A stretch of DNA of 64,000 nt from a virus. The notes under the pieces were generated by a model that ran no database searches, was not told the origin of the DNA, and saw nothing but the letters and a program-made list of their open reading frames with translations. The stretch is taken from positions 24,124 through 88,123 of IMG/VR virus record IMGVR_UViG_3300042475_005534; one strand, 5' to 3'. Both the position numbers and the translations under genes were made by a program. Position 1 is the first letter of the stretch. Each line of letters starts with the position of its first letter. Of this stretch, positions 1 to 64,000 are shown one piece after another.

Positions 1-94
1 GAGCCATTCGAAGCCAGAACTGATTGGCATTCGTGGACTCAGGAGGAAAGGCGGCTCCGGGCAGCCTCACGTCCAATTGAAAATCAGGCATCAT
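1..94 (-). CDS. 5' end of an unidentified protein, cut by the window edge
   Basis: An open frame starts with two consecutive ATG codons and runs off the left edge, giving 31 residues (MMPDFQLDVRLPGAAFPPES...). Its ATG overlaps the TGA of the upstream kinase gene as ATGA, the coupling used throughout this minus-strand operon, which is the main reason to call it. Nothing in the short peptide identifies a family. Confidence 0.55.
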   Translation of the reverse strand, partial: MMPDFQLDVRLPGAAFPPESTNANQFWLRMA

Positions 95-969
95 GAGGCC
101 TTCGTGATGGATAGAGCGTCTTCGATATAGGCAAGAGCAAGGTCCTCAGCAGGGGTATTCAGGTTTAGGGCTTGGCGATGCATCCCCTTGGTGTAGATAG
201 TGTATCCCCGGGGAATGGAATAAAGGTGATTAGCCTTTCCAAGAACAGAAGCCATAGAAGGGCAGGCCTGCTGCACTTCGTCCTTCAGTAAAAAATTGAC
301 CGTGGCCTCGAGGTCGTCCAGGGAGCCATCATTGACAATCCGGAGATTGAATCGGGGGTAATTCCTTAGGCGCCCTTCACTTGCATGAAAGCGGGATCGC
401 CAGCGCCTAGGGATGAGGCGAGACGCCCAGCTGAGCCACTCCGGCAGTGGGTGATGACGAGGCGTCCCAGGGCGGATGATCTCCCAAAGCTGACCGCCCA
501 GCCGGAGGATTGTGTCGGCTTCATCCGGAAAACGGACATCATCCGCGACAACCCGCAAGTCGGCCAACTCCGGGAAATGAACGCCGGTCATGGGATGGGA
601 TCGAACGTTGAGGTAGATCTGGTACGTGTTCTCCCAACAAAGAAGCCAAAGTCGGCGATTGATCTTCTTTCGCCCCCAGTCGGTGCCAAGGGTCTGGAGG
701 ATATGACGCCCCGTGACACCAAGTTCTGGAATGACTTTTGCTTTGTTCTCGTAGAGATACTCCTCTGCATCTGCAGGTAGAACACCAGCATTGATCAAAA
801 CACCCAAGGCGCACTCCTTGATAGGGCCGGCAAATGGCTCACAGATGAAACCATGGTAGATATCCAGGATTTCAGCAATAGCACTTTTGCCGGATCCGGG
901 CGCGTGCGACACCAAACCGATGAGAGGCGGCTTGGCGCGAGCTGGATGGCTGGACTGATTCGTGGTCAT
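91..969 (-). CDS. Deoxynucleoside monophosphate kinase-like protein
   Basis: About 292 residues. A Walker A loop (HAPGSGKS, residues 22-29), then LGTDWGR (94-100) and DVRFPDE (144-150), are the signature blocks of phage dNMP kinases of the T4 gp1 type, which phosphorylate dNMPs to dNDPs for phage DNA synthesis. The C-terminal 80 residues do not match that pattern and are unexplained. ATG at 969 is preferred because AGGAG lies 5 bases upstream; GTG at 975 would give a GTGA overlap with the preceding gene. It sits with other small genes in an ATGA-coupled minus-strand operon and fits functionally with the dCTP deaminase near 9 kb. Confidence 0.82.
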   Translation of the reverse strand: MTTNQSSHPARAKPPLIGLVSHAPGSGKSAIAEILDIYHGFICEPFAGPIKECALGVLINAGVLPADAEEYLYENKAKVIPELGVTGRHILQTLGTDWGRKKINRRLWLLCWENTYQIYLNVRSHPMTGVHFPELADLRVVADDVRFPDEADTILRLGGQLWEIIRPGTPRHHPLPEWLSWASRLIPRRWRSRFHASEGRLRNYPRFNLRIVNDGSLDDLEATVNFLLKDEVQQACPSMASVLGKANHLYSIPRGYTIYTKGMHRQALNLNTPAEDLALAYIEDALSITKAS

Positions 970-971
970 CA

Positions 972-1235
972 TCACTCCTGAAATGAAATGTTTACAGTTA
1001 TCTGGTAGGGAACCGCATCATACAAACTGTCGCGGCATTTCCCTTCGCCTAGCGGTTCTTCGCTTGCGCTGTCTGAAACCGTTTTCGGTTCCGTGTATGG
1101 AATGAAAGGGGTACCTATACGGATGTCATCCCATTTCCTAATGGCAAAGCAATCCTTGAGTACCCCGTACACGATCACGTCGCCATCACCGTCCCCATCC
1201 TCCTTGGTTGGCGCTCGATGAGTAATCCAGCTCAT
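972..1235 (-). CDS. Small acidic hypothetical protein
   Basis: 87 residues beginning MSWITHRAPTKEDGDGDGD. The start is chosen because its ATG overlaps the TGA of the preceding gene (ATGA), and the stop touches the start of the dNMP kinase. The N-terminal DGDGDGD run is acidic; the rest is mixed without membrane segments. I do not recognise the family. It is likely co-transcribed and translationally coupled within the leftmost operon. Confidence 0.6.
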   Translation of the reverse strand: MSWITHRAPTKEDGDGDGDVIVYGVLKDCFAIRKWDDIRIGTPFIPYTEPKTVSDSASEEPLGEGKCRDSLYDAVPYQITVNISFQE

Positions 1236-1558
1236 TGGTCCGCCTCGCATGAATCTGACCAGAGCATGCATGCAAGCTCCTTGTGCTGGGCTGGCATGTC
1301 CTCCGGTCCTTCCCAAATCACCTCACTGGCAGAGAGGCCGTCGGCCTCCCTCATGCGCGTTGCTATCCACTGATCAATGCTCCATTCAGTATTGGCCTGC
1401 GTGCACATCTGCCGCGCCTTGGGGGCGTTAGTGGCGTAGGCAATGACATGAAAATCCAAGTTCCGAGGGGAACAGGAGTAAGCCCTGAGTCGCCGTTGGG
1501 TGATCGATAGCCGGCTGCGACCAGGCTTCGCGTGGCTCGCTTTGGTTGCTTTGGCCAT
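1232..1558 (-). CDS. Hypothetical protein, basic N-terminus
   Basis: 108 residues. It begins MAKATKASHAKPGRSRLSITQRRLR, a lysine/arginine-rich stretch that could bind nucleic acid, followed by a neutral domain with two tryptophans (TEWSIDQWIATRMREADG). ATG at 1558 lies just after the TGA of the upstream gene. An in-frame TTG at 1564 is possible but less likely. No family is recognised. Confidence 0.6.
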   Translation of the reverse strand: MAKATKASHAKPGRSRLSITQRRLRAYSCSPRNLDFHVIAYATNAPKARQMCTQANTEWSIDQWIATRMREADGLSASEVIWEGPEDMPAQHKELACMLWSDSCEADQ

Positions 1559-1560
1559 GA

Positions 1561-1884
1561 TCAACCCTCCACGTCGGCGCCGGAGCCAACAGCTTGAACG
1601 GCAATGCTTTCGACAACGTTGGGCTTCCAGCCGGACTCCCAGATCTCCCTGGCGCGAGTCATGAGTTGGTCACGGGTGAGGAACCCCCACCGCTTAGCGA
1701 TAGACCTGAGGCGATCAAGGAGATCTCCTGAGAGGAGAGAGCCCTCGTAACGCAGGACAAGACGGGCTGCATGAGCGATGTCGGCCTCACAAGGAGTGCC
1801 TGCTTGTTCAAGGGAGAGGACGATCTGCCTGTCGATGCCGTCCATTGGATGGCCGCCTGTGGCTGTGGTTCCAGCAGGATTCAT
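1561..1884 (-). CDS. Hypothetical protein, first gene of left operon
   Basis: About 107 residues if started at ATG 1884, whose leader CTTCACCCC is the pyrimidine-rich context seen before many minus-strand genes in this window. An upstream in-frame ATG at 1935 would add 17 residues. The protein is helical and basic to neutral (DRLRSIAKRWGFLTRDQLM) with no recognised motif. It is the first gene downstream of the repeat-rich non-coding region, so its promoter should lie there. Confidence 0.55.
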   Translation of the reverse strand: MNPAGTTATGGHPMDGIDRQIVLSLEQAGTPCEADIAHAARLVLRYEGSLLSGDLLDRLRSIAKRWGFLTRDQLMTRAREIWESGWKPNVVESIAVQAVGSGADVEG

Positions 1885-1935
1885 GGGGTGAAGGTCTGGC
1901 GTGCGGATTGTAAGCCTTCTGACGCAGATGGGCAA

Positions 1936-2454
1936 TGGTTTGGTATGTAAAGAGCCGGCGGGGTGCCTATCAGGAGGCTTCCCAGAATTTGGAAAAGTAC
2001 ATCTTGATACAGTGCCGCGAGTGCCTTCGAGCTTGACACGGGCAAAACGACTGGGGCGGAAGGAGTTTGACGAGGTGTGTCAAGGTCGTCAAGCTTTTCC
2101 TATACCTTCCTAGGGAAATTCCCTTATTCCAGGAAATCCCTTGTCAGCACTGTCTTGTCAAGGATAGCAAGAATTCAACGAGCTAGGCAAGGAAAAAAGC
2201 TTGACACCAAGGGGAACCCAGCAAGAGAGACCTTGGAATTTATTTTTCCCAGAAAAGGTTTGGAGAAAGCTTGACACAGCCAACACCGCAGCTCAAACCC
2301 CTTGCCACAACAGGCGTTTCCCCGTGTCAAACCCCTTGACACGCAGGCGGCAAGTGGGGACATTCCGGGCGGTAGTCCAGCGAGTCTCACCCGCAAGCAA
2401 GAAAAAGCCCCGCAAGACGCGTCTGACAGGATGCAACACAGGTAGTCGCAGGGG
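1936..2454. other. Gene-free region between primase and left operon
   Basis: Roughly 520 bases with no convincing gene on either strand. It holds several TTGACAC/GTGTCAA repeats (listed separately), a small dyad GGGAAATTCCC at 2113-2123, and the palindromic CTTGTCAAG near 2155. It lies between the end of the primase-helicase gene and the first gene of the leftmost operon, a sensible position for promoters of that operon or for a replication origin. No clear extended -10 box could be paired with the TTGACA motifs. Confidence 0.5.
2033..2342. repeat. Iteron-like TTGACAC / GTGTCAA repeats
   Basis: TTGACAC occurs on the plus strand at 2033-2039, 2201-2207, 2271-2277 and 2336-2342, and its complement GTGTCAA at 2077-2083 and 2324-2330. 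Two copies share the longer form AAGCTTGACAC with 70-base spacing, and the last pair forms an inverted repeat with a 5-base spacer. Repeats of this kind next to a primase-helicase gene can be binding sites for an initiator or repressor. They also match the -35 hexamer, so promoter use is an alternative. Confidence 0.5.
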
Positions 2455-4938
2455 CTACCAGTCGAGCGGAATGTCGCTCTTCTCAGAGGGCTCTAACTCC
2501 GTGTTGGGATCGTCAGGGTCGCCCTCCATCCAGTAGTTCTGAGGATTCCGTTTGCCTGGAGGTCTGATCCGGACCTTTCGCAGGCCCAGCCTCTTGAGGA
2601 CATCACCGATCGGCTGCCTCACTCTGTGGAAGTCTTTTTCCTCGATGCTCAAGTGCTTGCAGATATCAGCCATCAAGTAGGCGGGTCGCCCCATGTGGAT
2701 CGTGCTGGGATGGAGCTGCAGGACCCTGGAGACGGCATCCATCAATGGGTCGTCCACCATGAAGTTGGTCATGTACTCCTCCACCTGGCTGATCTCGTCA
2801 GAGCTGAAGCCATGGGGCTCGCCATCGAGGTAAGCCTTTCGAGCAGCAGACCAGATGGCATCCCGATCGGTTTTGACTTTGTCGAGGTCGATGATCAGGT
2901 TCTTCTCGCTGCGAGGGGCGAGAACCTTGCCGGTAACTCGGATGGGAAGAAACCTCCGATTTCCGGTGGGATCCAGCATGAAGCTGTCATGGTTGGTGTT
3001 GCCCGCCAGGACGAAGGATCTGGGATAGGACCTTTCGTTTTGGTATTTGGGAGCGGATCTGTCGGTGGCTACTGAGACGAGGTTCTTGAGTTCTTCGACG
3101 TAGCGGCGCTCAAAGAAGCGGTCGCATTCATCAAGGAGGACAACCCAGCCTGCATGCAAGACGTGGGGCCTGTCCTTGAGGTAGCCGATCCCCTGCTGCA
3201 CGGTGGCGCACATGGGGTAGCGATTGAGGTGGTCCGGCGGGGTGAGGTATTGGAAGAAGAAGGACTTGCCCTTGTTCTGGTCACCGATGAGGATCATCAT
3301 CCAGCTGTGCTCACAGCCAGGTTCAGTGGCCCGGGCAATGGCGCCAATCAGGAATCGCTGCAGGATGACATTGGCCAGCAAGCGGCCATCAGGGAGTCGG
3401 GGGTTGAGGATCTCGTCGTAGGACACCCCGAGGAGTTCTTCTGCGATGGTGTCCCAGTAGGGAGCAGGTGCAGTGGCAGCGCAGGATTCCAGGTAGTCAG
3501 TAACTGGGTTGTAGCGCCGCTCCCATGCCTCCACCTGGAGGATGTCGTGAACGCCACCCTTGGGATAGAGGTCCCCCTTGCGCCCTCTGGAAATACGGGT
3601 GTAGACAGTGGAGGGGTCGGGAACTTCAGTGATGCCGTCCTTGCCGTCGTATTCGATGGTCTGGGTCAGGACGTTCAGTCGCAGGCCTGGATAGAAGATG
3701 CGGATGCGATCCAGGATCTCGTCAGCGGCTCCACCTGCTGATTTGTCCTTGCTACCTGTGGGGCGGCCTCGGCCTCTTTTGGGCGGAGGAGTGACGGGGT
3801 CTGGACTGACGTCGCCGTAACTGATGGTTTCGAAATCGTCATCGAGCTGCGATTCGATTCCTGCGTCATCAAAGGGCGGCGGCTCGGGCATGGGTAGATC
3901 GCTGTCTGCAGGTGCGGGACTGGAGGAATAGGAGGCGCCCCACTCCAGGAGGGATGGGGTGGAAGCTCCCAGGACGGGATCATCTGGGTCGATCTCGTGG
4001 AGACCCAGGAAATCCTGGTGGGAGTAGCCAGCTACACCTGGGATGCCGGCATCGCTGTATTCACTGCGGAGATGATCAGGCAGGTGCTTGCGCCAGCTGG
4101 GGTCCTGCTCTCCCGCCAAAAAGAAGAGAGTCGCCAAGGTGGTATTGCCAGAGAAGCCGCGGAAGAAGCGCTCGCTGGTTTGCCGGCGATTCTTGCCCTG
4201 GCCGTGGTGACCGCGGGAGGCCCAATCGGACCAGACCCCATAGAGAGCGTCACCAACGGATGCTGCTGCTGCTGTGATGCGGATGAAGAGATGCCGCTCG
4301 CCGTCAGCGGTGGGACTGATGACGTTCTGCAGAACCCATTCCGCCTGGGCAATGGAGATGGGATCTGCCTCCTCTGTAGCCTGCCGGCGACGCTTGAGGT
4401 CCTCTTGTAGCTGTTCCCGTGCTGCATTGATAATGGCTTCTGGGAGTGTGGCTTCTGGGTGGAGGAGTTTTTGGGTACCGCCGGAATAGCTATAGAAGAT
4501 GCGGCAGGGGTCTGAGCAACTCTTGTCGCTGCCAAGGGTGCCGATCAGCTGGGTAACGACGGCTTTGTAGAGCTCGGGGTCGTCGATGCGGCAAGGGAGA
4601 CGGAAGACCACCCGGAAGCGATTGGCTCCGGCTCGAGGCTGATGACTGGCGGTTGTGTAATAGAGGAGGGCGGAGGCAGCGAGCTCATGGGCCAGGAAGT
4701 CCTCCAAGTCCATGCCGTAGTCGATGTCGACCACTGCCAGATCTGCGTACTTGAAGGCGGACGTGGTGCGGTGGGTTGAGCTCATGGCAGCAGCAATCCA
4801 GCCAGTGCCCGCCCGGATCAACTGGAGGAGGCCGTCGCTATCGACTGTTCGCTGCTGCCAGTTACTGCCGTACTCCTCACGCCAGGCTGGCTTGTCGTGG
4901 ATTGCCGGGTTGAGTGAGATCGGGAAGGATGGCGGCAT
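2455..4938 (-). CDS. Primase-polymerase / VapE-D5-like helicase fusion
   Basis: 827 residues. The N-terminal third looks like an archaeo-eukaryotic primase domain: DID at 71-73, RFRVVFR at 107-113, and SDPCRIFYS at 142-150. A proline-rich acidic linker (about 338-400) leads to a VirE/VapE-type superfamily 3 helicase: Walker A GDQNKGKS (552-559), Walker B VVLLDECD (599-606) and LAGNTNHD..TGNRRFLPI (644-666), typical of D5/VapE proteins. It should synthesise primers and unwind DNA at the phage fork or origin. The gene-free repeat region lies just downstream, and a dyad plus a divergent regulator lie upstream. It is the clearest replication protein here. Confidence 0.88.
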   Translation of the reverse strand: MPPSFPISLNPAIHDKPAWREEYGSNWQQRTVDSDGLLQLIRAGTGWIAAAMSSTHRTTSAFKYADLAVVDIDYGMDLEDFLAHELAASALLYYTTASHQPRAGANRFRVVFRLPCRIDDPELYKAVVTQLIGTLGSDKSCSDPCRIFYSYSGGTQKLLHPEATLPEAIINAAREQLQEDLKRRRQATEEADPISIAQAEWVLQNVISPTADGERHLFIRITAAAASVGDALYGVWSDWASRGHHGQGKNRRQTSERFFRGFSGNTTLATLFFLAGEQDPSWRKHLPDHLRSEYSDAGIPGVAGYSHQDFLGLHEIDPDDPVLGASTPSLLEWGASYSSSPAPADSDLPMPEPPPFDDAGIESQLDDDFETISYGDVSPDPVTPPPKRGRGRPTGSKDKSAGGAADEILDRIRIFYPGLRLNVLTQTIEYDGKDGITEVPDPSTVYTRISRGRKGDLYPKGGVHDILQVEAWERRYNPVTDYLESCAATAPAPYWDTIAEELLGVSYDEILNPRLPDGRLLANVILQRFLIGAIARATEPGCEHSWMMILIGDQNKGKSFFFQYLTPPDHLNRYPMCATVQQGIGYLKDRPHVLHAGWVVLLDECDRFFERRYVEELKNLVSVATDRSAPKYQNERSYPRSFVLAGNTNHDSFMLDPTGNRRFLPIRVTGKVLAPRSEKNLIIDLDKVKTDRDAIWSAARKAYLDGEPHGFSSDEISQVEEYMTNFMVDDPLMDAVSRVLQLHPSTIHMGRPAYLMADICKHLSIEEKDFHRVRQPIGDVLKRLGLRKVRIRPPGKRNPQNYWMEGDPDDPNTELEPSEKSDIPLDW

Positions 4939-5059
4939 TCGGCCGAGGGAGACTGGAGGGTCTTAGGGCTGCTTAGCTAGTCTGGCGCCTTGCGTGACTT
5001 GTTTTGCAGCACAGGCGCGAAGGCTACTGGGGATCGGGGAAGTTCGCCAGATGTGGTTT

Positions 5060-5085
5060 ATTAAATCTTGCATAAGGGATTTAAT
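5060..5085. promoter_or_regulatory. Operator-like dyad between divergent genes
   Basis: Perfect 8-base inverted repeat, ATTAAATC and GATTTAAT, separated by 10 bases (TTGCATAAGG), in the AT-rich middle of the intergenic space between the primase gene (minus) and the XRE-type gene (plus). Position and symmetry fit a repressor operator controlling one or both divergent transcripts; the adjacent regulator is the obvious candidate ligand. This is an inference from symmetry only. Confidence 0.4.
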
Positions 5086-5190
5086 GTGCAAAAGTTTAAG
5101 CAGAACTATCTCAGAAGCGCAGCCCGACTGGGCGTGAGCGATTGACAGGTGCTACTGTCCGATCTCGCTCAATACGCAAGGTAGGACCCA

Positions 5191-5811
5191 ATGCCGGCAA
5201 GACGAAGCTCAATCAAGGATAACGACTCCACCTATTACGAGAGATTCGCTGCGGCACTCCGTCAAGTGATGGCAAGACACGAATGGAGCGAGAGGCGTCT
5301 TGCATCGGAACTGGGTATCACGATAGGAACGACTCAGAAATATTTTCGTGCAGGGGTGCACCCATTACGGGTGTCGACTGGGATCAACAAGCGCCTCTCC
5401 GTGCTGATGGGGATCACGTTGGACGCGCTGGTCGCGTACTACGAAACAGGAGTCTACGAAAGCGATATCTCGTTTGAGGATGTCGTGTCGTGGATTCGCT
5501 CCAGTGCAGGTGCAGGGCACATCTCGGGAATGCTGGAGGCCATGACGACAGCGAGCCAGAGGAGTATCCCGGCTGCGGCTCTCCCACCGGCAGAAGAGAA
5601 GTCGCTTTACTCGTGGCCCAGGGAGGAGCTTGTAGCAGCGGAGGTGCCCGAGTGGTTGCAGGAGAAGATGGGATTGACGACCGAGGCGCTGGACCTGCTC
5701 GAGAGGGAGGGGACGTTTAGCGATGAGTTGGTTGCTGCGTTCGCGGTGGCCACCAACCTGGAGGAGGAGGCGGTCCGAGAAGCATTCACCAATAGGGAGG
5801 CGGTTGCCTAG
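5191..5811 (+). CDS. XRE-type helix-turn-helix regulator
   Basis: 206 residues. Residues 18-75 form a helix-turn-helix (ALRQVMARHEWSERRLASEL followed by GITIGTTQKYFRAG) like Cro/C1-type repressors, followed by an acidic helical C-terminal half probably used for dimerisation or effector binding. The ATG at 5191 has GGTAGGA 5 bases upstream. It is divergent from the primase-helicase gene with a dyad between them, and is insulated downstream by a strong terminator. It may control early gene expression; no lysogeny genes are seen nearby. Confidence 0.72.
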   Translation: MPARRSSIKDNDSTYYERFAAALRQVMARHEWSERRLASELGITIGTTQKYFRAGVHPLRVSTGINKRLSVLMGITLDALVAYYETGVYESDISFEDVVSWIRSSAGAGHISGMLEAMTTASQRSIPAAALPPAEEKSLYSWPREELVAAEVPEWLQEKMGLTTEALDLLEREGTFSDELVAAFAVATNLEEEAVREAFTNREAVA

Positions 5812-5840
5812 GCGGGCAGGATGCATGCTATGGTAATCAC

Positions 5841-5868
5841 GTTCCTTCGATTGAAGGGTCGAAGGAAC
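5841..5868. repeat. Perfect 10-base inverted repeat
   Basis: GTTCCTTCGA and TCGAAGGAAC are perfect complements with an 8-base spacer (TTGAAGGG), just after the regulator stop codon. There is no T-run, so it is not itself a standard rho-independent terminator. It could be an operator, an RNA hairpin protecting the 3' end, or a backup to the terminator 60 bases downstream. Confidence 0.45.
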
Positions 5869-5925
5869 CTCTTGGTGTGACCGGGGTGAGCCGGACATTA
5901 CGACTAGAGGGTAAGTGGGATTCAG

Positions 5926-5955
5926 AGCTCTCCGTGGTAGGGGAGCTTTTTTTTT
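5926..5955 (+). terminator. Rho-independent terminator
   Basis: An 8-base-pair stem AGCTCTCC / GGGGAGCT (one G-U pair), loop GTGGTA, followed directly by nine T residues. It ends the transcript of the XRE-type regulator and separates it from the next plus-strand genes. Confidence 0.85.
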
Positions 5956-6049
5956 GGCAAGAAGACAGCGGAGCTATCACCAAGGTGCACGACCAGGATG
6001 GCGGCAATTTCTGGGTGACTAGGATAGGTCGAGAAATAGATCGGTCCCG

Positions 6050-6385
6050 ATGGCGAGAATGGCCGGTCGGTCGGACATTGCACAGCTGCTTCAGGCGGAC
6101 AAGGACCTGAAGTATGGCTTTGGCGAATTAACGGACGGGGACCTCGGCTTGATTGCAAGAGCCGGCAACGAGTACGACCCAGATTCAGCAAGGGTCGAGA
6201 CTGAAAGAATGTCCGCTGTTCCTGGTAGTGCTTATTTCACTGATGGCCAGGGGTTCGAGAGATATCTGTCTCCGGCAGAGGGCAAGATGATGCTTGCGCA
6301 GGCAATGGCGGATCCCCAGGGATTCATGCGGAGTTACGGGGTACCAGCAGCGGACTTCCTGGGTGCCGTTGCAAGGCAGGGATAA
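6050..6385 (+). CDS. Hypothetical protein, possibly virion-associated
   Basis: 111 residues (MARMAGRSDIAQLLQADKDL...), mostly soluble with helical segments and no cysteines. The ATG at 6050 is followed by another in frame at 6059; no clear SD site decides between them. It is followed after two bases by a 335-residue gene whose glycine/alanine-rich segments resemble proteins of the 39-57 kb virion block, so a structural role is possible but unproven. Confidence 0.55.
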   Translation: MARMAGRSDIAQLLQADKDLKYGFGELTDGDLGLIARAGNEYDPDSARVETERMSAVPGSAYFTDGQGFERYLSPAEGKMMLAQAMADPQGFMRSYGVPAADFLGAVARQG

Positions 6386-6387
6386 AC

Positions 6388-7395
6388 ATGAATCGTGCAC
6401 GACGAAGGATACCCCTTGGAACAAGCGCAGCACGACGCCTGCAGCAACTGAGCGCAAGAACCTCACGGCAACGACAGGGACAGTTCAGGGCCGAGCTTGA
6501 GGAGCGTCGCCAGTTCGAAGACCTAGGACTGGATCACGAGGCGGTCCAGAGAGCCAGGGCTGCTGCCTACCTAGAGGCAATGACTGGAGTCATGGAAGAG
6601 CGAAGAGAGCCGTATCAGTTAGAGATTCCTGGGATCAAGGCGACGCTTATGTCGCTGCGCTCTCGAGAACCAATGACAGATGACGAAGCCCGCGCCATGG
6701 GAATTGTTCTACCCATCGAGCCGGTTGCTAGAGGCCCAGCGGGAGAACAGATGGAAATTAACTTTGATGCACCTACGGCTGCCAATCAAATCACCCTCCT
6801 TCCGCGCCAGGTCACGGGTGAATCCGTTTCGGACTATATCGATCAGTTACCTAGACTTAGGGAACAACCAAGGACCAGCAAGGCAATGAGAGGGCTCCCA
6901 CCAGGAAACACTCGCATGGCAGGAGACCCCGCAATCCAGGCTATGGCGCTCAGTATTTTACTGGGACAGGCGGCACCAGGAGCCTATGGCTTGTACGATG
7001 CCGCGACAGGGGAAGAGAGCGGCATAGGCGAGCTGGCGATGAATTACGCCTTGACTGGCTTACCGGCCCTGGGATTCGTTGGAGGAATAGCAGGAGCTCT
7101 AGCAGCAGATCCGGCATCTCGGGCTGCGGCCGATGGATTACGCATTTGGTCAGCCAAGGCCAAGGAAGGTAAACCTCCAACGGCGGAGGAAATGGCAAGC
7201 TTTATGCAAGCCGCTAACGCAGCAGCTGCTCAGAGAATGAAGCAAAACCCAGACATGTCAAGACAGGAAGCGGTGGCCCTGACCGGGAAGAGGGGACAAC
7301 GGAATCTCATGGGAGGCGCGTTGGCGGGCACCTTGGCAGGTGGGATTCCAGCGATAATGCTCATGCAAGATTCCCCTCGGGAGCAAGAGGGTTGA
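6388..7395 (+). CDS. Hypothetical protein with glycine/alanine-rich hydrophobic segments
   Basis: 335 residues. The first 90 are strongly basic and helical (MNRARRRIPLGTSAARRLQQ...). Two hydrophobic segments follow: about residues 215-245 (ALTGLPALGFVGGIAGALA) and near the C-terminus (LMGGALAGTLAGGIPAIML). Such glycine-zipper segments are common in phage internal or ejection proteins, and similar ones appear in genes at 32.0, 43.5 and 46.4 kb here. The start follows the previous stop by two bases. Family unknown; a virion role is an inference. Confidence 0.6.
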   Translation: MNRARRRIPLGTSAARRLQQLSARTSRQRQGQFRAELEERRQFEDLGLDHEAVQRARAAAYLEAMTGVMEERREPYQLEIPGIKATLMSLRSREPMTDDEARAMGIVLPIEPVARGPAGEQMEINFDAPTAANQITLLPRQVTGESVSDYIDQLPRLREQPRTSKAMRGLPPGNTRMAGDPAIQAMALSILLGQAAPGAYGLYDAATGEESGIGELAMNYALTGLPALGFVGGIAGALAADPASRAAADGLRIWSAKAKEGKPPTAEEMASFMQAANAAAAQRMKQNPDMSRQEAVALTGKRGQRNLMGGALAGTLAGGIPAIMLMQDSPREQEG

Positions 7396-7399
7396 CCTG

Positions 7400-7519
7400 G
7401 TGACACGCAAAGCCGGAGACAAACTTGCCGCCGCCTGTTGGAAGGGCTATGAGGCTATTGGCACCAAGGTGAAAGATGGTCGCACGGTGCCGAATTGTGT
7501 ACCTGTGAAGAAAGCTTGA
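7400..7519 (+). CDS. Small CWKGY..PNCVPV protein
   Basis: 39 residues from a GTG start with AGAGGG 8 bases upstream. The sequence contains CWKGYEAIGTKVKDGRTVPN followed by CVPV, a short motif I recall from the ends of several phage proteins and from stand-alone phage peptides of unknown function. It ends in TGATG shared with the next gene, which carries another short conserved phage motif. The two are probably co-translated. Confidence 0.6.
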   Translation: MTRKAGDKLAAACWKGYEAIGTKVKDGRTVPNCVPVKKA

Positions 7520-7803
7520 TGGCCAAGATCCGTGTTGCTGGTGAGATCTTTGAGGGATTAAACCAACCCAAGCGCACGCCAGGCGACAGCAAGAAGTTTG
7601 CAGTCGCAGTGCGGGGACCAGGGGGCGACCCCAGGATCGTGCGCTTTGGAGATCCTTCGATGCAGAATTACCGCAACGGACCCCAGGGACAGGGAGGACA
7701 CGGGGACGACGGACGCAGGGCCAACTTCAAGAGTCGCCACAATTGCGATGAGAAAACTGACAAGACCAAGCCTGGCTGGTGGAGTTGTAACTGGAGCTGG
7801 TAG
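7519..7803 (+). CDS. Small phage protein with FGDP..M and WSCNW motifs
   Basis: 94 residues starting MAKIRVAGEIFEGLNQPKRT at an ATG that overlaps the previous stop (TGATG). It shows KKFAVAVRGPGGDPRIVRFG, DPSMQN, then FKSRHNC and a C-terminal WWSCNWSW. This spacing (FGDP, M, F.sRH.C, WSC..W) matches a conserved domain I recall from many phage genomes, sometimes fused to larger proteins, without known function. No signal peptide is present. It forms a pair with the 39-residue protein upstream. Confidence 0.68.
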   Translation: MAKIRVAGEIFEGLNQPKRTPGDSKKFAVAVRGPGGDPRIVRFGDPSMQNYRNGPQGQGGHGDDGRRANFKSRHNCDEKTDKTKPGWWSCNWSW

Positions 7804-7886
7804 GCACCCCCCCAGCTAGCGAGCAAAGGGATAGTCCATCCTTGCTAGCCTGGTCTTGCGCTTAAACCCCGGCGAGACTAAGCCCT

Positions 7887-8201
7887 TTGTCTCACAGGAT
7901 TGAAGGATCGGAGTTGGTCTCGAAGCGGGCCACCAAGAACAGTTTCAGGCGAGAGATCATCAACGCGTGGGACGGCTGCTGCAGTTACTGCGGATGCCAG
8001 CCCGAGAAGGTCACCCTTGACCATGTCGTCCCCAAGATCAAGGGCGGCACCACGAAGAGATCGAATCTGGTGCCAGCCTGTGCTTCGTGCAATGTCTCAA
8101 AGAATCACTGCGACGTTTGGCAGTGGTACATGGAGCAGCCGTTCTACTGCGCCGACAAGGAGCAAGCGATCAGGAGCTGGCTATCGAATGGACCGGGCTA
8201 G
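7887..8201 (+). CDS. HNH endonuclease
   Basis: About 104 residues with a zinc-supported HNH domain: CSYC (32-35), LDHVVPKIKGG (44-54), N60 and CASC (65-68). HNH enzymes nick or cut DNA; free-standing ones in phages often act as homing nucleases or assist packaging. The start is uncertain: TTG at 7887 is used, and a later TTG is possible. It is convergent with the intein-containing dCTP deaminase gene, only 6 bases apart at the 3' ends, so a homing relationship with that locus is worth considering. Confidence 0.78.
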   Translation: MSHRIEGSELVSKRATKNSFRREIINAWDGCCSYCGCQPEKVTLDHVVPKIKGGTTKRSNLVPACASCNVSKNHCDVWQWYMEQPFYCADKEQAIRSWLSNGPG

Positions 8202-8207
8202 CGCTGT

Positions 8208-9893
8208 TCACACTCTTGCGAGTACAACCTTCTCCGGCTGGTGCTGATACTTGCCATCGCGGTCCTCGTAGGTGACATCACAGGGATCCCCCTCGAAAAA
8301 CAGGAGTTGACAGATCCCTTCATTGGCGTAGATGCGGCAGTCAGCCCCTGAGGAGTTGCTGAACTCCAGGGTGAGGTGGCCTTCCCAGCCGGCCTCGGCG
8401 GGAGTTGTGTTGAGAATGATACCGCAGTTCTTGACAAAGACTCCCGCAGACAGGGCAAAGTTTCCTGTCCTGGGAGCGGCGAGGCAGTAGGTTGGATGAA
8501 GACCAGGAACGCGGCGCACATTGCAAATCTTATGGTTTGCAGCCAGCGTTCCTGCCCGGAAGCCTTCGATGATGCTGTGGAACCGGCGAAAAGCGGAGCG
8601 ATCTACGCTCAGCATCCTGGCAGCTCCACGAATGGAACCCGTAGCCAGTAGTGCGTTCGTCAGACTTTCAGAAGTGACATCTTTTCGGCGGCGAAGCGCT
8701 CCCGCGCCAGCGTGTGCCACGGCCGACTGTTTGGCCCTGGCGTCTGGCTGAAGCCAGCGCTTCTTTCTTGCCTTAGCAAGGTTTTGACGGCTCTCTTCCG
8801 AGTCGAGATAAGGACGTCGTCCCTCTAGGGCCTTGCGCTTGCTCTCGTCACAGTGCAAGGCATTCAAGATTTTTTTCCGGTGTTGCGAATCCAACGCAAA
8901 CTTCTCCGCGCTTTTCCGGCCACCATGCAAATGCCTGAGATCTTCCTGGTTGTGAAGTCGCGTGTGCTGCGCTTGCGTCAACAATGCAAGGTTGTCCGGG
9001 TGATTGTTTGTCTTAATTCCGTCTCGATGATGGACGTGCAGATCTTCGCAGTCAAGGATATCCCTGGCGACCATCCGGTGAACCGATGTGCGTGCACCTC
9101 GCCTGTCACTTCCTTTGGAGGCCAGCGCCGAAGCGTGAACCGGATCGTAAACGCCGGGATAGCCGTGGTCCTCCCAGTCGTAGAAAGCGTGCAGGGAATC
9201 CCCAGGCTGGAGGTGCTGGGCCTCTTTCTCAGTACCGTCTCGAAGCAGGAATCCGTGGTCAGGCGTGCAATGAATCAATTCTCCGTTGTCCAGTTCAACT
9301 TCAAGAAGTTGGCTTTCCTCGATAAGACGCGGCGCAACCAATTCCTGAGCGATGATTCGACCGTCCAGGACTCCGAAGCCGTACAACCTTTCTCCAGCCT
9401 TTGCTTTGTCGATCAATTCCAGAAAGGTGAAATCTCCGTCAACAAGGCGAACCTTGGTGTCACCACTGAAGCAACGCGCATAAGTGCTCTTGCCCAGGCA
9501 GATGACCGTGACATTGGCTGGGACCTTGAGCTTTTCCAGGGCGACCCCGAGTCCGTAGGAGTGGGCCGGGAGAATGAAGTAGGCCCCATCACTGTCTGAG
9601 TGCAGGGCAGCAGGCTCCAGGTTGTCGGGGTTGAACCGCTTGGGGTCCATCACCGTGCCGGGTATATGGCGGAAGATCAGGAACTCCTTGGGCGAGAGAC
9701 GCAGGTCATAGCCGTAGGAGCTGCAGCCGTAGGACAGGGCCGGGACGGTGTCGATCTCCCAGACGACCTTGTCCAGTATGGGATCAAAGGAGTAGGGATG
9801 CCTCAGCTCAATGCGGCGTACCAGCTCCGGAGTGAACGGTTCGATCATCCCAGCAGAGGCCTGCTGCTTAATCCAGCGGTCGTTCTTCAGCAT
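8208..9893 (-). CDS. dcd: dCTP deaminase interrupted by an intein
   Basis: 561-residue precursor. The exteins are residues 1-140 and 490-561 and join as [22 protein letters not shown], then LTLEFSNSS. This is the dCTP deaminase family, which converts dCTP to dUTP for dTMP synthesis. LGKSTYAR holds the catalytic serine and arginine, and E510 in LEFSN is the expected general acid/base. The intein splits this active-site motif, a common insertion point. ATG at 9893 (leader TAAACCC) is favoured because it lies just after the previous stop. Whether it also has dUTPase activity cannot be told. Confidence 0.88.
8427..9473 (-). mobile_element. Intein with HNH homing endonuclease in dcd
   Basis: 349-residue in-frame insertion, residues 141-489 of the precursor. 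Block A begins [10 protein letters not shown]; block B is CTPDHGF (T210, H213); the end is [11 protein letters not shown] followed by Cys+1. Inside is an HNH nuclease ([17 protein letters not shown], near 286-302), then arginine/lysine-rich NUMOD-like repeats and a helix-turn-helix ([18 protein letters not shown]) likely used for DNA recognition. The penultimate residue is Lys, not the usual His, so C-terminal cleavage may rely on other residues. It should splice itself out and may home into intein-free dcd genes. Confidence 0.85.
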
Positions 9894-9897
9894 GGGT

Positions 9898-10134
9898 TTA
9901 GGGCACGTAGCCCATGACGATGCCCAGGGGAACGACCCCGATCCCAATAGCCCGGATCACAACCACGCCGCCCAGGGGGTCGAACGACGAGCCAGCAAGC
10001 TTGATGATGTTGCTGGTCCAGCCGTAGGAGCTACCGCCCACGATGGCAGCGAAGAGTAAGCCAACACCGATGCTCTGAAGGCGAAAGACAATCGAAGGAC
10101 CGCGGGCCATGGGGTGAAAGGATGGGGCTTTCAT
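9898..10134 (-). CDS. Small membrane protein
   Basis: 78 residues from ATG 10134 (70 if ATG 10110, which has the leader CTTTCACCCC). Two hydrophobic helices are visible: [20 protein letters not shown] and [20 protein letters not shown], joined by a short polar loop. It probably sits in the cytoplasmic membrane. Its stop lies 4 bases before the dcd start, so the two are likely co-transcribed. Function unknown; a holin-like role is possible but nothing specific supports it. Confidence 0.55.
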
Positions 10135-10241
10135 TATGACCGCCACGGCAGGCAGTGGCAAGCAATTGGTGCTCGGGGGTGTAAGCACTTATACTCACTG
10201 CTCATTCGGTAGAATGCTTTTGACCTGAATGGAGCGTAAGC

Positions 10242-10532
10242 TTGCACAGGAAAGCAATCAATTGGTCAGGCACAGCACACATCCCCTGGGCGGCGCTGCT
10301 GCTTGGGCTGGCGCTAGGGCAGGCCGTTGCTGCAAATGCAGCACCCGAGGGGCACATGGTGCAGACACTGCGTTACGGGGACAGGCGCCACTGCGTCAAT
10401 GCTGGCGATCTATACGCCCCGGATCGATGGAAGCTGTGGCTGATTTGGGCTCCCAGGAGGGATTGCCAGGAAACGCCTGTAAATCTTGTCGCGCATCGCG
10501 GGGCTGTTGGCGTTTGGCACCCCTTCCAGTGA
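10242..10532 (+). CDS. Small secreted protein with signal peptide
   Basis: 96 residues from TTG, with GGAG 8 bases upstream. The N-terminus is a typical signal peptide: basic HRK, hydrophobic AALLLGLALGQAVAA and a likely cleavage after ANA. The mature part (about 64 residues) has two cysteines that could pair (RHCVNAG and RRDCQET). It is divergent from the small membrane protein gene and overlaps a possible minus-strand gene at its 3' half. Function unknown. Confidence 0.6.
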   Translation: MHRKAINWSGTAHIPWAALLLGLALGQAVAANAAPEGHMVQTLRYGDRRHCVNAGDLYAPDRWKLWLIWAPRRDCQETPVNLVAHRGAVGVWHPFQ

Positions 10533-10631
10533 ACGCCCCGGAACGTAAGGAGTGTCCACCCTGAAGCTAGGCCCCCCCGCAATGGCGTCTTGCAGGAGGG
10601 GCGCTACTTTAGGGCTGAATGCCATTCGCAT
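10410..10631 (-). CDS. Possible small protein overlapping a convergent gene
   Basis: 73 residues (MRMAFSPKVAPLLQDAIAGG...), starting 22 bases after the stop of the next minus-strand gene upstream. The amino-acid make-up looks protein-like, but 123 bases overlap the secreted plus-strand protein, so at least one 3' half may be a non-coding shadow. No motif recognised. Confidence 0.4.
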   Translation of the reverse strand: MRMAFSPKVAPLLQDAIAGGPSFRVDTPYVPGRSLEGVPNANSPAMRDKIYRRFLAIPPGSPNQPQLPSIRGV

Positions 10632-10652
10632 GGTTAATTGGGGGAGGTGTCC

Positions 10653-11096
10653 TCAATAGCCGCGAAGAAGACGTCTTTTTTGCTCTTCCCGATCCAACGC
10701 GCCACTACCCCCCTGAGCGAAAGTCTTTAAGTCATTGCCGCGGGCATATCGCCTCCAGGCCTCCTCCCCTGGACTGAGCTGTCCGGGGCGCGATGGAGCG
10801 CCTCCCCCGCCCCTCCCAAAGACAGCGTCATTGATTCGCTGTAAAGAATCAGGTGGAGCCACGTCGGGATTGAGGAAATCGGTAGCCCCTTTCACTACCC
10901 CGCCAAACAGTCGACGAGGGTCCATAGCAACTTCGTTACCGTCGTCAGGCATGTATGCGCCAAACTTGGCAGCGTTGAAGCCGTCTGGCCGTCCACCGCC
11001 CTTAGGGATCCCTCGCTGATAATCCTTGATTCGGTCGAGGTAAGGGCTTACGAAGTCACGCAAATTCATGAAGGGGTCAAGAATCCTGTAACCCAA
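10653..11096 (-). CDS. Hypothetical protein, glycine/proline-rich
   Basis: 147 residues from TTG 11096; ATG 11069 (MNLRDFVSPYLDRIKDYQRG) is the alternative. There is a glycine/proline-rich middle (GRGGGGAPSRPGQLSPG) and a basic end (DREEQKRRLLRGY). No domain is recognised. The composition resembles virion-associated proteins of the plus-strand block, but the gene sits downstream of the nuclease gene in a minus-strand group. Confidence 0.55.
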   Translation of the reverse strand: MGYRILDPFMNLRDFVSPYLDRIKDYQRGIPKGGGRPDGFNAAKFGAYMPDDGNEVAMDPRRLFGGVVKGATDFLNPDVAPPDSLQRINDAVFGRGGGGAPSRPGQLSPGEEAWRRYARGNDLKTFAQGGSGALDREEQKRRLLRGY

Positions 11097-11106
11097 TCAT
11101 AGTGAA

Positions 11107-11859
11107 CTAGGAAGCGAGGGCTAACGCTTCCTTCTCTAGTGCGACCAAGCGCTTGTATTCGGCGACCTTCTGCAGCCACTTGAAGCGGAAACTCCGCAAT
11201 TCATGGGGGCGCAGGATGAAGGACTGGACGGTCTCTGGAGTTGTGACCAACATGCCACCGAACTCGACATCGATGCCAAGGGTCTCTTCGATTGCGATGG
11301 AGTAGGCGCCGAGCTGGAGGCCGCACTTATTGAATTTCATCCAGCCAGAGAAGTGTGCTCGGTTCTCGTCCTTTGGGAAGTAGCGGCAATAGGGAGAGAC
11401 AGAGGATTTGACGTCAGCCAGCCAGGCGACGCCGCCTCTGAGGCCAACGATGTCAGGACATCCGGAGTAGCCGTGCTCGTGAGACCAGATCCTGGAGATG
11501 CCATCTTCTCCAGTGCAGAAGTCCCATTCCTTACGGAGCGGCTTTTCCGACCAGAGAAAGCCTTCGTAGCGATCGAGGTGCTGGGCAACACCCTCCCAGT
11601 AGGGCAGGAGGTCATCAGGCAGATTGACCTCCTTGCCACGGATGTAGTCTTCGCAGGCGGCGTGGATTGCCGTCCCTCGTTTCGCTGCTGCTTCTCTTGC
11701 GCCAGGGTTATTGAGATTCCATGCTTGGAGCCTCTGATTGGCTTTGGCTCCTGCTGTTTTTCCGAGAATGGAAGTTACCGAAGGGTAGACCCGATTGGGG
11801 TCATCTCCGGCCCTGTAATGCCGAACCCCGTTGATTTCGAATCGGGTCGGCGCTTGCAC
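11107..11859 (-). CDS. PD-(D/E)XK exonuclease, Cas4/RecB-like
   Basis: 250 residues. The RecB/Cas4-type nuclease pattern is clear: RGTAIHAACEDYI with H66, YSGCPDIVGL with D136, WLADVKSS with D149 and K151, then LQLGAYS with Q182 and Y186. Such enzymes are metal-dependent exonucleases used in phage recombination or replication. GTG 11859 is used, since a stop codon lies ten codons upstream and no ATG lies between. It groups with the replication and nucleotide genes on this strand. Confidence 0.78.
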   Translation of the reverse strand: MQAPTRFEINGVRHYRAGDDPNRVYPSVTSILGKTAGAKANQRLQAWNLNNPGAREAAAKRGTAIHAACEDYIRGKEVNLPDDLLPYWEGVAQHLDRYEGFLWSEKPLRKEWDFCTGEDGISRIWSHEHGYSGCPDIVGLRGGVAWLADVKSSVSPYCRYFPKDENRAHFSGWMKFNKCGLQLGAYSIAIEETLGIDVEFGGMLVTTPETVQSFILRPHELRSFRFKWLQKVAEYKRLVALEKEALALAS

Positions 11860-11970
11860 ATAGGAATTGATTTCCTTGAGTGTAACTAGATCTCATGGGG
11901 TGAAATTGCGAGCGGCTGATTCGGAAAGCAGGGCCGTCCAATCCGGAATGGAATCAGCTAGGAGCAGCTA

Positions 11971-12225
11971 TCACGGCAATGGCCCATAGGGCTCGTCGTC
12001 ACTGGCGTCAGCATCGACGGTCTCGATGTCCCTCCATTCGCCACAAAGCGCCCGCATGCATCCCTGGTACCATGTGAAGTATCCCTGGAGTTTTAGGTGC
12101 GTCCTGCCTTCCTCGGTCTGGAAGCGAGCCAGGCGGTAAGCGTCGGGCAAGGTTTTGTCGATAGTGGGCGCGCCAATTTGCATCAACATCTGGGAGTCTT
12201 CAGGTCCAGTAAGTGAAATCGTCAT
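11971..12225 (-). CDS. Hypothetical protein
   Basis: 84 residues (MTISLTGPEDSQMLMQIGAP...), with an acidic tail ending DADASDDEPYGPLP. The start ATG overlaps the previous stop as ATGA, which fixes it. Soluble; no domain recognised. Part of a chain of small coupled genes at 12-14.8 kb. Confidence 0.6.
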   Translation of the reverse strand: MTISLTGPEDSQMLMQIGAPTIDKTLPDAYRLARFQTEEGRTHLKLQGYFTWYQGCMRALCGEWRDIETVDADASDDEPYGPLP

Positions 12226-12539
12226 GGTGTTTCAGGGGTAGGTGAACAGGCAACTGGCAGGGCGCGTACAGCGTGAGCAAAGCTGATTAAGTCCCGACCG
12301 AGCGTGTGTGAACACATGCTGACAGGGATAAAGCCCGAGCCATAGTCGTCACCTCGCATATGGGGGAAGTGCTCACCCGCAAGGCGCATGATGTCGTCGT
12401 CCAGGGTGGGAGGTTTCTGGGCTTCTGCCCAGTAGGCCTCGATGTCGGCTCTCACGTCAGAAAATGCAATCGTACATAAATTTTTTCGGATGTCATTAAA
12501 ACGGGCTGATTCTAAATCAATTGTAGATCGGTCGGTCAT
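12222..12539 (-). CDS. Hypothetical protein
   Basis: 105 residues (MTDRSTIDLESARFNDIRKN...). It contains the stretch IMRLAGEHFPHMRGDDYGSG and is otherwise unremarkable. It is coupled to the downstream gene by ATGA and starts 6 bases after the upstream gene stop. Family not recognised; accessory gene of the 12-14.8 kb cluster. Confidence 0.6.
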   Translation of the reverse strand: MTDRSTIDLESARFNDIRKNLCTIAFSDVRADIEAYWAEAQKPPTLDDDIMRLAGEHFPHMRGDDYGSGFIPVSMCSHTLGRDLISFAHAVRALPVACSPTPETP

Positions 12540-12544
12540 GGTAG

Positions 12545-12946
12545 TTAAAAATCATCTGGATTGATGCCAATGGATTCAGCAAAATCGTCTAAATCTTGCG
12601 AATCTGAATCCCATAAAACTCGTCCGTTTTCTGTGATTTTCTTGGGAGAGGCATAGCCATCCATTGCTTCAGATAGCGCTTGAATTACGGCCATTCTCAC
12701 TGACTCACACGGGTTAGTCATTGAAGTCATGCATCTGATCTTGTGATAGACAACGCTCTTGCCTTCATCAGGCCTGATCTGCTTGTCAGGCACCGGCACG
12801 GGCGTTTGCTGTGGGCACCAGCGTGAACCAGGATGCTCAAGAATGGCTTTCGCCAAGGACGTGGCCTCCTGATCCGTGCAGTGCTCGCAAGACTCCTGAA
12901 TGATTTGGGCCAAACGAAAAATGTGGCCAACTTTGGGAGTAGTCAT
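12545..12946 (-). CDS. Hypothetical protein related to a module of the next gene
   Basis: 133 residues from ATG 12946 (leader TAAACCC). The N-terminal part (TPKVGHIFRLAQIIQES, then SLAKAILEHPGSRW) closely matches an internal module of the 357-residue protein upstream (PPRVGHILRLAEIIREV, ALAEAILSHPGSRW), so the two share a mobile module. A C-terminal acidic segment ends SIGINPDDF. Function unknown. Confidence 0.62.
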   Translation of the reverse strand: MTTPKVGHIFRLAQIIQESCEHCTDQEATSLAKAILEHPGSRWCPQQTPVPVPDKQIRPDEGKSVVYHKIRCMTSMTNPCESVRMAVIQALSEAMDGYASPKKITENGRVLWDSDSQDLDDFAESIGINPDDF

Positions 12947-12950
12947 GGGT

Positions 12951-14024
12951 TTACGGGCTCTCCTGGCTAGTTGGCACCGGCAGGGCGTAGTGGGGGAGCA
13001 CCTCGACACGCCGAATCTCTAGAGAATGTGGGCCGTCCTGTGAATACTCGGACAAATAGTGCTGGCCTTCGCTCAGTGCTTGGGCGTAGGTGGGAGCGGC
13101 TCCACCGGCCTGTTCTTCGTATTCATTGTTGAATACCGAGAACTCAAACCGCTCCGCCACGGGCGCGGGCTTGATGACGGGGCGGGCGTAGCGGACGAGG
13201 ACGGCGCTGCACAGATCGGCAACATCTTCAGCGCAGACGTTGCCGATCACCTGGACATCGGGTTCCCAGCCGAAGGCGCACTTTTGGACTGCCTTTGCAA
13301 TAGAGATGATACGCTCACTCGGCCCCTCCGGATCGGGCTGGGCTGTTCGCTGTTCGGCGCGGTTGAGGGAGGCCACAACCTCCTCAATCGGAACCATCAC
13401 GCCGTCACGAAGAATTGCTGCTCCATTACCGCAGATTCCTTCCGACCATTGCACAGCCGCCACCGGCTCAGGCTTGGCCAGGGCGGCGTGTGCCGAATCT
13501 TCCAGGCCTTTCAAATAACCCAGCCGCCGCTCTTCGGTGGGGTCGGAGTACGGCTGGGCCAGCTCGGCGCGGGTGCGCCAGCGGCTACCGGGATGACTCA
13601 AGATCGCCTCGGCCAACGCACCAGCGCCTTTATCGTGATTGCCGTCAACCTCGCGGATGATTTCAGCTAGGCGCAGGATATGGCCCACTCTGGGTGGAAG
13701 CCCCTCCGGCTCGGGCTGAGCCAGGGCGGACTTGAGCCGTTGCCTAATGTCCTGCCAAGCATCAAAAGCAGCATTATCCCTGTCATAAGGTTTTAAGCTA
13801 GAAAAGTTATAGCAACCTTCTCCATTGTTAAATGCCAAGACTTCGGCACAAAGCCCTCTCCAATGGGCAAGGCTCACCCCCTCCGGCTCGGGCTGGGCCA
13901 GCTCGGCGCGGGTGCGGGCGATCAGTTGTCTCATGCTTCGCTCAGTGTCACTTTGGACCGTATAGGTCAGCGCGTCGTCTAGGCGATCAGCCAGCTCAGC
14001 ACACCGGGCTTTCCAATCAGTCAT
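12951..14024 (-). CDS. Modular phage protein with AQPEPEG linkers
   Basis: 357 residues built from short modules joined by RAELAQPEPEG / KSALAQPEPEG / RTAQPDPEG linkers (near 40, 100 and 230). Modules include SLAHWRGLCAEVLAFNNGEG, the VGHILRLAEII..HPGSRW block shared with the adjacent gene, and a C-terminal YARPVIKPAPVAERFEF block. The linker DNA is itself repeated, so recombination between copies can shuffle modules. I recall similar AQPEP-linked proteins from Synechococcus phages. Function unknown. It overlaps the upstream gene by 8 bases. Confidence 0.68.
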   Translation of the reverse strand: MTDWKARCAELADRLDDALTYTVQSDTERSMRQLIARTRAELAQPEPEGVSLAHWRGLCAEVLAFNNGEGCYNFSSLKPYDRDNAAFDAWQDIRQRLKSALAQPEPEGLPPRVGHILRLAEIIREVDGNHDKGAGALAEAILSHPGSRWRTRAELAQPYSDPTEERRLGYLKGLEDSAHAALAKPEPVAAVQWSEGICGNGAAILRDGVMVPIEEVVASLNRAEQRTAQPDPEGPSERIISIAKAVQKCAFGWEPDVQVIGNVCAEDVADLCSAVLVRYARPVIKPAPVAERFEFSVFNNEYEEQAGGAAPTYAQALSEGQHYLSEYSQDGPHSLEIRRVEVLPHYALPVPTSQESP

Positions 14025-14610
14025 TTTTCAGATCCTCGGTTGTGATAGTAGATAACTGTTGAAGCAGGGTGGCGATGCGTTCGCGCTCCTCCAGCAATGG
14101 AATGGAATGCCAGTCCCGCAGTCGCCTGACCAGCTCTTCCACCTCTCCCTCCCCCACCTCCGGCTTGATGGCGGGACGGCCCCAGCGGGCGAGGACGGCC
14201 AACATCAGATCACTCAGTTCACAGTGGGCTGATTCCAGGCAGCCACCTCTCCGCAGCCACGTTGCCCATGGCTCCCTCGCAAAAGCAAAGCCAATTAGGT
14301 TTACGTGGTCCGGCGTCACCCCCTCCGGCTCGGGCTGGGCCAGGGCGTCGTCCGGGGCCCAGCCCCCCAGCTCGGCGGCGATGGCGTTTATCTTCCGAAG
14401 CATCCTGATCCGCTCAGTGAGAACCGCAACCTCAAGATCGCTACTCATGGGAGCTGGCTTGTCTTGCGCGAGTTGCTCTTCCAGGGCGAGAAGGGCTTCG
14501 GCAATAAGGACTACCTCAGGGCACTTGGGGCCTTCATGATCGGCCCGCATGTGATAAGCATCCAGTACCGCCTGAGCGGCGGGGGATAACTGTTTAGAAT
14601 CGTTGTCCAT
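14017..14610 (-). CDS. Modular phage protein with AQPEPEG linker
   Basis: 197 residues. It starts with LSPAAQAVLDAYHMRADHEG, has a coiled-coil-like segment (SSDLEVAVLTERIRMLRKIN), one ALAQPEPEG linker, and a LMLAVLARWGRPAIKP block followed by an acidic end. It shares the linker and the RWGRPAIKP/RYARPVIKP block with the neighbouring 357-residue protein. Translation is probably coupled: 17-base overlap upstream, 8-base downstream. Function unknown. Confidence 0.65.
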   Translation of the reverse strand: MDNDSKQLSPAAQAVLDAYHMRADHEGPKCPEVVLIAEALLALEEQLAQDKPAPMSSDLEVAVLTERIRMLRKINAIAAELGGWAPDDALAQPEPEGVTPDHVNLIGFAFAREPWATWLRRGGCLESAHCELSDLMLAVLARWGRPAIKPEVGEGEVEELVRRLRDWHSIPLLEERERIATLLQQLSTITTEDLKND

Positions 14611-14800
14611 GGTAATCGCAGGAAGAACAGTGGATTTTGTATTGAAGAGGGTTGGTTAAGAGTGCTCCGCTTGGGTCGGAGTCATATAGCTCCTCCCCGC
14701 AGACTGGGCAAGCGATTCCATTGAGACGCGGGCTACTAAGCAAAAAGGCCTTTGCTTGGTGCTTGCGATTGTGGTCATATAGTGAGATGAGGTCAGTCAC
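14594..14800 (-). CDS. Small zinc-ribbon protein
   Basis: 68 residues with CPVC (about 32-35) and CSSC (about 58-61), the two knuckles of a zinc ribbon, separated by a short hydrophilic stretch. Such small ribbons often mediate protein-nucleic acid or protein-protein contact. The ATG overlaps the stop of the protease gene (ATGA) and the 3' end overlaps the next start. Confidence 0.65.
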   Translation of the reverse strand: MTDLISLYDHNRKHQAKAFLLSSPRLNGIACPVCGEELYDSDPSGALLTNPLQYKIHCSSCDYHGQRF

Positions 14801-17019
14801 AGCTCTCGTAGCGATGAATATGGGTTGGGGGTGAATTGTTGGAATGGGTGATCAGCCGTAGCAAAACCGGTCTGGCCATACAACTTCAGATCTGCGATTT
14901 GCATCATGTTGCCATCCGCTCTAAGAGTTGGAAAGACTAGGCGATAACTATTAAATGCTGACAGCCCATCCATTGACACCAATGGTGCTTCCGTATGTCG
15001 CGCAGTGGGCAGCTGCAGCCCACCTGAGATGAGAAGATCCCAGGATCCGTTGCGCTGTCCATAGATCTGGTAAGAGGCAGGATCCCTGCCGGGCATGTCA
15101 TTTGCTGTAGTTATCCTGAACCCAGTGAGACGGGTTGCTGTTGAATATGAGAACTCAACACCTGACCGAGACCCCCCGATATTCAGGTACTTTGTTAAGG
15201 GATCATTATCAAAGGCGTTTTCTACCTGCTCGAACACCGGGGAAGCAGTGAAACCATCAAGATCCACCGCAGTGGTTCTTGATGGCGAGGGGAGAAGCCC
15301 TGGTGGCGCAGGGGCTGGCTTCGGCGGAACTGGCTCAGGGGCTGGTGTTGGAGGTGCTGGTGCCGGTGGCACAGGAGCAGGAGCAGGAGCAGGTGGCGCT
15401 GGAGTGGGAGCTGGCGAGCTGGATTGAGTGCCAAAAAGCTTAAGCTCGGCGATCTGCACGAACCAGTCTTGAACACGCACAGCCGTAAAGATGAGGCGGT
15501 ACTGCGTGAACAGGGACAGTTCGGGGAGCGTGACTGGTGCTGAGTCGGTCTGCCTGGCCTGTGGGAGCGACAGTGCACCCGAGCTGAGTATCTGCCAAGA
15601 GGAACCGTCGTTGGAACCCTCAAGGCGGTAGGCGGTCGGATCGTACTGGGGATTGTCGTGAGCTGAGGTGACGATGAACGACGTCAGGCGGTAGGGAACA
15701 TCGTATGTAAATGAGACGCCCGTGGTTCCGTTTCTTCCGTGGTTGTTGCGGTGTGTGGAACTTCTGTTGTTGTCGAACGCATTGCCCACCTGCCAGCCAC
15801 TGTCTACCAAGCCGTTGACGAAACCAGAGTTCAGGGGCGCGGGCAGGAGGTACGGGGTGGACGACGGCGGGGCTGGTGTTGGAGGTGCTGGTGCCGGTGG
15901 TGCAGGAGTAGGAGCAGGAGTGGGAGCAGGGGGTGGGGTTGGCACCGGAGCCGGTCTTGGAGGTACCGGGGCCGGTGTTGGAGCTGGAAAAACGCCAGTT
16001 GGTGGGGTTGCAAGGAATGCCGCTACATTCAGCCGACCGCCTGTCGCCGTTTTGCCCGCCAACGAGGCTGTTGGAGTGGTACTCGCTAGCAACGCTTCTC
16101 GAATCTGTTGAGCACTGGCGGTGGGATACTTACTGGCATAAAGTGCAATGGCTCCCGTAACATGCGGCGCCGCCATAGAACTGCCGCTCAGGGTTGTGTA
16201 ATTGTTCCCCGGCAGGGTGGAGTAAATACCAGACGCGGGTGCGCCAAGGTCTACCGTTGTCCTTCCATAATTAAATTGTTGATTCCCGTTGCTATCTAGT
16301 CCTGTTACAGAGATGACGGCTTCGTAACCGGCTCTCTGCAAGGTGCTTATCCCAGATGGGTAGGAGACATGAACATCACTGTCCCGACCGGCATTGCCGG
16401 CAGCCGCGACGAAGAGAATGCCCGCTTGCGCGGCTCTAACCATGGCGTCTTCCATCCATGGCCCAGTTCCACCTCCCCATGAGTTGTTACTGGCTACGAT
16501 GTTGAGACCATGACGACGCTTTAGATCCGTCAGGTAATCCAGGGCCAGCTTGACTCCATAGGTCGTTCCGCCCAAATTCCCCAGGAACTTGAGGGGGATA
16601 ATCTTCACGTTCCAGGCCACTCCAGCGACCCCTTCGCCATTGCCGCCAACAGCCCCGATAATTCCGGCTACATGGGTGCCGTGGCCGTCTTGGTGACCAT
16701 CGAAAGTCGTATTGTCATTGCGGTCGAAATCCCAGCCGCGAATATCATCAATGTAGCCGTTTCCATCATTATCAATTCCGTCTCCCTCTATTTCGAAGGG
16801 ATTGCGCCAGATATTCGCAGCCAAATCTGGGTGGGTATGATCAATTCCCGTATCAATAATTCCGATGTAAACATCCCTCGAACCCGTGTGGCCCGTTTTC
16901 CATGCTGCTTCGGCATTGGAGCCGAAGCCAGGGCCCATGCCCCATAAGTGGCCATTGGTGAGGGCGGGGTCATTGATGGTGACGTTGCTCGTGAAGAGCT
17001 GATCCTGTAGCGGTTTCAT
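14797..17019 (-). CDS. Subtilisin-like serine protease with two discoidin-like domains
   Basis: 740 residues. The peptidase S8 domain has the full triad: D56 in IGIIDTGID, H113 in DGHGTHVAG and S281 in SGSSMAAPHV, with oxyanion N209 in AAAGNA. There is no signal peptide and hardly any prodomain. Two F5/8-type (discoidin-like) domains of about 140 residues follow, joined by proline-rich PAPTPAP linkers. A closely similar discoidin-like domain occurs in the tail fibre at 61 kb, so the protease may bind the same surface or virion part. Coupled by ATGA on both sides. Virion maturation, host surface cleavage and intracellular roles are all possible. Confidence 0.85.
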   Translation of the reverse strand: MKPLQDQLFTSNVTINDPALTNGHLWGMGPGFGSNAEAAWKTGHTGSRDVYIGIIDTGIDHTHPDLAANIWRNPFEIEGDGIDNDGNGYIDDIRGWDFDRNDNTTFDGHQDGHGTHVAGIIGAVGGNGEGVAGVAWNVKIIPLKFLGNLGGTTYGVKLALDYLTDLKRRHGLNIVASNNSWGGGTGPWMEDAMVRAAQAGILFVAAAGNAGRDSDVHVSYPSGISTLQRAGYEAVISVTGLDSNGNQQFNYGRTTVDLGAPASGIYSTLPGNNYTTLSGSSMAAPHVTGAIALYASKYPTASAQQIREALLASTTPTASLAGKTATGGRLNVAAFLATPPTGVFPAPTPAPVPPRPAPVPTPPPAPTPAPTPAPPAPAPPTPAPPSSTPYLLPAPLNSGFVNGLVDSGWQVGNAFDNNRSSTHRNNHGRNGTTGVSFTYDVPYRLTSFIVTSAHDNPQYDPTAYRLEGSNDGSSWQILSSGALSLPQARQTDSAPVTLPELSLFTQYRLIFTAVRVQDWFVQIAELKLFGTQSSSPAPTPAPPAPAPAPVPPAPAPPTPAPEPVPPKPAPAPPGLLPSPSRTTAVDLDGFTASPVFEQVENAFDNDPLTKYLNIGGSRSGVEFSYSTATRLTGFRITTANDMPGRDPASYQIYGQRNGSWDLLISGGLQLPTARHTEAPLVSMDGLSAFNSYRLVFPTLRADGNMMQIADLKLYGQTGFATADHPFQQFTPNPYSSLREL

Positions 17020-17468
17020 GTTGATGCAGTAGCAGGTGGTTCAGTTGGCGGCTTGATATCTCCAGCCACATGCTCCAGGTAGCTGCGTCCGTCTCCGCGT
17101 TCCTGGTAAGCGTCAAGCTCTCGGAGTAATCGGCGTGCGTAAGGAATAGCGCCTTTGATCATGAGATCCTCGTAGTCGGCCGCCTTGGCAACAACCGAAT
17201 CCAATCGGTCACCCAGGATGGGACCAAGGATGGAGGCGTAGACGATCACCATGGGATCAGTCTGGTACGAGCGGAAGCTGCTGCCACTGGAGGTGAAGCC
17301 GTCGATTAGGCGGTTCAACTCCGAGAGCTGCTCCAGCTGCTTCTGTTGCAATTGCTTCGTCTCCTGAAGAAGCGTGAGCCCCGAAGTGATCCCCATGCGG
17401 ATCGCTCGGAGCTCGATCCCTACTAGATCCTTCGGGGGTGTCGGAGAGTCTTTGGACGAGGACGCCAT
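17016..17468 (-). CDS. Hypothetical coiled-coil protein upstream of the protease
   Basis: 150 residues. A glutamine-rich coiled coil (TLLQETKQLQQKQLEQLSEL) is followed by a hydrophobic helix (MVIVYASILGPILGDRLDS) and a proline-rich tail. The ATG of the protease overlaps its stop. The upstream frame (17257-17631) overlaps it by 212 bases and looks protein-like only in its first half, so a frameshift fusion of the two is possible. Confidence 0.62.
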   Translation of the reverse strand: MASSSKDSPTPPKDLVGIELRAIRMGITSGLTLLQETKQLQQKQLEQLSELNRLIDGFTSSGSSFRSYQTDPMVIVYASILGPILGDRLDSVVAKAADYEDLMIKGAIPYARRLLRELDAYQERGDGRSYLEHVAGDIKPPTEPPATAST

Positions 17469-17631
17469 CGAATGCTCGGCAGAATTGGAGTGATGCTCGG
17501 TGCACAGGCTCGAGCTGTTTCCAGGCTTGATTGACCTGGCTTACACCGTAGCGCTCAATCAGTTGGCGCACATCCGACTTCTGTACCGCCTCCTGCAGAA
17601 GCTGCAGAAGGCCTGGGTCTGAGAACGACAT
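17257..17631 (-). CDS. Helical protein; 3' half overlaps next gene
   Basis: 124 residues. The start is well supported by AGGAG 8 bases upstream. Residues 1-55 (SFSDPGLLQLLQEAVQKSDV...) look like a genuine helical domain, whereas the rest, which overlaps the next gene in another frame, has an atypical composition. Either the gene really overlaps by 212 bases, or translation shifts +1 around the CCCCC run into the downstream frame. No family recognised. Confidence 0.5.
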   Translation of the reverse strand: MSFSDPGLLQLLQEAVQKSDVRQLIERYGVSQVNQAWKQLEPVHRASLQFCRAFDGVLVQRLSDTPEGSSRDRAPSDPHGDHFGAHASSGDEAIATEAAGAALGVEPPNRRLHLQWQQLPLVPD

Positions 17632-17914
17632 ACGCGTAATCTCCTGTTGCGGAAGTCATGCCTTCAAGGGGCGCGAAAGAAATGATCAACGCAGTGTCCA
17701 CCAGCTCACGCAAGCAGGCTTTGTGGGTCCACCCAATAGCAGCCTCGCTGTACCTGGAGGAAGGGGGGAGAGTCAAGAGAATGACCTCCCCCTCCCGGGC
17801 TTCGAGAACCGTCGGTGCCGAAGCGACCTGCTCGCAAGCTTCGACCAGGGTGGCTACGAGCCCACTGGTCGTTGAGTGCGTGACAGAACTGTCATCCTGG
17901 AGACTTTGGCTCAT
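17555..17914 (-). CDS. Hypothetical protein
   Basis: 119 residues from ATG 17914 (MSQSLQDDSSVTHSTTSGLV...). It contains a mixed alpha/beta segment (GEVILLTLPPSSRYSEAAIG) and a glycine-rich tail that overlaps the next gene by 77 bases. It is divergent from a small plus-strand gene. Unrecognised. Confidence 0.5.
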   Translation of the reverse strand: MSQSLQDDSSVTHSTTSGLVATLVEACEQVASAPTVLEAREGEVILLTLPPSSRYSEAAIGWTHKACLRELVDTALIISFAPLEGMTSATGDYAYVVLRPRPSAASAGGGTEVGCAPTD

Positions 17915-17948
17915 AGCAGTTAGCGTGTAACGAGAGTGGGCGCAATGA

Positions 17949-18224
17949 ATGACGACTGGATCAGGCATGGAGATGGAGGCAACCCTTGAGGCCCATTTCC
18001 AGTACAGGCAACTGGAGCTTCTTGTTGAGAAGGCAGGGCTCAAGGATCTCAAGGAGTTGTGCCTATTGCTGGGAAAGCACGCGCTGGTTGCACAACCAGC
18101 CGCCCTCCGGTGGGCAGCGATGGAGGCGGCCAGGGCCTTATCCCTTGGGATGCGCAATGACGCAGATCCCGGGGAGGCCCTCCTCCAGCAACTGCAGGAA
18201 AACAGCCAGCCGCCCCACGAGTGA
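17949..18224 (+). CDS. Small helical protein, possibly NblA-like
   Basis: 91 residues, lone plus-strand gene within a minus-strand cluster. It is predicted to be two helices: EATLEAHFQYRQLELLVEKA and KDLKELCLLLGKHALVAQPA, then RWAAMEAARALSLG. The layout (E..F..R..E..V, short turn, L..L...L) resembles small cyanobacterial helical-hairpin proteins such as NblA, which some cyanophages carry to trigger phycobilisome breakdown. The match is weak and by eye, so treat the function as unknown. The start could be ATG 17949 or either of two later ATGs. Confidence 0.5.
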   Translation: MTTGSGMEMEATLEAHFQYRQLELLVEKAGLKDLKELCLLLGKHALVAQPAALRWAAMEAARALSLGMRNDADPGEALLQQLQENSQPPHE

Positions 18225-18245
18225 GCGGCCGGGCGTTACAAGCAG

Positions 18246-18941
18246 TTACCAGCCACCACCTGCAGCAACAGCAGTGCTTTCGAGTTCCTCGTCAGCACCG
18301 AGCACATCCCTCCCACCGGCTGGAATCACAGTGGCATTCAGTTGCAGATCTGCACCTGTAGCCCCTGCTGGGGGACCGGCAAAGGGATCACCACCCTCAA
18401 ACATTGCAGGCAGCCAGATCGAGGAGCGGGATGCTTCCCACATCTTGAATGGGGCATCGTTCTTCGAGACGGCCTTCAGCGTTGGAATCGCCGTGTAGGT
18501 GGGCTTGTTGTTTTTTGAAACCTTAGAGATGGTCAGGTAAAAATTCGCAGGCTTACCGTCATCGACCTGGTAGTCCTCGAGGGCGAGGGTCTGCTCGATT
18601 GATGTCTGGAGGGAGGGCTGGGTGATTTCAAAGATCACGGGCTCGTCAGCTCCTTTCATCAGGGCTGCCCAGCTCAGGAAGTAGAAGGGCTCCGCCTTCT
18701 CCTGGCCGTTGAAGGCCATGCCAATGTCAGCGGCGTAACCCCTCGGGAAGAGGGGGAACAAACGGGGGCGCTTCTCCATTGTGAAGTATTTGTAGCCGGA
18801 GATCACATGCCCAGTGGCAGCAGTGCCGCAGAGGCGGATCTCAACTGTCTTTCCCTCTGATAGGGACTTGGCATTGAAGAAGCGGTTACTGGAAAAGCGT
18901 TCGTCGGTCGGTTTGTAGTTGGTTGGGAATGGTGATGTCAT
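18246..18941 (-). CDS. Hypothetical protein next to SSB, possible DNA-binding
   Basis: 231 residues. The N-terminal two thirds are beta-rich (KTVEIRLCGTAATGHVISGY, KYFTMEKRPRLFP) and the C-terminus is a flexible, glycine/acid-rich tail (GADEELESTAVAAGGGW). That layout (beta domain plus flexible acidic tail) and its position immediately downstream of the SSB-like gene suggest a nucleic-acid-binding accessory of replication. This is an inference; the family is not recognised. Confidence 0.6.
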   Translation of the reverse strand: MTSPFPTNYKPTDERFSSNRFFNAKSLSEGKTVEIRLCGTAATGHVISGYKYFTMEKRPRLFPLFPRGYAADIGMAFNGQEKAEPFYFLSWAALMKGADEPVIFEITQPSLQTSIEQTLALEDYQVDDGKPANFYLTISKVSKNNKPTYTAIPTLKAVSKNDAPFKMWEASRSSIWLPAMFEGGDPFAGPPAGATGADLQLNATVIPAGGRDVLGADEELESTAVAAGGGW

Positions 18942-18955
18942 GAATTGGCTTGAGT

Positions 18956-19624
18956 TTAGTTCCAGTTGGGATGAATGTCGTGATCGGCCTCAAAAGAGGC
19001 CTGGTCGTAGCCGACTGCCGCAGTACCCGTAGCGGGATCACTGCTGCCGCCGCGCCCTCTGTGGACTCGGAAGGAGCGAACCTTAACCTCACAGTAGGGC
19101 TCATTGGTAGAGGATGTCATCTGGGAGAACGATCCAGAGACCTCCACCAGTGCACCGATATCCACCCTGGAGAAGCGCTCCTGGGTGGTACCGAATACCC
19201 GACAACCATACCAATCGGTCTGCTCAATCGGGTCTCCCCCTTGCGGATTGGGGAGGTACCGATTCAGGGCTACAGAGCGCCGGGTTGATTTCCCGGCTGG
19301 CTTGGGTTCGCTACCGATGCGACCGACAAGAGTGACCTCGTTGAGGTACTGCTCGTCAGTAGCAGGGCAACAGACGAAAGCCGTAATGACAGGCTGGCTG
19401 GAGCCTTCCATGAGCAGGACATCGCCGGAGACCAGGATGCGATCACCGACGATCTTCTGTGCAAGGAGCCCAGCTGAGGGCCCATCCTTGAAGGCCCTCA
19501 CGTCCACAAGGACGGGGGTCTGGCCTGAGGGGATCTCCCCAGTGGCGCAGAGAAATTCACGACTGCCGTCTATAACGGACTGGGGGTTCCCGGTCAGGAC
19601 AACGACAGCTGCCGCATAGGTCAA
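18956..19624 (-). CDS. Single-stranded DNA-binding protein-like, OB-fold
   Basis: About 222 residues. The second half is a clear SSB-type OB fold: NEVTLVGRIGSEPK, SVALNRYLPNP, DWYGCRVFGTTQERF, GALVEVSGSF and CEVKVRSFRV, with a glycine/acid-rich tail. The first half may be a second, more divergent OB fold (VLVDVRAFKDGPSAG). It should coat ssDNA at the fork. TTG 19624 is preferred because a good promoter lies just upstream; starting at TTG 19675 would place the start codon inside that promoter. Confidence 0.72.
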   Translation of the reverse strand: MTYAAAVVVLTGNPQSVIDGSREFLCATGEIPSGQTPVLVDVRAFKDGPSAGLLAQKIVGDRILVSGDVLLMEGSSQPVITAFVCCPATDEQYLNEVTLVGRIGSEPKPAGKSTRRSVALNRYLPNPQGGDPIEQTDWYGCRVFGTTQERFSRVDIGALVEVSGSFSQMTSSTNEPYCEVKVRSFRVHRGRGGSSDPATGTAAVGYDQASFEADHDIHPNWN

Positions 19625-19647
19625 GCGAATTCGAGCAGGGCGCAACC

Positions 19648-19675
19648 AAGATATCCAAAATGCGCGAAGTGTCAA
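19648..19675 (-). promoter_or_regulatory. Sigma-70-type promoter for the SSB gene
   Basis: On the minus strand TTGACA (19675-19670), a 16-base spacer and TATCTT (19653-19648). It lies in the gap between the clamp-like and SSB-like genes and would start transcription near 19641, leaving a short leader before TTG 19624. Confidence 0.4.
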
Positions 19676-19702
19676 GCATTGCCCGATACATCAGGCATTG
19701 CA

Positions 19703-20320
19703 CTAAGCGCCGTACTCCAGTAGCCAGTCAGGCAGGGGCGGGATGGGGACTGCTGTCTGGGGCATCAGCATGGCCACAAGAGAAAGATCCTCTCTCTGTA
19801 GACGTAGGGGGCCATTGGGGTAGGGAGAGACAACCAGTGATTGGGTTGCATCAGCCATAGACCGCATCGCAGAGAGCAGCAGGGGCAAGTCGTATCGCCC
19901 AGAGGATCCCAGCTGGATTGGCGCAGAGCCCCAGAACTCGACGGCCCTGGCAATGACAGAGCGAACCGGGGGGAAGGGGACACTTGTTGTGGCGATGGGA
20001 AATGATTTACCGACGGAGTGCGACTGGTAGTACGTGGTCACTGTGGCCAGCCCGTCTTCAATGGCCAGTTCCCTTTCAGCGCTTTTGATCCCCTTGCTGG
20101 CGGTCTTGATCTCAGGGGTGGGGAGGAACACCGTTGCGGGTTCATCTGTGACGCCCTTGGGGTCGTAGCCGATGACGACCATGGCCTGGGAATCGGCAAG
20201 TGCTGTGACGGTGACGCCCTTGCCGGAGGGGTGCGGTGCTAGCTCAATTCCCTGACAGGGAGCGAACTTCCCGACGACATCGGCTGCGTGGGAGAAGAGG
20301 GAAGAATTGAGGCGAAACAT
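19703..20320 (-). CDS. Possible sliding-clamp-like protein
   Basis: 205 residues. The protein has a clamp-like feel: repeated beta segments (KGVTVTALADSQAMVVIGYD), helices between, and a C-terminal PLRLQREDLSLVAMLMPQ that resembles the last strands of bacterial DNA polymerase III beta (LRLQ.E....LMPMR). It is shorter than bacterial beta (about 365), which would mean two domains per subunit. Position beside SSB supports a replication role. The assignment is tentative. Confidence 0.45.
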   Translation of the reverse strand: MFRLNSSLFSHAADVVGKFAPCQGIELAPHPSGKGVTVTALADSQAMVVIGYDPKGVTDEPATVFLPTPEIKTASKGIKSAERELAIEDGLATVTTYYQSHSVGKSFPIATTSVPFPPVRSVIARAVEFWGSAPIQLGSSGRYDLPLLLSAMRSMADATQSLVVSPYPNGPLRLQREDLSLVAMLMPQTAVPIPPLPDWLLEYGA

Positions 20321-20455
20321 AGATGGATTAGATGAAAGCCACCAAGCGGAGATCGCTAGGCTAAGGGTGGGCCCCGCGTCGTTCGGTCGTGGTGATTGAC
20401 CAGTGAGTCATTCTGCACGAGCTGTCACGAGCTGGGCTGTTTTCAGGGCACTACC

Positions 20456-21292
20456 ATGTCTCAGCTTCCCGACAAGCCGGAACCAAAGCCCACCTGGCTG
20501 CCGATGGAGGCAGTCGTGGTCTGCGTGAACTATGCAGACTTCCTAGCCCACACGTTGCCGCATAACAAAAGCCAGTTCGATCGCATGGTCGTGGTCACGG
20601 CACCTGGGGACGAGGAGACCGTGAGCCTTTGCCGTTACTACAACGTTGAATGCGTCGAAACAGATGTGTTCTACAGGAACGGGGACGATTTCAACAAGGG
20701 TGCGGGCATCAATGAAGGGCTAGCCAAGCTATCTCTTCGTGGCTGGACAGTCCACATGGATGCAGACATTTACATGCCTCCGCAGACGAGGTCGATAATC
20801 GATCGCCTGCAGCTGGATCCACAGAAGGTCTACGGGGCTGACCGACTGATGTGTCCCAGCTACGAGGCATGGGCTGAATTCATGTGTGCTCCAAAGCCGA
20901 TCCAGGACAGTTGGGTTTTCATTCACCCAACAGCATTTCCGGTTGGGATTCGCTTGGCCCAGTACATGAGCTACTGGGGTGGATACGAACCGCTGGGATA
21001 CTTCCAGCTGTGGAATCCACAGAGTTCTGGAATCACCAGATATCCAACAGAGCATGGAGCGGCAGATCGAACTGACGTGCTGTTCTGCAAGAAGTGGCCA
21101 AGAGCCAAACGGGAATTGCTTCCAGAGATTCTCTTGATCCACTTGGAAAGCACTGACGAGATGGGGGCTAATTGGTGGGGGAGGAAAAGCCCCAGGTTTG
21201 CCCCACCGGCAAGGAAGCCGAAGCGGTCCCTACTGCGGAGATTCGTCGAGTGGTTCAGGGGTCCCGGGCCGCACGTCACCTGGAGCCATTGA
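20456..21292 (+). CDS. GT-A-type glycosyltransferase-like protein
   Basis: 278 residues from ATG 20456, with CAGGG about 9 bases upstream. The fold pattern of a GT-A transferase is visible: MEAVVVCVNYADFLAHTLPH, then FDRMVVVTAPGDEETVSLCR, KGAGINEGLAKL, and the DXD-type motif HMDADIYMPP that binds metal and nucleotide sugar. It is probably soluble or peripherally bound; the C-terminus is very basic. Phage transferases modify phage DNA, virion proteins or host surface glycans; the target is unknown. Confidence 0.68.
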   Translation: MSQLPDKPEPKPTWLPMEAVVVCVNYADFLAHTLPHNKSQFDRMVVVTAPGDEETVSLCRYYNVECVETDVFYRNGDDFNKGAGINEGLAKLSLRGWTVHMDADIYMPPQTRSIIDRLQLDPQKVYGADRLMCPSYEAWAEFMCAPKPIQDSWVFIHPTAFPVGIRLAQYMSYWGGYEPLGYFQLWNPQSSGITRYPTEHGAADRTDVLFCKKWPRAKRELLPEILLIHLESTDEMGANWWGRKSPRFAPPARKPKRSLLRRFVEWFRGPGPHVTWSH

Positions 21293-21439
21293 GGCAAGGA
21301 CCCACTTCCATGGGAGGTTGCGCGCCTGGAGCCCATGATTGGCTTCCAGTAGTTCGTCCATGGTGATCGTTGGCGTCCAGTCAGCGAGGATGGGCGCACC
21401 GGTTTCACGATGGACAAGTCTGACCATCCGGAATGACAT
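21230..21439 (-). CDS. Small hypothetical protein
   Basis: 69 residues (MSFRMVRLVHRETGAPILAD...), convergent with the glycosyltransferase gene and overlapping its last 63 bases. Its N-terminal 48 residues lie in otherwise empty DNA and look protein-like (WTPTITMDELLEANHGLQAR). No family recognised. Confidence 0.5.
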   Translation of the reverse strand: MSFRMVRLVHRETGAPILADWTPTITMDELLEANHGLQARNLPWKWVLASMAPGDVRPGTPEPLDESPQ

Positions 21440-21550
21440 GACAGCTTCATCAGCTGAACCAGGCTAGGAAGTCTGGAGGCCTGCGCTTGATGTGTAAAGC
21501 ATTGTGCCAGCTGGGTTTCAATAGGATAGAAGGCGATTAGCCGCCTTGCC

Positions 21551-21787
21551 TTGAGCGACGAACAGGATCGGGAGGACGTCGATTTCTGGTATCAGATTCG
21601 ACTGAATGCTGTCTCCGCTTTGGTGATGGCAGGTGGTGCTGCGATCTTGTGGATTGGTTACAAGGTGCCACTGCAGTTGGATGCCATCCTCGATAATCAG
21701 AAGGAGCAATCAGAGGAGATCGTGCAGATCAAGGTAGACCTCAAATCACACGATCGCCGAATCACCCAGCTGGAGCTGAGGCCGTGA
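21551..21787 (+). CDS. Single-TM coiled-coil protein, possible lysis accessory
   Basis: 78 residues from TTG. One transmembrane helix (AVSALVMAGGAAILWIGYKV) is followed by a coiled coil (LDAILDNQKEQSEEIVQIKV) ending in a basic stretch. This layout is like XhlA-type or other holin-associated phage proteins. It overlaps the next membrane protein gene by GTGA, so the pair may form a lysis unit. No endolysin lies beside it; the nearest candidate is the cysteine peptidase at 56.7 kb. Confidence 0.58.
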   Translation: MSDEQDREDVDFWYQIRLNAVSALVMAGGAAILWIGYKVPLQLDAILDNQKEQSEEIVQIKVDLKSHDRRITQLELRP

Positions 21788-21984
21788 CTTGCCAAGGAAA
21801 CGAGCGCTGCTGCCGCAGGACTGAGAACGCCATACTGATTGGCGGGTTGGTCATTACGGCAGCGACGTTGATTCTGGGTATCACCTTTAGTCGGCATCTA
21901 CGGGCCTTGGTCACAGGCGGTACCCCGTCGGGATTGGTACGAGTGTTGTCGCCCGCTGCCGAAGCGGCAGGTTCTAATCGCTAG
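21784..21984 (+). CDS. Small membrane protein, possible holin
   Basis: 66 residues from a GTG overlapping the previous stop. It has a cysteine-rich start (TCQGNERCCRRTENA) and a single membrane helix (ILIGGLVITAATLILGITFS), with a short soluble tail. Size and pairing with the coiled-coil membrane protein suggest a holin or pinholin, by inference only. Confidence 0.5.
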   Translation: MTCQGNERCCRRTENAILIGGLVITAATLILGITFSRHLRALVTGGTPSGLVRVLSPAAEAAGSNR

Positions 21985-22219
21985 TGTGCGGCGCTCTCGT
22001 GTTGGCAGGTGCGAAACGTTTTTGGTAGTAGGGCTCAAGGATCTTAAGCCACTGCTTGGCTGAGTAAATCCGCCGCGTCTTGAGATTAAGCTCTCGATCC
22101 GCCCTTTGGCAGTAGTGGTCAATACGGGCGGCCTCGAGGGAGAGGGCAACGTAGTAACGCAAGAGGCAGTGGCTAGTGATCTCGATGGAGTCAGGCTCCT
22201 GATTTGCGCTTGCTTCCAT
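21974..22219 (-). CDS. Small hypothetical protein
   Basis: 81 residues (MEASANQEPDSIEITSHCLL...). Helical, soluble, with a basic middle (NLKTRRIYSAKQWLKILEPY). It overlaps the GP88-like gene by 29 bases and the convergent small membrane gene by 11. Unknown family. Confidence 0.6.
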   Translation of the reverse strand: MEASANQEPDSIEITSHCLLRYYVALSLEAARIDHYCQRADRELNLKTRRIYSAKQWLKILEPYYQKRFAPANTRAPHTSD

Positions 22220-22994
22220 AGCCTGTGAACTCTCCGTTGCGACGACGTATTTTGATGGCCTCTGCGGCGGGGGTGCCAGGGGGCTGGAAGCCGTGGCTCA
22301 GGTGGCAGAAGTGGGAGGGTGTCTCAGTCCAGGCCAGGTAGTCCGTCTTGTCAATGGGGAGTCCCAAGGCTTCTGCTTCGTGCTCATAGTTGAGGACGCG
22401 AGCAGAGCGAGGGAAGATGCCCTGCTCGATCAGGTGATCGAACTTGCCGCCCCATGATGCCGTGACCCTGAGGTTTTGTGGCAGGGGCAGAAGTCTTGGA
22501 GGATTCCCCACCACAAAGAGCGGCAGATTCTTGGTGTAGAAGTAGTGGATCAAGTCAGGAGTTCTTTCCGCGGCGGCAATGATGCCATCACGGAGGGCCA
22601 CTGAGAAGCAGTCGCCGCCAGCAAACCAGCGGACATGGGTGGTCTTGTGCTGCCTGGAGCGCTCGATGCCGCCGAGGAGGATGTCCCTGAGGGCATCTGG
22701 AGCGGCATGGCGCACAAGATCGAAATTGCGCCAGCGGCTATTGCGAGCCGTGGGATAACGCTGCTCCGTGCTGACCTCGTAGCAACGAATGATCTGTTGA
22801 GGGCCATCCGTAATTTGGCCGGTATTCCGATCGGAAAGCGCAAGGCAAGCTAAGGCGCCAGGGCAGGTGTGCCCAGAAGGAAGTGAAAAGGTCAAGAAAG
22901 AATCAGGGAGTTTGCCATTGCCTCGACCGAAGAATGGCAACTCACGGAAGGTGCTGACCTCAAGCGCACGGGTGGGACGAACAAGGACCGTCAT
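22191..22994 (-). CDS. GP88-like phage protein
   Basis: About 268 residues. It matches the 'gene product 88' family found in mycobacteriophages and others: FSLPSGHTCPGALACLAL, IIRCYEVSTEQRYPTARN, WRNFDLVRH, HVRWFAGGDCFS, HYFYTKNLPLFV and NLRVTASWGG. The conserved cysteines suggest metal binding, but the biochemical role of the family is not known to me. ATG 22994 is used; a GTG two codons upstream would overlap the previous stop. Confidence 0.72.
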   Translation of the reverse strand: MTVLVRPTRALEVSTFRELPFFGRGNGKLPDSFLTFSLPSGHTCPGALACLALSDRNTGQITDGPQQIIRCYEVSTEQRYPTARNSRWRNFDLVRHAAPDALRDILLGGIERSRQHKTTHVRWFAGGDCFSVALRDGIIAAAERTPDLIHYFYTKNLPLFVVGNPPRLLPLPQNLRVTASWGGKFDHLIEQGIFPRSARVLNYEHEAEALGLPIDKTDYLAWTETPSHFCHLSHGFQPPGTPAAEAIKIRRRNGEFTGYGSKRKSGA

Positions 22995-22996
22995 GA

Positions 22997-23248
22997 TCAC
23001 TTAGCCGAGTCAGCAGAGACATCACGCTTGAGCTGCTGCAGCTGGACATCAGCCAGGGCTTGCGCTTTTTCAAGTTCAGACTTGAGGCGTGACAGGGTGT
23101 TAGCCAGGGTAAGCGCTTCATCGGTGGTCAAGGGACTGGATGGACCCAGGGAGTCGTAATGCGACTGAAGAGCCAGGAGCTCCCAGTAGAGGAACTCCGC
23201 CTGCCTGGGAGTGTGATCCAGGCGGATCATGTAGGGACGTGGATACAT
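22997..23248 (-). CDS. Small helical protein
   Basis: 83 residues from ATG 23248 (MYPRPYMIRLDHTPRQAEFL...) or 77 from the second ATG at 23230. A long C-terminal helix (LANTLSRLKSELEKAQALAD) could form a coiled coil. A copy of the leader hairpin element lies about 36 bases upstream of the start, directly behind a terminator, so this gene starts its own transcript. Confidence 0.58.
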   Translation of the reverse strand: MYPRPYMIRLDHTPRQAEFLYWELLALQSHYDSLGPSSPLTTDEALTLANTLSRLKSELEKAQALADVQLQQLKRDVSADSAK

Positions 23249-23283
23249 GTGATTAGTGGTTGAATAGAAAAACGAAAGCCCGC

Positions 23284-23310
23284 CCAGCAAGCAGTGCGCA
23301 CTGCTGAGAA
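23284..23310 (-). promoter_or_regulatory. Leader hairpin element, copy 1
   Basis: Contains a perfect 16-base palindrome AGCAGTGCGCACTGCT (23290-23305), a variant of the repeated core CAGCAGTGCACACC. It sits between a terminator and the start of the 83-residue gene. It is the first of ten copies between 23 and 39 kb. Confidence 0.7.
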
Positions 23311-23318
23311 AGGGCAAT

Positions 23319-23342
23319 AAAAAAGCCGACCCATTGGCCGGC
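23319..23342 (-). terminator. Rho-independent terminator
   Basis: On the minus strand GCCGGCC-AATG-GGTCGGC followed by TTTTTT. It ends the transcript of the CCLGVLC-family gene and is followed within 10 bases by leader element copy 1. Confidence 0.75.
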
Positions 23343-23393
23343 GAGGTGGTGAGTTATGCGACAGTGGAGGCAGTAGCTTGCGCCCCCGTGGAA

Positions 23394-23798
23394 TTAAAGA
23401 TTCGACTCTATCAAGTCAGCGATCTGAAGGAACGAAAAACCGTTGTCATTAACATCGGTCAGATTTTGACTGCTTAGGTCATATTCGTGGTTAGCGCAGG
23501 AAGGGTCGTCAACCCTAAAGTCGGGCAAACTGACGTTGAACTCCCCTGTCAGCGCGAAGTCGGGATCAACAGCAATTATTCCTGCCCACTTGGCAACCTC
23601 CCCAGGGAGAAGCGCGTCGCAGCGCAGATAGGTCGTGTCTTTGTCGTCCCACCCTGGCCCACCCTGGTCGCGATCGTAGAGATCGCAGAGGACCCCCAGA
23701 CAGCAGTAAGTGTCCCCGCAGCGGAGCTGGCCAATGCCCTGCTGGTAGTTACCTGAGCGCAGGGCGTCGACCCAGAGTTTTTTGATGTGTTCGTGCAT
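23394..23798 (-). CDS. Phage CCLGVLC-family protein
   Basis: 134 residues. It shows WVDALRSGNYQQGIGQLRCG, CCLGVLCDLYDRD, LLPGEVAKWAG and a C-terminal NDNGFSFLQIADLIE. I recognise this as a widespread small phage family of unknown function (W..AL.SG.Y.QG....CCLGVLC). It is soluble. It is the last gene of an operon and is followed by a terminator. Confidence 0.72.
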   Translation of the reverse strand: MHEHIKKLWVDALRSGNYQQGIGQLRCGDTYCCLGVLCDLYDRDQGGPGWDDKDTTYLRCDALLPGEVAKWAGIIAVDPDFALTGEFNVSLPDFRVDDPSCANHEYDLSSQNLTDVNDNGFSFLQIADLIESNL

Positions 23799-23811
23799 GA
23801 GAATTACCGGC

Positions 23812-24102
23812 TCAGGGCCGGGGGGAGGGGATGCGGTAAAAGGGGTTTTCGTAGCGATGAATGACTTCCATGGCGGCTTGGACTTCCGCCCTGATCAGTC
23901 CTTGAACGTAGCGATGTCTATCATCCTGGTGGGCGTTCCCACACTTGAGTGCCATATCAATAGCAGCAACATGCCTGGCAAGAGCGGCGTAGGCATGAGC
24001 CAGATCTGGTTGGATGATTTCGGGCGTTTCCATGAATAGGCCTGGTTGGGTGATCTCGGTCATTTCGATTCGTGTTGGAAGCGAGGGAAGCGTTTTACCC
24101 AT
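23812..24102 (-). CDS. Hypothetical helical protein
   Basis: 96 residues (MGKTLPSLPTRIEMTEITQP...). The C-terminal half is a helical domain (AYAALARHVAAIDMALKCGN). It overlaps the upstream gene by 8 bases. The true start may be the internal ATG of MTEITQPG. Unrecognised. Confidence 0.58.
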   Translation of the reverse strand: MGKTLPSLPTRIEMTEITQPGLFMETPEIIQPDLAHAYAALARHVAAIDMALKCGNAHQDDRHRYVQGLIRAEVQAAMEVIHRYENPFYRIPSPRP

Positions 24103-24493
24103 CAGGGAGAGCCGCTATAGCGCGGCGGAGGATTGCTTTGTGGGCAGGTCGATAAGTTGGCACGCCGGCTTCTATGGCATCAAAGTGCGCCTCAAGCGCT
24201 TCCAAGGCCTGCTCCTTCAAGCTCGGCGGCTTGGGGCGTCGGGCGACGCGGAGATCATCGATCACGGCTTGTGGATACCACTCGGCACGTAAATGATGCA
24301 AGCATGCTTCCAGCTCAGCATCTGCAGCGGCCTGAATCTCCGGCTCGCGCTGGTCCCAGGCCCATCGGGCGGCCTGGGCAATTAAATAATCAGAGAGTTT
24401 GTCATAGTCGGGATAATCCCATGGAGCTTCTTTTCTCCATTTGACTCGCATCTCTTGAGGCGGGCTGCTGGGGTGCTGCTGTTGTTCAGTCAT
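24095..24493 (-). CDS. Phage protein with RRPKPPSLKEQALEAL motif
   Basis: 132 residues. The first part carries WAWDQREPEIQAAADAELEA and the second RRPKPPSLKEQALEALEAHF, a block I recall from small phage proteins of unknown function. Helical and charged. The start (leader TAAACCC) lies just downstream of copy 1 of a duplicated 65-base segment. Confidence 0.62.
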   Translation of the reverse strand: MTEQQQHPSSPPQEMRVKWRKEAPWDYPDYDKLSDYLIAQAARWAWDQREPEIQAAADAELEACLHHLRAEWYPQAVIDDLRVARRPKPPSLKEQALEALEAHFDAIEAGVPTYRPAHKAILRRAIAALPDG

Positions 24494-24504
24494 GGGTTTA
24501 GGTG

Positions 24505-24569
24505 TTGAACTCAGAGGTTTTTCCGGATAGTTGGATTAGGCGGTCAACACCAGGAGTCAGTCATCGTCA
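24505..24569. repeat. 65-base duplicated segment, copy 1
   Basis: 63 of 65 bases are identical to 25059-25123. Each copy spans the codons for a terminal DDD-stop of a small minus-strand gene plus the leader of the next gene. The duplication joins gene ends to new gene starts. Confidence 0.85.
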
Positions 24570-24637
24570 AAGAAGGGTTGGGCGCCGAACAAGGCAACTT
24601 CCACGGCAGGGGGAGCAATCAAAAGTAGTTGTTTCAT
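24557..24637 (-). CDS. 26-residue peptide
   Basis: MKQLLLIAPPAVEVALFGAQ then PFFDDD. The ATG overlaps the previous stop (ATGA), and the last three codons lie in the duplicated segment shared with the 54-residue gene at 25.1 kb. It may be a remnant of a small gene whose 3' end was replaced by recombination, or a genuine hydrophobic micropeptide. Confidence 0.42.
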   Translation of the reverse strand: MKQLLLIAPPAVEVALFGAQPFFDDD

Positions 24638-24855
24638 GGGGTAAGGGGGTCACAAGCCCGGGCGAGGTGAGTCACGACGTCTTCGTAGTAGATCCAGCGC
24701 CAGCATTGGACGTAGGCGCCGTCTTCGTCTTCCCTGCTAATCTTGGCGTCGTCGTCGAACTCAAGTTCGCCATCGCGGCCATAGAGTTCGTTGGCGACCT
24801 GGCGGAGGACCTCATCGTTGGGACCTGGAAATAGGTCAGGCATTGAGTGGCTCAT
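24634..24855 (-). CDS. Small acidic hypothetical protein
   Basis: 73 residues from ATG 24855 (MSHSMPDLFPGPNDEVLRQV...), fixed by ATGA overlap with the previous stop. The middle is acidic (DGELEFDDDAKISREDEDGA) and the end is YVQCWRWIYYEDVVTHLARA. Unrecognised; part of a coupled chain of very small genes. Confidence 0.58.
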   Translation of the reverse strand: MSHSMPDLFPGPNDEVLRQVANELYGRDGELEFDDDAKISREDEDGAYVQCWRWIYYEDVVTHLARACDPLTP

Positions 24856-25052
24856 GGCAGGAAGTAAGCAGTAGCCCCAGGAGAAGTGGCTTCCCCTTGG
24901 CTGACGCCGATCAGCCTGCGAGAGGTGTCGAGCGTGCGCCACTCCGAGCGGTAGGGCCAGCGGTCGTTGACAATTCGCGGATGAATGTTGATACCTGCTG
25001 TTGAGAGGCGATTGATTTCAGAAAAGAACTGGTTGCGGTCGACGGGTTTCAT
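24852..25052 (-). CDS. Small hypothetical protein
   Basis: 66 residues (MKPVDRNQFFSEINRLSTAG...), basic and soluble. It starts just after copy 2 of the duplicated 65-base segment and couples to the next gene by ATGA. Family unknown. Confidence 0.55.
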   Translation of the reverse strand: MKPVDRNQFFSEINRLSTAGINIHPRIVNDRWPYRSEWRTLDTSRRLIGVSQGEATSPGATAYFLP

Positions 25053-25058
25053 TGGGCT

Positions 25059-25123
25059 TTGAACTCAGAGGTTGTTCCGGATAGTTGGATTAGGCGGTCA
25101 GCACCAGGAGTCAGTCATCGTCA
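25059..25123. repeat. 65-base duplicated segment, copy 2
   Basis: Partner of 24505-24569 with two mismatches. It covers the last four codons of the 54-residue gene, its stop, and the leader of the following gene. Confidence 0.85.
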
Positions 25124-25275
25124 GACTCTTCTGCGATGTCGATCTGTCGCTGAACCCAGTCCCAGTAGCCGAGACGGGTGTCGCCCTCAAGGGCTTCGTG
25201 GGCCCAGTCACTAGGCGGAAAGGCTGGGTGTTCACCCCAGTGGCCGCCGTAAAGGGAATCCAAATGGATAGTCAT
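25111..25275 (-). CDS. 54-residue phage protein, DTRLGYWDWV type
   Basis: MTIHLDSLYGGHWGEHPAFP..., with DWAHEALEGDTRLGYWDWVQ and an acidic end (EESDDD). The DTRLGYWDWV block is one I recall from small phage proteins. The ATG overlaps the TGA of the upstream gene (ATGA). Function unknown. Confidence 0.62.
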   Translation of the reverse strand: MTIHLDSLYGGHWGEHPAFPPSDWAHEALEGDTRLGYWDWVQRQIDIAEESDDD

Positions 25276-25577
25276 TGCGAAATGCGAGAACTGAGTGAAT
25301 AAGGGAGGGGCTCACCGTGCAGCACAACAAACGTCAGTGGTGGACACAACGCTTCTCGTGCATCACAGGAGGTTCGCGCCAGGATGTGAGCAATCCCGGG
25401 CAGGGTGAGATGGCGACCTGGGATTGATCTGGGCCAAGCCAGGGCAAACCGGTAGGTAGCCAAGTGGTGTGGATCATCAATGAGTTGATCCAGCCGAACT
25501 CTCCCCTGAAGAAGCAGGTAGAGATCGGTAGCCAGGAAACGCAGCGCCGCATGCAAGGCACCCAGGATCAAGGTCAT
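25272..25577 (-). CDS. Hypothetical protein
   Basis: 101 residues from ATG 25577 (MTLILGALHAALRFLATDLY...), hydrophobic at its N-terminus and perhaps membrane-associated (LHAALRFLATDLYLLLQGRV). The 3' end is coupled to the next gene by ATGA, which supports it. Its first third overlaps the end of the upstream gene by 101 bases. Unrecognised. Confidence 0.52.
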   Translation of the reverse strand: MTLILGALHAALRFLATDLYLLLQGRVRLDQLIDDPHHLATYRFALAWPRSIPGRHLTLPGIAHILARTSCDAREALCPPLTFVVLHGEPLPYSLSSRISQ

Positions 25578-25800
25578 TGTCCAGGGCCTCGTAGTGAAAT
25601 GCGGCTGCGATGAAGCCCCCGTATTCCGGGTGCTCAGGGAGGGGATCTCCCTCAAGGAGCCAGTCCCGTTCAGGGATCGGCTTTCCGTCGTGGTGGAAGG
25701 GTGCATACCAGGTGCCTTCATGGAGGGACCATCCAGCAGAACGTCGCACACGGGCGACAGGGCTCAGAAGTAAGACAAGTCTGTCAAGGATGTTGATCAT
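25477..25800 (-). CDS. Hypothetical protein
   Basis: 107 residues (MINILDRLVLLLSPVARVRR...), with an acidic, tryptophan-containing middle (PIPERDWLLEGDPLPEHPEY). A GTG at 25815 is an alternative start. The last 34 codons overlap the next gene in another frame, so its real 3' end deserves checking. Confidence 0.5.
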   Translation of the reverse strand: MINILDRLVLLLSPVARVRRSAGWSLHEGTWYAPFHHDGKPIPERDWLLEGDPLPEHPEYGGFIAAAFHYEALDNDLDPGCLACGAAFPGYRSLPASSGESSAGSTH

Positions 25801-25818
25801 TGGGATAAGTGGCACAGG

Positions 25819-25977
25819 CTAGGGTCTGGGAAGGTGACAACGCTCGTCAGCAATCACAACAACGCACGGACCATAGGCCCGCTCGTGTTGTCTTGCAAGC
25901 CGTGCGAGGTCTCTGGCAGTGCCATTGGCCTCGAGGAAGGGTTGCTTTTTGTTGGGCTCGTAGATCTTGAGGGTCAT
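25819..25977 (-). CDS. 52-residue protein
   Basis: MTLKIYEPNKKQPFLEANGT..., with TARDLARLARQHERAYGPCV and a beta-like end VVVIADERCHLPRP. It lies 38 bases after the GHKL/HExxH gene and is probably co-transcribed with it. Unrecognised. Confidence 0.55.
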   Translation of the reverse strand: MTLKIYEPNKKQPFLEANGTARDLARLARQHERAYGPCVVVIADERCHLPRP

Positions 25978-26015
25978 GATGAGTCAGGAGGGGTGAGTGG
26001 AGGGAAGGAGTGGGA

Positions 26016-27413
26016 TCAGTTGGCGCCGATGCAGGCAGCAGTAGCGGCGAGGGCTGGCGGGGTGGACTGCTCCATCAAGGAGGCGACAGCCTTGGCCCAG
26101 ATGGCAGCTTGCGCCCGGTCGTGTTGCACGCTGCCGTCAGTGCCGCAGTCGTGGGCCAACTCATGGACTAGGACCGATAGGAAGGATTCCATCGATACCA
26201 GGGAGCAGCGGGAGACCCTGATTTTTCCAGTGGAGGCGTGATGGGTCCCGAGGATGGTGGGACTAGAGAAGTCGACGATGCTGACGCGCCCGAGCAGGGG
26301 TGCCAACTCGAGCGCAAGTCCAGCGCCGCCGACCAATCCCATGCCACGCAGGTAGATCACCTGCTCGCTTTCTGTGAGATCAGCAATGGTGTAGGTCTGA
26401 GTGATGGCACCGACCTCGCTCTTTTTGATCTGATCAAGATCAAGGTCGCTGCCCTTGAAGAAATCACAGAGGAGCTTGGAGGAGAGGATTCCCATCCGTC
26501 CGTAGTGGCCGGCCTCCTTGTAGTCGGAGGCGGAGTGGACAGGGATGGCGGTGTCGCCATGGGCATCTCGGAAGAGTCCCTCGACGCAAGCGCGGAGGCC
26601 ATGATCGGGAGTGGCGAACTCGTAGTAGCAGAGGTCTTGCTTGCCAGAAGCCAGGAGATCCAGGACTTGCTGGGCCACGGATTCGGAGCCGATGCTGTCG
26701 GTGAATGCTTCTCGGCTCTCCTCGAAGTGGTTAAACAACTGCTCCCACAGCTTGACCCTGTTGTACTTGGCGTCATAGCTGTTGACCATGCGCCGGTCCC
26801 GATCGGTCGAGGCATGGAGAAAGTTGTAGCCGTACTGAAGGTTGTCATCGCCTTCCACCCAGATGCCTTTGACGTAGGACTGGCTGTGGAATTTGGGCTC
26901 CATCAGGACCTGGCCGCTGGTGGTCTTGATGGCTGTTGTGTCCTGGAAATCGAGGAAGCGATCACGGAAGGAACGCCATTCGGCAAGAGTGATTTGGACT
27001 TCAACGACGAAATCCTCTGCGGCCCTAGGGAGATGACGGGTGCGGATGGTCAGAACGTCCTGGCCGAACTCCTTGGATGGAGCAATGAGTGGCGTCCAGG
27101 ATTCGTCACCATTGAGGAAGCGGATCTGACGACCAGCCCGGGCTAGAGCAAGGGCGCCGAGCTTGAGGCCTTCACCGAAGTGACCGCGCTGGGAGTCATC
27201 ACCAGCCTTGGTGGTCTGGCCCATGAGCCAGACATTGCGCTGCAGCTTGGCGCCACTGCTACTGACACGCAAGTGGCGGCCGGTGTGACTGATGGAGAGC
27301 TCGTGGCCGATATCACGGGCATCGAGGGCGTTCTGGATGACTTCGCGAACACCCTCGTAGATGCCCCAGTCACTGACGTATTCGGGGCTGATGGTGAGCT
27401 GAAATGTTGCCAT
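26016..27413 (-). CDS. GHKL ATPase-like protein with C-terminal HExxH metallopeptidase motif
   Basis: 465 residues. The N-terminus is a GHKL-type ATP-binding fold: N-box EVIQNALDA (24-32) and GHFGEGLKLG (77-86). The canonical DNGxG box is replaced by SSSGAKL (51-57), so the ATP site is unusual. The C-terminus carries VLVHELAH (414-421) with a further H431, a zinc-peptidase-like HExxH. I recall similar fused proteins in phages and bacteria, but no defined function; a chaperone-like or protein-processing role is a guess. Leader element copy 2 lies 50 bases upstream, so it heads a transcript. Confidence 0.65.
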   Translation of the reverse strand: MATFQLTISPEYVSDWGIYEGVREVIQNALDARDIGHELSISHTGRHLRVSSSGAKLQRNVWLMGQTTKAGDDSQRGHFGEGLKLGALALARAGRQIRFLNGDESWTPLIAPSKEFGQDVLTIRTRHLPRAAEDFVVEVQITLAEWRSFRDRFLDFQDTTAIKTTSGQVLMEPKFHSQSYVKGIWVEGDDNLQYGYNFLHASTDRDRRMVNSYDAKYNRVKLWEQLFNHFEESREAFTDSIGSESVAQQVLDLLASGKQDLCYYEFATPDHGLRACVEGLFRDAHGDTAIPVHSASDYKEAGHYGRMGILSSKLLCDFFKGSDLDLDQIKKSEVGAITQTYTIADLTESEQVIYLRGMGLVGGAGLALELAPLLGRVSIVDFSSPTILGTHHASTGKIRVSRCSLVSMESFLSVLVHELAHDCGTDGSVQHDRAQAAIWAKAVASLMEQSTPPALAATAACIGAN

Positions 27414-27462
27414 GAATGAAATGAGGTAGAGAGTTCAGGGATAAGGGGAACTGCGCACCGAA

Positions 27463-27484
27463 ACAGGCAGTGTGCACTGCTGAG
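27463..27484 (-). promoter_or_regulatory. Leader hairpin element, copy 2
   Basis: Minus-strand CTCAGCAG-TGCACACTGC-CTGTT, with the AGCAG/CTGTT stem and the 10-base loop of the family. It lies 50 bases upstream of the GHKL/HExxH gene start. Confidence 0.68.
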
Positions 27485-27533
27485 TGGGCCCAACGAACTA
27501 GGAATCAGCGGCTCCGGGGAAAGCGCTGAATAC

Positions 27534-27965
27534 TCAAACCACTGAGCGCTGTGGGGGTGCTTCCTTGAAAAGATGTCTGTAGGCTCCTCGCGGCATGAGC
27601 CAATCTGTTCTCCATTCCCCATCGGAAGAGAAGGAGAAAGCGGGGCAGTGGTGGGCTATACGCAAGAGACAGAGACAGACGGCTAGGTCATAGGGTTTGT
27701 GCGCTGTTTTGCAGAAGTTGAATTCCCTATCAGCGCGACCAGGACTGAATGGGACATGAAAAGTCTCGTAGCCGTCCCCACCAGCACCGTTAAGTCGAAT
27801 TTCCGACTTTGTTACAAGAGGAGGGAGATTGTTGTCGTATTCGGCCTGTAGAGCGATTCCCTGCTCCCCGCAGTACGAGACAATCTTGCGAGTATCTCTG
27901 CAGATTGCAGACCATTGATCAAGGGTAAAGTCTTTGGATTGCTGCCAGTAATGTGTGTAGCCCAT
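27534..27965 (-). CDS. Phage MGYTHYW-family protein
   Basis: 143 residues. It begins MGYTHYWQQSKDFTLDQWSA and carries IRLNGAGGDGYETFHVPF and FNFCKTAHKPYDLAVCLCLL. This matches a common small phage family of unknown function (MGYTHYW...ETF...FCKTarKPYD). It shares the order of DUF932 then MGYTHYW genes, an arrangement often seen in phage accessory operons. Confidence 0.72.
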   Translation of the reverse strand: MGYTHYWQQSKDFTLDQWSAICRDTRKIVSYCGEQGIALQAEYDNNLPPLVTKSEIRLNGAGGDGYETFHVPFSPGRADREFNFCKTAHKPYDLAVCLCLLRIAHHCPAFSFSSDGEWRTDWLMPRGAYRHLFKEAPPQRSVV

Positions 27966-28033
27966 TTGATAGTGGGTGCAGGTGGAAATAGAAGGAGAAG
28001 GGCCGCCAAGCGCGGCCCCGTTGGCGGAAGCGA

Positions 28034-29122
28034 TCAGGCATGGACCAGTTCGCGGGCGACTTCATTGGCCCGCTTGATGACACCAGCGCCGGTGCCGAAG
28101 AGGGCCGAGTGGATGCGGCGCTTGCCGGCGCCTTGGGTCTTGCCGGAGGATTCGACTTCGGTGACGGCATTGAGGCCCCAGTAGAGGGTGCCTGCAACGC
28201 CCGGGATGTCACGGCCGAGGCCGTAATTCCAGGCGTGCTCGAGCTTGGCCCACTTGCGGGGCATGTCTTCGATGGAGCCAGGGCGGGTGTCGCCGTTGTC
28301 CATGCGGACAGATGGGATTTGCTTTTCGTAGACCTGCTCAAGGAAGTGCCGGTAGAGATCGGTGGTCATGGGCACCTCCCGCATGGCGCGGTACTCATCG
28401 ACGACCTGGGCAAAGCTCTGGCGAGCAATGTCGATACTGGAGAGGATGCGATCGATTTGGGCCACATCGTTCTCGGTGTGCTTGATGGTGAACTGCCGGC
28501 CGTGGCGGTTAGCGTCGTTCATGGCGTAGCCGAGGGTGTTCAAACAGACGACCCTGGTGTCAGTGAAGATCCCTCCGAAGGCAGTGCTGCCGTCGTGGCC
28601 GAGGTAGCCGACGATGTTGCGGTAGACCTTGTCACCAGGGATGACCTGCTGGTCAGTGCCGCGGATCTTGGCAGTGAAGGCCACCTTGGCACCCTCGCGC
28701 AGGACGATCACAGCATCCATGTCGCATTCTTCCCGTAGGGCAGAAGCGAAATCCAGCAGGCGCTGGTTGGGGATGATCTTGTAATCGGGGCTGGCGGTGC
28801 CGAGGATCTTGCGGGTGTCGGGACGCCAGATGGCAACACGGCTGTCCGCCATGCTGATCAGGTGCTGATACGCGGCCTGGTGGATGGCTTCTCCACGCTC
28901 TTGCGGGGTAGAGAAGGGCTGGTCAGCCGCCAGGGCAATGGCATCGAGGAGCTCAGGATTGCTGAGGTCGCCGGCCCAGAGCTGGAGCTTCTCCACAGGG
29001 AAGAGAGCTCCGTAGCGACGGAAGGCGTCAGGGGCGGGCATGGTGCCTTCGATGACGTCGCCTTCGGGGTGCCAGGCGGCAGTGCCGTGCATGAAGACTG
29101 CAGAAGTGACTTCGTGTGCCAT
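28034..29122 (-). CDS. DUF932 phage/plasmid-like protein
   Basis: 362 residues starting MAHEVTSAVFMHGTAAWHPE. The sequence has the DUF932 (TIGR03299) pattern: AWH near the N-terminus, VAIWRPDTRKILGTASPDYK, LREECDMDAVIVLREGAKVA and VCLNTLGYAMNDANR. The family is common in phages and plasmids and has no established biochemical role; links to replication or recombination have been suggested. The leader is SD-poor (TTAAATCCC). Confidence 0.82.
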   Translation of the reverse strand: MAHEVTSAVFMHGTAAWHPEGDVIEGTMPAPDAFRRYGALFPVEKLQLWAGDLSNPELLDAIALAADQPFSTPQERGEAIHQAAYQHLISMADSRVAIWRPDTRKILGTASPDYKIIPNQRLLDFASALREECDMDAVIVLREGAKVAFTAKIRGTDQQVIPGDKVYRNIVGYLGHDGSTAFGGIFTDTRVVCLNTLGYAMNDANRHGRQFTIKHTENDVAQIDRILSSIDIARQSFAQVVDEYRAMREVPMTTDLYRHFLEQVYEKQIPSVRMDNGDTRPGSIEDMPRKWAKLEHAWNYGLGRDIPGVAGTLYWGLNAVTEVESSGKTQGAGKRRIHSALFGTGAGVIKRANEVARELVHA

Positions 29123-29165
29123 GGGATTTAAGAAATGGATGAGAAAGTGAAAGGAGAAGACGGGG

Positions 29166-29750
29166 CTAGCGGCTGGGGAGGGCCACTACCCCTTGCTGAA
29201 GGGATTGATTGATTTGGGCGATGGCTGCAACCATGTCGGCTTTGGAGCCGCCGATGTTTTCAGCTCTGACCTGGGCGATGGATTCCCAGTCAGGACCGCA
29301 GACGCAGACATTGATGAACGTCGGCTTGCGGTTCTTGACTCGACCCTCACCCTTTGAGGTGATCAGCTTGACTGCCTGGGTAGTCAGATCAAGAACGAGC
29401 AGCGCCCCTAGAAGGCTTTTGATGGAGTTGGAAGTAGAAACCTGGCCAGGTTCTCTGTCCACGGGACGCTCATCAGCGGGCAGAAGCAGACGAAACGGCT
29501 GAGTAGGAGCACCAGAGATCATGCGTACCTCGAGGTAATCACGAGGGCCTGACTCGGTGTTCCCTGCTAGCTGGATCAAGCGGAGGGCAGTGATTGCCCC
29601 GCGGATCTCAGGGAAGATGACGTCCTTGCGGTCATACAGGTAGAAATTGGCTAGGGGGTCGATGCCGATGGTCATCGGCTGAGGAGGGGGAGGAGTGGGA
29701 GTCGCCCAGTGGGGTAGCTCGGGTGATTGAGTGGATAGAGAGGAAGTCAT
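29166..29750 (-). CDS. Hypothetical protein
   Basis: 194 residues. A proline-rich N-terminus (TPTPPPPQP) leads to a mixed domain with FRLLLPADERPVDREPG and FINVCVCGPDWESIAQVR. Leader element copy 3 lies 20-41 bases upstream of ATG 29750. No family recognised. Confidence 0.6.
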   Translation of the reverse strand: MTSSLSTQSPELPHWATPTPPPPQPMTIGIDPLANFYLYDRKDVIFPEIRGAITALRLIQLAGNTESGPRDYLEVRMISGAPTQPFRLLLPADERPVDREPGQVSTSNSIKSLLGALLVLDLTTQAVKLITSKGEGRVKNRKPTFINVCVCGPDWESIAQVRAENIGGSKADMVAAIAQINQSLQQGVVALPSR

Positions 29751-29769
29751 GGGCAAATGAAATGAACGC

Positions 29770-29791
29770 AGCAGGTCGTGCGCACTGCTGA
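29770..29791 (-). promoter_or_regulatory. Leader hairpin element, copy 3
   Basis: Minus-strand TTCAGCAG-TGCGCACGAC-CTGCT: the five-base stem AGCAG/CTGCT and the 10-base loop are kept while the loop sequence differs. It sits between the previous stop and ATG 29750. Confidence 0.66.
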
Positions 29792-29808
29792 ACAGGCGCA
29801 AGAATTTG

Positions 29809-30390
29809 TCACATGGTCATGCCTTTGACGTCGTCCTCACTGAGTTCGACGCCTGCTGCCCTGTAATAGGGAATACAAGCAATAGCTGTAAGTTTCTGAG
29901 CGACGTCAGCTCGGCGTGCCTCGTTGACGACAGGCGAGATCAGCCTGTATATCATGCAGTAGCAGGAGGCAATTTCACTTGCGATCCGGACGAGGGCAGC
30001 TGGAAGGGTTTGAGCCCCCTCCTCCCTGGCCCGCTTACGGGCGGTATGGGGATGGGGCGGTCGATGCCCGTTGCTGCCGTGTCCTAATTCCGCGGTAGGG
30101 AGACAGTCAGGATCTCCCCACCCGGCCTCAGGGTTAGGAGGGATCGAAGGCTCTTCCATTTGCTGCGGCTCATGGAAGTCCAATTCGAGGACAGAAGCAC
30201 CGAGAGTTGGTTCGAAGCGGAGCTGGCTTTCGTCGAACTGAAATCCAGGTTTGATGATGTCTGAAATTGCGGGCGAGAAGACAGCGACGGACTGCCCGCC
30301 TGCGTTGGTGGGTTTATCGAAGTAGGAATAGTCCCAGCCGGGGATTTTGTAGCTGGGCTTGGGATGGGTTGTGACGGTGTGAATTGGCAT
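29809..30390 (-). CDS. Hypothetical protein
   Basis: 193 residues from ATG 30390 (MPIHTVTTHPKPSYKIPGWD...; leader CATCCCTCCA). It has a proline/histidine-rich middle and a helical C-terminal region (LPAALVRIASEIASCYCMIY). The upstream reading frame overlaps it by about 300 bases, see 30084-30584. Unrecognised. Confidence 0.55.
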   Translation of the reverse strand: MPIHTVTTHPKPSYKIPGWDYSYFDKPTNAGGQSVAVFSPAISDIIKPGFQFDESQLRFEPTLGASVLELDFHEPQQMEEPSIPPNPEAGWGDPDCLPTAELGHGSNGHRPPHPHTARKRAREEGAQTLPAALVRIASEIASCYCMIYRLISPVVNEARRADVAQKLTAIACIPYYRAAGVELSEDDVKGMTM

Positions 30391-30584
30391 TGGAGGGATG
30401 AAAGGAAAGAGCACATCGCGCTCAGCTGCTCAGGAGGGAGCAGGACTGATTCGCCGATGCGCTCAAATTGGTAGAGAGGGAAGAGGGTGATGAGTGCGCT
30501 TTTGGCCCGACCATTGATGGGCGTGATTAGCCCATCTCCGGTCGGGGTGTAACTCACTTGCAGCCATGGCGGCTGGAGCGTCAC
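30084..30584 (-). CDS. Small protein whose frame runs on into the next gene
   Basis: Starts at a GTG that overlaps the TGA of the Gp157-like gene (GTGA). The first 55-60 residues (TLQPPWLQVSYTPTGDGLIT...) look genuine; the remaining part overlaps the next gene and is serine-rich, like an out-of-frame translation. Either the gene is long and overlapping, or a -1 shift near 30400 fuses it to the downstream frame, or there is a sequencing error. Confidence 0.45.
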   Translation of the reverse strand: MTLQPPWLQVSYTPTGDGLITPINGRAKSALITLFPLYQFERIGESVLLPPEQLSAMCSFLSSLQCQFTPSQPIPSPATKSPAGTIPTSINPPTQAGSPSLSSRPQFQTSSNLDFSSTKASSASNQLSVLLSSNWTSMSRSKWKSLRSLLTLRPGGEILTVSLPRN

Positions 30585-31369
30585 TTGATGGACCAGGTCT
30601 TCTTGCGAACGACCTCAGCGCCAGGGACTGCGTCTGATCTCAGGACGACCGCATGCGTTGCTGGGCCGTAAGCCGCTGAGAGGGAGCGGACTTCTTCGGG
30701 GGCTGGATTTTGCTTGATGCGTTCCTTGACAAGATTCTTGATTGGATAGGAATTAAGGGTTGGCAAGAGATAATCACCTCCCGACACACCAGTGATGAGC
30801 TCAGCAATGAAATCACTGATTTCCTTGTGAAGCATGGGGCCTAAATCACCCTTGCCAGCAGGGACTTGGATGATGATTTCGTGCCGGCACAAATCCGGCG
30901 GGACCTGCTGGTCATCCAGGATCTCGGTGGAGTCACTCTGACGTGAGCAGAGGTCGTAATCCGAAAGATGGAATTCCTTCTTGCCAGGGTGGAGGGCCGC
31001 CAAGGTTCGAACCAGGTAGCGGAGCAAGCGATCGGAATCGGCCTGGTCGCGATTGCTCTTCTCCTTGTAGGTCTCGACCTGCTGCTTGAAGTAATCAGCA
31101 CGGTTCTCCAGTGACTTAACAACAAAGGCCATTTGATTGACCTTGTCCAGCAATGACTGCTGGCTGGTATTGGCGCGTTGGAGGATAGAGGAGATGAGCT
31201 CTTCTGCAGTAGCTACCTCTTCGGGGTCCTCAGAGGAGAGCTGGGCGACGGCAATCGCAAGCTCGCCGTCAATCTCCTGGGCCTCCATGGCCAGATGGAA
31301 GAGGGATCTGCCATTGGCCTGAACAATGGGCTCAAAGGTGGTGGGCTTGGGTGGTGGAGCGACGGTCAT
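30581..31369 (-). CDS. Gp157-like phage protein
   Basis: 262 residues from ATG 31369. The layout resembles the siphovirus Gp157 family: an N-terminal EAQEIDGELAIAVAQLSSED, then a long coiled coil with SLLDKVNQMAFVVKSLENRA and DYFKQQVETYKEK, then a beta-rich C-terminal domain. The C-terminal half is longer than usual. Gp157 is linked to phage resistance in Streptococcus thermophilus hosts, but the molecular role is unknown. It follows a terminator, so it probably starts its own transcript. Confidence 0.58.
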   Translation of the reverse strand: MTVAPPPKPTTFEPIVQANGRSLFHLAMEAQEIDGELAIAVAQLSSEDPEEVATAEELISSILQRANTSQQSLLDKVNQMAFVVKSLENRADYFKQQVETYKEKSNRDQADSDRLLRYLVRTLAALHPGKKEFHLSDYDLCSRQSDSTEILDDQQVPPDLCRHEIIIQVPAGKGDLGPMLHKEISDFIAELITGVSGGDYLLPTLNSYPIKNLVKERIKQNPAPEEVRSLSAAYGPATHAVVLRSDAVPGAEVVRKKTWSIK

Positions 31370-31431
31370 AGGAGTGAGATGGAAGGATGGAGTGTCTGGC
31401 GGTATGCCCGACGTGGCGGTCATTGAAGCAG

Positions 31432-31456
31432 AAAAGCCCCGGCTTGCGCCAGGGCT
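31432..31456 (-). terminator. Rho-independent terminator
   Basis: Minus-strand AGCCCTGG-CGCAAG-CCGGGGCT then TTTTCT: 8 base pairs including one G-U. It ends the 139-residue gene at 31483 and separates it from the Gp157-like gene. Confidence 0.72.
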
Positions 31457-31482
31457 CGTTGCTACCGAAACAGATGTTGGTC

Positions 31483-31902
31483 TTAGGCGGTTTGAGCCTC
31501 GCCGGAGTCGTCGGACTTGCTGGGAGCGTCAGTGATGTTGATCACTTTGGCTTGCTTCCTGGCGTCCTGCAGCTGCTTGAGCTGACAGGCACGCATGCCG
31601 ACCTGGAGGGCGCTCAGCCGGTATGGCTTCCCTTCCTCCGGGGATTGGACGATCTTGGCGAAGTAGGTCACTCCGTTGATCTCGACGGACTCGGATGGAT
31701 CATCCTCGCCAAACATCTCGATGGCGTGGTCGGACTTGAAGCCAACCTTGACGGCTGTCTCACGAACAGCGATGCCGTCCTTGCGGCCGGTCACGAAAGC
31801 CAGGGTGGCCTCAGTCCAGTTGGACTTTTCGGAGTTGTCGCTGTCGAGAATGTTGTACCAGCGAAGCTCGATGGGAACGAGGGGAAGAGAGATTTGGGGC
31901 AT
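31483..31902 (-). CDS. Hypothetical protein
   Basis: 139 residues (MPQISLPLVPIELRWYNILD...). It has a beta-rich body (GVTYFAKIVQSPEEGKPYRL) and a charged C-terminal tail (APSKSDDSGEAQTA). Leader element copy 4 lies 34 bases upstream and a terminator lies just downstream, so this is a single-gene transcript. Family not recognised. Confidence 0.62.
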   Translation of the reverse strand: MPQISLPLVPIELRWYNILDSDNSEKSNWTEATLAFVTGRKDGIAVRETAVKVGFKSDHAIEMFGEDDPSESVEINGVTYFAKIVQSPEEGKPYRLSALQVGMRACQLKQLQDARKQAKVINITDAPSKSDDSGEAQTA

Positions 31903-31935
31903 GATCAGAGGAAAGGGTAAAGGGACATTGGCCCG

Positions 31936-31961
31936 CTCAACAGGCAGTGTGCACTGCTGAG
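31936..31961 (-). promoter_or_regulatory. Leader hairpin element, copy 4
   Basis: Minus-strand CTCAGCAG-TGCACACTGC-CTGTTGAG: an 8-base stem that is complete only if G-U pairing is allowed, which points to RNA made from the minus strand. It lies between two divergent genes. Confidence 0.72.
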
Positions 31962-32009
31962 AAGGCTCACAAAACAGGAACTAGACTGAGAGGGATCCAG
32001 GATCGAGTT

Positions 32010-32513
32010 ATGGGCATGAATCCGCTGAAATGGCTGGGTGGCATCGAGCAGAAGATGATCGATAAAGCCATTGCAGACGAGATTGCCCATAGGACGTCGG
32101 GCGTGGCAAGGCAGGCCAACCTCGTCGGGAAGCTCTACAAGGACAATCCCGACAGAATGATCCAGGAGATTGCCGATCGGGCCAGGGATGGATCTGGTAA
32201 GCAGATCGAGATGGGAGCGATTCGGAAGGACTTCAGCGAGATGGGGGAGAGCGACTTCGTGGCAAGGTATTCATCCCAGATGAAACGAGGAATGGGTGGA
32301 CATGGCTCACTGGGGCCAAGGGAGCGCCTGAGCCACCAGTTCGCGAATAGTGCGCTTGTGCGGCGTGGCGCCTACCCAGCATTGGCCGCTGGCGGTGCAG
32401 TGGCCGGCGGTGCGGCCATGACTGAAGGCGCTCAGCAACTGATGGCTCTGATGGGCTTCATGCAGCAGGGGCAGCAACAGGTCCAGCGGACTGAGGAGAG
32501 CCCACTGGCCTGA
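32010..32513 (+). CDS. Hypothetical protein with glycine-rich hydrophobic segment
   Basis: 167 residues from ATG 32010, with AGGA 7 bases upstream. It is basic and helical, with a glycine/alanine-rich segment near the C-terminus (AYPALAAGGAVAGGAAM) followed by a glutamine-rich end. It resembles the possible virion proteins at 6.4 and 46.4 kb. It starts a three-gene plus-strand island within the minus-strand region. Confidence 0.6.
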   Translation: MGMNPLKWLGGIEQKMIDKAIADEIAHRTSGVARQANLVGKLYKDNPDRMIQEIADRARDGSGKQIEMGAIRKDFSEMGESDFVARYSSQMKRGMGGHGSLGPRERLSHQFANSALVRRGAYPALAAGGAVAGGAAMTEGAQQLMALMGFMQQGQQQVQRTEESPLA

Positions 32514-32695
32514 TGCGATACGCAGGGGAGGAGACTGAGCTGGCGCAGTTGATCGAGGACGCCATGCGGCGCGATTTAGAGCTGGCCATTCTTCAGCACT
32601 CCCTGCTGGAGGGATTCCGCCGGAAGTTCGCAACTGAAGACCTGGCGGGCCTCCAGCTGCCTGGATGGGATGCACTAATGCATGACATGGGGTAA
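32513..32695 (+). CDS. Small helical protein
   Basis: 60 residues (MRYAGEETELAQLIEDAMRR...), overlapping the previous stop as TGATG. Acidic, helical, no recognised motif. Probably co-translated with the 167-residue protein. Confidence 0.55.
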   Translation: MRYAGEETELAQLIEDAMRRDLELAILQHSLLEGFRRKFATEDLAGLQLPGWDALMHDMG

Positions 32696-32722
32696 GTTGT
32701 CGGGCATTGCGCAACACACGTC

Positions 32723-33121
32723 ATGCAGTGCGAATGCGGTGGTGAGACAAAGGTGGCTCACACCTACAAGGGGGAAGACGGGATACGAGTGAGAGCTAGG
32801 AAGTGCGACTGTTGCAGTCAAATGCTGTGGACGTCTCAACAGCCAGAGGAGGTGATCCCAGCTGAGCTGAGGCAGTGGACAGATGGGAAGCCATGCCGTG
32901 CGGCGGAGCCGAGACAGAAGGGGTCTCGCATGCCACCGACGATCGAGGAGTGGGAGGCCAATCCAGAGATGGCCTATGGCCTCAAGGCTGACGAGTTGAG
33001 GACGCTGGCAAGGCTCAAGGGTTTAACTGGAGCATGGATGTTCAACAAGACTGAGTTGCTGGAGTTCCTGATGGAAGGAGCCTGGCAGACGGGCCTAGCG
33101 AGTGAGAACCACGCGCAATAG
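32723..33121 (+). CDS. Zinc-finger protein with SAP-like C-terminus
   Basis: 132 residues. An N-terminal zinc-binding cluster (CECGG near the start, CDCCSQ near residue 30) is followed by a linker and a C-terminal SAP-like helical motif (KADELRTLARLKGLTGAW, NKTELLEFL). SAP motifs often bind DNA, so a DNA-associated role is likely. Related SAP-like peptides occur at 34.2 and 36.4 kb here. Confidence 0.6.
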   Translation: MQCECGGETKVAHTYKGEDGIRVRARKCDCCSQMLWTSQQPEEVIPAELRQWTDGKPCRAAEPRQKGSRMPPTIEEWEANPEMAYGLKADELRTLARLKGLTGAWMFNKTELLEFLMEGAWQTGLASENHAQ

Positions 33122-33243
33122 GGCCCTCCAAGGAAGAAGTCCTTGGCATCGTTAGCTGCTGCAACCCCGAGGTAGAGGAATAGGGCCGCAGAAATGGAGA
33201 GCCGGAGGCTTTTACCGAGCTTAGGTCGATGGAGAGAAGTCAT
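32974..33243 (-). CDS. Possible small membrane protein
   Basis: 89 residues. The N-terminal 40 codons lie in otherwise empty sequence and encode a basic start plus hydrophobic helix (LRLSISAALFLYLGVAAAND). The rest overlaps the convergent zinc-finger gene. The leader CTTTCTCAACCCC matches other minus-strand genes, and the gene follows the module operon by 30 bases. Moderate to low support. Confidence 0.38.
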   Translation of the reverse strand: MTSLHRPKLGKSLRLSISAALFLYLGVAAANDAKDFFLGGPYCAWFSLARPVCQAPSIRNSSNSVLLNIHAPVKPLSLASVLNSSALRP

Positions 33244-33272
33244 GGGGTTGAGAAAGAAGTGAAGTGTGTTGG

Positions 33273-33704
33273 TCAGGAGGGCGGAAGACAGATCACACGA
33301 AAGCCGATGTAGTCGTCGGTATAGCCGGGCAGGTCAATGCCGCGGTGAGCCAAGCGGCGGTCTGAGGGGAGACTGTCCCAGCCGCCGCCGCGCAATACCG
33401 CCCGGCATGGTGCTTCTTCCTGGGGGAGGCACACCACGCGAAACCCGATGACGTCGTTGGCATAGCCGGGCTGGTCGCGGTAGCGGTAGACCGAGCGGCA
33501 GTTCCTGGGGAAGTTGAACCAGGAGCCACCGCGCATTGACAAGTCGCAGCGTGCGGTGGAGGCCCCTGGAGGGACGCACACCACGCGGAAACCGATGTTG
33601 TCGATTGGCTCGCCGGGTTCTCCGGGAAAGCGATGGGCAGAGCGGCAATGCCTAAGGAAGAAGTCCCAGGGACCGCCGCGTAACGCCCGATTGGGGATCG
33701 TCAT
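33273..33704 (-). CDS. Three tandem FGE/C-lectin C-lobe modules (modules 8-10)
   Basis: 143 residues made of three repeats, each RGG.W...CR.A.R..PG....GFRVV with a short CLP linker: at about 9-43, 57-92 and 104-138. This is the C-terminal lobe of the formylglycine-generating-enzyme/C-type-lectin fold, without the rest of the domain. Variable codons between the fixed motifs are mostly NNC. The ATG overlaps the previous stop (ATGA). No signal peptide. Stand-alone lobes could be binding modules or partners of the FGE core encoded two genes upstream. Confidence 0.72.
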   Translation of the reverse strand: MTIPNRALRGGPWDFFLRHCRSAHRFPGEPGEPIDNIGFRVVCVPPGASTARCDLSMRGGSWFNFPRNCRSVYRYRDQPGYANDVIGFRVVCLPQEEAPCRAVLRGGGWDSLPSDRRLAHRGIDLPGYTDDYIGFRVICLPPS

Positions 33705-34153
33705 GGTGTCATCCCCCGCGGAAGACAGATCACACGAAAGCCGAGGTCGTAGTCGGCATAGTCGGGCGAATGGGAAATGCCGCGACAGGTCGAGCGGCAC
33801 CAGGGGTAGCTGAGCTGGGCGTGGGAGCCGCCGCGCATGGTTACCTGCGTGGGCTTGACCCCCAGAGGGAGGCACACCACGCGGAAGCCCAAGCCGCTGC
33901 TGGCATAGCCGGGCTGGAAGCGTCCGAAGCCGCGGCAGGCCGAGCGGCAGAACCCGGGGTTGTTGCCCCAGGAGCCACCGCGCAGTGGCGGTAGCATCCG
34001 AGGTGGTGCCACCTCCCGAGGGAGGCACACCACGCGGAAACCGACGAGATCGTCTTGGTAGTGCGGAGCGGCGCGTCGGTAGGACAAGCGTAAATACGCC
34101 TGTTGTTCCGTCCTGAAAAACCAAGTACCGCCGCGTTGCACTTGATACGTCAT
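33701..34153 (-). CDS. Three tandem FGE/C-lectin C-lobe modules (modules 5-7)
   Basis: 150 residues: QRGGTWFFRTEQQA...GFRVVCLP, LRGGSWGNNPGFCRSACR...GFRVVCLP, and MRGGSHAQLSYPWCRSTCR...GFRVICLP. The first module is the most degenerate. ATGA overlaps couple it both to the upstream membrane protein and to the next three-module gene. It is soluble, with no signal sequence. Same reading as for its neighbour: variable lobes without the FGE core. Confidence 0.72.
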   Translation of the reverse strand: MTYQVQRGGTWFFRTEQQAYLRLSYRRAAPHYQDDLVGFRVVCLPREVAPPRMLPPLRGGSWGNNPGFCRSACRGFGRFQPGYASSGLGFRVVCLPLGVKPTQVTMRGGSHAQLSYPWCRSTCRGISHSPDYADYDLGFRVICLPRGMTP

Positions 34154-34554
34154 GACCTGCTCAGCAGGAGGAGCAGGTCAGAGCGGCGAGCTCGGGAGAC
34201 CTTGTTGCCGCGGTGCCCCCGCTCGCGAGCCAGGGCACGCAGCTGGGACACATTGAGGCTGAGGTCGATTCCATTGAGAGCGCAGCGGAAGGCTGTTAGC
34301 TCCGGGTCTTCTGTAATGGGCACAGAGAGAGTCATAGGAGGGATGGATTGGGGTTCAGGGGGAGTGAGGCCGAGGAGGTGGAGATGGAGGGCTGCTAGCT
34401 GCTGGCTGCGCTCTTCCAGGGCAAGACGCAGCTGGCCGCCGGCGGCGTAGGAGGCGTCGGCAAGATGCCAGAGCAGGGCAATAGCAATGCAGAAAAAAGG
34501 GGCGGCTTGATGCATGAAATGTCGAAGCCGGCCCCCAATCAGATCGGAATGCAT
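34150..34554 (-). CDS. Membrane/coiled-coil protein with SAP-like C-terminus
   Basis: 134 residues starting 11 bases after the FGE-core stop. It has a hydrophobic helix (APFFCIAIALLWHLADA), a coiled-coil segment (GGQLRLALEERSQQLAALHL), a proline break and a SAP-like end (NVSQLRALARERGHRG, ARRSDLLLLL). Its stop overlaps the start of the next module gene (ATGA). It may anchor the operon's products to the membrane. An internal ATG at the SAP-like part (MTLSVPITED) could give a separate 61-residue product. Confidence 0.58.
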   Translation of the reverse strand: MHSDLIGGRLRHFMHQAAPFFCIAIALLWHLADASYAAGGQLRLALEERSQQLAALHLHLLGLTPPEPQSIPPMTLSVPITEDPELTAFRCALNGIDLSLNVSQLRALARERGHRGNKVSRARRSDLLLLLSRS

Positions 34555-34564
34555 GGGCAGGGAA

Positions 34565-35284
34565 TCAATAGGGCCTGTATTCGTTGCGGCACCACTCGAA
34601 GACCTGGCCGTGCATGTCGTAGAGGCCCCAGGCATTGGGTTGGTACTGCTTGACATCGCAGGTGGAATCTGCGTTGAAGCGTGCCTGGGACTCATCGAGG
34701 GTGTCACCGAAAGCGAATTCAGTGGTGGTGCCTGCGCGGCAGGCGTATTCCCACTGTTCTTCTGTGGGGAGGGTGTAGGTCTTACCTGTAGCCCGGCTGA
34801 GGCGGGCACAGAATTCCATGGCGTCATACCAGGAGACGCATTCGACGGGGCGGTCATCGCCCTTGAAGCGTGAGGGATCGGGATTGAGATCGCGCTCGAC
34901 CTTGGGCAGGTTCTCGGCGACCCATCGCCACTGGGCTTGAGTGGTCGGAGTTTCCGCCATCTCAAAGCCCTCGTCGATGATCACCTCATGGACCGGCTTC
35001 TCATCAGAGAAAGCGGACGGTGAATCAGATCCCATCATGAAGCGCCCTGGAGCGATGGAAACCATCGGCAGGTTGAGGGCGGAAGCGGAGATGCTGTGAT
35101 TGGAGGTAGTCATGGTTCCTGAAGAAATGGAAGATGGATGGAGGAGGCGGCAGGGGCGAATCCCGATGATGGGGAGGGCGCAGGCCTTGTTGACGCTGCC
35201 CCGGAGGGTGGCACGGCAGTTGCGTGGTTCGTCACTGATCCAGGAGCCACCGCGCAGCTGCCGATGGGCGTCAAGGGCTGTCAT
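34565..35284 (-). CDS. FGE-sulfatase-type domain protein with lobe moved to the N-terminus
   Basis: 239 residues. Residues 10-47 are one C-lobe module (LRGGSWISDEPRNCRATLRG...IIGIRP). Residues 73-232 are an FGE core: IAPGRFMMGS, PVECVSWYDAMEFCARLS, LPTEEQWEYACRAGT, NAWGLYDMHGQVFEWC. The gene then stops where a normal family member continues into RGGSW...GFR. The product therefore looks circularly permuted, or incomplete and completed in trans. The ATG at 35284 overlaps the previous stop; ATG 35113 would give the core alone. Catalytic formylglycine activity is unlikely without the C-lobe. Confidence 0.75.
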   Translation of the reverse strand: MTALDAHRQLRGGSWISDEPRNCRATLRGSVNKACALPIIGIRPCRLLHPSSISSGTMTTSNHSISASALNLPMVSIAPGRFMMGSDSPSAFSDEKPVHEVIIDEGFEMAETPTTQAQWRWVAENLPKVERDLNPDPSRFKGDDRPVECVSWYDAMEFCARLSRATGKTYTLPTEEQWEYACRAGTTTEFAFGDTLDESQARFNADSTCDVKQYQPNAWGLYDMHGQVFEWCRNEYRPY

Positions 35285-35643
35285 GGCGCCACCTCCCGAG
35301 AGAGGCGGACCACACGAAAGCCGAGGCCGTAGCCGCGGTAGCTACCGACGGGCGGGTCGTCTTCGCGGAAGGCCGAGCGGCAATAGCTGGGAGCTTCGTC
35401 CCAGCCGCCGCCGCGCAGCACCGCCCGGCATGGTGCCACTTCCCGAGGGAGGCGCACCACGCGAAACCCGACGTCGGTAAGGTTTCCCTCTTCGCCTAAG
35501 ACGGCCTCACTTAGCTCTGCCTCGTGGCGGCCAGCCGAACGGCAGGTATAGGAGGCTTCGCCATAGGAACCACCGCGAATGGAGTTTCCCAGGGAAAGCG
35601 GTAAATCAAGAGACAGTAGAAAAGGGGACAAGCGATAACCCAT
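35281..35643 (-). CDS. Two tandem FGE/C-lectin C-lobe modules (modules 1-2)
   Basis: 120 residues with a short hydrophobic start (YRLSPFLLSLDLPLSLGN) and two modules: IRGGSYGEASYTCRSAGR...VGFRVVRLP and LRGGGWDEAPSYCRSAFR...LGFRVVRLS. It is the first module gene of the operon and overlaps the permuted FGE gene by ATGA. The first module has an insertion of about eight residues. Function presumed to be ligand or surface binding, by analogy with the fold. Confidence 0.7.
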   Translation of the reverse strand: MGYRLSPFLLSLDLPLSLGNSIRGGSYGEASYTCRSAGRHEAELSEAVLGEEGNLTDVGFRVVRLPREVAPCRAVLRGGGWDEAPSYCRSAFREDDPPVGSYRGYGLGFRVVRLSREVAP

Positions 35644-35675
35644 GAGACATCAGAGAGGGGTGCATGCCATGGTGA

Positions 35676-36335
35676 TCAGGAAGGGGTCACAACAGGCGCC
35701 TCTCGGATGAGCCGCAACAGGGATTCCCGCTGCCGGCGAGTTTCGGCGGCCCTGGCGGCGGCCCCGGCGGCGTCCCTGGCGGCGTCCCAGGCGGCCCAGG
35801 CGGCCCCGGCGGCGTCCCTGGCGGCGTCCCAGGCGGCCCAGGCGGCCCTGGCGGCGTCCCTGGCGGCGTCCCAGGCGGCCCAGGCGGCCCTGGCGGCGGC
35901 CCCGGCGGCGGCCCAGGCGTTTTTCTCCCAGACGTTGCCAGAAGCCAGTAAATCCATGCCATCAATAACTGGGTCAATAACGGCCTGGATTTCGAGCCGC
36001 TGAGGAGGGAGATTCCTTAGGGTTTCACCGAGGAAGGCCCAATGGATCAAGGAGAGGTCTTTACCGTCCGTAGCCACAGCGTCGGGGAAGTCGTAGAAGA
36101 ATTGCTTAGCTTCCTCGAGCGGAAGAGATTCAAAGATGTGTTCCGCGATGCGAAGAATGGACTCAGTGAGCCCAAATCGCTCCACAGCAGGAGTGGAGTC
36201 GTTTGAATGGGTCAGGCACCCGATGAAGCAGCCTTTGCCGTCTGACCAGTAATTACCCTGGACGACGGAATCCGCCGTGATGTGTTCGTGGACCTCCTGT
36301 TTGAGGAGGTCGGTGTTCTTGGTGAGGGTGGTCAT
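35676..36335 (-). CDS. Phage protein with AAWAAWDAARD repeats
   Basis: 219 residues. The N-terminal domain has a motif I recall from many phage proteins (YWSDGKGCFIGCLTHSNDST, FPDAVATDGKDLSLIHWAF). The C-terminal part is three copies of a 14-residue AAWAAWDAARDAAG-type repeat, forming a long alanine-rich helix, before RRQRESLLRLIREAP. Function unknown. It couples by ATGA to a 44-residue SAP-like gene upstream and precedes the C-lobe module operon. Confidence 0.68.
   Translation of the reverse strand: MTTLTKNTDLLKQEVHEHITADSVVQGNYWSDGKGCFIGCLTHSNDSTPAVERFGLTESILRIAEHIFESLPLEEAKQFFYDFPDAVATDGKDLSLIHWAFLGETLRNLPPQRLEIQAVIDPVIDGMDLLASGNVWEKNAWAAAGAAARAAWAAWDAARDAARAAWAAWDAARDAAGAAWAAWDAARDAAGAAARAAETRRQRESLLRLIREAPVVTPS
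35770..35895. repeat. Three tandem 42-base repeats in coding sequence
   Basis: Near-identical 42-base units beginning at 35770, 35812 and 35854 encode the 14-residue helical repeat. The near-identity of the copies suggests recent slippage or recombination, so copy number is likely to vary between relatives. Confidence 0.75.
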
Positions 36336-36466
36336 AAGAAAAGAATTGAGAGGAGGTTAGCCCGCATGCCATGGCTAACAAGTCGCCCGGCACGGCTCTG
36401 TAAGAGCGCTAGGACACGCAATTGCTTAATGGCCATGGACTCCAGGAGAGGCCGAGCGACGGCCAT
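36332..36466 (-). CDS. 44-residue SAP-like peptide
   Basis: MAVARPLLESMAIKQLRVLA then LLQSRAGRLVSHGMRANLLS. The helix-turn-helix with LR.La and a final Ll.iL resembles SAP/LEM-like motifs elsewhere in the window. Its stop overlaps the start of the next gene (ATGA). A GC-rich hairpin (GGCCCC/GGGGCC) lies just upstream. Short, so moderate confidence. Confidence 0.5.
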   Translation of the reverse strand: MAVARPLLESMAIKQLRVLALLQSRAGRLVSHGMRANLLSILFL

Positions 36467-36524
36467 GGAAGGGGCCACTGGATGGATTAGGGCCCCGCCC
36501 GGGTGGATGGGGCCTGGATGTACC

Positions 36525-37088
36525 TCAGAAGGGAACTTCCTCTGAGGTGGGCTCACCCGAGAAGGGAGCCTCGGGCTCGCTCATCGGAGAGGGGCTATCC
36601 AGCCTTGCAACGGGCTGGAAGGACACAACGATCCATTCGGTGTTGCGAGTGCTTACAGGGCCCTCTGGACCGGCAGTGGTGCCGTGCCAGGGGCGCTCGT
36701 ATGCAGTGATGCGCACGAGGCGATCGTCTGTGTTGAAGAATTCACCGATGGTCTCAGCGAGTTCGCCGTATGCGGTGAAGTTCTTCCAGTCGCCGAAGAC
36801 CCTGGAATTGGTCTTCTTGCTGAGGTATCCATATTGGGCACCAAACTTGATAAAGGCTGTGCCGTTAGGAGTGAAGCCTTGGCGAGAGCCTTTGGGGGGA
36901 GTCCTTTGGAGCCAAAGGGTCTGATTGAGCTGTTCGCCTGAGGACTCCAGCTCAGTGATTCTTGCCTTGGCGGCTTCGAGCTCAGCGACGAGCTCTTCGT
37001 AGATGCCAAAGATGGGCTGTTCTTCGGGAGCTTCAGGTGCCACGGGGGTGGCGGTAGAGGAAGGCTTGGACTTGGTGGCAGTGGACAT
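36525..37088 (-). CDS. Hypothetical protein, possible OB-fold-like domain
   Basis: 187 residues from ATG 37088. A low-complexity alanine/proline start and short coiled coil (EELVAELEAAKARITELESS) precede a beta-rich domain (AFIKFGAQYGYLSKKTNSRV, VFGDWKNFTAYGELAETI, RLVRITAYERPW). The tail is acidic and flexible and ends EEVPF, as in ssDNA-binding proteins. An ssDNA-binding role is a guess. Leader element copy 5 lies 23-63 bases upstream of the start. Confidence 0.58.
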   Translation of the reverse strand: MSTATKSKPSSTATPVAPEAPEEQPIFGIYEELVAELEAAKARITELESSGEQLNQTLWLQRTPPKGSRQGFTPNGTAFIKFGAQYGYLSKKTNSRVFGDWKNFTAYGELAETIGEFFNTDDRLVRITAYERPWHGTTAGPEGPVSTRNTEWIVVSFQPVARLDSPSPMSEPEAPFSGEPTSEEVPF

Positions 37089-37110
37089 GGGGATTTCCAG
37101 TGAGGGGTAT

Positions 37111-37151
37111 TGAGCCGCACAACAGGCGGTGTGCACTGCTGATTTGGCTCA
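37111..37151 (-). promoter_or_regulatory. Leader hairpin element, copy 5
   Basis: Outer arms TGAGCC and GGCTCA are perfect complements; the inner stem is AGCAG/CTGTT with loop TGCACACCGC (minus strand). It precedes the 187-residue gene. A further GGGGTG...CACCCC hairpin at about 37170-37190 separates it from the previous gene. Confidence 0.75.
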
Positions 37152-37202
37152 GTGAATAGGATCAAAGGGAGGGGTGCCAGGTATGACACCCCAGAAGATA
37201 CA

Positions 37203-37472
37203 TCAAGCAGCCGCTCGCCGCAGCTGGCGAAGCGTTTGCTGATTATCGAGGCAGAGGGTGCGTGCTGTGGTGACAGCGGCGACCATCTGCTGGGTGATGG
37301 TGAGGCCATCTTGCTTGGCCCAGAGGGCATCAAGGATGACCTCACGGAGGGCTTCGATTTTGCGATCGATAGAGCCTTGGAGGACCCGCCCAGTGGAGGG
37401 GCAGGTCCAGATGCTTGCCCTTGCGAGCAAGCGTAGATCAATAGACAGAGAATGAAGGTTGTTCTCGGTCAT
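37203..37472 (-). CDS. Hypothetical helical protein
   Basis: 89 residues (MTENNLHSLSIDLRLLARAS...), helical with a basic end (TLRQLRRAAA). It has its own leader: element copy 6, then a second hairpin just before the ATG. Unrecognised. Confidence 0.58.
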   Translation of the reverse strand: MTENNLHSLSIDLRLLARASIWTCPSTGRVLQGSIDRKIEALREVILDALWAKQDGLTITQQMVAAVTTARTLCLDNQQTLRQLRRAAA

Positions 37473-37510
37473 TGAGGGGTAGCCCGGTTGCTAACCGGGG
37501 CGAAGGGATG

Positions 37511-37549
37511 TGAGCCGTAGACAGCAGGTGGCACTGCTGAGAAGGCTCA
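37511..37549 (-). promoter_or_regulatory. Leader hairpin element, copy 6
   Basis: Outer arms TGAGCC/GGCTCA, inner stem AGCAG/CTGCT, with a shortened 6-base loop TGCCAC. It begins directly after the T-run of the upstream terminator, leaving no room for a separate promoter between them. Confidence 0.75.
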
Positions 37550-37551
37550 CT

Positions 37552-37586
37552 AAAAAAGCCCCACCCGGGGGATAGCCGGATGGGGC
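37552..37586 (-). terminator. Rho-independent terminator
   Basis: Minus-strand GCCCCATCCGG / CCGGGTGGGGC stem followed by TTTTTT. It ends the 48-residue membrane-protein gene and is preceded by a GTGCCA-CATC-TGGCAC hairpin at 37597-37612. Confidence 0.8.
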
Positions 37587-37596
37587 GGGGTAGGGG

Positions 37597-37612
37597 GTGC
37601 CAGATGTGGCAC
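37597..37612. repeat. GTGCCA/TGGCAC intergenic hairpin, copy 1
   Basis: Perfect 6-base arms with a 4-base loop, found at the stop codon of three neighbouring small genes (also 37883-37898 and 38397-38412), always just upstream of a terminator. The surrounding 30 or so bases are conserved among the three copies. Confidence 0.7.
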
Positions 37613-37616
37613 TAGC

Positions 37617-37763
37617 TCATCGGTGGATGAGGGGATAGAGGGGGTCGAAGAACAGACCCATGTCGCCATGGCATAGAGCCAGGCGAAGAATGAAGCCGAG
37701 AGCCAGACACCCAGCGAGGTAGGTCTTGGGGTTGGCTTCGGCGAAGGAGGCGATGGTGCGCAT
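37617..37763 (-). CDS. 48-residue membrane protein
   Basis: MRTIASFAEANPKTYLAGCL then ALGFILRLALCHGDMGLFFD. One hydrophobic helix spans about residues 15-31. It has its own leader element upstream and terminator downstream. Function unknown. Confidence 0.58.
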   Translation of the reverse strand: MRTIASFAEANPKTYLAGCLALGFILRLALCHGDMGLFFDPLYPLIHR

Positions 37764-37798
37764 GTGAGTAGCCGGCGGCTAGCCGGGGGCAAGGGATG

Positions 37799-37837
37799 TG
37801 AGCCGTAGCAGGTGGTGTGCACTGCTGATTTGGCTCA
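37799..37837 (-). promoter_or_regulatory. Leader hairpin element, copy 7
   Basis: Minus-strand TGAGCC-AAATC-AGCAG-TGCACACCAC-CTGCT-AC-GGCTCA: outer and inner stems are both perfect. Almost identical to copy 9. It lies just behind a terminator and upstream of the 48-residue membrane gene. Confidence 0.78.
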
Positions 37838-37841
37838 ATGG

Positions 37842-37872
37842 AAAGCCCCACTTGGATGGTTCCGAGCGGGGC
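37842..37872 (-). terminator. Rho-independent terminator
   Basis: Minus-strand GCCCC...GGGGC stem with weaker inner pairs, then TTTC. It follows the 63-residue gene and directly precedes leader element copy 7. Confidence 0.6.
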
Positions 37873-37882
37873 GGGGTAGGGG

Positions 37883-37898
37883 GTGCCAGATGTGGCAC
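37883..37898. repeat. GTGCCA/TGGCAC intergenic hairpin, copy 2
   Basis: Same perfect 6-base inverted repeat as at 37597-37612, here overlapping the stop codon of the 63-residue gene. Confidence 0.7.
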
Positions 37899-38089
37899 TA
37901 GGTGTACCAGCGGGGATCATCCTCCTCCGGGGAGAGGAGCATGTCCCCTATGGGCATGAAGGAGGAGGAGGAGAAGAGATCCCATCCGGCGTTGTAGTCG
38001 GGATGGGATCGGTAGTCTCCATCGCTATCGATAGCACGCATGTGCATGCATTCGATCGCGGAGCCCATCCAGGCGTGGTTGATGCTCAT
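37898..38089 (-). CDS. Small hypothetical protein
   Basis: 63 residues (MSINHAWMGSAIECMHMRAI...), acidic C-terminal half (LLSPEEDDPRWYT). It follows the previous stop by two bases and shares its leader, so it is the second gene of a two-gene transcript. Unrecognised. Confidence 0.55.
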   Translation of the reverse strand: MSINHAWMGSAIECMHMRAIDSDGDYRSHPDYNAGWDLFSSSSFMPIGDMLLSPEEDDPRWYT

Positions 38090-38091
38090 AA

Positions 38092-38310
38092 TCAGTTGAT
38101 GACAGGGATTTCGGCTACTTGCTCACGGCAGGACGTGTCGAAGAAAGCCTGCATGGAGTGGTCATCTATGGCGTGCTCACGGCGGGATATTTCGCGGAAG
38201 ACCTCCATGAGGCGATCATCCACAGATGGGTCTTCCGTGAGGCGGTATTGGTCGGCGAGCTGGTCAGCTAGCTGATGGAGCTGGAAATCGGAAAGGGATG
38301 TAAGGGACAT
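38092..38310 (-). CDS. Small helical protein
   Basis: 72 residues from ATG 38310 (MSLTSLSDFQLHQLADQLAD...). Acidic, helical. Leader element copy 8 lies 9 bases upstream of the start. It is transcribed with the 63-residue gene. Unrecognised. Confidence 0.56.
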   Translation of the reverse strand: MSLTSLSDFQLHQLADQLADQYRLTEDPSVDDRLMEVFREISRREHAIDDHSMQAFFDTSCREQVAEIPVIN

Positions 38311-38318
38311 AGAAACGA

Positions 38319-38346
38319 AGAAGGTGGTGTCCACTGCTGAGTGGAC
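38319..38346 (-). promoter_or_regulatory. Leader hairpin element, copy 8 (variant)
   Basis: Keeps ACTCAGCAGTG and the ACACCACCT loop side, but the usual outer arms are replaced by a perfect GTCCAC/GTGGAC hairpin enclosing TCAGCA. It starts right after a T-run. Confidence 0.66.
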
Positions 38347-38351
38347 TCAGT

Positions 38352-38385
38352 AAAAAAGCCCCACTCGGATGACTCCAAGCGGGGC
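38352..38385 (-). terminator. Rho-independent terminator
   Basis: Minus-strand GCCCCGCTTGG / CCGAGTGGGGC stem followed by TTTTTT. It ends the 98-residue gene. Confidence 0.78.
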
Positions 38386-38396
38386 GGGGGTAGGGG

Positions 38397-38412
38397 GTGC
38401 CAGAGGTGGCAC
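38397..38412. repeat. GTGCCA/TGGCAC intergenic hairpin, copy 3
   Basis: Third copy of the 6-base inverted repeat, overlapping the stop of the 98-residue gene and preceding its terminator. Confidence 0.7.
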
Positions 38413-38708
38413 TAGAGGGGAGTGTGCTCATGATCAAGGGTGTCGCAGAGGCGATCCCAAATGCTCTGGAGCCTGTCGGGTCCGGAGCCCCGGAGGCTCT
38501 CCCACCAGGCATCACGGGGGCGATACCCGAAGGCATCTTTGTGTAGGTCGCTAAAGAGATCAATGCGGTAGGAATAGCCCTCGAGCGGGAAGGACTGGGT
38601 GGACCAGGCCTCCGGGGAGATATAGGAGCCGTAGATTTCGCGGTCGAAGGATTCCCGTTCTTGCCGCCAAGCAAGGTCTTCAGGTGAAAGGGTTGCGGAA
38701 TTAGTCAT
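38412..38708 (-). CDS. Hypothetical protein
   Basis: 98 residues (MTNSATLSPEDLAWRQERES...), tryptophan- and tyrosine-rich (EAWSTQSFPLEGYSYRIDLF), acidic. Single-gene unit with leader element copy 9 upstream and hairpin plus terminator downstream. Unrecognised. Confidence 0.58.
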   Translation of the reverse strand: MTNSATLSPEDLAWRQERESFDREIYGSYISPEAWSTQSFPLEGYSYRIDLFSDLHKDAFGYRPRDAWWESLRGSGPDRLQSIWDRLCDTLDHEHTPL

Positions 38709-38733
38709 GGAAATTGCGGGTAGCGAATGGATG

Positions 38734-38772
38734 TGAGCCGTAGCAGGTGGTGTGCACTGCTGATTTGGCTCA
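38734..38772 (-). promoter_or_regulatory. Leader hairpin element, copy 9
   Basis: Minus-strand TGAGCC...GGCTCA outer stem and AGCAG/CTGCT inner stem with loop TGCACACCAC, identical in these parts to copy 7. It follows a terminator and precedes the 98-residue gene. Confidence 0.78.
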
Positions 38773-38776
38773 ATGG

Positions 38777-38809
38777 AAAAAGCCCCTGATCCAGTAAAGG
38801 ACCAGAGGC
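38777..38809 (-). terminator. Rho-independent terminator
   Basis: Minus-strand GCCTCTGGTCC / GGATCAGGGGC, an 11-pair stem (two G-U pairs), then TTTTT. It lies 8 bases after the stop of the 59-residue gene. Confidence 0.82.
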
Positions 38810-38816
38810 GAAGGGA

Positions 38817-38996
38817 TCAAGCAATCGCTTGAGTCCGAAGTGTGGCGAGAAGGCGGCGAGCCCTCTCGATGCAGTAACTCGTGGACTGGGGCCATAGTCC
38901 ACGCGCTCCCTTGAGGGGGTAGACGCTAACTGCAACGGTCTCAGGATTGAGAGTGCTGAAGCGGTAGACCCGATCAGCAAGAATGACGGTAGCCAT
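38817..38996 (-). CDS. Small basic protein
   Basis: 59 residues from ATG 38996 (MATVILADRVYRFSTLNPET...), with a beta-like start and a basic helix (CIERARRLLATLRTQAIA). It is the rightmost minus-strand gene of the accessory region, with leader element copy 10 upstream and a strong terminator downstream. Unrecognised. Confidence 0.55.
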   Translation of the reverse strand: MATVILADRVYRFSTLNPETVAVSVYPLKGARGLWPQSTSYCIERARRLLATLRTQAIA

Positions 38997-39059
38997 TGAG
39001 GTTGCTGCTGCAATAGCAGTAGTTGTCGGGCGCTTATCTCCCGTGAAAGCGCTATGCTT

Positions 39060-39085
39060 CTCAACAGATGGTGTGCACTGCTGAG
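39060..39085 (-). promoter_or_regulatory. Leader hairpin element, copy 10
   Basis: Minus-strand CTCAGCAG-TGCACACCAT-CTGTTGAG, an 8-pair stem with one G-U pair, the same stem as copy 4 with a different loop end. It lies 64 bases upstream of the 59-residue gene. Confidence 0.72.
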
Positions 39086-39693
39086 TTGCTTCACTGATGA
39101 TGTGATCATGAGTAGTGCAACCGCGCTGCGTGCGTGAGTGTGTGCGAAAGGGAGCGGGAGTGGGAGCGTAGCGTAGGGAGCTAGGGAAGCGAGAGATAGC
39201 AGGTGCTGCAAGGGAAGGGGAGGATGAGAGATGTAAGGGTAAGATAGAGATAGTGAGGGTAGAGTATAAGAGTAGAGCGTAGTATAGGGAGTGTAGCAAA
39301 AGTATAGAAAGGATAAAAGGAACCAGGGAGGCATAGCATATGCCGCAACTATCGCTGCTGCTGCTGCATCCGCTGCATTGGCGCTAGCTGCTGCTATGCA
39401 TTAGCTACGCGACCTGCTGCTACGCGTTGCGGCAAGGCACGTATCCCCCCTCGCTGCTCCGCTCGCGGCGCTTGCTGCTGCTGCTGACAGGGGCGCTACA
39501 TGCCTAATCTTTTTTTTCCTCCCAGGTTCCCATTTTGCGTGGGGGGTTTTTGATGTATGGAGCGCGCCGCAAAAAATTTTCAGAATTCCATAGGGGAGCT
39601 TGCTTCTGTTGCTTGATTCATGGGGTGAAAGGCGTTATGATTCGCAGTGCGCGACACAGCATGCAAGCGCAACCAACCATCGGAGCAACCCCA
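39086..39693. other. Gene-free divergent region with purine-rich and CTG-rich tracts
   Basis: About 600 bases between the minus-strand accessory genes and the plus-strand virion block, with no convincing gene. From about 39130 to 39330 the plus strand is C-poor and rich in G, A and T; the minus strand there contains three TATACT motifs. From 39345 to 39495 it is rich in CTG/GCT runs with a CTACGCG direct repeat. Near 39510 lie an 8-T run and GGGGGGTTTTT. It must hold the promoters for both directions and may be an origin or packaging site. Confidence 0.5.
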
Positions 39694-40239
39694 ATGACCG
39701 ATCCAAAACCCCAGCACCCAACGAATCCCCCTAATTCGCCGGATCACTTCTGGGCTGTGGAATCCGGACGACAGGGCTGGCGTCTCCCCACAGGAGGAAG
39801 CGCAGGAGGAGGGGCTGCTGCGGCGTCTTGTAATCCGGCTAGCGGCCTGTCCGCTTTTGCAGGGCGGGTCCCTGGGCATGACGATTCACGCCTGTTCCCC
39901 GTTTCACAGGCCGAGATGGCAGCCCCCACCGAAGCAACCCCGATGACCGCAAAGGCCGCGCTGCAACGAGCTCGCGACGAGGAACTGGAAGAGTGCGCAA
40001 AGTACCTGGTGGAAAAGGGACAACAAAGGCTTGCTGAGGAGCTCCGCGCAGTCCGCCGCCCACCAGACACCAGCGAGGCCGCCGATGCCGCACGCATGCG
40101 CTGGATACTGCAAGGGAATGGCTATTTCATGGAGGAACGCGGGTTATGCGGCCACGGACCCTGCAGCGAGAAAGAAATGAATGGCGCTCGTAAAGAGATT
40201 GACGAGAAAATGGCCGAAGACGAGTCACGCAAGGGCTGA
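39694..40239 (+). CDS. Phage protein with RMRWILQGNGYFM motif
   Basis: 181 residues from ATG 39694; the frame is open from 39535. The N-terminal half is low-complexity (glycine/alanine-rich). The C-terminal part (RDEELEECAKYLVEKGQQRL, ARMRWILQGNGYFMEERG, LCGHGPCSE) matches a small phage family I recall. The sequence CAACCCCRATGACC occurs both at this start and at an internal ATG near 39943, so the C-terminal domain may once have been, or still be, a separate gene. Confidence 0.58.
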   Translation: MTDPKPQHPTNPPNSPDHFWAVESGRQGWRLPTGGSAGGGAAAASCNPASGLSAFAGRVPGHDDSRLFPVSQAEMAAPTEATPMTAKAALQRARDEELEECAKYLVEKGQQRLAEELRAVRRPPDTSEAADAARMRWILQGNGYFMEERGLCGHGPCSEKEMNGARKEIDEKMAEDESRKG

Positions 40240-40326
40240 TTCAGGGAAAATCAGGCGCCCCGTGTCCCCGTAAGACAACAAAATCAACCCCGATAGACTG
40301 GTCTGACAGCAAGACGCGCTCGATTC

Positions 40327-43086
40327 GTGGTGCAATCAGGGTTTTTTGGCTCTCCAGGTCGCTTCGCGAATCGCTGGGATGCTGTTGGACAGCGCAGGTC
40401 CCGGGTGCCAACACCAATTAGCGGCGCGGTTTTCGGGGGCGTACCCCCTCAGCCGGGTGCCGCGCTGGATCTCTTGGGGGGATTCATACGCGAACAGCGA
40501 ATTGCTGCGCTGGCACAGGAGATTGGGCTGCCCGAGCGCACTGCTGAGTGGTTAATCGATCAAGAAAGCCAGGGCTCGAAGGCAATCCGGCGGGCATTGG
40601 GCTCGCGGAGCCAGAAATTTGCGAACATCCTCGAACAGGAAGGCGTTATCCCCTCCGCGGCTGACGTCGCGGGCGCACCCCTCGGTGAATTGATTGCCCA
40701 ATCCGGGGAAATCCGCGAAGATCCGCTGAATCGAGCCCTGCGAGCGGCCAACCAGCGACTTTACTCCCAGCGAAACGAGACTTTCCTGGACGAAGCCGGC
40801 TACGAAAGAAGCCTAGAAACTGGTTCCATTGTCGACCGAGGAATTGCAGACCCCGTAGAGCGCCCAATTGACGCTGGAGCGCTCTCAGCGGACGAACTTG
40901 CCGCTCTAATGCCGGATTCTCCCTCGGCAGCAAGACTCCCCTACGGGGCCAGGGCGATGACACAAGCCGAAACACGAGACGCTTTCGAGGGATCAGGCGC
41001 GTCAAAAACTAGCGGCGGACGGCGGAACTCTTTGGCGAAAGAACCAAACATAGGGCTCAGGGAGAACCCCAGGGACGTCTATCCCGGGACAACCACCTTG
41101 CAAAATCCCTCGAATCGCAGTGCTGATCCAGACGAGCGCTACGCATGGTTCACGCCCGGTGGCGTTCTTGGCAGGAATTTCGAGCCCGATCCCGCCAGCG
41201 CGGCAATTCCGTTACTTATTGCCCCTCGATCGCAAGAGCGGTTTGATCAGATTGGACAGTTTCGCGCTCCAAGCGTCTATCTAAACCGTTCGGAAAAGTT
41301 CGTTCCGGGCCTCGGAGATGCGCGCATTTTAGATGTCAACCCACTTGCACAGCTTCCACCCCGCATAGCAGAGGCATTATCAGCTGAACTCGGTGACGAC
41401 TTTTACACGATGGAAGAGCTCGACAAAGTAGTCACCGGTGGCTACGCAGGACGAGCAACCAACGTTCCGGTACCAGACCCCGCCACGGGAGGGGGTGGCT
41501 TTGACCCGATTTACGACCCCGCCGCCGGAACTGTTAGCGCAACCAGCAGTAAGCGCCCAATGACAGTTGCAGAGGCCGTCACCCGGATCGCCAGGCGCAA
41601 TCTCGCTCCGATTACACCTGTGATGATAGACCAGCTAGTGGGCGACGGCCAGGTCGAAGTGCGGACACCCCTGGTGAACAAAAGGTTGGCACTACTGAGG
41701 CGCGATGGATTCATTGGCGAACAACCACTGGTAGAGTCCGGCCGGGAATTCGACACGCCGAGTGGACGACGACCAAGCCGCCCAGGACCGGCATCGCTCG
41801 TAGATGTGTATCCATTGGGTATTCCATCCCCCGAAGAAGAGGGGCTTTCACCCGCTCAGCGACTGACCTTACGCGCCGACAATTCGGGACAGAACTTTGT
41901 CGACGCTCGCATTGGCAGCCCCGGTAGGTACAGGCCAGAGCTATACGGAGAACTGGACACTCTCGTTGGACTTCTCGCGGCAGAGGCCTTCCCAAATGAG
42001 CGCGCACGCTTCCAGATCCACGGCACCGCCTACGATCCCCAGACCAGGGCGGTCAGTGAAGTTAGAGATCGCTTTGATCCCATGGTCATAGAAAGACCAA
42101 TTGGGAAAGACTGGTCACTATTGGTCAACTCTGCAGGTCGGGACCCATTGATTTCGCGGTATCAAAATCAACTGCTTTCCGCATCTGGAATGGAGGCCGC
42201 CGGGGACAGCAACCCCCTCCTGTCCCTCGTGGACAACTTGAAATCTCTTGCAGGCGTACCGATCTCGGACAGGGCCATTGCACCCGCGTCGTCCGCCGCG
42301 CAAAGAGTAGTTCCCGGGGGACCAGAACTGGAGAATGCCCTGCGACTCGCGAAGAAGAAAGCTAACCAAGCGGCGCGAAGTGGGCTAGTGCCAGCAGAAA
42401 GCGGTTCCACGATGTTCGCTCCCGACACCAATGCATTTGCGCGCAGAAACTACGAAGCCAGCGCCAGAGCGGTCCTTGCTGGCGCCCTGGACGGACGGAT
42501 CCCCTTGGCCACCACTCAAGAGCGCTCCAGCCGCCCAATTCCCTCCCGCGGTGAACTGCAGCAGTTGCCGCCAAACGAGTTCTGGAAGACTTGGAGGCCC
42601 CAGAGCTTCGAAAACGCCCCCGCAGCCCCGCAGGCGGGCCCGACAGTCCCCCGGATTGGACCGGAATACGAAGAGATGATCAAGACGCTTGCCACCAAGT
42701 ATGGCTTCAATCCTGAAGAGGTTGCTCAACCCGATGCATCTACTCGGAGAGTGCTGCGCCAGTCGGGCCAGGTGTCCCTACCGGTGAGCGACCTTGGCGG
42801 CCAGTACGTTCCAAGCTACATCGACGAAGTAGCAGACTATATGGCGCGCCGGGCCGCAAGTATGCCCCGCGGAGGGGTTAGAGATATATCTGTTGAACAG
42901 GGAGAACTCTTCCCCGCTTCGCGCACAAATCCCCCCACCTCAAACCCCTCCACCTCAGCCCTAGGGAGGGAGCAGGTGGAGCCCGTTCTTCGACCACTAG
43001 GCAGAGATGAATTGCCGGCTACACAGCAACAGCTGGCCAGGTTCGGGCTGCTCGCTCAACTCAGAAGCAGGAACAGGGTTTTTTAG
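40327..43086 (+). CDS. Large hypothetical virion protein
   Basis: 919 residues from GTG, with proline-, alanine- and arginine-rich stretches and no recognised catalytic motif. It has no transmembrane helix. Being the first large gene of the plus-strand virion block and followed by genes with ejection-protein features, it is probably a structural or internal virion protein. No SD site is obvious, so the start is not firm. It does not resemble a HK97-type capsid protein by eye. Confidence 0.6.
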   Translation: MVQSGFFGSPGRFANRWDAVGQRRSRVPTPISGAVFGGVPPQPGAALDLLGGFIREQRIAALAQEIGLPERTAEWLIDQESQGSKAIRRALGSRSQKFANILEQEGVIPSAADVAGAPLGELIAQSGEIREDPLNRALRAANQRLYSQRNETFLDEAGYERSLETGSIVDRGIADPVERPIDAGALSADELAALMPDSPSAARLPYGARAMTQAETRDAFEGSGASKTSGGRRNSLAKEPNIGLRENPRDVYPGTTTLQNPSNRSADPDERYAWFTPGGVLGRNFEPDPASAAIPLLIAPRSQERFDQIGQFRAPSVYLNRSEKFVPGLGDARILDVNPLAQLPPRIAEALSAELGDDFYTMEELDKVVTGGYAGRATNVPVPDPATGGGGFDPIYDPAAGTVSATSSKRPMTVAEAVTRIARRNLAPITPVMIDQLVGDGQVEVRTPLVNKRLALLRRDGFIGEQPLVESGREFDTPSGRRPSRPGPASLVDVYPLGIPSPEEEGLSPAQRLTLRADNSGQNFVDARIGSPGRYRPELYGELDTLVGLLAAEAFPNERARFQIHGTAYDPQTRAVSEVRDRFDPMVIERPIGKDWSLLVNSAGRDPLISRYQNQLLSASGMEAAGDSNPLLSLVDNLKSLAGVPISDRAIAPASSAAQRVVPGGPELENALRLAKKKANQAARSGLVPAESGSTMFAPDTNAFARRNYEASARAVLAGALDGRIPLATTQERSSRPIPSRGELQQLPPNEFWKTWRPQSFENAPAAPQAGPTVPRIGPEYEEMIKTLATKYGFNPEEVAQPDASTRRVLRQSGQVSLPVSDLGGQYVPSYIDEVADYMARRAASMPRGGVRDISVEQGELFPASRTNPPTSNPSTSALGREQVEPVLRPLGRDELPATQQQLARFGLLAQLRSRNRVF

Positions 43087-43129
43087 CCAAATTGATTCCT
43101 CCTAGACTACCCAAAGGCGAGTATCTGCA

Positions 43130-43447
43130 TTGGCGTTTCAGCTCACAGGACCAGGGTCGAAGGGTGAGGCTCGTCAGCGGACCCTTAACTACGCGCTTGC
43201 GAATGCGGCTCGCAAGCGGACAGAGCAAGACGATACCGGCAGCTTCGGAGATACGGGCGCCATTACACACACCGCCGGATTGCCGCAGAAGCAACAGTCT
43301 CGCACCTTTGATCAGGTTGGCGGGTTTGGGGAGTTCGGTGAAGCTGCAAAGGATCCGAAAAACAGGAGGTATTTCGAGGACGTCATGGGAGGCCTAGCAA
43401 ATTTCCAGAACTTCATGAATCCACCCCAACCAGGCCCTTCCGCCTAA
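43130..43447 (+). CDS. Small hypothetical virion-block protein
   Basis: 105 residues from TTG, with AGGCGAG about 9 bases upstream. Hydrophilic, glutamine/arginine-rich (TGPGSKGEARQRTLNYALAN), ending in a proline-rich tail. Unrecognised; co-transcribed with the virion genes. Confidence 0.55.
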   Translation: MAFQLTGPGSKGEARQRTLNYALANAARKRTEQDDTGSFGDTGAITHTAGLPQKQQSRTFDQVGGFGEFGEAAKDPKNRRYFEDVMGGLANFQNFMNPPQPGPSA

Positions 43448-43453
43448 CACGCC

Positions 43454-44092
43454 ATGCTCCCCCTTCGATTTGCAGCTGCCGCTCCGTTCGCCTCGAAGGC
43501 ACTTAAGGCCCTCTACCCGGGGTTGGCCGCTGGTCCGCGCATTCGCTCTATGGAGTCCCTCTCCGCTGCGGCGCCAGATATCGCCATGGACCTGGGCAGC
43601 AACCTCCTTTTTGCCGGAATGACTGGCTTCTCCCTGCCCGGACAGGACAGGGCCTCAGGATACGAAGGCGCGTCATTCGGGGAAAGAGCCGGTGCCGTAG
43701 CATTTGACGCGGCCACCTCGATTCCCGTCGGGATGGGGGGACGACTGCTCGGCGCGGGCTTGAGTAGAGGGATTGGCCGTGTCAGCAAGCGCCCGCTATC
43801 TCCAGGCTGGGAAATGGGCATCCAGGGCGTGGCCGGCATGGGGGCCGAAACAGCACTCTGGGGGTCTGGTGTTATCCAAAACCCCTTCACCAATAGCGCC
43901 ATCGAGCGCTACAACCAGGCCGCCATGGCCATGCAGGAGAACGACAAGCGCGCCTATCGCGAACAGATCCTGGCAGAAGCGGAACAAGAGCGGCAGCGCC
44001 GGACCCAAGCACTAGCTGGCTATGGCGGGGCCGGAGCAGCGCTGTCCTCGTATGGCTTCGAGGGCTTCCCTGGCCTCGGGGGACTTGGCTGA
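43454..44092 (+). CDS. Glycine/alanine-rich hydrophobic virion-block protein
   Basis: 212 residues. Several glycine-rich hydrophobic segments (IAMDLGSNLLFAGMTGFSLP, VGMGGRLLGAGLSRGIG, GMGAETALWGSG) and a charged helical region (KRAYREQILAEAEQERQRR) before a glycine-rich end. This composition fits a membrane-interacting internal protein used for genome delivery. The stop overlaps the next ATG. Inference only. Confidence 0.58.
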   Translation: MLPLRFAAAAPFASKALKALYPGLAAGPRIRSMESLSAAAPDIAMDLGSNLLFAGMTGFSLPGQDRASGYEGASFGERAGAVAFDAATSIPVGMGGRLLGAGLSRGIGRVSKRPLSPGWEMGIQGVAGMGAETALWGSGVIQNPFTNSAIERYNQAAMAMQENDKRAYREQILAEAEQERQRRTQALAGYGGAGAALSSYGFEGFPGLGGLG

Positions 44093-45408
44093 TGGAGTTC
44101 CCGAAGATCCCGCGAACGGGGCTGGGGCTAAGAGATATCGCCGCTCACGCCTACCGGGCCTCCACTCGGATCAACGGGGAAAACCGTGAATTAAGCCCCT
44201 TCGAGGTGCTCGCCCAAAGGCCCCAGTCTCTACATGCAATCCGCCAGGCCATGGCAGGCCTCCCCGGCGGGTACAGCAAAAAGCAAATGGAGGAGTTCGA
44301 CCGTGAACGCCTCGAGGATCCGGTTTTCCGTGATCAAACAATAAGGCTGGGCCAATACCCCGACTCGATTCCAGAGAAAGACGGGATTGCTGCAGAGGCG
44401 GCACGACGAGCAGCCCAAGGAGCAGGAATACTTGCGGCGGACGCCACCAGCCAAGGCGCGCAATCCCTGTGGTGGTTCATCAACGCCTTCCAGGCAGCCT
44501 CATCTGCCGCAGGGCAGCAGGCTATGCATCATTCCCTCAGGGGAATACCAGGCGCGCCGAAGACTCCATTCACTCGCCAGCACTACGCAGTCTCTGCGAC
44601 TTTCCCCCTTGTCCTAGGGGCTAGCGCCGCAGTCGGGAACCTCTTCCGGCAGCCTGGATATTCGGCGGTACTCCCCGACGAGGAGGATCGAACTGAGTCC
44701 TCCAATCCGCTCATGGAGACCGGACTGCGCTCGCTTGGCATGACAGGAAGCCTGCTGCCGTACAAGGATTTCATCCAGGAACGACCAGACGTCTCCAGGG
44801 ACGAGTACGAGTCCTACAAGGCCTACCTTCATGGAAACCCCATGCCCGTGAAGGTCAACATGGACGGGATTCACGGAGCGGAAGTCAACCTGTTGGGCAA
44901 GCCGATTCCACTGTTGACCGGGATTCTCCCCGTCGCGGCTGGCGTTGCCGGAGGGGCCCTTGGAGTGAGGATGGCCGGCAAGCGACTGGCATCCAGCGGG
45001 AGGGTCAATAAATTCCAGGCCCAACAAAGGATGGACGATAAAATCGGCCAACTCCGCAAGCAAGCACTGGAAGTGGATCGCGAGATCGAGAGACTGGATC
45101 GCATGTCTCCCACCTCCGAGGATTCACGTCTATCCGGGTGGGCCGCCTCTATTAACCAGGAGCGCGAGAGGGCCGAGCAAAAAAGCAGAGACCTCAACAG
45201 GTTGATCTCCGAAACCTCACAACGGAAGAGACAGGCTCAGAACCAAATAGAAGATGCGCTCTTCCTCGGAGGCGTTGGCGGCTCAGCAGCCGGGCTCAGC
45301 ATCACGGCTGCCGGGGCCTCCCTGATGGAGCAGATGCGCAGGGCGGCCAATGCGGAGGAAAATCGCCAGAAGCAGTCAGAAGAATTAACACCCGTGGAAG
45401 CGTACTAG
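44092..45408 (+). CDS. Probable internal/ejection protein with coiled coil and TM segments
   Basis: 438 residues. It has hydrophobic segments near 165-180 (ATFPLVLGASAAVGNLF) and 275-295 (LLTGILPVAAGVAGGALGVR), a long coiled coil (LRKQALEVDREIERLDRMSP onward), and a final glycine/alanine membrane-like segment (FLGGVGGSAAGLSITAAGAS). That mix is typical of phage internal virion proteins that form a conduit. TGATG overlap with the previous gene. No enzyme motif. Confidence 0.58.
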   Translation: MEFPKIPRTGLGLRDIAAHAYRASTRINGENRELSPFEVLAQRPQSLHAIRQAMAGLPGGYSKKQMEEFDRERLEDPVFRDQTIRLGQYPDSIPEKDGIAAEAARRAAQGAGILAADATSQGAQSLWWFINAFQAASSAAGQQAMHHSLRGIPGAPKTPFTRQHYAVSATFPLVLGASAAVGNLFRQPGYSAVLPDEEDRTESSNPLMETGLRSLGMTGSLLPYKDFIQERPDVSRDEYESYKAYLHGNPMPVKVNMDGIHGAEVNLLGKPIPLLTGILPVAAGVAGGALGVRMAGKRLASSGRVNKFQAQQRMDDKIGQLRKQALEVDREIERLDRMSPTSEDSRLSGWAASINQERERAEQKSRDLNRLISETSQRKRQAQNQIEDALFLGGVGGSAAGLSITAAGASLMEQMRRAANAEENRQKQSEELTPVEAY

Positions 45409-45432
45409 AATTGAAACCGGGCACCTTTTCCC

Positions 45433-45867
45433 ATGTTCGATCCGTTTAACCCAGGAGCGAGTCCGTTCAGCAACGCCTTCGAGGGCGGCGGATATCGCGC
45501 CTTTGCGGGTAGGGAAGACCAGATGGAAAGACAAAAGCTTGCACTGGAGCGTGCCCGAGAGAAGAAGCGCGAACTACTTGAAAATGAATACAAACAAGGA
45601 GAGAAAATGGCTAAGGAATACAAGGTGCCATTCCAGCCGAAGGATTGGGTATCGTCTGCGGCCAACGCTGCTTCAACTGCTTTAGGAATTGCAAAGGAGC
45701 AGGGATTGTTCCGGCCAAAAACTGACAACACTCGGCCCGTAGAGACGACCTTCAATATGTCGAGGCGGAATGAGGTTCCACAGGCAGCAAGGGATGTAAC
45801 CTCTGATTTTCTAAACAGGCCTTCTAGCTCTTGGGGCTTTGACCTCTCGAAAGCCTTTAACCCATGA
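45433..45867 (+). CDS. Hypothetical virion-block protein
   Basis: 144 residues with a highly charged helix (RQKLALERAREKKRELLENE pattern) in the first half. It shares the opening pattern GREDQMERQKLALERAR with the next gene (GRDDRMQSQKLAFDRAR), so the two are paralogues. The next ATG overlaps its stop (ATGA). Confidence 0.6.
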   Translation: MFDPFNPGASPFSNAFEGGGYRAFAGREDQMERQKLALERAREKKRELLENEYKQGEKMAKEYKVPFQPKDWVSSAANAASTALGIAKEQGLFRPKTDNTRPVETTFNMSRRNEVPQAARDVTSDFLNRPSSSWGFDLSKAFNP

Positions 45868-46331
45868 GTTACTACTCCGCCGGTAGAGACGATCGAATGC
45901 AGTCTCAAAAACTCGCATTTGATCGAGCACGCGCCGCTAGGAAAGCACGCTCCAGCGCCTGGCCTTCCTTCGACAAGGACCCCGCCTACAAAAGCAATAT
46001 CTCCAGCAGCTTCAATCCATTTGACAATAAGTTTGGCAGCTCCCAGTTCAAATACAGCGGCGCCAAGGACAGCTTCGCGCAGGACTCACTTGAGGACTGG
46101 CAAAAAGCCTACGAGGATGACGAACACGACTTTGCGCTCGAGGCTCAGGAAAGAGGCTTCAAACTGCAAGACAGTACCTCCAAGATCGCGAAGGAGGCCC
46201 AGGAGGAAGCACAAAAGAGGGCTCAAGGACAACAAAGGAGAAGAGGAGTCCTCGGCCTTGTCAGCTCTGCTGCAAGCTTTATCCCAGGCGTCGGGCCTCT
46301 CATCAGTGCCGGTATCAATGCTTTCTCCTAA
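45864..46331 (+). CDS. Paralogous virion-block protein with hydrophobic C-terminus
   Basis: 155 residues. It starts with the same GRDDRMQSQKLAFDRAR block as the previous gene, has a glutamine/lysine-rich helix, and ends in an amphipathic hydrophobic stretch (LGLVSSAASFIPGVGPLISA). That tail resembles membrane-active ends of phage internal proteins. Unrecognised family. Confidence 0.58.
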   Translation: MSYYSAGRDDRMQSQKLAFDRARAARKARSSAWPSFDKDPAYKSNISSSFNPFDNKFGSSQFKYSGAKDSFAQDSLEDWQKAYEDDEHDFALEAQERGFKLQDSTSKIAKEAQEEAQKRAQGQQRRRGVLGLVSSAASFIPGVGPLISAGINAFS

Positions 46332-46383
46332 CAGGTCACCTATCGATGCTCACTAGAATCAACACAATGAGGAGCCCTGAACA

Positions 46384-47058
46384 ATGCCGCTGCCCGCTCT
46401 AGCCGCAGGTGGCTCATTCCTGTCTGGATTGTCGGGACTCATGACCCGCCAGGGGCTGATGGCTGCTGCGACCTACGGGCCACTCATCTTCCAAGCAGCA
46501 AGCCAGCTGAATAACCCCGATCCCACGCGTGATACGTCTGACAACATAGGTGCCGCAGTGGGCAGCCTTGGTGTTGGAATTCCCGGGGCGCTCCTTGGCT
46601 CGTACCTGGGCAGGAGGGGCGGGCGATCCCTTGCTTACCGCACTGGCGAGGCATTAAACCCAGACGCTGCTGGACTGAGACGTGGTGGTCGAGTGGGCGG
46701 AACCATTGGTGGGGCCCTTGGCGGATTGGCTCTTGCAGGGGTAGGGGCCAACGTCGGTCAAGGGGTGATGGGGCTTACAAAGGGGGACGCCCTCTCGCAG
46801 CAGATCAGGACGAATGAGCGGCTGTTCGAGTCTCAGGCGCGACTCCAAAGAGAAGCCCAGGAGGCTTCGCTTCCCTTGATGCGCAGTCAGCAAGATTTGG
46901 CGTTACGCGGGTACGCAGATCAAATGCTGCTTGACGAGAGAGCCCGCGGACTCGATGCCTATCGTTATGCTCTTTACGGGGTAGCCAATCGGCCACCCGT
47001 GCAGGACAACGGGTTCTCCACCGCTCTCGCTCAATATGCTCTTGGGGGATTCGCCTAA
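46384..47058 (+). CDS. Glycine-zipper virion-block protein
   Basis: 224 residues. GAGGAG lies 10 bases before the ATG. It has long glycine-rich hydrophobic stretches (AAVGSLGVGIPGALLGSYLG and GGTIGGALGGLALAGVGANV), then a helical C-terminal half with charged residues. Glycine zippers insert into or span membranes, so this could be a pilot or ejection protein. The stop overlaps the next ATG (TAATG). Confidence 0.6.
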   Translation: MPLPALAAGGSFLSGLSGLMTRQGLMAAATYGPLIFQAASQLNNPDPTRDTSDNIGAAVGSLGVGIPGALLGSYLGRRGGRSLAYRTGEALNPDAAGLRRGGRVGGTIGGALGGLALAGVGANVGQGVMGLTKGDALSQQIRTNERLFESQARLQREAQEASLPLMRSQQDLALRGYADQMLLDERARGLDAYRYALYGVANRPPVQDNGFSTALAQYALGGFA

Positions 47059-47591
47059 TGGCATACATCCTGCCGCAAAGCACATTCGCAGACCTAACAA
47101 GGGGACTGCCGGCCCCGCAGATTATCCCCGGCGCTGGTGGGTTCGCCGCTGCCCAGCGGAGCAGAGATGAGCTGGACGCCGAGCTCAGAGCGAGCCAGCT
47201 GCGTCTTGATACGGAACTGGAGTCCGATAGATGGAAGCACGAGCAAAGCTTGCGAGAACTTGCACCCGGCAGCGCGAAGTCGGCCAAGCCCAAATTCAGT
47301 GATCGCCTCTTTGCTCTTGCCAATACAGGTGCGTTAGCCAATATCGCTAATGCTGTAGCTGGCTTCCCTACCGAGGGGGGCAAATCCCTGATGAATGCTT
47401 ATCAGAAGTCCATAGAACAACGACCATCCATGACTGACGTGGGGATCAAAGCACTTCAGGACGCAAGCGAGATAGCTGCCAATGTCAACAACTTGGGAGC
47501 AGCTGTGCCCCTTGCATTTCAGGCGGATCTAATCAACTCAAACAAGGATCTATGGACCGCACCTCGACTCTCCTATTTCCGGCCGGGCTAG
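47058..47591 (+). CDS. Hypothetical virion-block protein
   Basis: 177 residues (MAYILPQSTFADLTRGLPAP...), with a coiled-coil-like segment (DELDAELRASQLRLDTELES) followed by an alanine-rich hydrophobic part. Overlaps the previous stop. Unrecognised. Confidence 0.57.
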   Translation: MAYILPQSTFADLTRGLPAPQIIPGAGGFAAAQRSRDELDAELRASQLRLDTELESDRWKHEQSLRELAPGSAKSAKPKFSDRLFALANTGALANIANAVAGFPTEGGKSLMNAYQKSIEQRPSMTDVGIKALQDASEIAANVNNLGAAVPLAFQADLINSNKDLWTAPRLSYFRPG

Positions 47592-47628
47592 CATGACTGA
47601 CAAGTCTGGCATCCGAGGAGATTAGGCC

Positions 47629-48267
47629 ATGGTTGGGAACTTTCTCTACGGGGTCGGCAAAGCTATTGACCCCAACCAGTCGACAGCGGCGCGAAACGAT
47701 CAAAGGAGACTGCGGCTGGAGAAGGAGGCCGAAGGTCGAACGCGGCGAGCCCTGGCCCAGCAGGATTTCCTTGGGCAACTGAGAGGGCTCACCGCAATTG
47801 AGGAGCAGAACGCAAACAATGCGTTCAACCGTGGGGAGCAAGGCAAGGATAACGATCTAACGCGTGGTATCGCAAAGCAGGCTAGTGAAACCGACCTGCT
47901 GGAAAGGATCATTCCTGTCAAGACGGCATCGACCATACAGATAGGCGAAGGCAAGGGAGAGCAGGACAGAAGGACCATAGTGACCGCGGGGCAAGCAGGC
48001 GAAAGTTATGACGCCACGCAGAGGAAGGGTGCTACGACCGCTTTTCAGGCTGTGTTCCCCATGGTCAACGATGGGGTCCTGGCACAGCAGTCTAATCTTC
48101 TCACAAACGGCCTTCAGTACGCGATCAACGCTGAAGAGCGGGAAAGGGAAAGAAACTACCAACGAATGATGGAAATGCAGGAAAGAATGAGACCCAAGCT
48201 CGGAACAGTGCTAGCGGCAAACGCACCAGCACTGCTGGGGACGGTTCTGGGGATGTTCGGGGCGTAA
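47629..48267 (+). CDS. Hypothetical virion-block protein
   Basis: 212 residues, with GAGGAG 7 bases before the ATG. Charged helices (NDQRRLRLEKEAEGRTRRAL) and a hydrophobic C-terminus (LAANAPALLGTVLGMFGA). The pattern of charged helix plus hydrophobic end recurs in the preceding genes, suggesting a family of virion proteins. Confidence 0.58.
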   Translation: MVGNFLYGVGKAIDPNQSTAARNDQRRLRLEKEAEGRTRRALAQQDFLGQLRGLTAIEEQNANNAFNRGEQGKDNDLTRGIAKQASETDLLERIIPVKTASTIQIGEGKGEQDRRTIVTAGQAGESYDATQRKGATTAFQAVFPMVNDGVLAQQSNLLTNGLQYAINAEERERERNYQRMMEMQERMRPKLGTVLAANAPALLGTVLGMFGA

Positions 48268-48270
48268 ACA

Positions 48271-51102
48271 ATGGCTCCTAAAAAGTCGAACAACAAGAGC
48301 AACTCCTCTAGCAAGAGCAAGTCCTCTAGCAAAAGCAAGTCCTCTAGTAAGGACAACCAGAAGTCCGCTGCTGATCGGGCGAGGGCCTATAAAGAGGCGG
48401 CAGAAGAAGACTTCCAAATGGGGAAGCGCATCGGTGAAGAGCAGCTTGGCTTAAACATCAGGTACACCGATGCCATGGCGCCAAAGGCGTTGGACTATGC
48501 CCGGCAGTCCCAGTCCATCGCCGATGACAGTTACACCAGGCAGTCCGGGGTCGACAGAGATATTCAGCTTCAACTGAGACAGGCCGACACGGACAGCGAA
48601 AGTTACCTACAGCAGGGGCAGGGAGACATTCAAAGCCGCCTGCAGAATGAAAGAGGAGTCATTGATCGGGACCTTGAGGGCATCAGGGTCGGCGGACAGA
48701 AGTACGCCTACGACAGACAACTAGAGGGGACAAAGTACGCCCAAGACGCAGAAAGCGGCAGGAGCCGTTATACGACTGATGCTCAGACAGCAATCAATCG
48801 TTATTCCCAGGACGCAGAAACAGGACGATCACGTTACGGGCAAGACCAGGAGACTGGCCGCTTCCGCTTCGGCCAAGAGCAGGAGACAGGCAGATTCACC
48901 CTTGGCCAGCGAGAAGAGACCGGCCGCGTTCGCTACGCACAAGACGCAGAAACGGGTCGATTCAATCTCGGCCAAAGAGAAGAGACTGGACGTCTTCGTT
49001 ACGCTCAAGACGCCGAGACTGACAGGTTTGGTCTTGGCCAAAGAGAAGAAACTGGACGTGTCAGATACTCTCAGGACGCGGAGACAGGTCGATTTAATCT
49101 CGGCCAAAGAGAAGAGACTGGACGTCTTCGTTACGCCCAGGACGCCGAGACTGACAGGTTTGGTCTTGGTCAAAGAGAAGAAACTGGACGTGTCAGATAC
49201 TCTCAGGACGCGGAGACAGGTCGATTTAATCTTGGTCAAAGAGAAGAGACCGGCCGCCTTCGTTACGCCCAGGACGCCGAGACTGACAGGTTTGGTCTTG
49301 GCCAAAGAGAAGAAACTGGACGCGTCAGGTATTCCCAGGATGCCGAGACGGGGCGCTCTCGATTCACTCAAGAACAAGAGACTGGTCGCCTTCGGTATGC
49401 CCAGGATGCCGAGACCGACAGGTTTGGTCTTGGCCAAAGAGAGGAAACTGGCCGAGTCAGATATTCCCAGGACGCAGAGACGGGTCGTTCCCGATTTGCC
49501 CAAGAGCAAGAGACTGGCAGATTCAGGTTTGGTCAAAGACAGGAGACCGGGCGAGTCAGGTATTCGCAAGACGCAGAAACCGCCCGCTCTCGATACAGCC
49601 AGGATCAAGAGACCGGAAGGTTCACTCTTGGCCAAAGAGAGGAGACTGGTCGCCTCCGTTACGCGCAAGATGCCGAAACCGACAGGTTCGGCCTTGGTCA
49701 GCGAGAAGAGACCGGGCGGGTCAGATACTCACAGGATGCGGAGAGCGCCCGCTCTCGCTACGCCCAGGATCAAGAAACTGGCAGGTTCACCCTTGGCCAG
49801 CGGGAAGAGACTGGACGCCTTCGCTATGCACAGGACGCCGAAACTGACCGATTTGGCCTTGGTCAGCGGGAGGAGACTGGCCGTGTTCGGTACTCACAAG
49901 ATGCCGAAACGGGGCGCACCAGGTACACAGCTGACACCCAGCGGGACATCAACCGGTACTCCCAGGACCGGGAGAGCGAGCGATTCGCCCTTGGTCAAAA
50001 AGAGGAGACCGGACGCACACGTTACACCGCGGACTCCCAGGAGAGAACCAGCAAGTACGGCGCTGATCAGACCCTAAGAGGCACCAGAGCTCAGGTTCGC
50101 GGTCAGATGTACGGCGCTGATCGCTCCCTTGATGCCACCCGGTATTCCTCTGATAGCCAAGAGCGATCCTCTCGCTATGGACAGGACGCGGAAAGCGGCA
50201 GGACGAGATACACGGCTGACACCCAGCGGGCCATTAGCCGCTACAGCCAGGACGCAGAGAGTGGCCGGACCAAGTACACGGCCGATTCTCAAGAGAGGAC
50301 CAGTAAGTATGGTGCTGATCAAACCCTAAGGGGGACCCAGGCTCAGGTTCGCGGCCAAATGTATGGCGCTGACCGCTCTCTTGACGCCACCCGGTATTCC
50401 TCTGATAGCCAGGAGAGGGCATCCCGTTTTGGTCAGCAACAAGAATCTGAGCGGACTCGCTACACAGCTGATTCTCAAGAGAGGACTAGCAAGTATGGTG
50501 CCGATCAAGCCCTCAAAGGCACCCAGACCCAGGTCCGCGGCCAGATGTATGGGGCTGATCGGGCTCTCGAGGGAACCCGGTATTCCTCTGATAGCCAGGA
50601 GCGATCCTCTCGTTTCGGTCAGCAACAAGAATCTGAGCGGACTCGCTATACAGCTGATTCTCAAGAGAGGACTAGCAAGTATGGTGCCGATCAAGCCCTC
50701 AAAGGCACCCAGACCCAGGTCCGCGGCCAGATGTATGGGGCTGATCGGGCCCTCGAGGGAACCCGGTATTCCTCTGATAGCCAGGAGCGGGCATCCCGCT
50801 TTGGGCAAGAGCAGGAATCCGAGCGGACACGTTACACGTCCGACTCTCAGGAGCGCCTCACCAAGTACAGCGATGACAGCCGGGAGCGCCTTGGCCGGTA
50901 CAGCGCCGATTCTCAAGAGCGCATAGGCCGCGACCGCAACACCAGCGAGGAGCGCCGAATCGGCATGGCTGGAGAGCAAGAGCGCAAGACCCTCACCCAG
51001 GGAACCGATGAGACCTTGCGCCTAAGGGCCGACGCGAGGGGTGCCATTAGCCGTTACTCTCCGTTCTCCCGCGGCAAGGCCGCCGCCAGATACTTTGGCT
51101 GA
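48271..51102 (+). CDS. 943-residue hendecad-repeat fibrous protein
   Basis: A serine/lysine-rich start (KSNNKSNSSSKSKSSSKSKS) is followed by more than 60 units of 11 residues, such as RYAQDAETGRF, GLGQREETGRV and RYSQDAETGRF. From about residue 590 a longer 66-residue super-repeat (6 x 11) takes over (RYTADSQERTS, KYGADQALKGT). An 11-residue period is the mark of a right-handed coiled coil, so this should be a very long rod. It may be a tape-measure-like, whisker or internal virion protein. The DNA is equally repetitive. It is just upstream of the terminase genes. Confidence 0.68.
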   Translation: MAPKKSNNKSNSSSKSKSSSKSKSSSKDNQKSAADRARAYKEAAEEDFQMGKRIGEEQLGLNIRYTDAMAPKALDYARQSQSIADDSYTRQSGVDRDIQLQLRQADTDSESYLQQGQGDIQSRLQNERGVIDRDLEGIRVGGQKYAYDRQLEGTKYAQDAESGRSRYTTDAQTAINRYSQDAETGRSRYGQDQETGRFRFGQEQETGRFTLGQREETGRVRYAQDAETGRFNLGQREETGRLRYAQDAETDRFGLGQREETGRVRYSQDAETGRFNLGQREETGRLRYAQDAETDRFGLGQREETGRVRYSQDAETGRFNLGQREETGRLRYAQDAETDRFGLGQREETGRVRYSQDAETGRSRFTQEQETGRLRYAQDAETDRFGLGQREETGRVRYSQDAETGRSRFAQEQETGRFRFGQRQETGRVRYSQDAETARSRYSQDQETGRFTLGQREETGRLRYAQDAETDRFGLGQREETGRVRYSQDAESARSRYAQDQETGRFTLGQREETGRLRYAQDAETDRFGLGQREETGRVRYSQDAETGRTRYTADTQRDINRYSQDRESERFALGQKEETGRTRYTADSQERTSKYGADQTLRGTRAQVRGQMYGADRSLDATRYSSDSQERSSRYGQDAESGRTRYTADTQRAISRYSQDAESGRTKYTADSQERTSKYGADQTLRGTQAQVRGQMYGADRSLDATRYSSDSQERASRFGQQQESERTRYTADSQERTSKYGADQALKGTQTQVRGQMYGADRALEGTRYSSDSQERSSRFGQQQESERTRYTADSQERTSKYGADQALKGTQTQVRGQMYGADRALEGTRYSSDSQERASRFGQEQESERTRYTSDSQERLTKYSDDSRERLGRYSADSQERIGRDRNTSEERRIGMAGEQERKTLTQGTDETLRLRADARGAISRYSPFSRGKAAARYFG
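48850..50860 (+). repeat. 33-base and 198-base nested tandem repeats
   Basis: The coding repeats are also strong DNA repeats: units of 33 bases (11 codons), with larger 66-132-base blocks nearly identical at 48950-49330, and 198-base blocks near 50420-50800. Homologous recombination between copies would change rod length in steps of 11 residues. Confidence 0.75.
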
Positions 51103-51580
51103 TTCCCATCCTGGGGTATCGGCTTTTCTCTCCTCGCTAAATAACGAGCAACGGGAAAGATTCCTAACAGAGGCCGACAATCGCGATTCCGTATACCAGC
51201 TCTGGATGTACGCCAGTGCCATGGGATATGAGTCGTGTTTCCTCGAGCTGGAGTCCTGGCAGAAAGAACGTTATCCCAGGCTGAATCGAAAACTGGCGCT
51301 CACCGCAGAGGCCGTGCGGCTCCAGCAGGATATCGCAGCGCTTCGAGCCTGCGAAAATCCGGACCCGAGGCTCATCGCTGCCCTGACAAAGGAGTTGCGA
51401 GGGCACCTGGTGGAGATCGAGCGGATGGAGCGTGGCCACGATCGACGGGGGCTCCTACTGGCTGGAGCTGATCGACTCCTGAAAACTGTGCAGGATTCCT
51501 TTCCTGACGACCCCGAAATGCAGAGCGTCTTGGAGGAATCGTTCGAGACCTTCCTCGCCCAGCTGAGAGAGGAGCGCTGA
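51095..51580 (+). CDS. Possible terminase small subunit
   Basis: 161 residues from TTG 51095, which overlaps the previous stop by 8 bases. It is entirely helical (LWMYASAMGYESCFLELESW, LRGHLVEIERMERGHDRRGL), with an acidic C-terminus (LEESFETFLAQLREER). It lies 18 bases before the large terminase gene; position and size suggest the small terminase subunit, although no helix-turn-helix could be assigned by eye. Confidence 0.5.
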   Translation: MADSHPGVSAFLSSLNNEQRERFLTEADNRDSVYQLWMYASAMGYESCFLELESWQKERYPRLNRKLALTAEAVRLQQDIAALRACENPDPRLIAALTKELRGHLVEIERMERGHDRRGLLLAGADRLLKTVQDSFPDDPEMQSVLEESFETFLAQLREER

Positions 51581-51598
51581 GTTGTTAAATTGCCAGTT

Positions 51599-53128
51599 AT
51601 GGCTGGCACTTCGATAGCCCAGGCACGCAGGCGCTCCACGCTTGCTGCTGCTAAAAGGCTCCCAAAGAGAACATCCGCTGATGCGGCGGTTCCAGAAGAC
51701 ATTCAACTGGCCCGTGACAATTTCGCGGCCTTTTGCACCCGAATGGGGAAGCCGCCAGCGCCGCACATGATGCTGTGGCACGAGAAGTTCATCACCGGCA
51801 AAAGCAGCGACCACCTCCTTGATGTTGCCGGGCCCAACGAATGCCTACTGAGTCCCAGGGGGTCTGCAAAGAGCACCTTCGTGGGATTGCTATGCGCCTG
51901 GCTGATCGGGCGGCATGCCCTGCAAAGGAAGCTGTTGCGGATTCTTTATGTGTCCTACAACATCGACGTAGCCAGGGGGAAGAGCCTGGCCATCAAGACC
52001 TTAATTCAGTCATCGGACTATCAGGAAGTTTTCCCGATGGTTCGCCTCTCCAAGGCGAGAACAGCAGACGAGTTGTGGTCGATTGATTTTGATTTTGCAG
52101 GAATTGATGTCAGAGGAGAAGACGCCTTTACCGTCGCCTGCGCGGGCCTGCGTGGAACCATTGCTTCCAAGAGAAGCAGTCTTGTGATTCTCGATGACTT
52201 GATCAAATCCAAGCAGTCCATTGCGAATCCAGAAATCCGCAGGGAAATGGAAGCCAACTGGAACAGCGTCATTGTTCCAACCATGTTCGAGGGCGCCCGC
52301 GCCATCGCCCTGGGCACCCGGTTCCATTTTGACGACATGTTCGCCACTACGTTCATCGAGCGCAATGGGTGGGCTGTCACGATCCAGGCCGCCCTTGAAT
52401 ACAACAACGACGGAGATGTGCGCTCCTACTGGCCGCAAATGTGGGGGCTCGAATATCTGCTAGGCCTGCAGCGCAAGGACGGAGTCTCCTTTGCGTATCA
52501 GTACATGAACCAGGCGGTGCGATCCGCAGAGCTGGGGATTTCACCTGAGTTGTTTATCAAGGGATCCATTCCCGACACGTTCGACATGATCGGCGTCGGG
52601 ATGGACCTCTCCTCTGGCCTGAAAGAGCGCAATGACTGGACCGTGTTCATGCTCGGCGGCAGGGATGGGGAGAAGGGCTACTTGATTGATTACAGGCGAG
52701 TGCGCTCCATGGGGAACATTGAGAAGGTAGAAGCCCTGTGCGAACTCTTGTCTGACTGGAATTTGCTGATCCGCGATGGCAGCAAGTACCGGCCCACTCG
52801 CTCTGATGTGATGATCTGGCCTGAATCGGTGGCCTATCAAAAATCGTTCCAGGGTGATTTCCAGAGGATTGCCCACCAAGACTGGGGCCTCACTAATCTG
52901 AGGGTGTCTCCAGTCACCGGGATTCGTGGTGACAAGCTATCCCGGTTCCGCGGCATTATGGGCCTATTCCAGACCCATCGCGTGATATTCAACAAGTACA
53001 GGGACTGGTCTGTCGTGCTGGAAGAGGTGCTGAACCTTGGGCACACAGCCCATGACGACTGTGCCGACGGAGTTCAGATCCTGTTGGACCAGCTGTTCAG
53101 ACGCGGTCCAGCAGAGCTCGAGTATTAG
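51599..53128 (+). CDS. terL: Terminase large subunit (TerL-like)
   Basis: 509 residues. ATPase part: Walker A LSPRGSAKST (84-93) and Walker B LVILDDLI (195-202). Nuclease part (RNase H-like): first acidic residue in GVGMDLSSG (D336) and late acidic pair in HTAHDDCADG (about 487). This is the packaging motor that cuts concatemeric DNA and pumps it through the portal. ATG 51599 is used; TTG 51590 is an alternative. It is followed 30 bases later by the probable portal gene. Confidence 0.85.
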   Translation: MAGTSIAQARRRSTLAAAKRLPKRTSADAAVPEDIQLARDNFAAFCTRMGKPPAPHMMLWHEKFITGKSSDHLLDVAGPNECLLSPRGSAKSTFVGLLCAWLIGRHALQRKLLRILYVSYNIDVARGKSLAIKTLIQSSDYQEVFPMVRLSKARTADELWSIDFDFAGIDVRGEDAFTVACAGLRGTIASKRSSLVILDDLIKSKQSIANPEIRREMEANWNSVIVPTMFEGARAIALGTRFHFDDMFATTFIERNGWAVTIQAALEYNNDGDVRSYWPQMWGLEYLLGLQRKDGVSFAYQYMNQAVRSAELGISPELFIKGSIPDTFDMIGVGMDLSSGLKERNDWTVFMLGGRDGEKGYLIDYRRVRSMGNIEKVEALCELLSDWNLLIRDGSKYRPTRSDVMIWPESVAYQKSFQGDFQRIAHQDWGLTNLRVSPVTGIRGDKLSRFRGIMGLFQTHRVIFNKYRDWSVVLEEVLNLGHTAHDDCADGVQILLDQLFRRGPAELEY

Positions 53129-53158
53129 CCCCTTCTCTGGCGAACTTAGGATAGACCA

Positions 53159-55435
53159 ATGAGCGAATACAACGATTCCCGGTCCTCCCCATTCCAGCAA
53201 CTCCTGGAAGCTGCGCGCAGTCGCAAGGGCGGAAGCGGCGACACCACCGTCATCACTGGGCATCTTGCTCAGATGCGGCTTTTCATGATGCGCCAGGGGG
53301 TTGAGTTCTACCCTCGGCAGGATTCCTACGGATTCCGGAAGTCATTCCTGGAGAGGATCATCGAAGAAAACGAGATCGACGCCAGGCTCGAGGGGATTGG
53401 AGATGACTTCGTGCTTGACGGGCTAGGGCTTTGGTTCTTTCGCCCGGTCAAGGACACCTACCGCATCATGTGGTTCACCCGTAACAACTACAGGTCCTAC
53501 TACGACGCGGATGAGCAGATCGATGAGATCGACCTGATCTACTCCTACAAAGAGCGCAGCCAGGCAAACAAGCTCAATGTTTCAACTACTGGCGGCTTCA
53601 CGACGAAATGGGTCCGGCTAGTCGTTCGAAAAGACGAGATCATTGAGGAAATCAGTAACGAGAGGCCGTCCTTTGAGGACCCCATCGGAAGCCGTTTCTC
53701 CCCCTCCCGCGTCTCCGCTGCTGCCTCTTCGTCGGTGATTGGGAAGTCGACTCGGACGACACGGAACTCCCTGGGCTTCATTCCTGCGGTCGAGGCGTTC
53801 AACAACATGCGCTCTTCCGGTATGGATGCCACCGGAGACTTTGATGGCCTGGAAGGGCACATCATGGTGCATGACTCCTTGGTTCGTAATATCCGCGAAA
53901 ACATTCGCTTCTACGGCAACCCCACACTTGTTTCCAGTCGGGCCAAGCACGAGATGATGGAGTCCGGGGACGAGCAGTCTCGCCGGCCAACCATTGCCAG
54001 CAGGGCCGGTTTCGAGTCGACCGCTCCTCGCTCTAACTGGTCCAATTCAGGCGGAGGCCGCTTTGATTTAACAGGAGCCCCATCCCTGGGATCCAACATG
54101 AGAGTGCCTCGCCTGATTGCCAATCTCGAGGCCACCGACCGGGTGCAATACATCACGCCCAACGCGGTCAGCGGCGATCAGAACATGTATGCCAGGCAGT
54201 ATCGGGAGGAAATCCGCACAGCCCTAGGCGGCGTTGATGAACTCGGTATTTCCTCCGGCGCGACCGCCTACGAGATCAAGAGCCTCTTCGGCCGTGCGGC
54301 AACAACGGCCCTCAGGAAGTGTCGCGGGTTGCTGACCTACGGATTGTGCAAACTGCTAGGCCTGATGATCCATCACGAGGAGAAGATTTTCCGCGACTCC
54401 TTCTCTGCTGCATTAGGGATTGCGCCGCCAAGTGCGCCAATCTTTGAGCAGTTTGAAGCCGATGGCGCTACTGCGGAGTATGAGGAGGCGGAGCGTATCT
54501 ACAGAGAGGAATACGCCGCCTGGGAGCAGGAGATAGAGGCCAACCTCTCGGAGGCACTGGAGAACCAGGATCTCCCAGTTGGAGTTGTCGGGCTGATTCC
54601 TGACGGGGATCGGCGAGTGGAGTGGCGCTGGAGGGGGCCGGTCTTTGAAGAGAGCCCTGAAGACGTTCTCAACGCATCGATCGTGGTGCGGAACCTTCAA
54701 GAACTTGGGGTGGACTCGGTGGAAGCACTGAAGCATTTATTCCCTTCAAAAACAGATGAGGAACGCAGCGCTATGCTGTCAGGGTATCCATTCAGGATGG
54801 CCCAGGCCACGCAACAGAGCATTGGAACATTCCTCTCGCTCATCGGGGACATGCAGCAGATTCCTCATCCGCAGCAGCCCGATCTTCCACTCCTGGCAGA
54901 CCCCAGGCTCGACCTGGTTCCATTCGTTTATCGGGCTTTCGATTTCCTCAAGCGAGAACTGACCTATGCAGGACAATTCAACGATGCCGCAGGTGCCTCA
55001 GGCCCCAGCGAACTCGATGCCATCGGTAGAGCACGCGCAGGCGCCGGTCTCCCCGCAGAGCTACCAGGCAGCAGCGGCCCCTTCTTCCTACCAGACAGCA
55101 CCCGGTCCAGCACCGCAAATGGTGGATCCGTGGCAGGCGGCCTATCAGCGCCTGAGCGGCGGGCTGAACGGGATGCCCCAATCCCAGCCCCAGGCACCGT
55201 ATTGGCAACAAGCGCCACAGGCGGCTCCCTCCCCGGCTTACTACCCTTCGCCTACAACCAGCTACCCAGCGGCGTTCAGTACGGGGATCCCGATTTCGCT
55301 GCCCCAAGTAACGCCGGTCTATTCGCCGAGCTATCCGAGCGCGCTGCAGAACGTGCCAGCGCAGTACGCCCCGACCCAGACCCCGCAAGAGGTCGAGGAC
55401 GGGTACCTAAGCGGCGTAAGCAACGAAAGTCTTGA
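53159..55435 (+). CDS. Probable portal protein
   Basis: 758 residues, AGGA 8 bases before ATG. The first 600 residues are a mixed alpha/beta protein (WFFRPVKDTYRIMWFTRNNY, YDADEQIDEIDLIYSYKERS) with long helices later; size and position directly after the terminase suit a portal. The last 156 residues are serine/glycine/arginine-rich and are encoded in DNA that also encodes the N-terminus of the next protein in another frame. The assignment rests on gene order more than on motifs. Confidence 0.6.
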   Translation: MSEYNDSRSSPFQQLLEAARSRKGGSGDTTVITGHLAQMRLFMMRQGVEFYPRQDSYGFRKSFLERIIEENEIDARLEGIGDDFVLDGLGLWFFRPVKDTYRIMWFTRNNYRSYYDADEQIDEIDLIYSYKERSQANKLNVSTTGGFTTKWVRLVVRKDEIIEEISNERPSFEDPIGSRFSPSRVSAAASSSVIGKSTRTTRNSLGFIPAVEAFNNMRSSGMDATGDFDGLEGHIMVHDSLVRNIRENIRFYGNPTLVSSRAKHEMMESGDEQSRRPTIASRAGFESTAPRSNWSNSGGGRFDLTGAPSLGSNMRVPRLIANLEATDRVQYITPNAVSGDQNMYARQYREEIRTALGGVDELGISSGATAYEIKSLFGRAATTALRKCRGLLTYGLCKLLGLMIHHEEKIFRDSFSAALGIAPPSAPIFEQFEADGATAEYEEAERIYREEYAAWEQEIEANLSEALENQDLPVGVVGLIPDGDRRVEWRWRGPVFEESPEDVLNASIVVRNLQELGVDSVEALKHLFPSKTDEERSAMLSGYPFRMAQATQQSIGTFLSLIGDMQQIPHPQQPDLPLLADPRLDLVPFVYRAFDFLKRELTYAGQFNDAAGASGPSELDAIGRARAGAGLPAELPGSSGPFFLPDSTRSSTANGGSVAGGLSAPERRAERDAPIPAPGTVLATSATGGSLPGLLPFAYNQLPSGVQYGDPDFAAPSNAGLFAELSERAAERASAVRPDPDPARGRGRVPKRRKQRKS

Positions 55436-55940
55436 GGTTCTTCAGCACTTCGGCGCTGAGGCCCCGGCTCTTCTCAACCGTTACGCCTGCACCGTAGAGG
55501 ATGCCCTGCTGGCCCAGGCTGAGCAAACCGGCACCACGATGCAGCAATTGCAGCAACTGGCGCAGAACATGAGCCAAATGGAGGTGATCCTTAATGCTGC
55601 CATTGAAGACAACAACGCCTACAACTATCTGACCACTGATCCCGACCTGCTGGCTGATTACGTCAACGACTTCTTCGGACCCGAGGGCCCTGCTCCCGTG
55701 GAGCTCCCTCAGGACCGCCTGCGTGCTGAGGTAGAAGCCAACCAGCGCCCCTATCAGAGGCCCGAGATGCCCATGCCCGCGCCATCTGGCCGTGGCGGTG
55801 GCGTCAATCCAGAGGACTTCTGGGCTCAGTTCAACCAGGTAGCCACCACCAGGCCCGACCAGCTCTGGATGTTGCTGGATCAAGTCCAGAGCCAGGCTCC
55901 TGAACTGCTGACCTCTAAGTGGCTCGTGAGCGAGGGCTGA
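54966..55940 (+). CDS. Probable scaffold-like protein, overlapping portal
   Basis: 324 residues. The first 140 are rich in Pro, Gln, Ala and Tyr (QDNSTMPQVPQAPANSMPSV, YWQQAPQAAPSPAYYPSPTT); the remainder is acidic and helical (YLSGVSNESLEVLQHFGAEA, EDALLAQAEQTGTTMQQLQQ). Flexible start plus acidic helices next to the portal suggests a scaffolding protein. Its first 470 bases overlap the portal gene in a different frame, an unusually long overlap. Confidence 0.6.
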   Translation: MQDNSTMPQVPQAPANSMPSVEHAQAPVSPQSYQAAAAPSSYQTAPGPAPQMVDPWQAAYQRLSGGLNGMPQSQPQAPYWQQAPQAAPSPAYYPSPTTSYPAAFSTGIPISLPQVTPVYSPSYPSALQNVPAQYAPTQTPQEVEDGYLSGVSNESLEVLQHFGAEAPALLNRYACTVEDALLAQAEQTGTTMQQLQQLAQNMSQMEVILNAAIEDNNAYNYLTTDPDLLADYVNDFFGPEGPAPVELPQDRLRAEVEANQRPYQRPEMPMPAPSGRGGGVNPEDFWAQFNQVATTRPDQLWMLLDQVQSQAPELLTSKWLVSEG

Positions 55941-55941
55941 G

Positions 55942-56298
55942 ATGGCCAACTTCCCCGCTGGAGCCATGCGCCCTCCCAATACTGGCCCACAGGGCCAAGC
56001 TATTGGTGCTTTTGACCAGATCCAGAACAGGAATCAGCAGGTCAACAATCGGGCGCGCTTGCTCATTGCCACGGCCGACACTGCAGGCATCAACACTGTC
56101 ACCGATGGCGCCCGCGCCTTGCAGGTTGCCAGCAACACCCAGGAGCACCAACTCCGAACCGCTGCCAATGCAACACTGAACACCCAGGCGGCGCAGAAAT
56201 GCTGCCTGGATGGGCGGCTGAACGCAGCGTCGAAATACGGCCAAGAGGGATACGTGCCTGCGATGTACAAGCTGGCAAATCTTCTCTCTTCGGCCTAG
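55942..56298 (+). CDS. Hypothetical virion-block protein
   Basis: 118 residues (MANFPAGAMRPPNTGPQGQA...), alanine/asparagine-rich and helical (TDGARALQVASNTQEHQLRT). It begins one base after the previous stop. The cysteine pair QKCCLDGR is notable. Its 3' end is within a 29-base tandem duplication. Unrecognised. Confidence 0.56.
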   Translation: MANFPAGAMRPPNTGPQGQAIGAFDQIQNRNQQVNNRARLLIATADTAGINTVTDGARALQVASNTQEHQLRTAANATLNTQAAQKCCLDGRLNAASKYGQEGYVPAMYKLANLLSSA

Positions 56299-56345
56299 GG
56301 GTAATACAAGGCAATCATTCGGCCTAGGGGTAATACAAGGCAATC
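56289..56345. repeat. 29-base tandem duplication at a gene end
   Basis: CGGCCTAGGGGTAATACAAG plus GCAATC occurs twice with a 29-base period (56289 and 56318). The first copy includes the stop codon of the 118-residue gene; the second is non-coding. It looks like a recent slippage duplication. Confidence 0.85.
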
Positions 56346-56394
56346 GGGATGTATGCCAGCTGTGGCTAGCATGGGACTACTCTCGCGGTAGACC

Positions 56395-56673
56395 ATGCGC
56401 CTTGCTGGCAGCCCGGAAATTTACGAGGCGCTAGCCAAGCACTTCGTCAGCGACGATGTACCTCGTCCAGCCGCAGAACACATGGCCGCAGAGGTCATGG
56501 TGCATGGGGATGACGCCGACATCCGCATTGATGAATTCATGCGGTACTACGGAATGTACAAGGACAAGGGCTTCTCCGATCAAGCCGCTCAGCACCTTGC
56601 GGTCGAGGCACTAGAGGGAGAGAGCGACCCTCCGGCCATGACGCGGCGATTCGCTGGCACCTACGAAGACTGA
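56395..56673 (+). CDS. Small helical protein
   Basis: 92 residues (MRLAGSPEIYEALAKHFVSD...), acidic, helical, no hydrophobic segment. Two similar helical halves (EHMAAEVMVHGDDADIRIDE; AQHLAVEALEGES) may be an internal repeat. It is followed after one base by the cysteine peptidase gene. Unrecognised. Confidence 0.57.
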   Translation: MRLAGSPEIYEALAKHFVSDDVPRPAAEHMAAEVMVHGDDADIRIDEFMRYYGMYKDKGFSDQAAQHLAVEALEGESDPPAMTRRFAGTYED

Positions 56674-56674
56674 C

Positions 56675-57421
56675 ATGATTTCCCTGCGCCAATACGCCAT
56701 CCATACATCAGAAGAGCCTCATCAGTTGGCCTTCTGGGATGCCTTGGAAGCTCGCCTAACCCCAGAGCAGCGAGCTCTCTATGCCGATGGCGGCGAACTT
56801 CGAGAAGGTGTCTGGAAAAAACCACCACAGGAGCGCCCCGCCGATGAGGTCAGGGCCGAGGTCAACGAGTGGAAGACCAAGGTCAAAGCCCTCAAACTCA
56901 GCCAGCCCGATGCTTTCACCTGTCAGGCGGCTTGTATTGCCATGGCAGTGCGGGATCCCGATATCAGGGACATTCGCCGCCGGCTGACCAGTATCGGCAC
57001 AGCTGGTGATCCGGCAGTCATGGCCCGGGTTATCAAGGGATACGACCATGTCGCCTATACCTACACAAGCAACGCCTCTTTGGACGAGGTTTACCAGTGG
57101 CTGAAAGCAGGAGAGCTGCTGATCACGCATGGTTGGTTCACAGGCTCTGGGCATGTAATTGTGCTTGATGGCCTGATGCGGGACCACAAGAGCGATCGAT
57201 ACCTCATCAACGTGGCGGATCCATGGTCGGAGTTCTTCGCACCGGCCTGGAAGTATCCCGCGTCTGGCGTGAAATTCCATGACGGCTTCTATACGGAGCC
57301 TTGCATTTACGCAGCCTGTGTTGCCGGTGCGAGCGTGAGTGACGCCCGCAATGTTTACCGTTCAGGCAAGGTGGACCGATCCCGTAAGGGGATGTGGGTC
57401 CATCGCATCACAACTCTTTGA
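56675..57421 (+). CDS. C39-like cysteine peptidase
   Basis: 248 residues. The papain-like pattern is visible: catalytic Cys in SQPDAFTCQAACIAMAV (about residue 83), His in GSGHVI VLDG (about 160) and a later Asp/Asn in YLINVADPWSE. The family (Peptidase_C39_2-like) includes phage enzymes that cleave peptide bridges in peptidoglycan or process proteins. No signal peptide or membrane segment. As the last gene of the virion block, a lytic or virion-bound hydrolase is likely. Confidence 0.6.
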   Translation: MISLRQYAIHTSEEPHQLAFWDALEARLTPEQRALYADGGELREGVWKKPPQERPADEVRAEVNEWKTKVKALKLSQPDAFTCQAACIAMAVRDPDIRDIRRRLTSIGTAGDPAVMARVIKGYDHVAYTYTSNASLDEVYQWLKAGELLITHGWFTGSGHVIVLDGLMRDHKSDRYLINVADPWSEFFAPAWKYPASGVKFHDGFYTEPCIYAACVAGASVSDARNVYRSGKVDRSRKGMWVHRITTL

Positions 57422-57818
57422 TAACAATCTGCCCAGTGGCAAAGCGATACACGTCACCCGTGGCGACAACAGCTGCGGGCGAGAGTAGGCCGTAGGTAAT
57501 GAAATTACCTCCAGTAGGTGCATCCCAAATACCAAGATGCGTGACGGTCTGAGCCGAAGCGGCTGAACTGGAAGCCGTAACCGTGGCCGTATTGCTGACC
57601 TGGAAACCCCCTCCCGCGCTAACCGCTGGCACACTCAAGCTCGAAGTAGCCAAGGTAGTCCGCCCCCCAGCCAGAGCCGTACTGACATCACTATTGACCC
57701 CGGAGGAGCCGGGATCCGCGGTGTGATGACTGAGGTACACATTGCTCAGTGCCGCTGGAAATGTAGTTCCCCGGAGCCAGTTGAGCTTATTGGTGGCGTG
57801 GTATTGAGAGGATGGCAT
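57408..57818 (-). CDS. Phage tail/structural protein, TADPG type
   Basis: 136 residues from ATG 57818. It shows LSNVYLSHHTADPGSSG, VTHLGIWDAPTGGNFITYGL and TGDVYRFATGQIVIKEL, the pattern of a small phage tail-associated family (HTADPG...lwDa.tGG..i..G.L). Convergent with the cysteine peptidase gene by 14 bases. It is the 3'-most gene of the minus-strand fibre cluster. Confidence 0.65.
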   Translation of the reverse strand: MPSSQYHATNKLNWLRGTTFPAALSNVYLSHHTADPGSSGVNSDVSTALAGGRTTLATSSLSVPAVSAGGGFQVSNTATVTASSSAASAQTVTHLGIWDAPTGGNFITYGLLSPAAVVATGDVYRFATGQIVIKEL

Positions 57819-57856
57819 GAATGGCCTGGCAGTCAACTTATTCTGACAGGTCGAGA

Positions 57857-58654
57857 CTAGCCATAAGGGGAAAGAATTGTTGGTGATGCGGTGATCGTTG
57901 TTTCCCCCTCTATCAAGATGCTGGGCTCCAGGGTTTGAACCGCGCGTGCCGTGAGTTCAGTGCTCATTTCGATAGCCGCGGAACCCGCAGATAGGGCTGC
58001 CCGGGCCAGGACCTGAGACTCCATCTCCAGGACAGCCTCCGACTCGGACAGGGGTATTACGGCAAGCTGAACCCTGTAAGGAAGTTCTGTCCACTGGCTG
58101 CTCGAGACAAGGAACCAATACTTTCCAGGTGGCAGGAGGATCCCGTAGTTTGATGTGAACGGTTCGTCAGCCTCTGCCTCGCTGGCTAGGACAACTGCAG
58201 AGCCGCCATCGCGCAATGCATAGTCATAGGTGGCGTAGCCCCTCTGCCAGTAACCGGCATTGACGTAGCCGAGGTCAACCGAATAGGGAGACTTGAGGAC
58301 TTCCACCGGATAGAGCTCGGAGCCTGCAAATCCGTCATCGCCAAGGGCAATAGGCCCAGCGTTGTTACGCAGGCTGACCATGACGTATTGATCGGTGTAT
58401 TTGTTGATTCGGATACGCCTGAGGCCAATTCGAGAGGGGGCCTCTATGTCAAAGGAAAAGAACAGGGTCTGCGTCCCGCTTTTCGCTCCGACGACACCGC
58501 GAAAGTCGAGCTTGGCATTCGAGATTGGGCCTAGGTCCCTAGAGTCGTGGACAGAATTGTACTTGACGTAGGCCTGGCGATTGAAGTCCGGCCGTGTGCT
58601 GTCACTGCCGCCATAGGTGCGATTAGCAAGGAGGACTGAGTCGGATTGGTCCAC
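57857..58654 (-). CDS. Hypothetical fibre-cluster structural protein
   Basis: 265 residues from GTG. Beta-rich throughout (GTQTLFFSFDIEAPSRIGLR, YGILLPPGKYWFLVSSSQWT) with a C-terminal alternating helix-like segment (EAVLEMESQVLARAALSAGS). The composition suits a tail-fibre or adhesin accessory. Unrecognised. Confidence 0.58.
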   Translation of the reverse strand: MDQSDSVLLANRTYGGSDSTRPDFNRQAYVKYNSVHDSRDLGPISNAKLDFRGVVGAKSGTQTLFFSFDIEAPSRIGLRRIRINKYTDQYVMVSLRNNAGPIALGDDGFAGSELYPVEVLKSPYSVDLGYVNAGYWQRGYATYDYALRDGGSAVVLASEAEADEPFTSNYGILLPPGKYWFLVSSSQWTELPYRVQLAVIPLSESEAVLEMESQVLARAALSAGSAAIEMSTELTARAVQTLEPSILIEGETTITASPTILSPYG

Positions 58655-58660
58655 AGCGAT

Positions 58661-59086
58661 TCAGAGGGGGTAGGTACCGTCAAGGTGCCCAGCACTAAGG
58701 GCCGAGCGGAACTCAGTCAGCTGATCTGGAGTGAACGAGCCGGCGGATAGGACTGCGCTTATTCCCCTTTGGATGGCAGGCACGTTGGCGCGACCGTTTT
58801 TTGCATCCCCTAGAAGGGCGATGAACTCAGTGGCCAGAGTGTTCAGTGGGAGGCTGGTGAAGGACTGCTCACGGATAGATGCATAGACAGAACTCTCAAT
58901 CAGGGAATCCCAGAACGCCTGGTAATCAGGACCAGGAGGCGGGGAAGGAGCCGGCGGATCCGGGGTGTTGCCCTCGTCCAGCCACTTCTGAAAGGCGATG
59001 TAATCCAAGTTCTGAGAGTCCGAAGGGATGAACGCTCCATCCTCCAGCCTGATAACGGTACTGCCATTGGTGAGTTGGTACGTCAT
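58661..59086 (-). CDS. Fibre-associated phage protein
   Basis: 141 residues. It begins MTYQLTNGSTVIRLEDGAFI then PSDSQNLDYIAFQKWLDEGN followed by TPDPP, a start I recognise from proteins encoded beside tail fibres in many phages. The C-terminal half is helical and resembles tail-fibre assembly-type proteins. It lies 15 bases downstream of the large fibre gene and is probably co-transcribed. Confidence 0.65.
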   Translation of the reverse strand: MTYQLTNGSTVIRLEDGAFIPSDSQNLDYIAFQKWLDEGNTPDPPAPSPPPGPDYQAFWDSLIESSVYASIREQSFTSLPLNTLATEFIALLGDAKNGRANVPAIQRGISAVLSAGSFTPDQLTEFRSALSAGHLDGTYPL

Positions 59087-59101
59087 TTGAGTCGAAAGCT
59101 T

Positions 59102-62100
59102 TTAGTCAATTAAATTGTTCTCAGCATCGGCAGCGACCTGGAATGCGAGCGCATAGGAGTCGCTTACGCTGTTGATTCCCTGGATGGCATGCCTAGCCCC
59201 AATGGGACTGATGGACTCAATTAGGTTTTGTTGAATATTGGCAGAAAAGCCAACACCTGAAACAAAGCTGCAACTTGGCGCTGCTCTCATGGTTACTGGC
59301 CAGACAATGGGTGTCTCCAACCAGTTCGACCCACCATTGTATCCACGAGTATTAGCAAGAGCAACGCAATAGTATCTTTGGCAAAGCGCGAGCTCCTGCT
59401 GGGCGGGTCTTCGCCAGAACTGAGGGTCGCCAGAGCCCGGCACCACTTGTACTTGTGCAATGTCGTAGAACCCGTTTGTGATCAAACTGTTGTTCATGCT
59501 ATTCATTTGCGCCTGGGTTTGTTCTGTCCCCACAAAGCCAGATGGGCGAGTGGAATAAGCGTTCCCAGACCTCCTCCACATGCCAAGGGACCATGCAAAT
59601 TTTATGTCAACCTGGTACAGCCAATTGCTCAGTGGCTGTAAAGCGGCTTCACCAAGAGGGGTGTAGGCTGGATTGGTCTGCGTTGTAATGACCGCATTTG
59701 GATTGTACGCAGAGGCTACAACCTGCGCATAGGTTGGCATCGTGTATGTATGTGTAAACTTTTGCCAAGATGTCGTAAGATTGAAGGTTTTGCATATCGT
59801 GGGGGTCCAGAAGCGCCCTGCACCAATGGTAAAGATTTGAGATTCAGAAACCACTTGTGTCGCAGCAGAAGCCCTAGCCCAGAAGGATAAGGTCACTGTC
59901 TGACCAAGGATAGACGCCGCGTCCTCAACGTTTTGGAGTGCAAGTAGCCCAAAGCTGTCAGTAGTCAGGCTGTTCAAGCTCGTTGTCCCGGGAGATATGC
60001 TACTTGTTGCAATCCTTTGATAGTAGCTAGCGCTAAAGCTTGCTAATTCAGTTGAAGTGCATGCTTGTCTTGAAACGGTATAGGTGCCCGAGGCGTTATT
60101 AGACGCTGCAAACAGGACAGCGGAAGCCCACCTATCTGCGACCTTTGGAGGACCAGCTGTCACGGCGAGCGACCCCGACGAAGTGCGTCGCTGCCATATG
60201 TCAAAGTTTCCATTGGTGATCAGGTTGCTTGCAGTCGCGACGCCCGGAGCCGACACGCCTACATTCTGTACTGCTGTCAGCCTCCCCTTCGCGTCAACAG
60301 TGAAGGTGGGCACCTGAGACGAACTGCCATAGGTTCCTGACGCCAGGCCTGAGACGGTGGGCAGATCTGCTGTAGCCAGGGTTCTAAAACCTGGCGTTGC
60401 AGCACCACCTGTAACAGGCCCTGCAAAGACGACATTGGCGTTCTGAGTATTCAGAGCCCCGGTCAGAGTCCCAGAACCTGTTACGGGGCTATTCGAGACC
60501 GTAAAGATATTCGGCAGGGACAGTCCAACACTGGTTACTGTTCCGCCACCTCCACCCCCGCCGACTGGAGGTGCTGCCCAGCTTCCATCGGCGCGCAGGA
60601 AATTGGTTGTCCCACCCCCTGAGGCAGGAGCAAACCCGGAGGTCGTGTTGTTAAAAACACTATGGGAATGGGCTGGGATGTCGGCTGCAACAAGTGTCCT
60701 AAAACCTGGCGTTGCCGCATTACCGGCAGTGGGCCCTGCAAAGACGAGATTGGCGTTCTGAGTATTCAGAGCCCCGGTCAGAGTCCCAGAACCTGTTACG
60801 GGGCTATTCGAGACCGTAAAGATATTCGGCAGGGACAGTCCAACACTGGTTACTGTTCCGCCACCTCCACCCCCGCCGACTGGAGGTGCTGCCCAGCTTC
60901 CATCGGCGCGCAGGAAATTGGTTGTCCCACCCCCTGAGGCAGGAGCAAACCCGGAGGTCGTGTTGTTGAAAACACTATGGGAATGGGCTGTAGGTGTCCT
61001 GGCATCAGTCAATCGGGTATCGCTCCCGAGTACGACCTCGGTAGCGGCGGCATTTGTGCTCCCGCCGCCTCCCCCAGTTCCCTGGATGCCGGTCATCTTG
61101 AGCTCAGCAATCTGCATGGATGCTGTGCCGCTGACACGAAGCGTGGGGAATACCACTCGGTATTGCGTCAGTGAAGGCAAATTGCCGGGGAGCGTGATTG
61201 ACGCTGAGTCGGCCTGCCTTGCCGTAGGCAGGCTCAGGGAACCGGAAGTTAACAGCTGCCAGGATCCGCCTTGGAATCCATAAACCTGGTAAGAGGCAGG
61301 GTCTCGATCGGTAGAATCATTTGCTGTTGTAATAACAAATGATGTAAGTTGTGTTGCCGTCCCGTATGAGAACTCCAAGCCGGAGTTAGCTCCCCCAGTG
61401 TTGCGATACTTAGTGTTGATATTGTTATCAAAGGCTTTATCAGCTTCCTCCCCCGCGGATGAACCGCTGCCACCACCGCTGACCACCTGGTAACGGATGA
61501 TGACAATACCGGAACCGCCAGCAGCCCCAGGTCGGCTTTGAGAGCCACCACCACCACCACCGCCAGTATTGGCGGACCCGGCTACAGCATTCGTTGTATT
61601 GCCAGTAGCCCCAGCGCCCCCGCCAGCGGAAGCGCTGCCTCCCCCACCAGGGGACGTGTAGTCGGCACCACCACCACCGCCGCCACGGGCAACGGAAGAG
61701 CCAGTAATAGCCGATGTGATACCAGCGCCGCCGCTCCCGCCCGTCGCCGAGTCACTACTGCCGGTCGCCGCCTGTCCCGCCCCACCTGCGCCGCCACCAC
61801 CGTGTCCAGCCCAGTCACCAGCGTTTCCACTGCCGCCACCGAAGCCCTGCCCGGCCGTCCCCGCACCGGCAGTACTGCCATCGCCCACGGCGCCGCCCCC
61901 CGAGCCCCCATTGGAGGCTGCGACACTCTTTACAGCTCCTCGACCACCTCCGGTGGCGATAATCCCAGAAAATGACGAGTTACCGCCCGATGTGCCCGTG
62001 GGGCCCCCGGCACCCACAACAACTGCGTAAGTCCCCGCTGACAGGCTGAGTCGGCTTTCAGCAGACGATCCCCTCCCGCTGGTTTCGCCGACAACTGAGC

Positions 62101-64000
62101 ATCGGTAACCCCCCGCACCACCACCACCACCACCGGTGGCATCACTACCGGAGCCACCGCCGCCACCACCACCGATGACAAGATATTCGACATTGCTAAT
62201 TGCACTTGTTACGACAAAGTTTCCATCAGCTGTGAATGTGTGAACTCTGTAAGTAACGCCGCCCGGCGTTATTGTGGATTCTGTGCCGCCTGTAGCAACG
62301 CTTCCGCCCGACCCCCCATCGAGGTCGATTCCTGAAACCGAGGCCGGGGCCGGAAGAAGACTAGGAGTGCTGGAACCGCCTCCCCCTGAAGGGACGTTGC
62401 GGGTTGACGCAGTCCCCAGGCCGCTGACGGCGGTATTAGCAATGGAGATAGCCGTATTGCTTATTACAGTGATTCGACCCTTTGCGTCAACAGTCAGCGT
62501 GGGCACGCTTGATGCGCTGCCATAGCCTGCTGCCGTCAGGCCTGAGACATTAGGCAGGTCTCCAGCAGACAAAGCCCTGAAAGTAGGCGCGGCCGCAGTA
62601 GTGCCAGACGATGGACCGGCGAGCACCAGATTGGGATTCTGATTACCGGTAGACAGCGCATCTGTAATCCCGTAACCGGATATAGTCGTCGGAGTGCCGG
62701 TTATTGTGGACCACGCCTGAGTGTGTGCTGATGGTGTACGAGCATCACTCAGTCTGCTGTCGTTACCTTGACAGAAAGAATTCGCAGTGTTTCCAAATGT
62801 ACCTGTAGTTAGCAAGCCACTAGTTGTCGTAATGACTGGCAAGTTGGGATTTGTACCAATCGCTCCACCGTTGGTGATATTGCCGTGGGCGTGTGCCACG
62901 GGTGTACGAGAATCACTGAGTCTGCTGTCGTTACCTTGACAGAAAGAATTCGCAGTGTTTCCAAATGTACCTGTAGTCAGCAAGCCACTAGTTGTCGTAA
63001 TGACTGGCAAGTTGGGATTTGTACCAATCGCTCCACCGTTGGTGATATTGCCGTGGGTGTGTGCCACGGGTGTACGAGAATCACTGAGTCTGCTGTCGTT
63101 ACCTTGACAGAAAGAATTCGCAGTGTTTCCAAATGTACCTGTAGTTAGCAAGCCACTAGTTGTAGTAATGACTGGCAGGTTGGGATTTGTACCAATCGCT
63201 CCACCGTTGGTGATATTGCCGTGGGCGTGAGAACCGCTAGCCGCGTCTGTAATACCGTATCCAGATAAATTCGTCGGAGTGCCGGTTATTGTGGACCACG
63301 CCTGGGTGTGTGCTGATGGTGTACGAGCATCACTCAGTCTGCTGTCGTTACCTTGACAGAAAGAATTTGCAGTGTTTCCAAATGTACCTGTAGTTAACAA
63401 GCCACTAGTTGTCGTAATGACTGGCAAGTTGGGATTTGTACCAATCGCTCCACCGTTGGTGATATTGCCGTGGGCGTGTGCTAATGGTGTACGAGAATCA
63501 CTGAGCCTGCTGTCGTTGCCTTGACAGAAAGAATTCGCAGTGTTTCCAAATGTACCTGTAGTTAGCAAGCCACTGGTTGTCGTAATGACTGGCAAGTTGG
63601 GATTTGCACCAATCGCTCCACCGTTGGTGATATTGCCGTGGGTATGCGCTAATGGTGTACGAGCATCACTCAGTCTGCTGTCTGCACTACTAACAGCATC
63701 TGTAATACCGTATCCAGACAGATTTGTCGGAGTGCCGGTTATTGTGGACCACGCCTGGGTGTGTGCTGATGGTGTACGAGCATCACTCAGTCTGCTGTCG
63801 TTACCTTGACAGAAAGAATTTGCAGTGTTTCCAAATGTACCTGTAGTTAACAAGCCACTAGTTGTCGTAATGACTGGCAAGTTGGGATTTGTACCAATCG
63901 CTCCACCGTTGGTGATATTGCCGTGGGCGTGTGCCACGGGTGTACGAGAATCACTGAGTCTGCTGTCGTTACCTTGACAGAAAGAATTCGCAGTGTTTCC
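59102..64000 (-). CDS. Large repetitive tail fibre, 5' end beyond the window
   Basis: More than 1,630 residues; the frame stays open to the right edge. From the N-terminal side seen here: at least seven copies of a 56-residue module (NITNGGAIGTNPNLPVITTT...NSFCQGNDSRLSDARTP), a glycine-rich tip-like domain (GGGGGGAGGYRCSVVGETSG ... SGIVIIRY), a discoidin-like domain also found in the subtilisin-like protease, two copies of a 105-residue block (NNTTSGFAPASGGGTTNFLR...), and a C-terminal receptor-type domain. It should form the host-binding fibre. Confidence 0.82.
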   Translation of the reverse strand, partial: GNTANSFCQGNDSRLSDSRTPVAHAHGNITNGGAIGTNPNLPVITTTSGLLTTGTFGNTANSFCQGNDSRLSDARTPSAHTQAWSTITGTPTNLSGYGITDAVSSADSRLSDARTPLAHTHGNITNGGAIGANPNLPVITTTSGLLTTGTFGNTANSFCQGNDSRLSDSRTPLAHAHGNITNGGAIGTNPNLPVITTTSGLLTTGTFGNTANSFCQGNDSRLSDARTPSAHTQAWSTITGTPTNLSGYGITDAASGSHAHGNITNGGAIGTNPNLPVITTTSGLLTTGTFGNTANSFCQGNDSRLSDSRTPVAHTHGNITNGGAIGTNPNLPVITTTSGLLTTGTFGNTANSFCQGNDSRLSDSRTPVAHAHGNITNGGAIGTNPNLPVITTTSGLLTTGTFGNTANSFCQGNDSRLSDARTPSAHTQAWSTITGTPTTISGYGITDALSTGNQNPNLVLAGPSSGTTAAAPTFRALSAGDLPNVSGLTAAGYGSASSVPTLTVDAKGRITVISNTAISIANTAVSGLGTASTRNVPSGGGGSSTPSLLPAPASVSGIDLDGGSGGSVATGGTESTITPGGVTYRVHTFTADGNFVVTSAISNVEYLVIGGGGGGGSGSDATGGGGGGAGGYRCSVVGETSGRGSSAESRLSLSAGTYAVVVGAGGPTGTSGGNSSFSGIIATGGGRGAVKSVAASNGGSGGGAVGDGSTAGAGTAGQGFGGGSGNAGDWAGHGGGGAGGAGQAATGSSDSATGGSGGAGITSAITGSSVARGGGGGGADYTSPGGGGSASAGGGAGATGNTTNAVAGSANTGGGGGGGSQSRPGAAGGSGIVIIRYQVVSGGGSGSSAGEEADKAFDNNINTKYRNTGGANSGLEFSYGTATQLTSFVITTANDSTDRDPASYQVYGFQGGSWQLLTSGSLSLPTARQADSASITLPGNLPSLTQYRVVFPTLRVSGTASMQIAELKMTGIQGTGGGGGSTNAAATEVVLGSDTRLTDARTPTAHSHSVFNNTTSGFAPASGGGTTNFLRADGSWAAPPVGGGGGGGTVTSVGLSLPNIFTVSNSPVTGSGTLTGALNTQNANLVFAGPTAGNAATPGFRTLVAADIPAHSHSVFNNTTSGFAPASGGGTTNFLRADGSWAAPPVGGGGGGGTVTSVGLSLPNIFTVSNSPVTGSGTLTGALNTQNANVVFAGPVTGGAATPGFRTLATADLPTVSGLASGTYGSSSQVPTFTVDAKGRLTAVQNVGVSAPGVATASNLITNGNFDIWQRRTSSGSLAVTAGPPKVADRWASAVLFAASNNASGTYTVSRQACTSTELASFSASYYQRIATSSISPGTTSLNSLTTDSFGLLALQNVEDAASILGQTVTLSFWARASAATQVVSESQIFTIGAGRFWTPTICKTFNLTTSWQKFTHTYTMPTYAQVVASAYNPNAVITTQTNPAYTPLGEAALQPLSNWLYQVDIKFAWSLGMWRRSGNAYSTRPSGFVGTEQTQAQMNSMNNSLITNGFYDIAQVQVVPGSGDPQFWRRPAQQELALCQRYYCVALANTRGYNGGSNWLETPIVWPVTMRAAPSCSFVSGVGFSANIQQNLIESISPIGARHAIQGINSVSDSYALAFQVAADAENNLID
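60340..60985 (-). repeat. 315-base duplication inside the fibre gene
   Basis: Two adjacent copies of a 105-codon block, offset by 315 bases (for example TTCTGAGTATTCAGAGCCCC at 60441 and 60756), almost identical except for a few codons. It includes the GGGGGGG linker and the NSPVTGSGTLTG segment. Confidence 0.8.
62700..64000 (-). repeat. 168-base fibre repeats, seven copies
   Basis: The marker CGCAGTGTTTCC (plus strand; TGCAGTG in two copies) occurs at 62783, 62951, 63119, 63368, 63536, 63821 and 63989. Spacing is 168 bases or 168 plus an insertion of 81 or 117 bases encoding the QAWSTITGTPTNLSGYG segment. Copies are nearly identical at DNA level and continue past the window edge. Confidence 0.85.

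Follow-up and report, generated by a model that had tools for sequence, protein, structure and literature searches.

A compact operon on the minus strand of a cyanobacterial virus probably encodes a phage form of the variable proteins of diversity-generating retroelements (DGRs), in which the hypervariable lobe would have moved from the C- to the N-terminus, extra lobes would be held in additional ORFs and a DGR of the host would act in trans. The window analysed here comprises 64,000 nucleotides (positions 24,124 to 88,123 of virus record IMGVR_UViG_3300042475_005534; coordinates are those of the window unless a relative is named), and the operon extends from 35643 to 33273 with nine lobes in total, M1 to M9.

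An FGE-type core with its lobe at the N-terminus

All parts of the operon lie on the minus strand. Its first ORF (35281..35643), with two stand-alone lobes, M1 (35440-35580) and M2 (35293-35418), matches positions 214-255 of PF03781 and holds variable regions of the TR1 type, the best match of either lobe being the picocyanobacterial template repeat TR1. The following gene (34565..35284) encodes a 239-aa FGE/C-type-lectin-like core protein that carries a lobe at its N-terminus and none at its C-terminus, a circularly permuted arrangement; the N-terminal lobe, M3 (RGGSW..GIRPC; 35135..35257), is in frame with the core and matches a second type of host template, TR2 (..GVRPCCLLPP). Residues 74-237 of this ORF match positions 5-194 of the 255 positions of FGE-sulfatase PF03781 (E=2.5e-41), and the core itself (MTTSN..EYRPY; 34568..35113), which also matches phrog_18508 (E=3e-54), has a possible internal start at the ATG at 35113, with AGGA before it. 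A TGA stands directly after EWCRNEYRPY, and the missing end of PF03781 (about 207-255) is exactly the lobe; a complete FGE domain in canonical order in one chain is accordingly absent from the operon, the core ending at PF03781 position 194, and no complete core-plus-lobe gene was found elsewhere in the 88-kb record.

Downstream, a 134-aa ORF (34150..34554) with no Pfam or PHROG match lies between the core and M4, at the site that holds the first downstream lobes in the relative L006, and ends in an ATGA overlap with the next ORF. Two ORFs with three stand-alone lobes each complete the operon, one with M4, M5 and M6 (33701..34153) and one with M7, M8 and M9 (33273..33704), both matching PF03781 at positions 217-254 (E=7e-11 and 6e-13, respectively). 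The first-pass annotation, made from the letters of this stretch, had described an FGE core that stops before its RGGSW..GFR lobe, one such lobe in frame at the N-terminus and six more encoded downstream; the profile match, the stop codon and the positions of M3 and of M4 to M9 confirm each of these points, and M1 and M2 are two further, upstream lobes that it had overlooked. ATGA stop-start overlaps occur at three junctions (35284, 34153 and 33704), the first being the TGA of the M1-M2 ORF overlapping the ATG of the core gene. That other frames in the lobe arrays are open (for example, ORF 33273-34124) was rejected as a sign of dual coding, since NNC codons give no stop in any forward frame. 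Purifying selection acts on the core (dN/dS 0.08-0.20 versus three relatives) and the arrangement recurs in relatives, which together argue that it did not arise by chance.

Several features of the surrounding window were recorded in passing. The ORF just upstream of the operon (35676-36335, minus strand) contains a long AAWDAARDAA-type repeat with a 42-nt period in its C-terminal half, and between the small minus-strand genes at 37100-39100 there are repeated intergenic units, GTGTGCACTGCTGATTTGGCTCA and GGTAGGGGGTGCCAGATGTGGCACTAG, which are perhaps shared promoters or terminators. A dCTP deaminase gene with an HNH intein is located at 8208-9947 (minus strand). The tail fibre gene (59102-63937) does not adjoin the operon.

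The first and last strands lie side by side in C-type-lectin folds, and the cut in the operon's protein falls in the variable loop that links EWC to RGGSW; a permutation of the fold is plausible for these reasons, and the N-lobe of this protein, the order of which is shown to be permuted in sequence, would then fold back to complete the lectin fold. AlphaFold2 modelling of residues 1-239, which the first-pass annotation had proposed, gave a pLDDT of 71.8 and a pTM of 0.76 with a mostly good core, compared with 81.4 and 0.79 for the core alone; within the N-lobe, residues 1-24 and 29-31 have a pLDDT below 50 and the strand at 41-50 reaches about 85. The top Foldseek match was PvdO (5hha) for the full model and for the core alone, with target-normalised TM-scores of about 0.53 and about 0.44, respectively, from a sequence-order alignment that cannot show a permuted lobe. 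The nearest solved structures are PvdO, FGE and the Treponema DGR protein TvpA (2y3c).

Lobes as DGR variable regions and the probable source of their templates

The lobes share the DNA pattern TGG NNC NNC NNC CCC NGG NNC TGC CGC .. NNC CGC NNC .., in which the framework is conserved and the variable codons are free; its NNC codons are the mark of template AAC codons mutated at adenines. When 168 phage lobes were compared with the template, mismatches were found at 60% of A sites and 19% of non-A sites, and the best lobes were more sharply biased (17/26 A versus 3/91 non-A in L049; 13/27 versus 4/90 in L006). As a control, host variable regions compared with their own template repeat (TR) differed at 10-21 of 26-27 A and mostly at 0-2 of 90 non-A. 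Judged by sequence, these comparisons show the lobes to be DGR variable regions (VRs). This identity had been missed in the first-pass annotation, and it points not to an enzyme divided into two parts but to a binding protein that is C-type-lectin-like and hypervariable.

The DGR signal is weaker in the window than in its relatives. Against their templates, M5 (A 19/27, non-A 7/90; P=2e-10) and M8 (13/27 and 8/90; P=2e-5) show a strong adenine bias; the corresponding counts are 18/27 and 16/90 for M2 and 14/26 and 22/91 for M1, both against TR1, and 13/24 and 19/96 for M3 against TR2_L325 (Fisher P=0.0013). M1, M4 and M7 are more drifted from the template, with a weaker adenine bias (P 0.005-0.0007), and indels or drifted conserved positions are present in M1, M4, M6 and M7. 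Across the window, the lobes also mismatch the sampled TRs at 8-24% of non-A sites. M3 is nearer to TR2 than to TR1, so the array mixes lobes of two template types. The core, in contrast to its TR2-like N-lobe, is nearer to type-1 host targets (40-50%) than to type-2 targets (34-38%); lobe and core are thus without one clear common source, and the idea that the window core is a host target of type 2 and M3 the lobe that belongs to it was rejected. A tblastn search of the lobes against phage records returned no matches.

The source of the templates was sought with the DNA pattern of the TR across GTDB genomes, which yielded 77 loci, mostly in cyanobacteria. Cassettes with the order target, reverse transcriptase (RT) and TR were found in Cyanobium FGCU6, Cyanobium CV13-4-11, Cyanobium LBMAG and 'Microcystis elabens' FACHB-917. 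The RT in these cassettes is 377-390 aa long, its gene is followed by the TR after about 26 nt, and a second target lies close by. TR1 is rare (5/400 genomes of the family in a broad family search). The TR2 type of DGR, with its own RT and target, was seen in TR1-bearing picocyanobacterial genomes (L343 3657-6172; L344 4052-7246).

Searches for RVT_1 (PF00078) detected no RT in the window's 88-kb record or in those of 50 relatives (51 records of up to 277 kb, including ones of 172 and 190 kb, all of which may be incomplete). Since no RT was found in the phage records, an RT and TR supplied by the host are most likely. The alternative that RT and TR are encoded in unsequenced parts of the phage genomes, the similarity to host templates reflecting common ancestry, is in our judgement rather unlikely: the virus records may be incomplete and one phage contig carries an unmutated, template-like first lobe (NNN..NNN) inside a lobe ORF that is TGATG-coupled to the preceding gene (L085, 390-674), but that record is likewise without an RT, and RVT_1 was present in 0/51 phage records versus 9/9 of the TR-bearing cyanobacterial genomes searched.

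The motif GGCTGTT, often repeated, lies 38-86 nt behind all 11 of the host VRs checked (for example, L138 3417-3500 and downstream of L343 5444) and is a candidate cis element for homing. It also occurs behind some phage lobes and in 6 of the 16 phage genes of the frameshift class described below; it is absent from the window operon, and its use as proof of homing competence was rejected there.

The phage lobes thus have mismatches mainly at TR adenines, as in DGR targets, and a VR in a C-type-lectin-like fold, one of the two fold types (C-type lectin or Ig) of such targets, as judged from the PF03781, PvdO, FGE and TvpA matches. They depart from DGR targets in the position of the VR, which in those targets is C-terminal and here is N-terminal (the window, L015, L020, L051, L053 and L059) or stand-alone, and in that an RT and TR in the same genome were not seen in the records searched, which may be incomplete.

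Arrangements of core and lobe among relatives

Of the viral core genes, 125 were distinct; in 93 of these the lobe stands in frame with the core and the order is normal. Eight carry one or more in-frame N-terminal lobes with no C-lobe nearby, to which L006, with an N-lobe and split lobes, can be added, and three are of the split type, in which the core is followed closely by an ORF for the lobe alone (L018, L063 and L006). In-frame N-terminal lobes on a lobe-less core are thus present in several phage lineages (L004-L006, L015, L020, L051, L053 and L059), and their number reaches two in L015 and L020, three in L053 and four in L051. The rotated order of elements is therefore recurrent and maintained, as expected of a circular permutation at the level of sequence. 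The first-pass proposal of a core that is either circularly permuted or split holds to the extent that both arrangements recur in phages. In L059 (3738-5961), a single core is preceded by some 16 lobes spread over all three frames, the last of them in frame with the core.

Closely related pairs suggest how these lobes change. The cores of L051 and L053 are 1.1% apart and their N-lobes differ at 16/102 and 13/120 positions (11-16%), nearly all in variable codons; likewise, L023 and L025, with near-identical cores, have an identical lobe A and a lobe B that differs at 21/120 positions. Because the N-lobes of L051 and L053 diverge in variable codons beside near-identical cores, hypermutation appears to act on lobes in their N-terminal position, to which gene conversion between lobes could contribute, and this speaks for a use of the lobe at that position.

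In L004, L005 and L006 the core is 94-98% identical, the surrounding lobes are swapped and the ATGA junctions are retained; these lobe-ORF junctions are common to the window and all three relatives although the lobes differ. Such whole-lobe swaps (L004 shares M4-M9, which are identical in the two, with the window and not M1-M2, and L005 shares M3 and not M4-M9), together with identical duplicate lobes in L007 (6723 and 6867) and L016, are what would be expected if the extra lobes were an untranslated archive, copied by recombination into an expressed site as in antigenic variation. We consider this unlikely, as the ATGA coupling of the lobe ORFs survives the swaps, the lobes are open in their own frame and have starts, and M3, the only fused site in the window, is of the TR2 type, for which TR1-type cassettes are no obvious fit. 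Decay, by which the core would have lost its lobe and the array would be a graveyard of broken duplicates, accords with the damaged lobes M1, M4, M6 and M7 and with the weaker DGR signal of the window, but is improbable given the dN/dS of the core, the ATGA junctions and uninterrupted frames of four phages and the same architectures in other lineages, where the lobes are intact and apparently hypermutating.

A further arrangement, seen in relatives and not in the window, suggests programmed -1 frameshifting that selects among hypermutated lobes. In 16 of the 125 core genes the first lobe is in the -1 frame, its distance from the core being normal; no gene has it in the +1 frame. Most of the 16 genes have a second lobe 124-130 nt later in the frame of the core, and the -1 frame stops directly behind the first, lobe A. 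Of 73 host targets, by comparison, 72 are in frame and one is unclassified. An in-phase slippery heptamer is found in 10/16 off-frame genes (nine GGGAAAG and one AAAAAAG), and the other six have GGGGGAG at the same place, which is only partly of shift-prone form. GGGAAAG or AAAAAAG occupies that site in 10/16 off-frame and 0/93 in-frame genes (P=2e-10), and any slippery heptamer in 3/93 in-frame genes (P=5e-8 in comparison with the off-frame genes); these P values are too optimistic, as the 16 genes collapse into 13 clusters at 90% identity, or 6 at 80%, and are not fully independent. An SD-like GGAGG is located upstream of the slippery site in 14/16 genes by motif, nearly always at 9-10 nt, and stable GC-rich stems lie downstream, though with z-scores of -2.7 to +0.7. 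In E. coli, G_GGA_AAG is highly shift-prone, and shifting is stimulated where an internal SD lies 10 nt upstream (PMC5009743). Separate starts for the -1-frame lobes are possible in some genes, but in L068, L174, L175 and L180 the stretch from the last -1-frame stop to the lobe contains no ATG, GTG or TTG.

The most elaborate case is L007 (IMGVR_UViG_3300020197_000087; 6552-7401, equivalent to L265), in which five in-phase GGGAAAG each precede a -1-frame lobe and the sixth lobe, the last in the gene, is in frame. For its lobes 2-5 the -1 frame is open for only 27-30 nt upstream, the sole candidate start being a TTG located at the lobe or immediately ahead of it. When the skipped lobes are read in frame 0, NNC becomes NCN, and the result is a linker rich in Ser, Pro, Thr and Ala. 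Slippery sites before -1-frame lobes were also noted in L008, L021, L068 and others; the window itself has no slippery site of this kind.

Comparison with known systems and biological meaning

As known so far, DGRs are cassettes whose target is encoded in the same genome and is rewritten at its C-terminal end. Mtd of Bordetella phage BPP-1 is, like the protein described here, a phage protein with a DGR-diversified C-type lectin fold; BPP-1 encodes its own RT and TR and the VR of Mtd is C-terminal, whereas the lobe in the window is N-terminal and no RT was found in the phage record. By profile and structure search, TvpA of Treponema denticola (PDB 2y3c) and the cyanobacterial CLec VPs (PMC7517822) belong to the same fold family as the window protein and, like the phage lobes, have the VR in the RGGSW..GFR lobe with adenine-directed mismatches to the TR. 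The VRs surveyed by Vallota-Eastman et al. (2020) lie near the 3' end of CLec genes (PMC7517822), in contrast to the phage lobes, which are N-terminal or in separate ORFs and for which RT and TR were not seen in the phage. Remote DGR targets similarly have a VR without adjacent RT and TR, with an assumed action in trans, and are diversified by an RT and TR elsewhere in the same genome (PMC7517822, PMC10907252, PMC8144416); here, by contrast, target and RT would sit in two genomes, those of phage and host. According to Roux et al., their method could not detect remote targets.

The core shares its fold and the motifs MxxIPxGxFxMGS .. WEYAxRAG .. GLxDMxGNVWEWC with FGE and PvdO (PF03781; PDB 5hha, 1y1e), from which it differs by the permuted or split order and the hypervariability of the lobe; an FGE-type catalytic function is not expected of the phage protein. 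The -1 frameshifting of phage tail genes and dnaX (PMC5009743) resembles that proposed for the relatives in its slippery G GGA AAG or A AAA AAG and in the SD-like element 10 nt upstream, but the shift in the relatives would choose between two or more hypervariable lobes. In the open-licence literature we found no paper that joins DGRs and frameshifting, and none that describes permuted VRs, a choice of VRs by frameshifting or a phage target of a host DGR.

The explanation that we favour, of a phage variable protein served by a host DGR, would work as follows. A conserved FGE-type C-type-lectin-like core would carry a hypervariable, ligand-binding lobe (the VR), relocated from the C- to the N-terminus by a circular permutation with its cut in the long EWC..RGGSW loop. 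Further VR lobes, held as short ORFs in the same operon, would probably be translated by ATGA stop-start coupling and would bind the core, which would thus be produced together with several alternative lobes. Mutagenic retrohoming would have written all of these lobes, with adenine-rich sequences as templates; the template repeats and the RT would most likely be those of the picocyanobacterial host, the DGR of which would act on the phage in trans. One core would most likely present one of several hypervariable lobes, by means of the N-lobe and coupled ORFs in the window and of frameshifting in relatives. The specific proposal that translation combines one core with a choice of hypermutated lobes, whether by serial -1 frameshifting or by coupled ORFs plus an N-lobe, while a host DGR diversifies them in trans, is held more tentatively, at slightly less than an even chance. 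The product would bind a variable ligand, such as a cell surface or a competitor; that it is a virion adhesin is only a guess, because the operon does not adjoin the tail fibre gene, and it may have an intracellular role.

Weighing against the favoured explanation are the non-A mismatches of the window lobes, the identity of M4-M9 with those of L004, the absence of GGCTGTT and the mixed core and lobe types, as well as the low AlphaFold2 confidence in the first half of the N-lobe and a possible RT in missing parts of the records.

FGE-type variable-protein relatives in the Microcystis phages LMM01, MaMV-DC and Mic1 (NC_008562, NC_029002 and MN013189) are annotated as 'kinase' or 'serine/threonine kinase', which is probably an inherited misannotation. 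If the favoured explanation is true, annotation misreads both the short lobe ORFs of cyanophages and the cores labelled 'kinase'. Phages would have freed the hypervariable lobe from the position it normally occupies, making it N-terminal, stand-alone or frameshift-chosen, and would use templates and a reverse transcriptase held by the host, so that a phage would display many binding variants from one gene by means of the mutation machine of its host.
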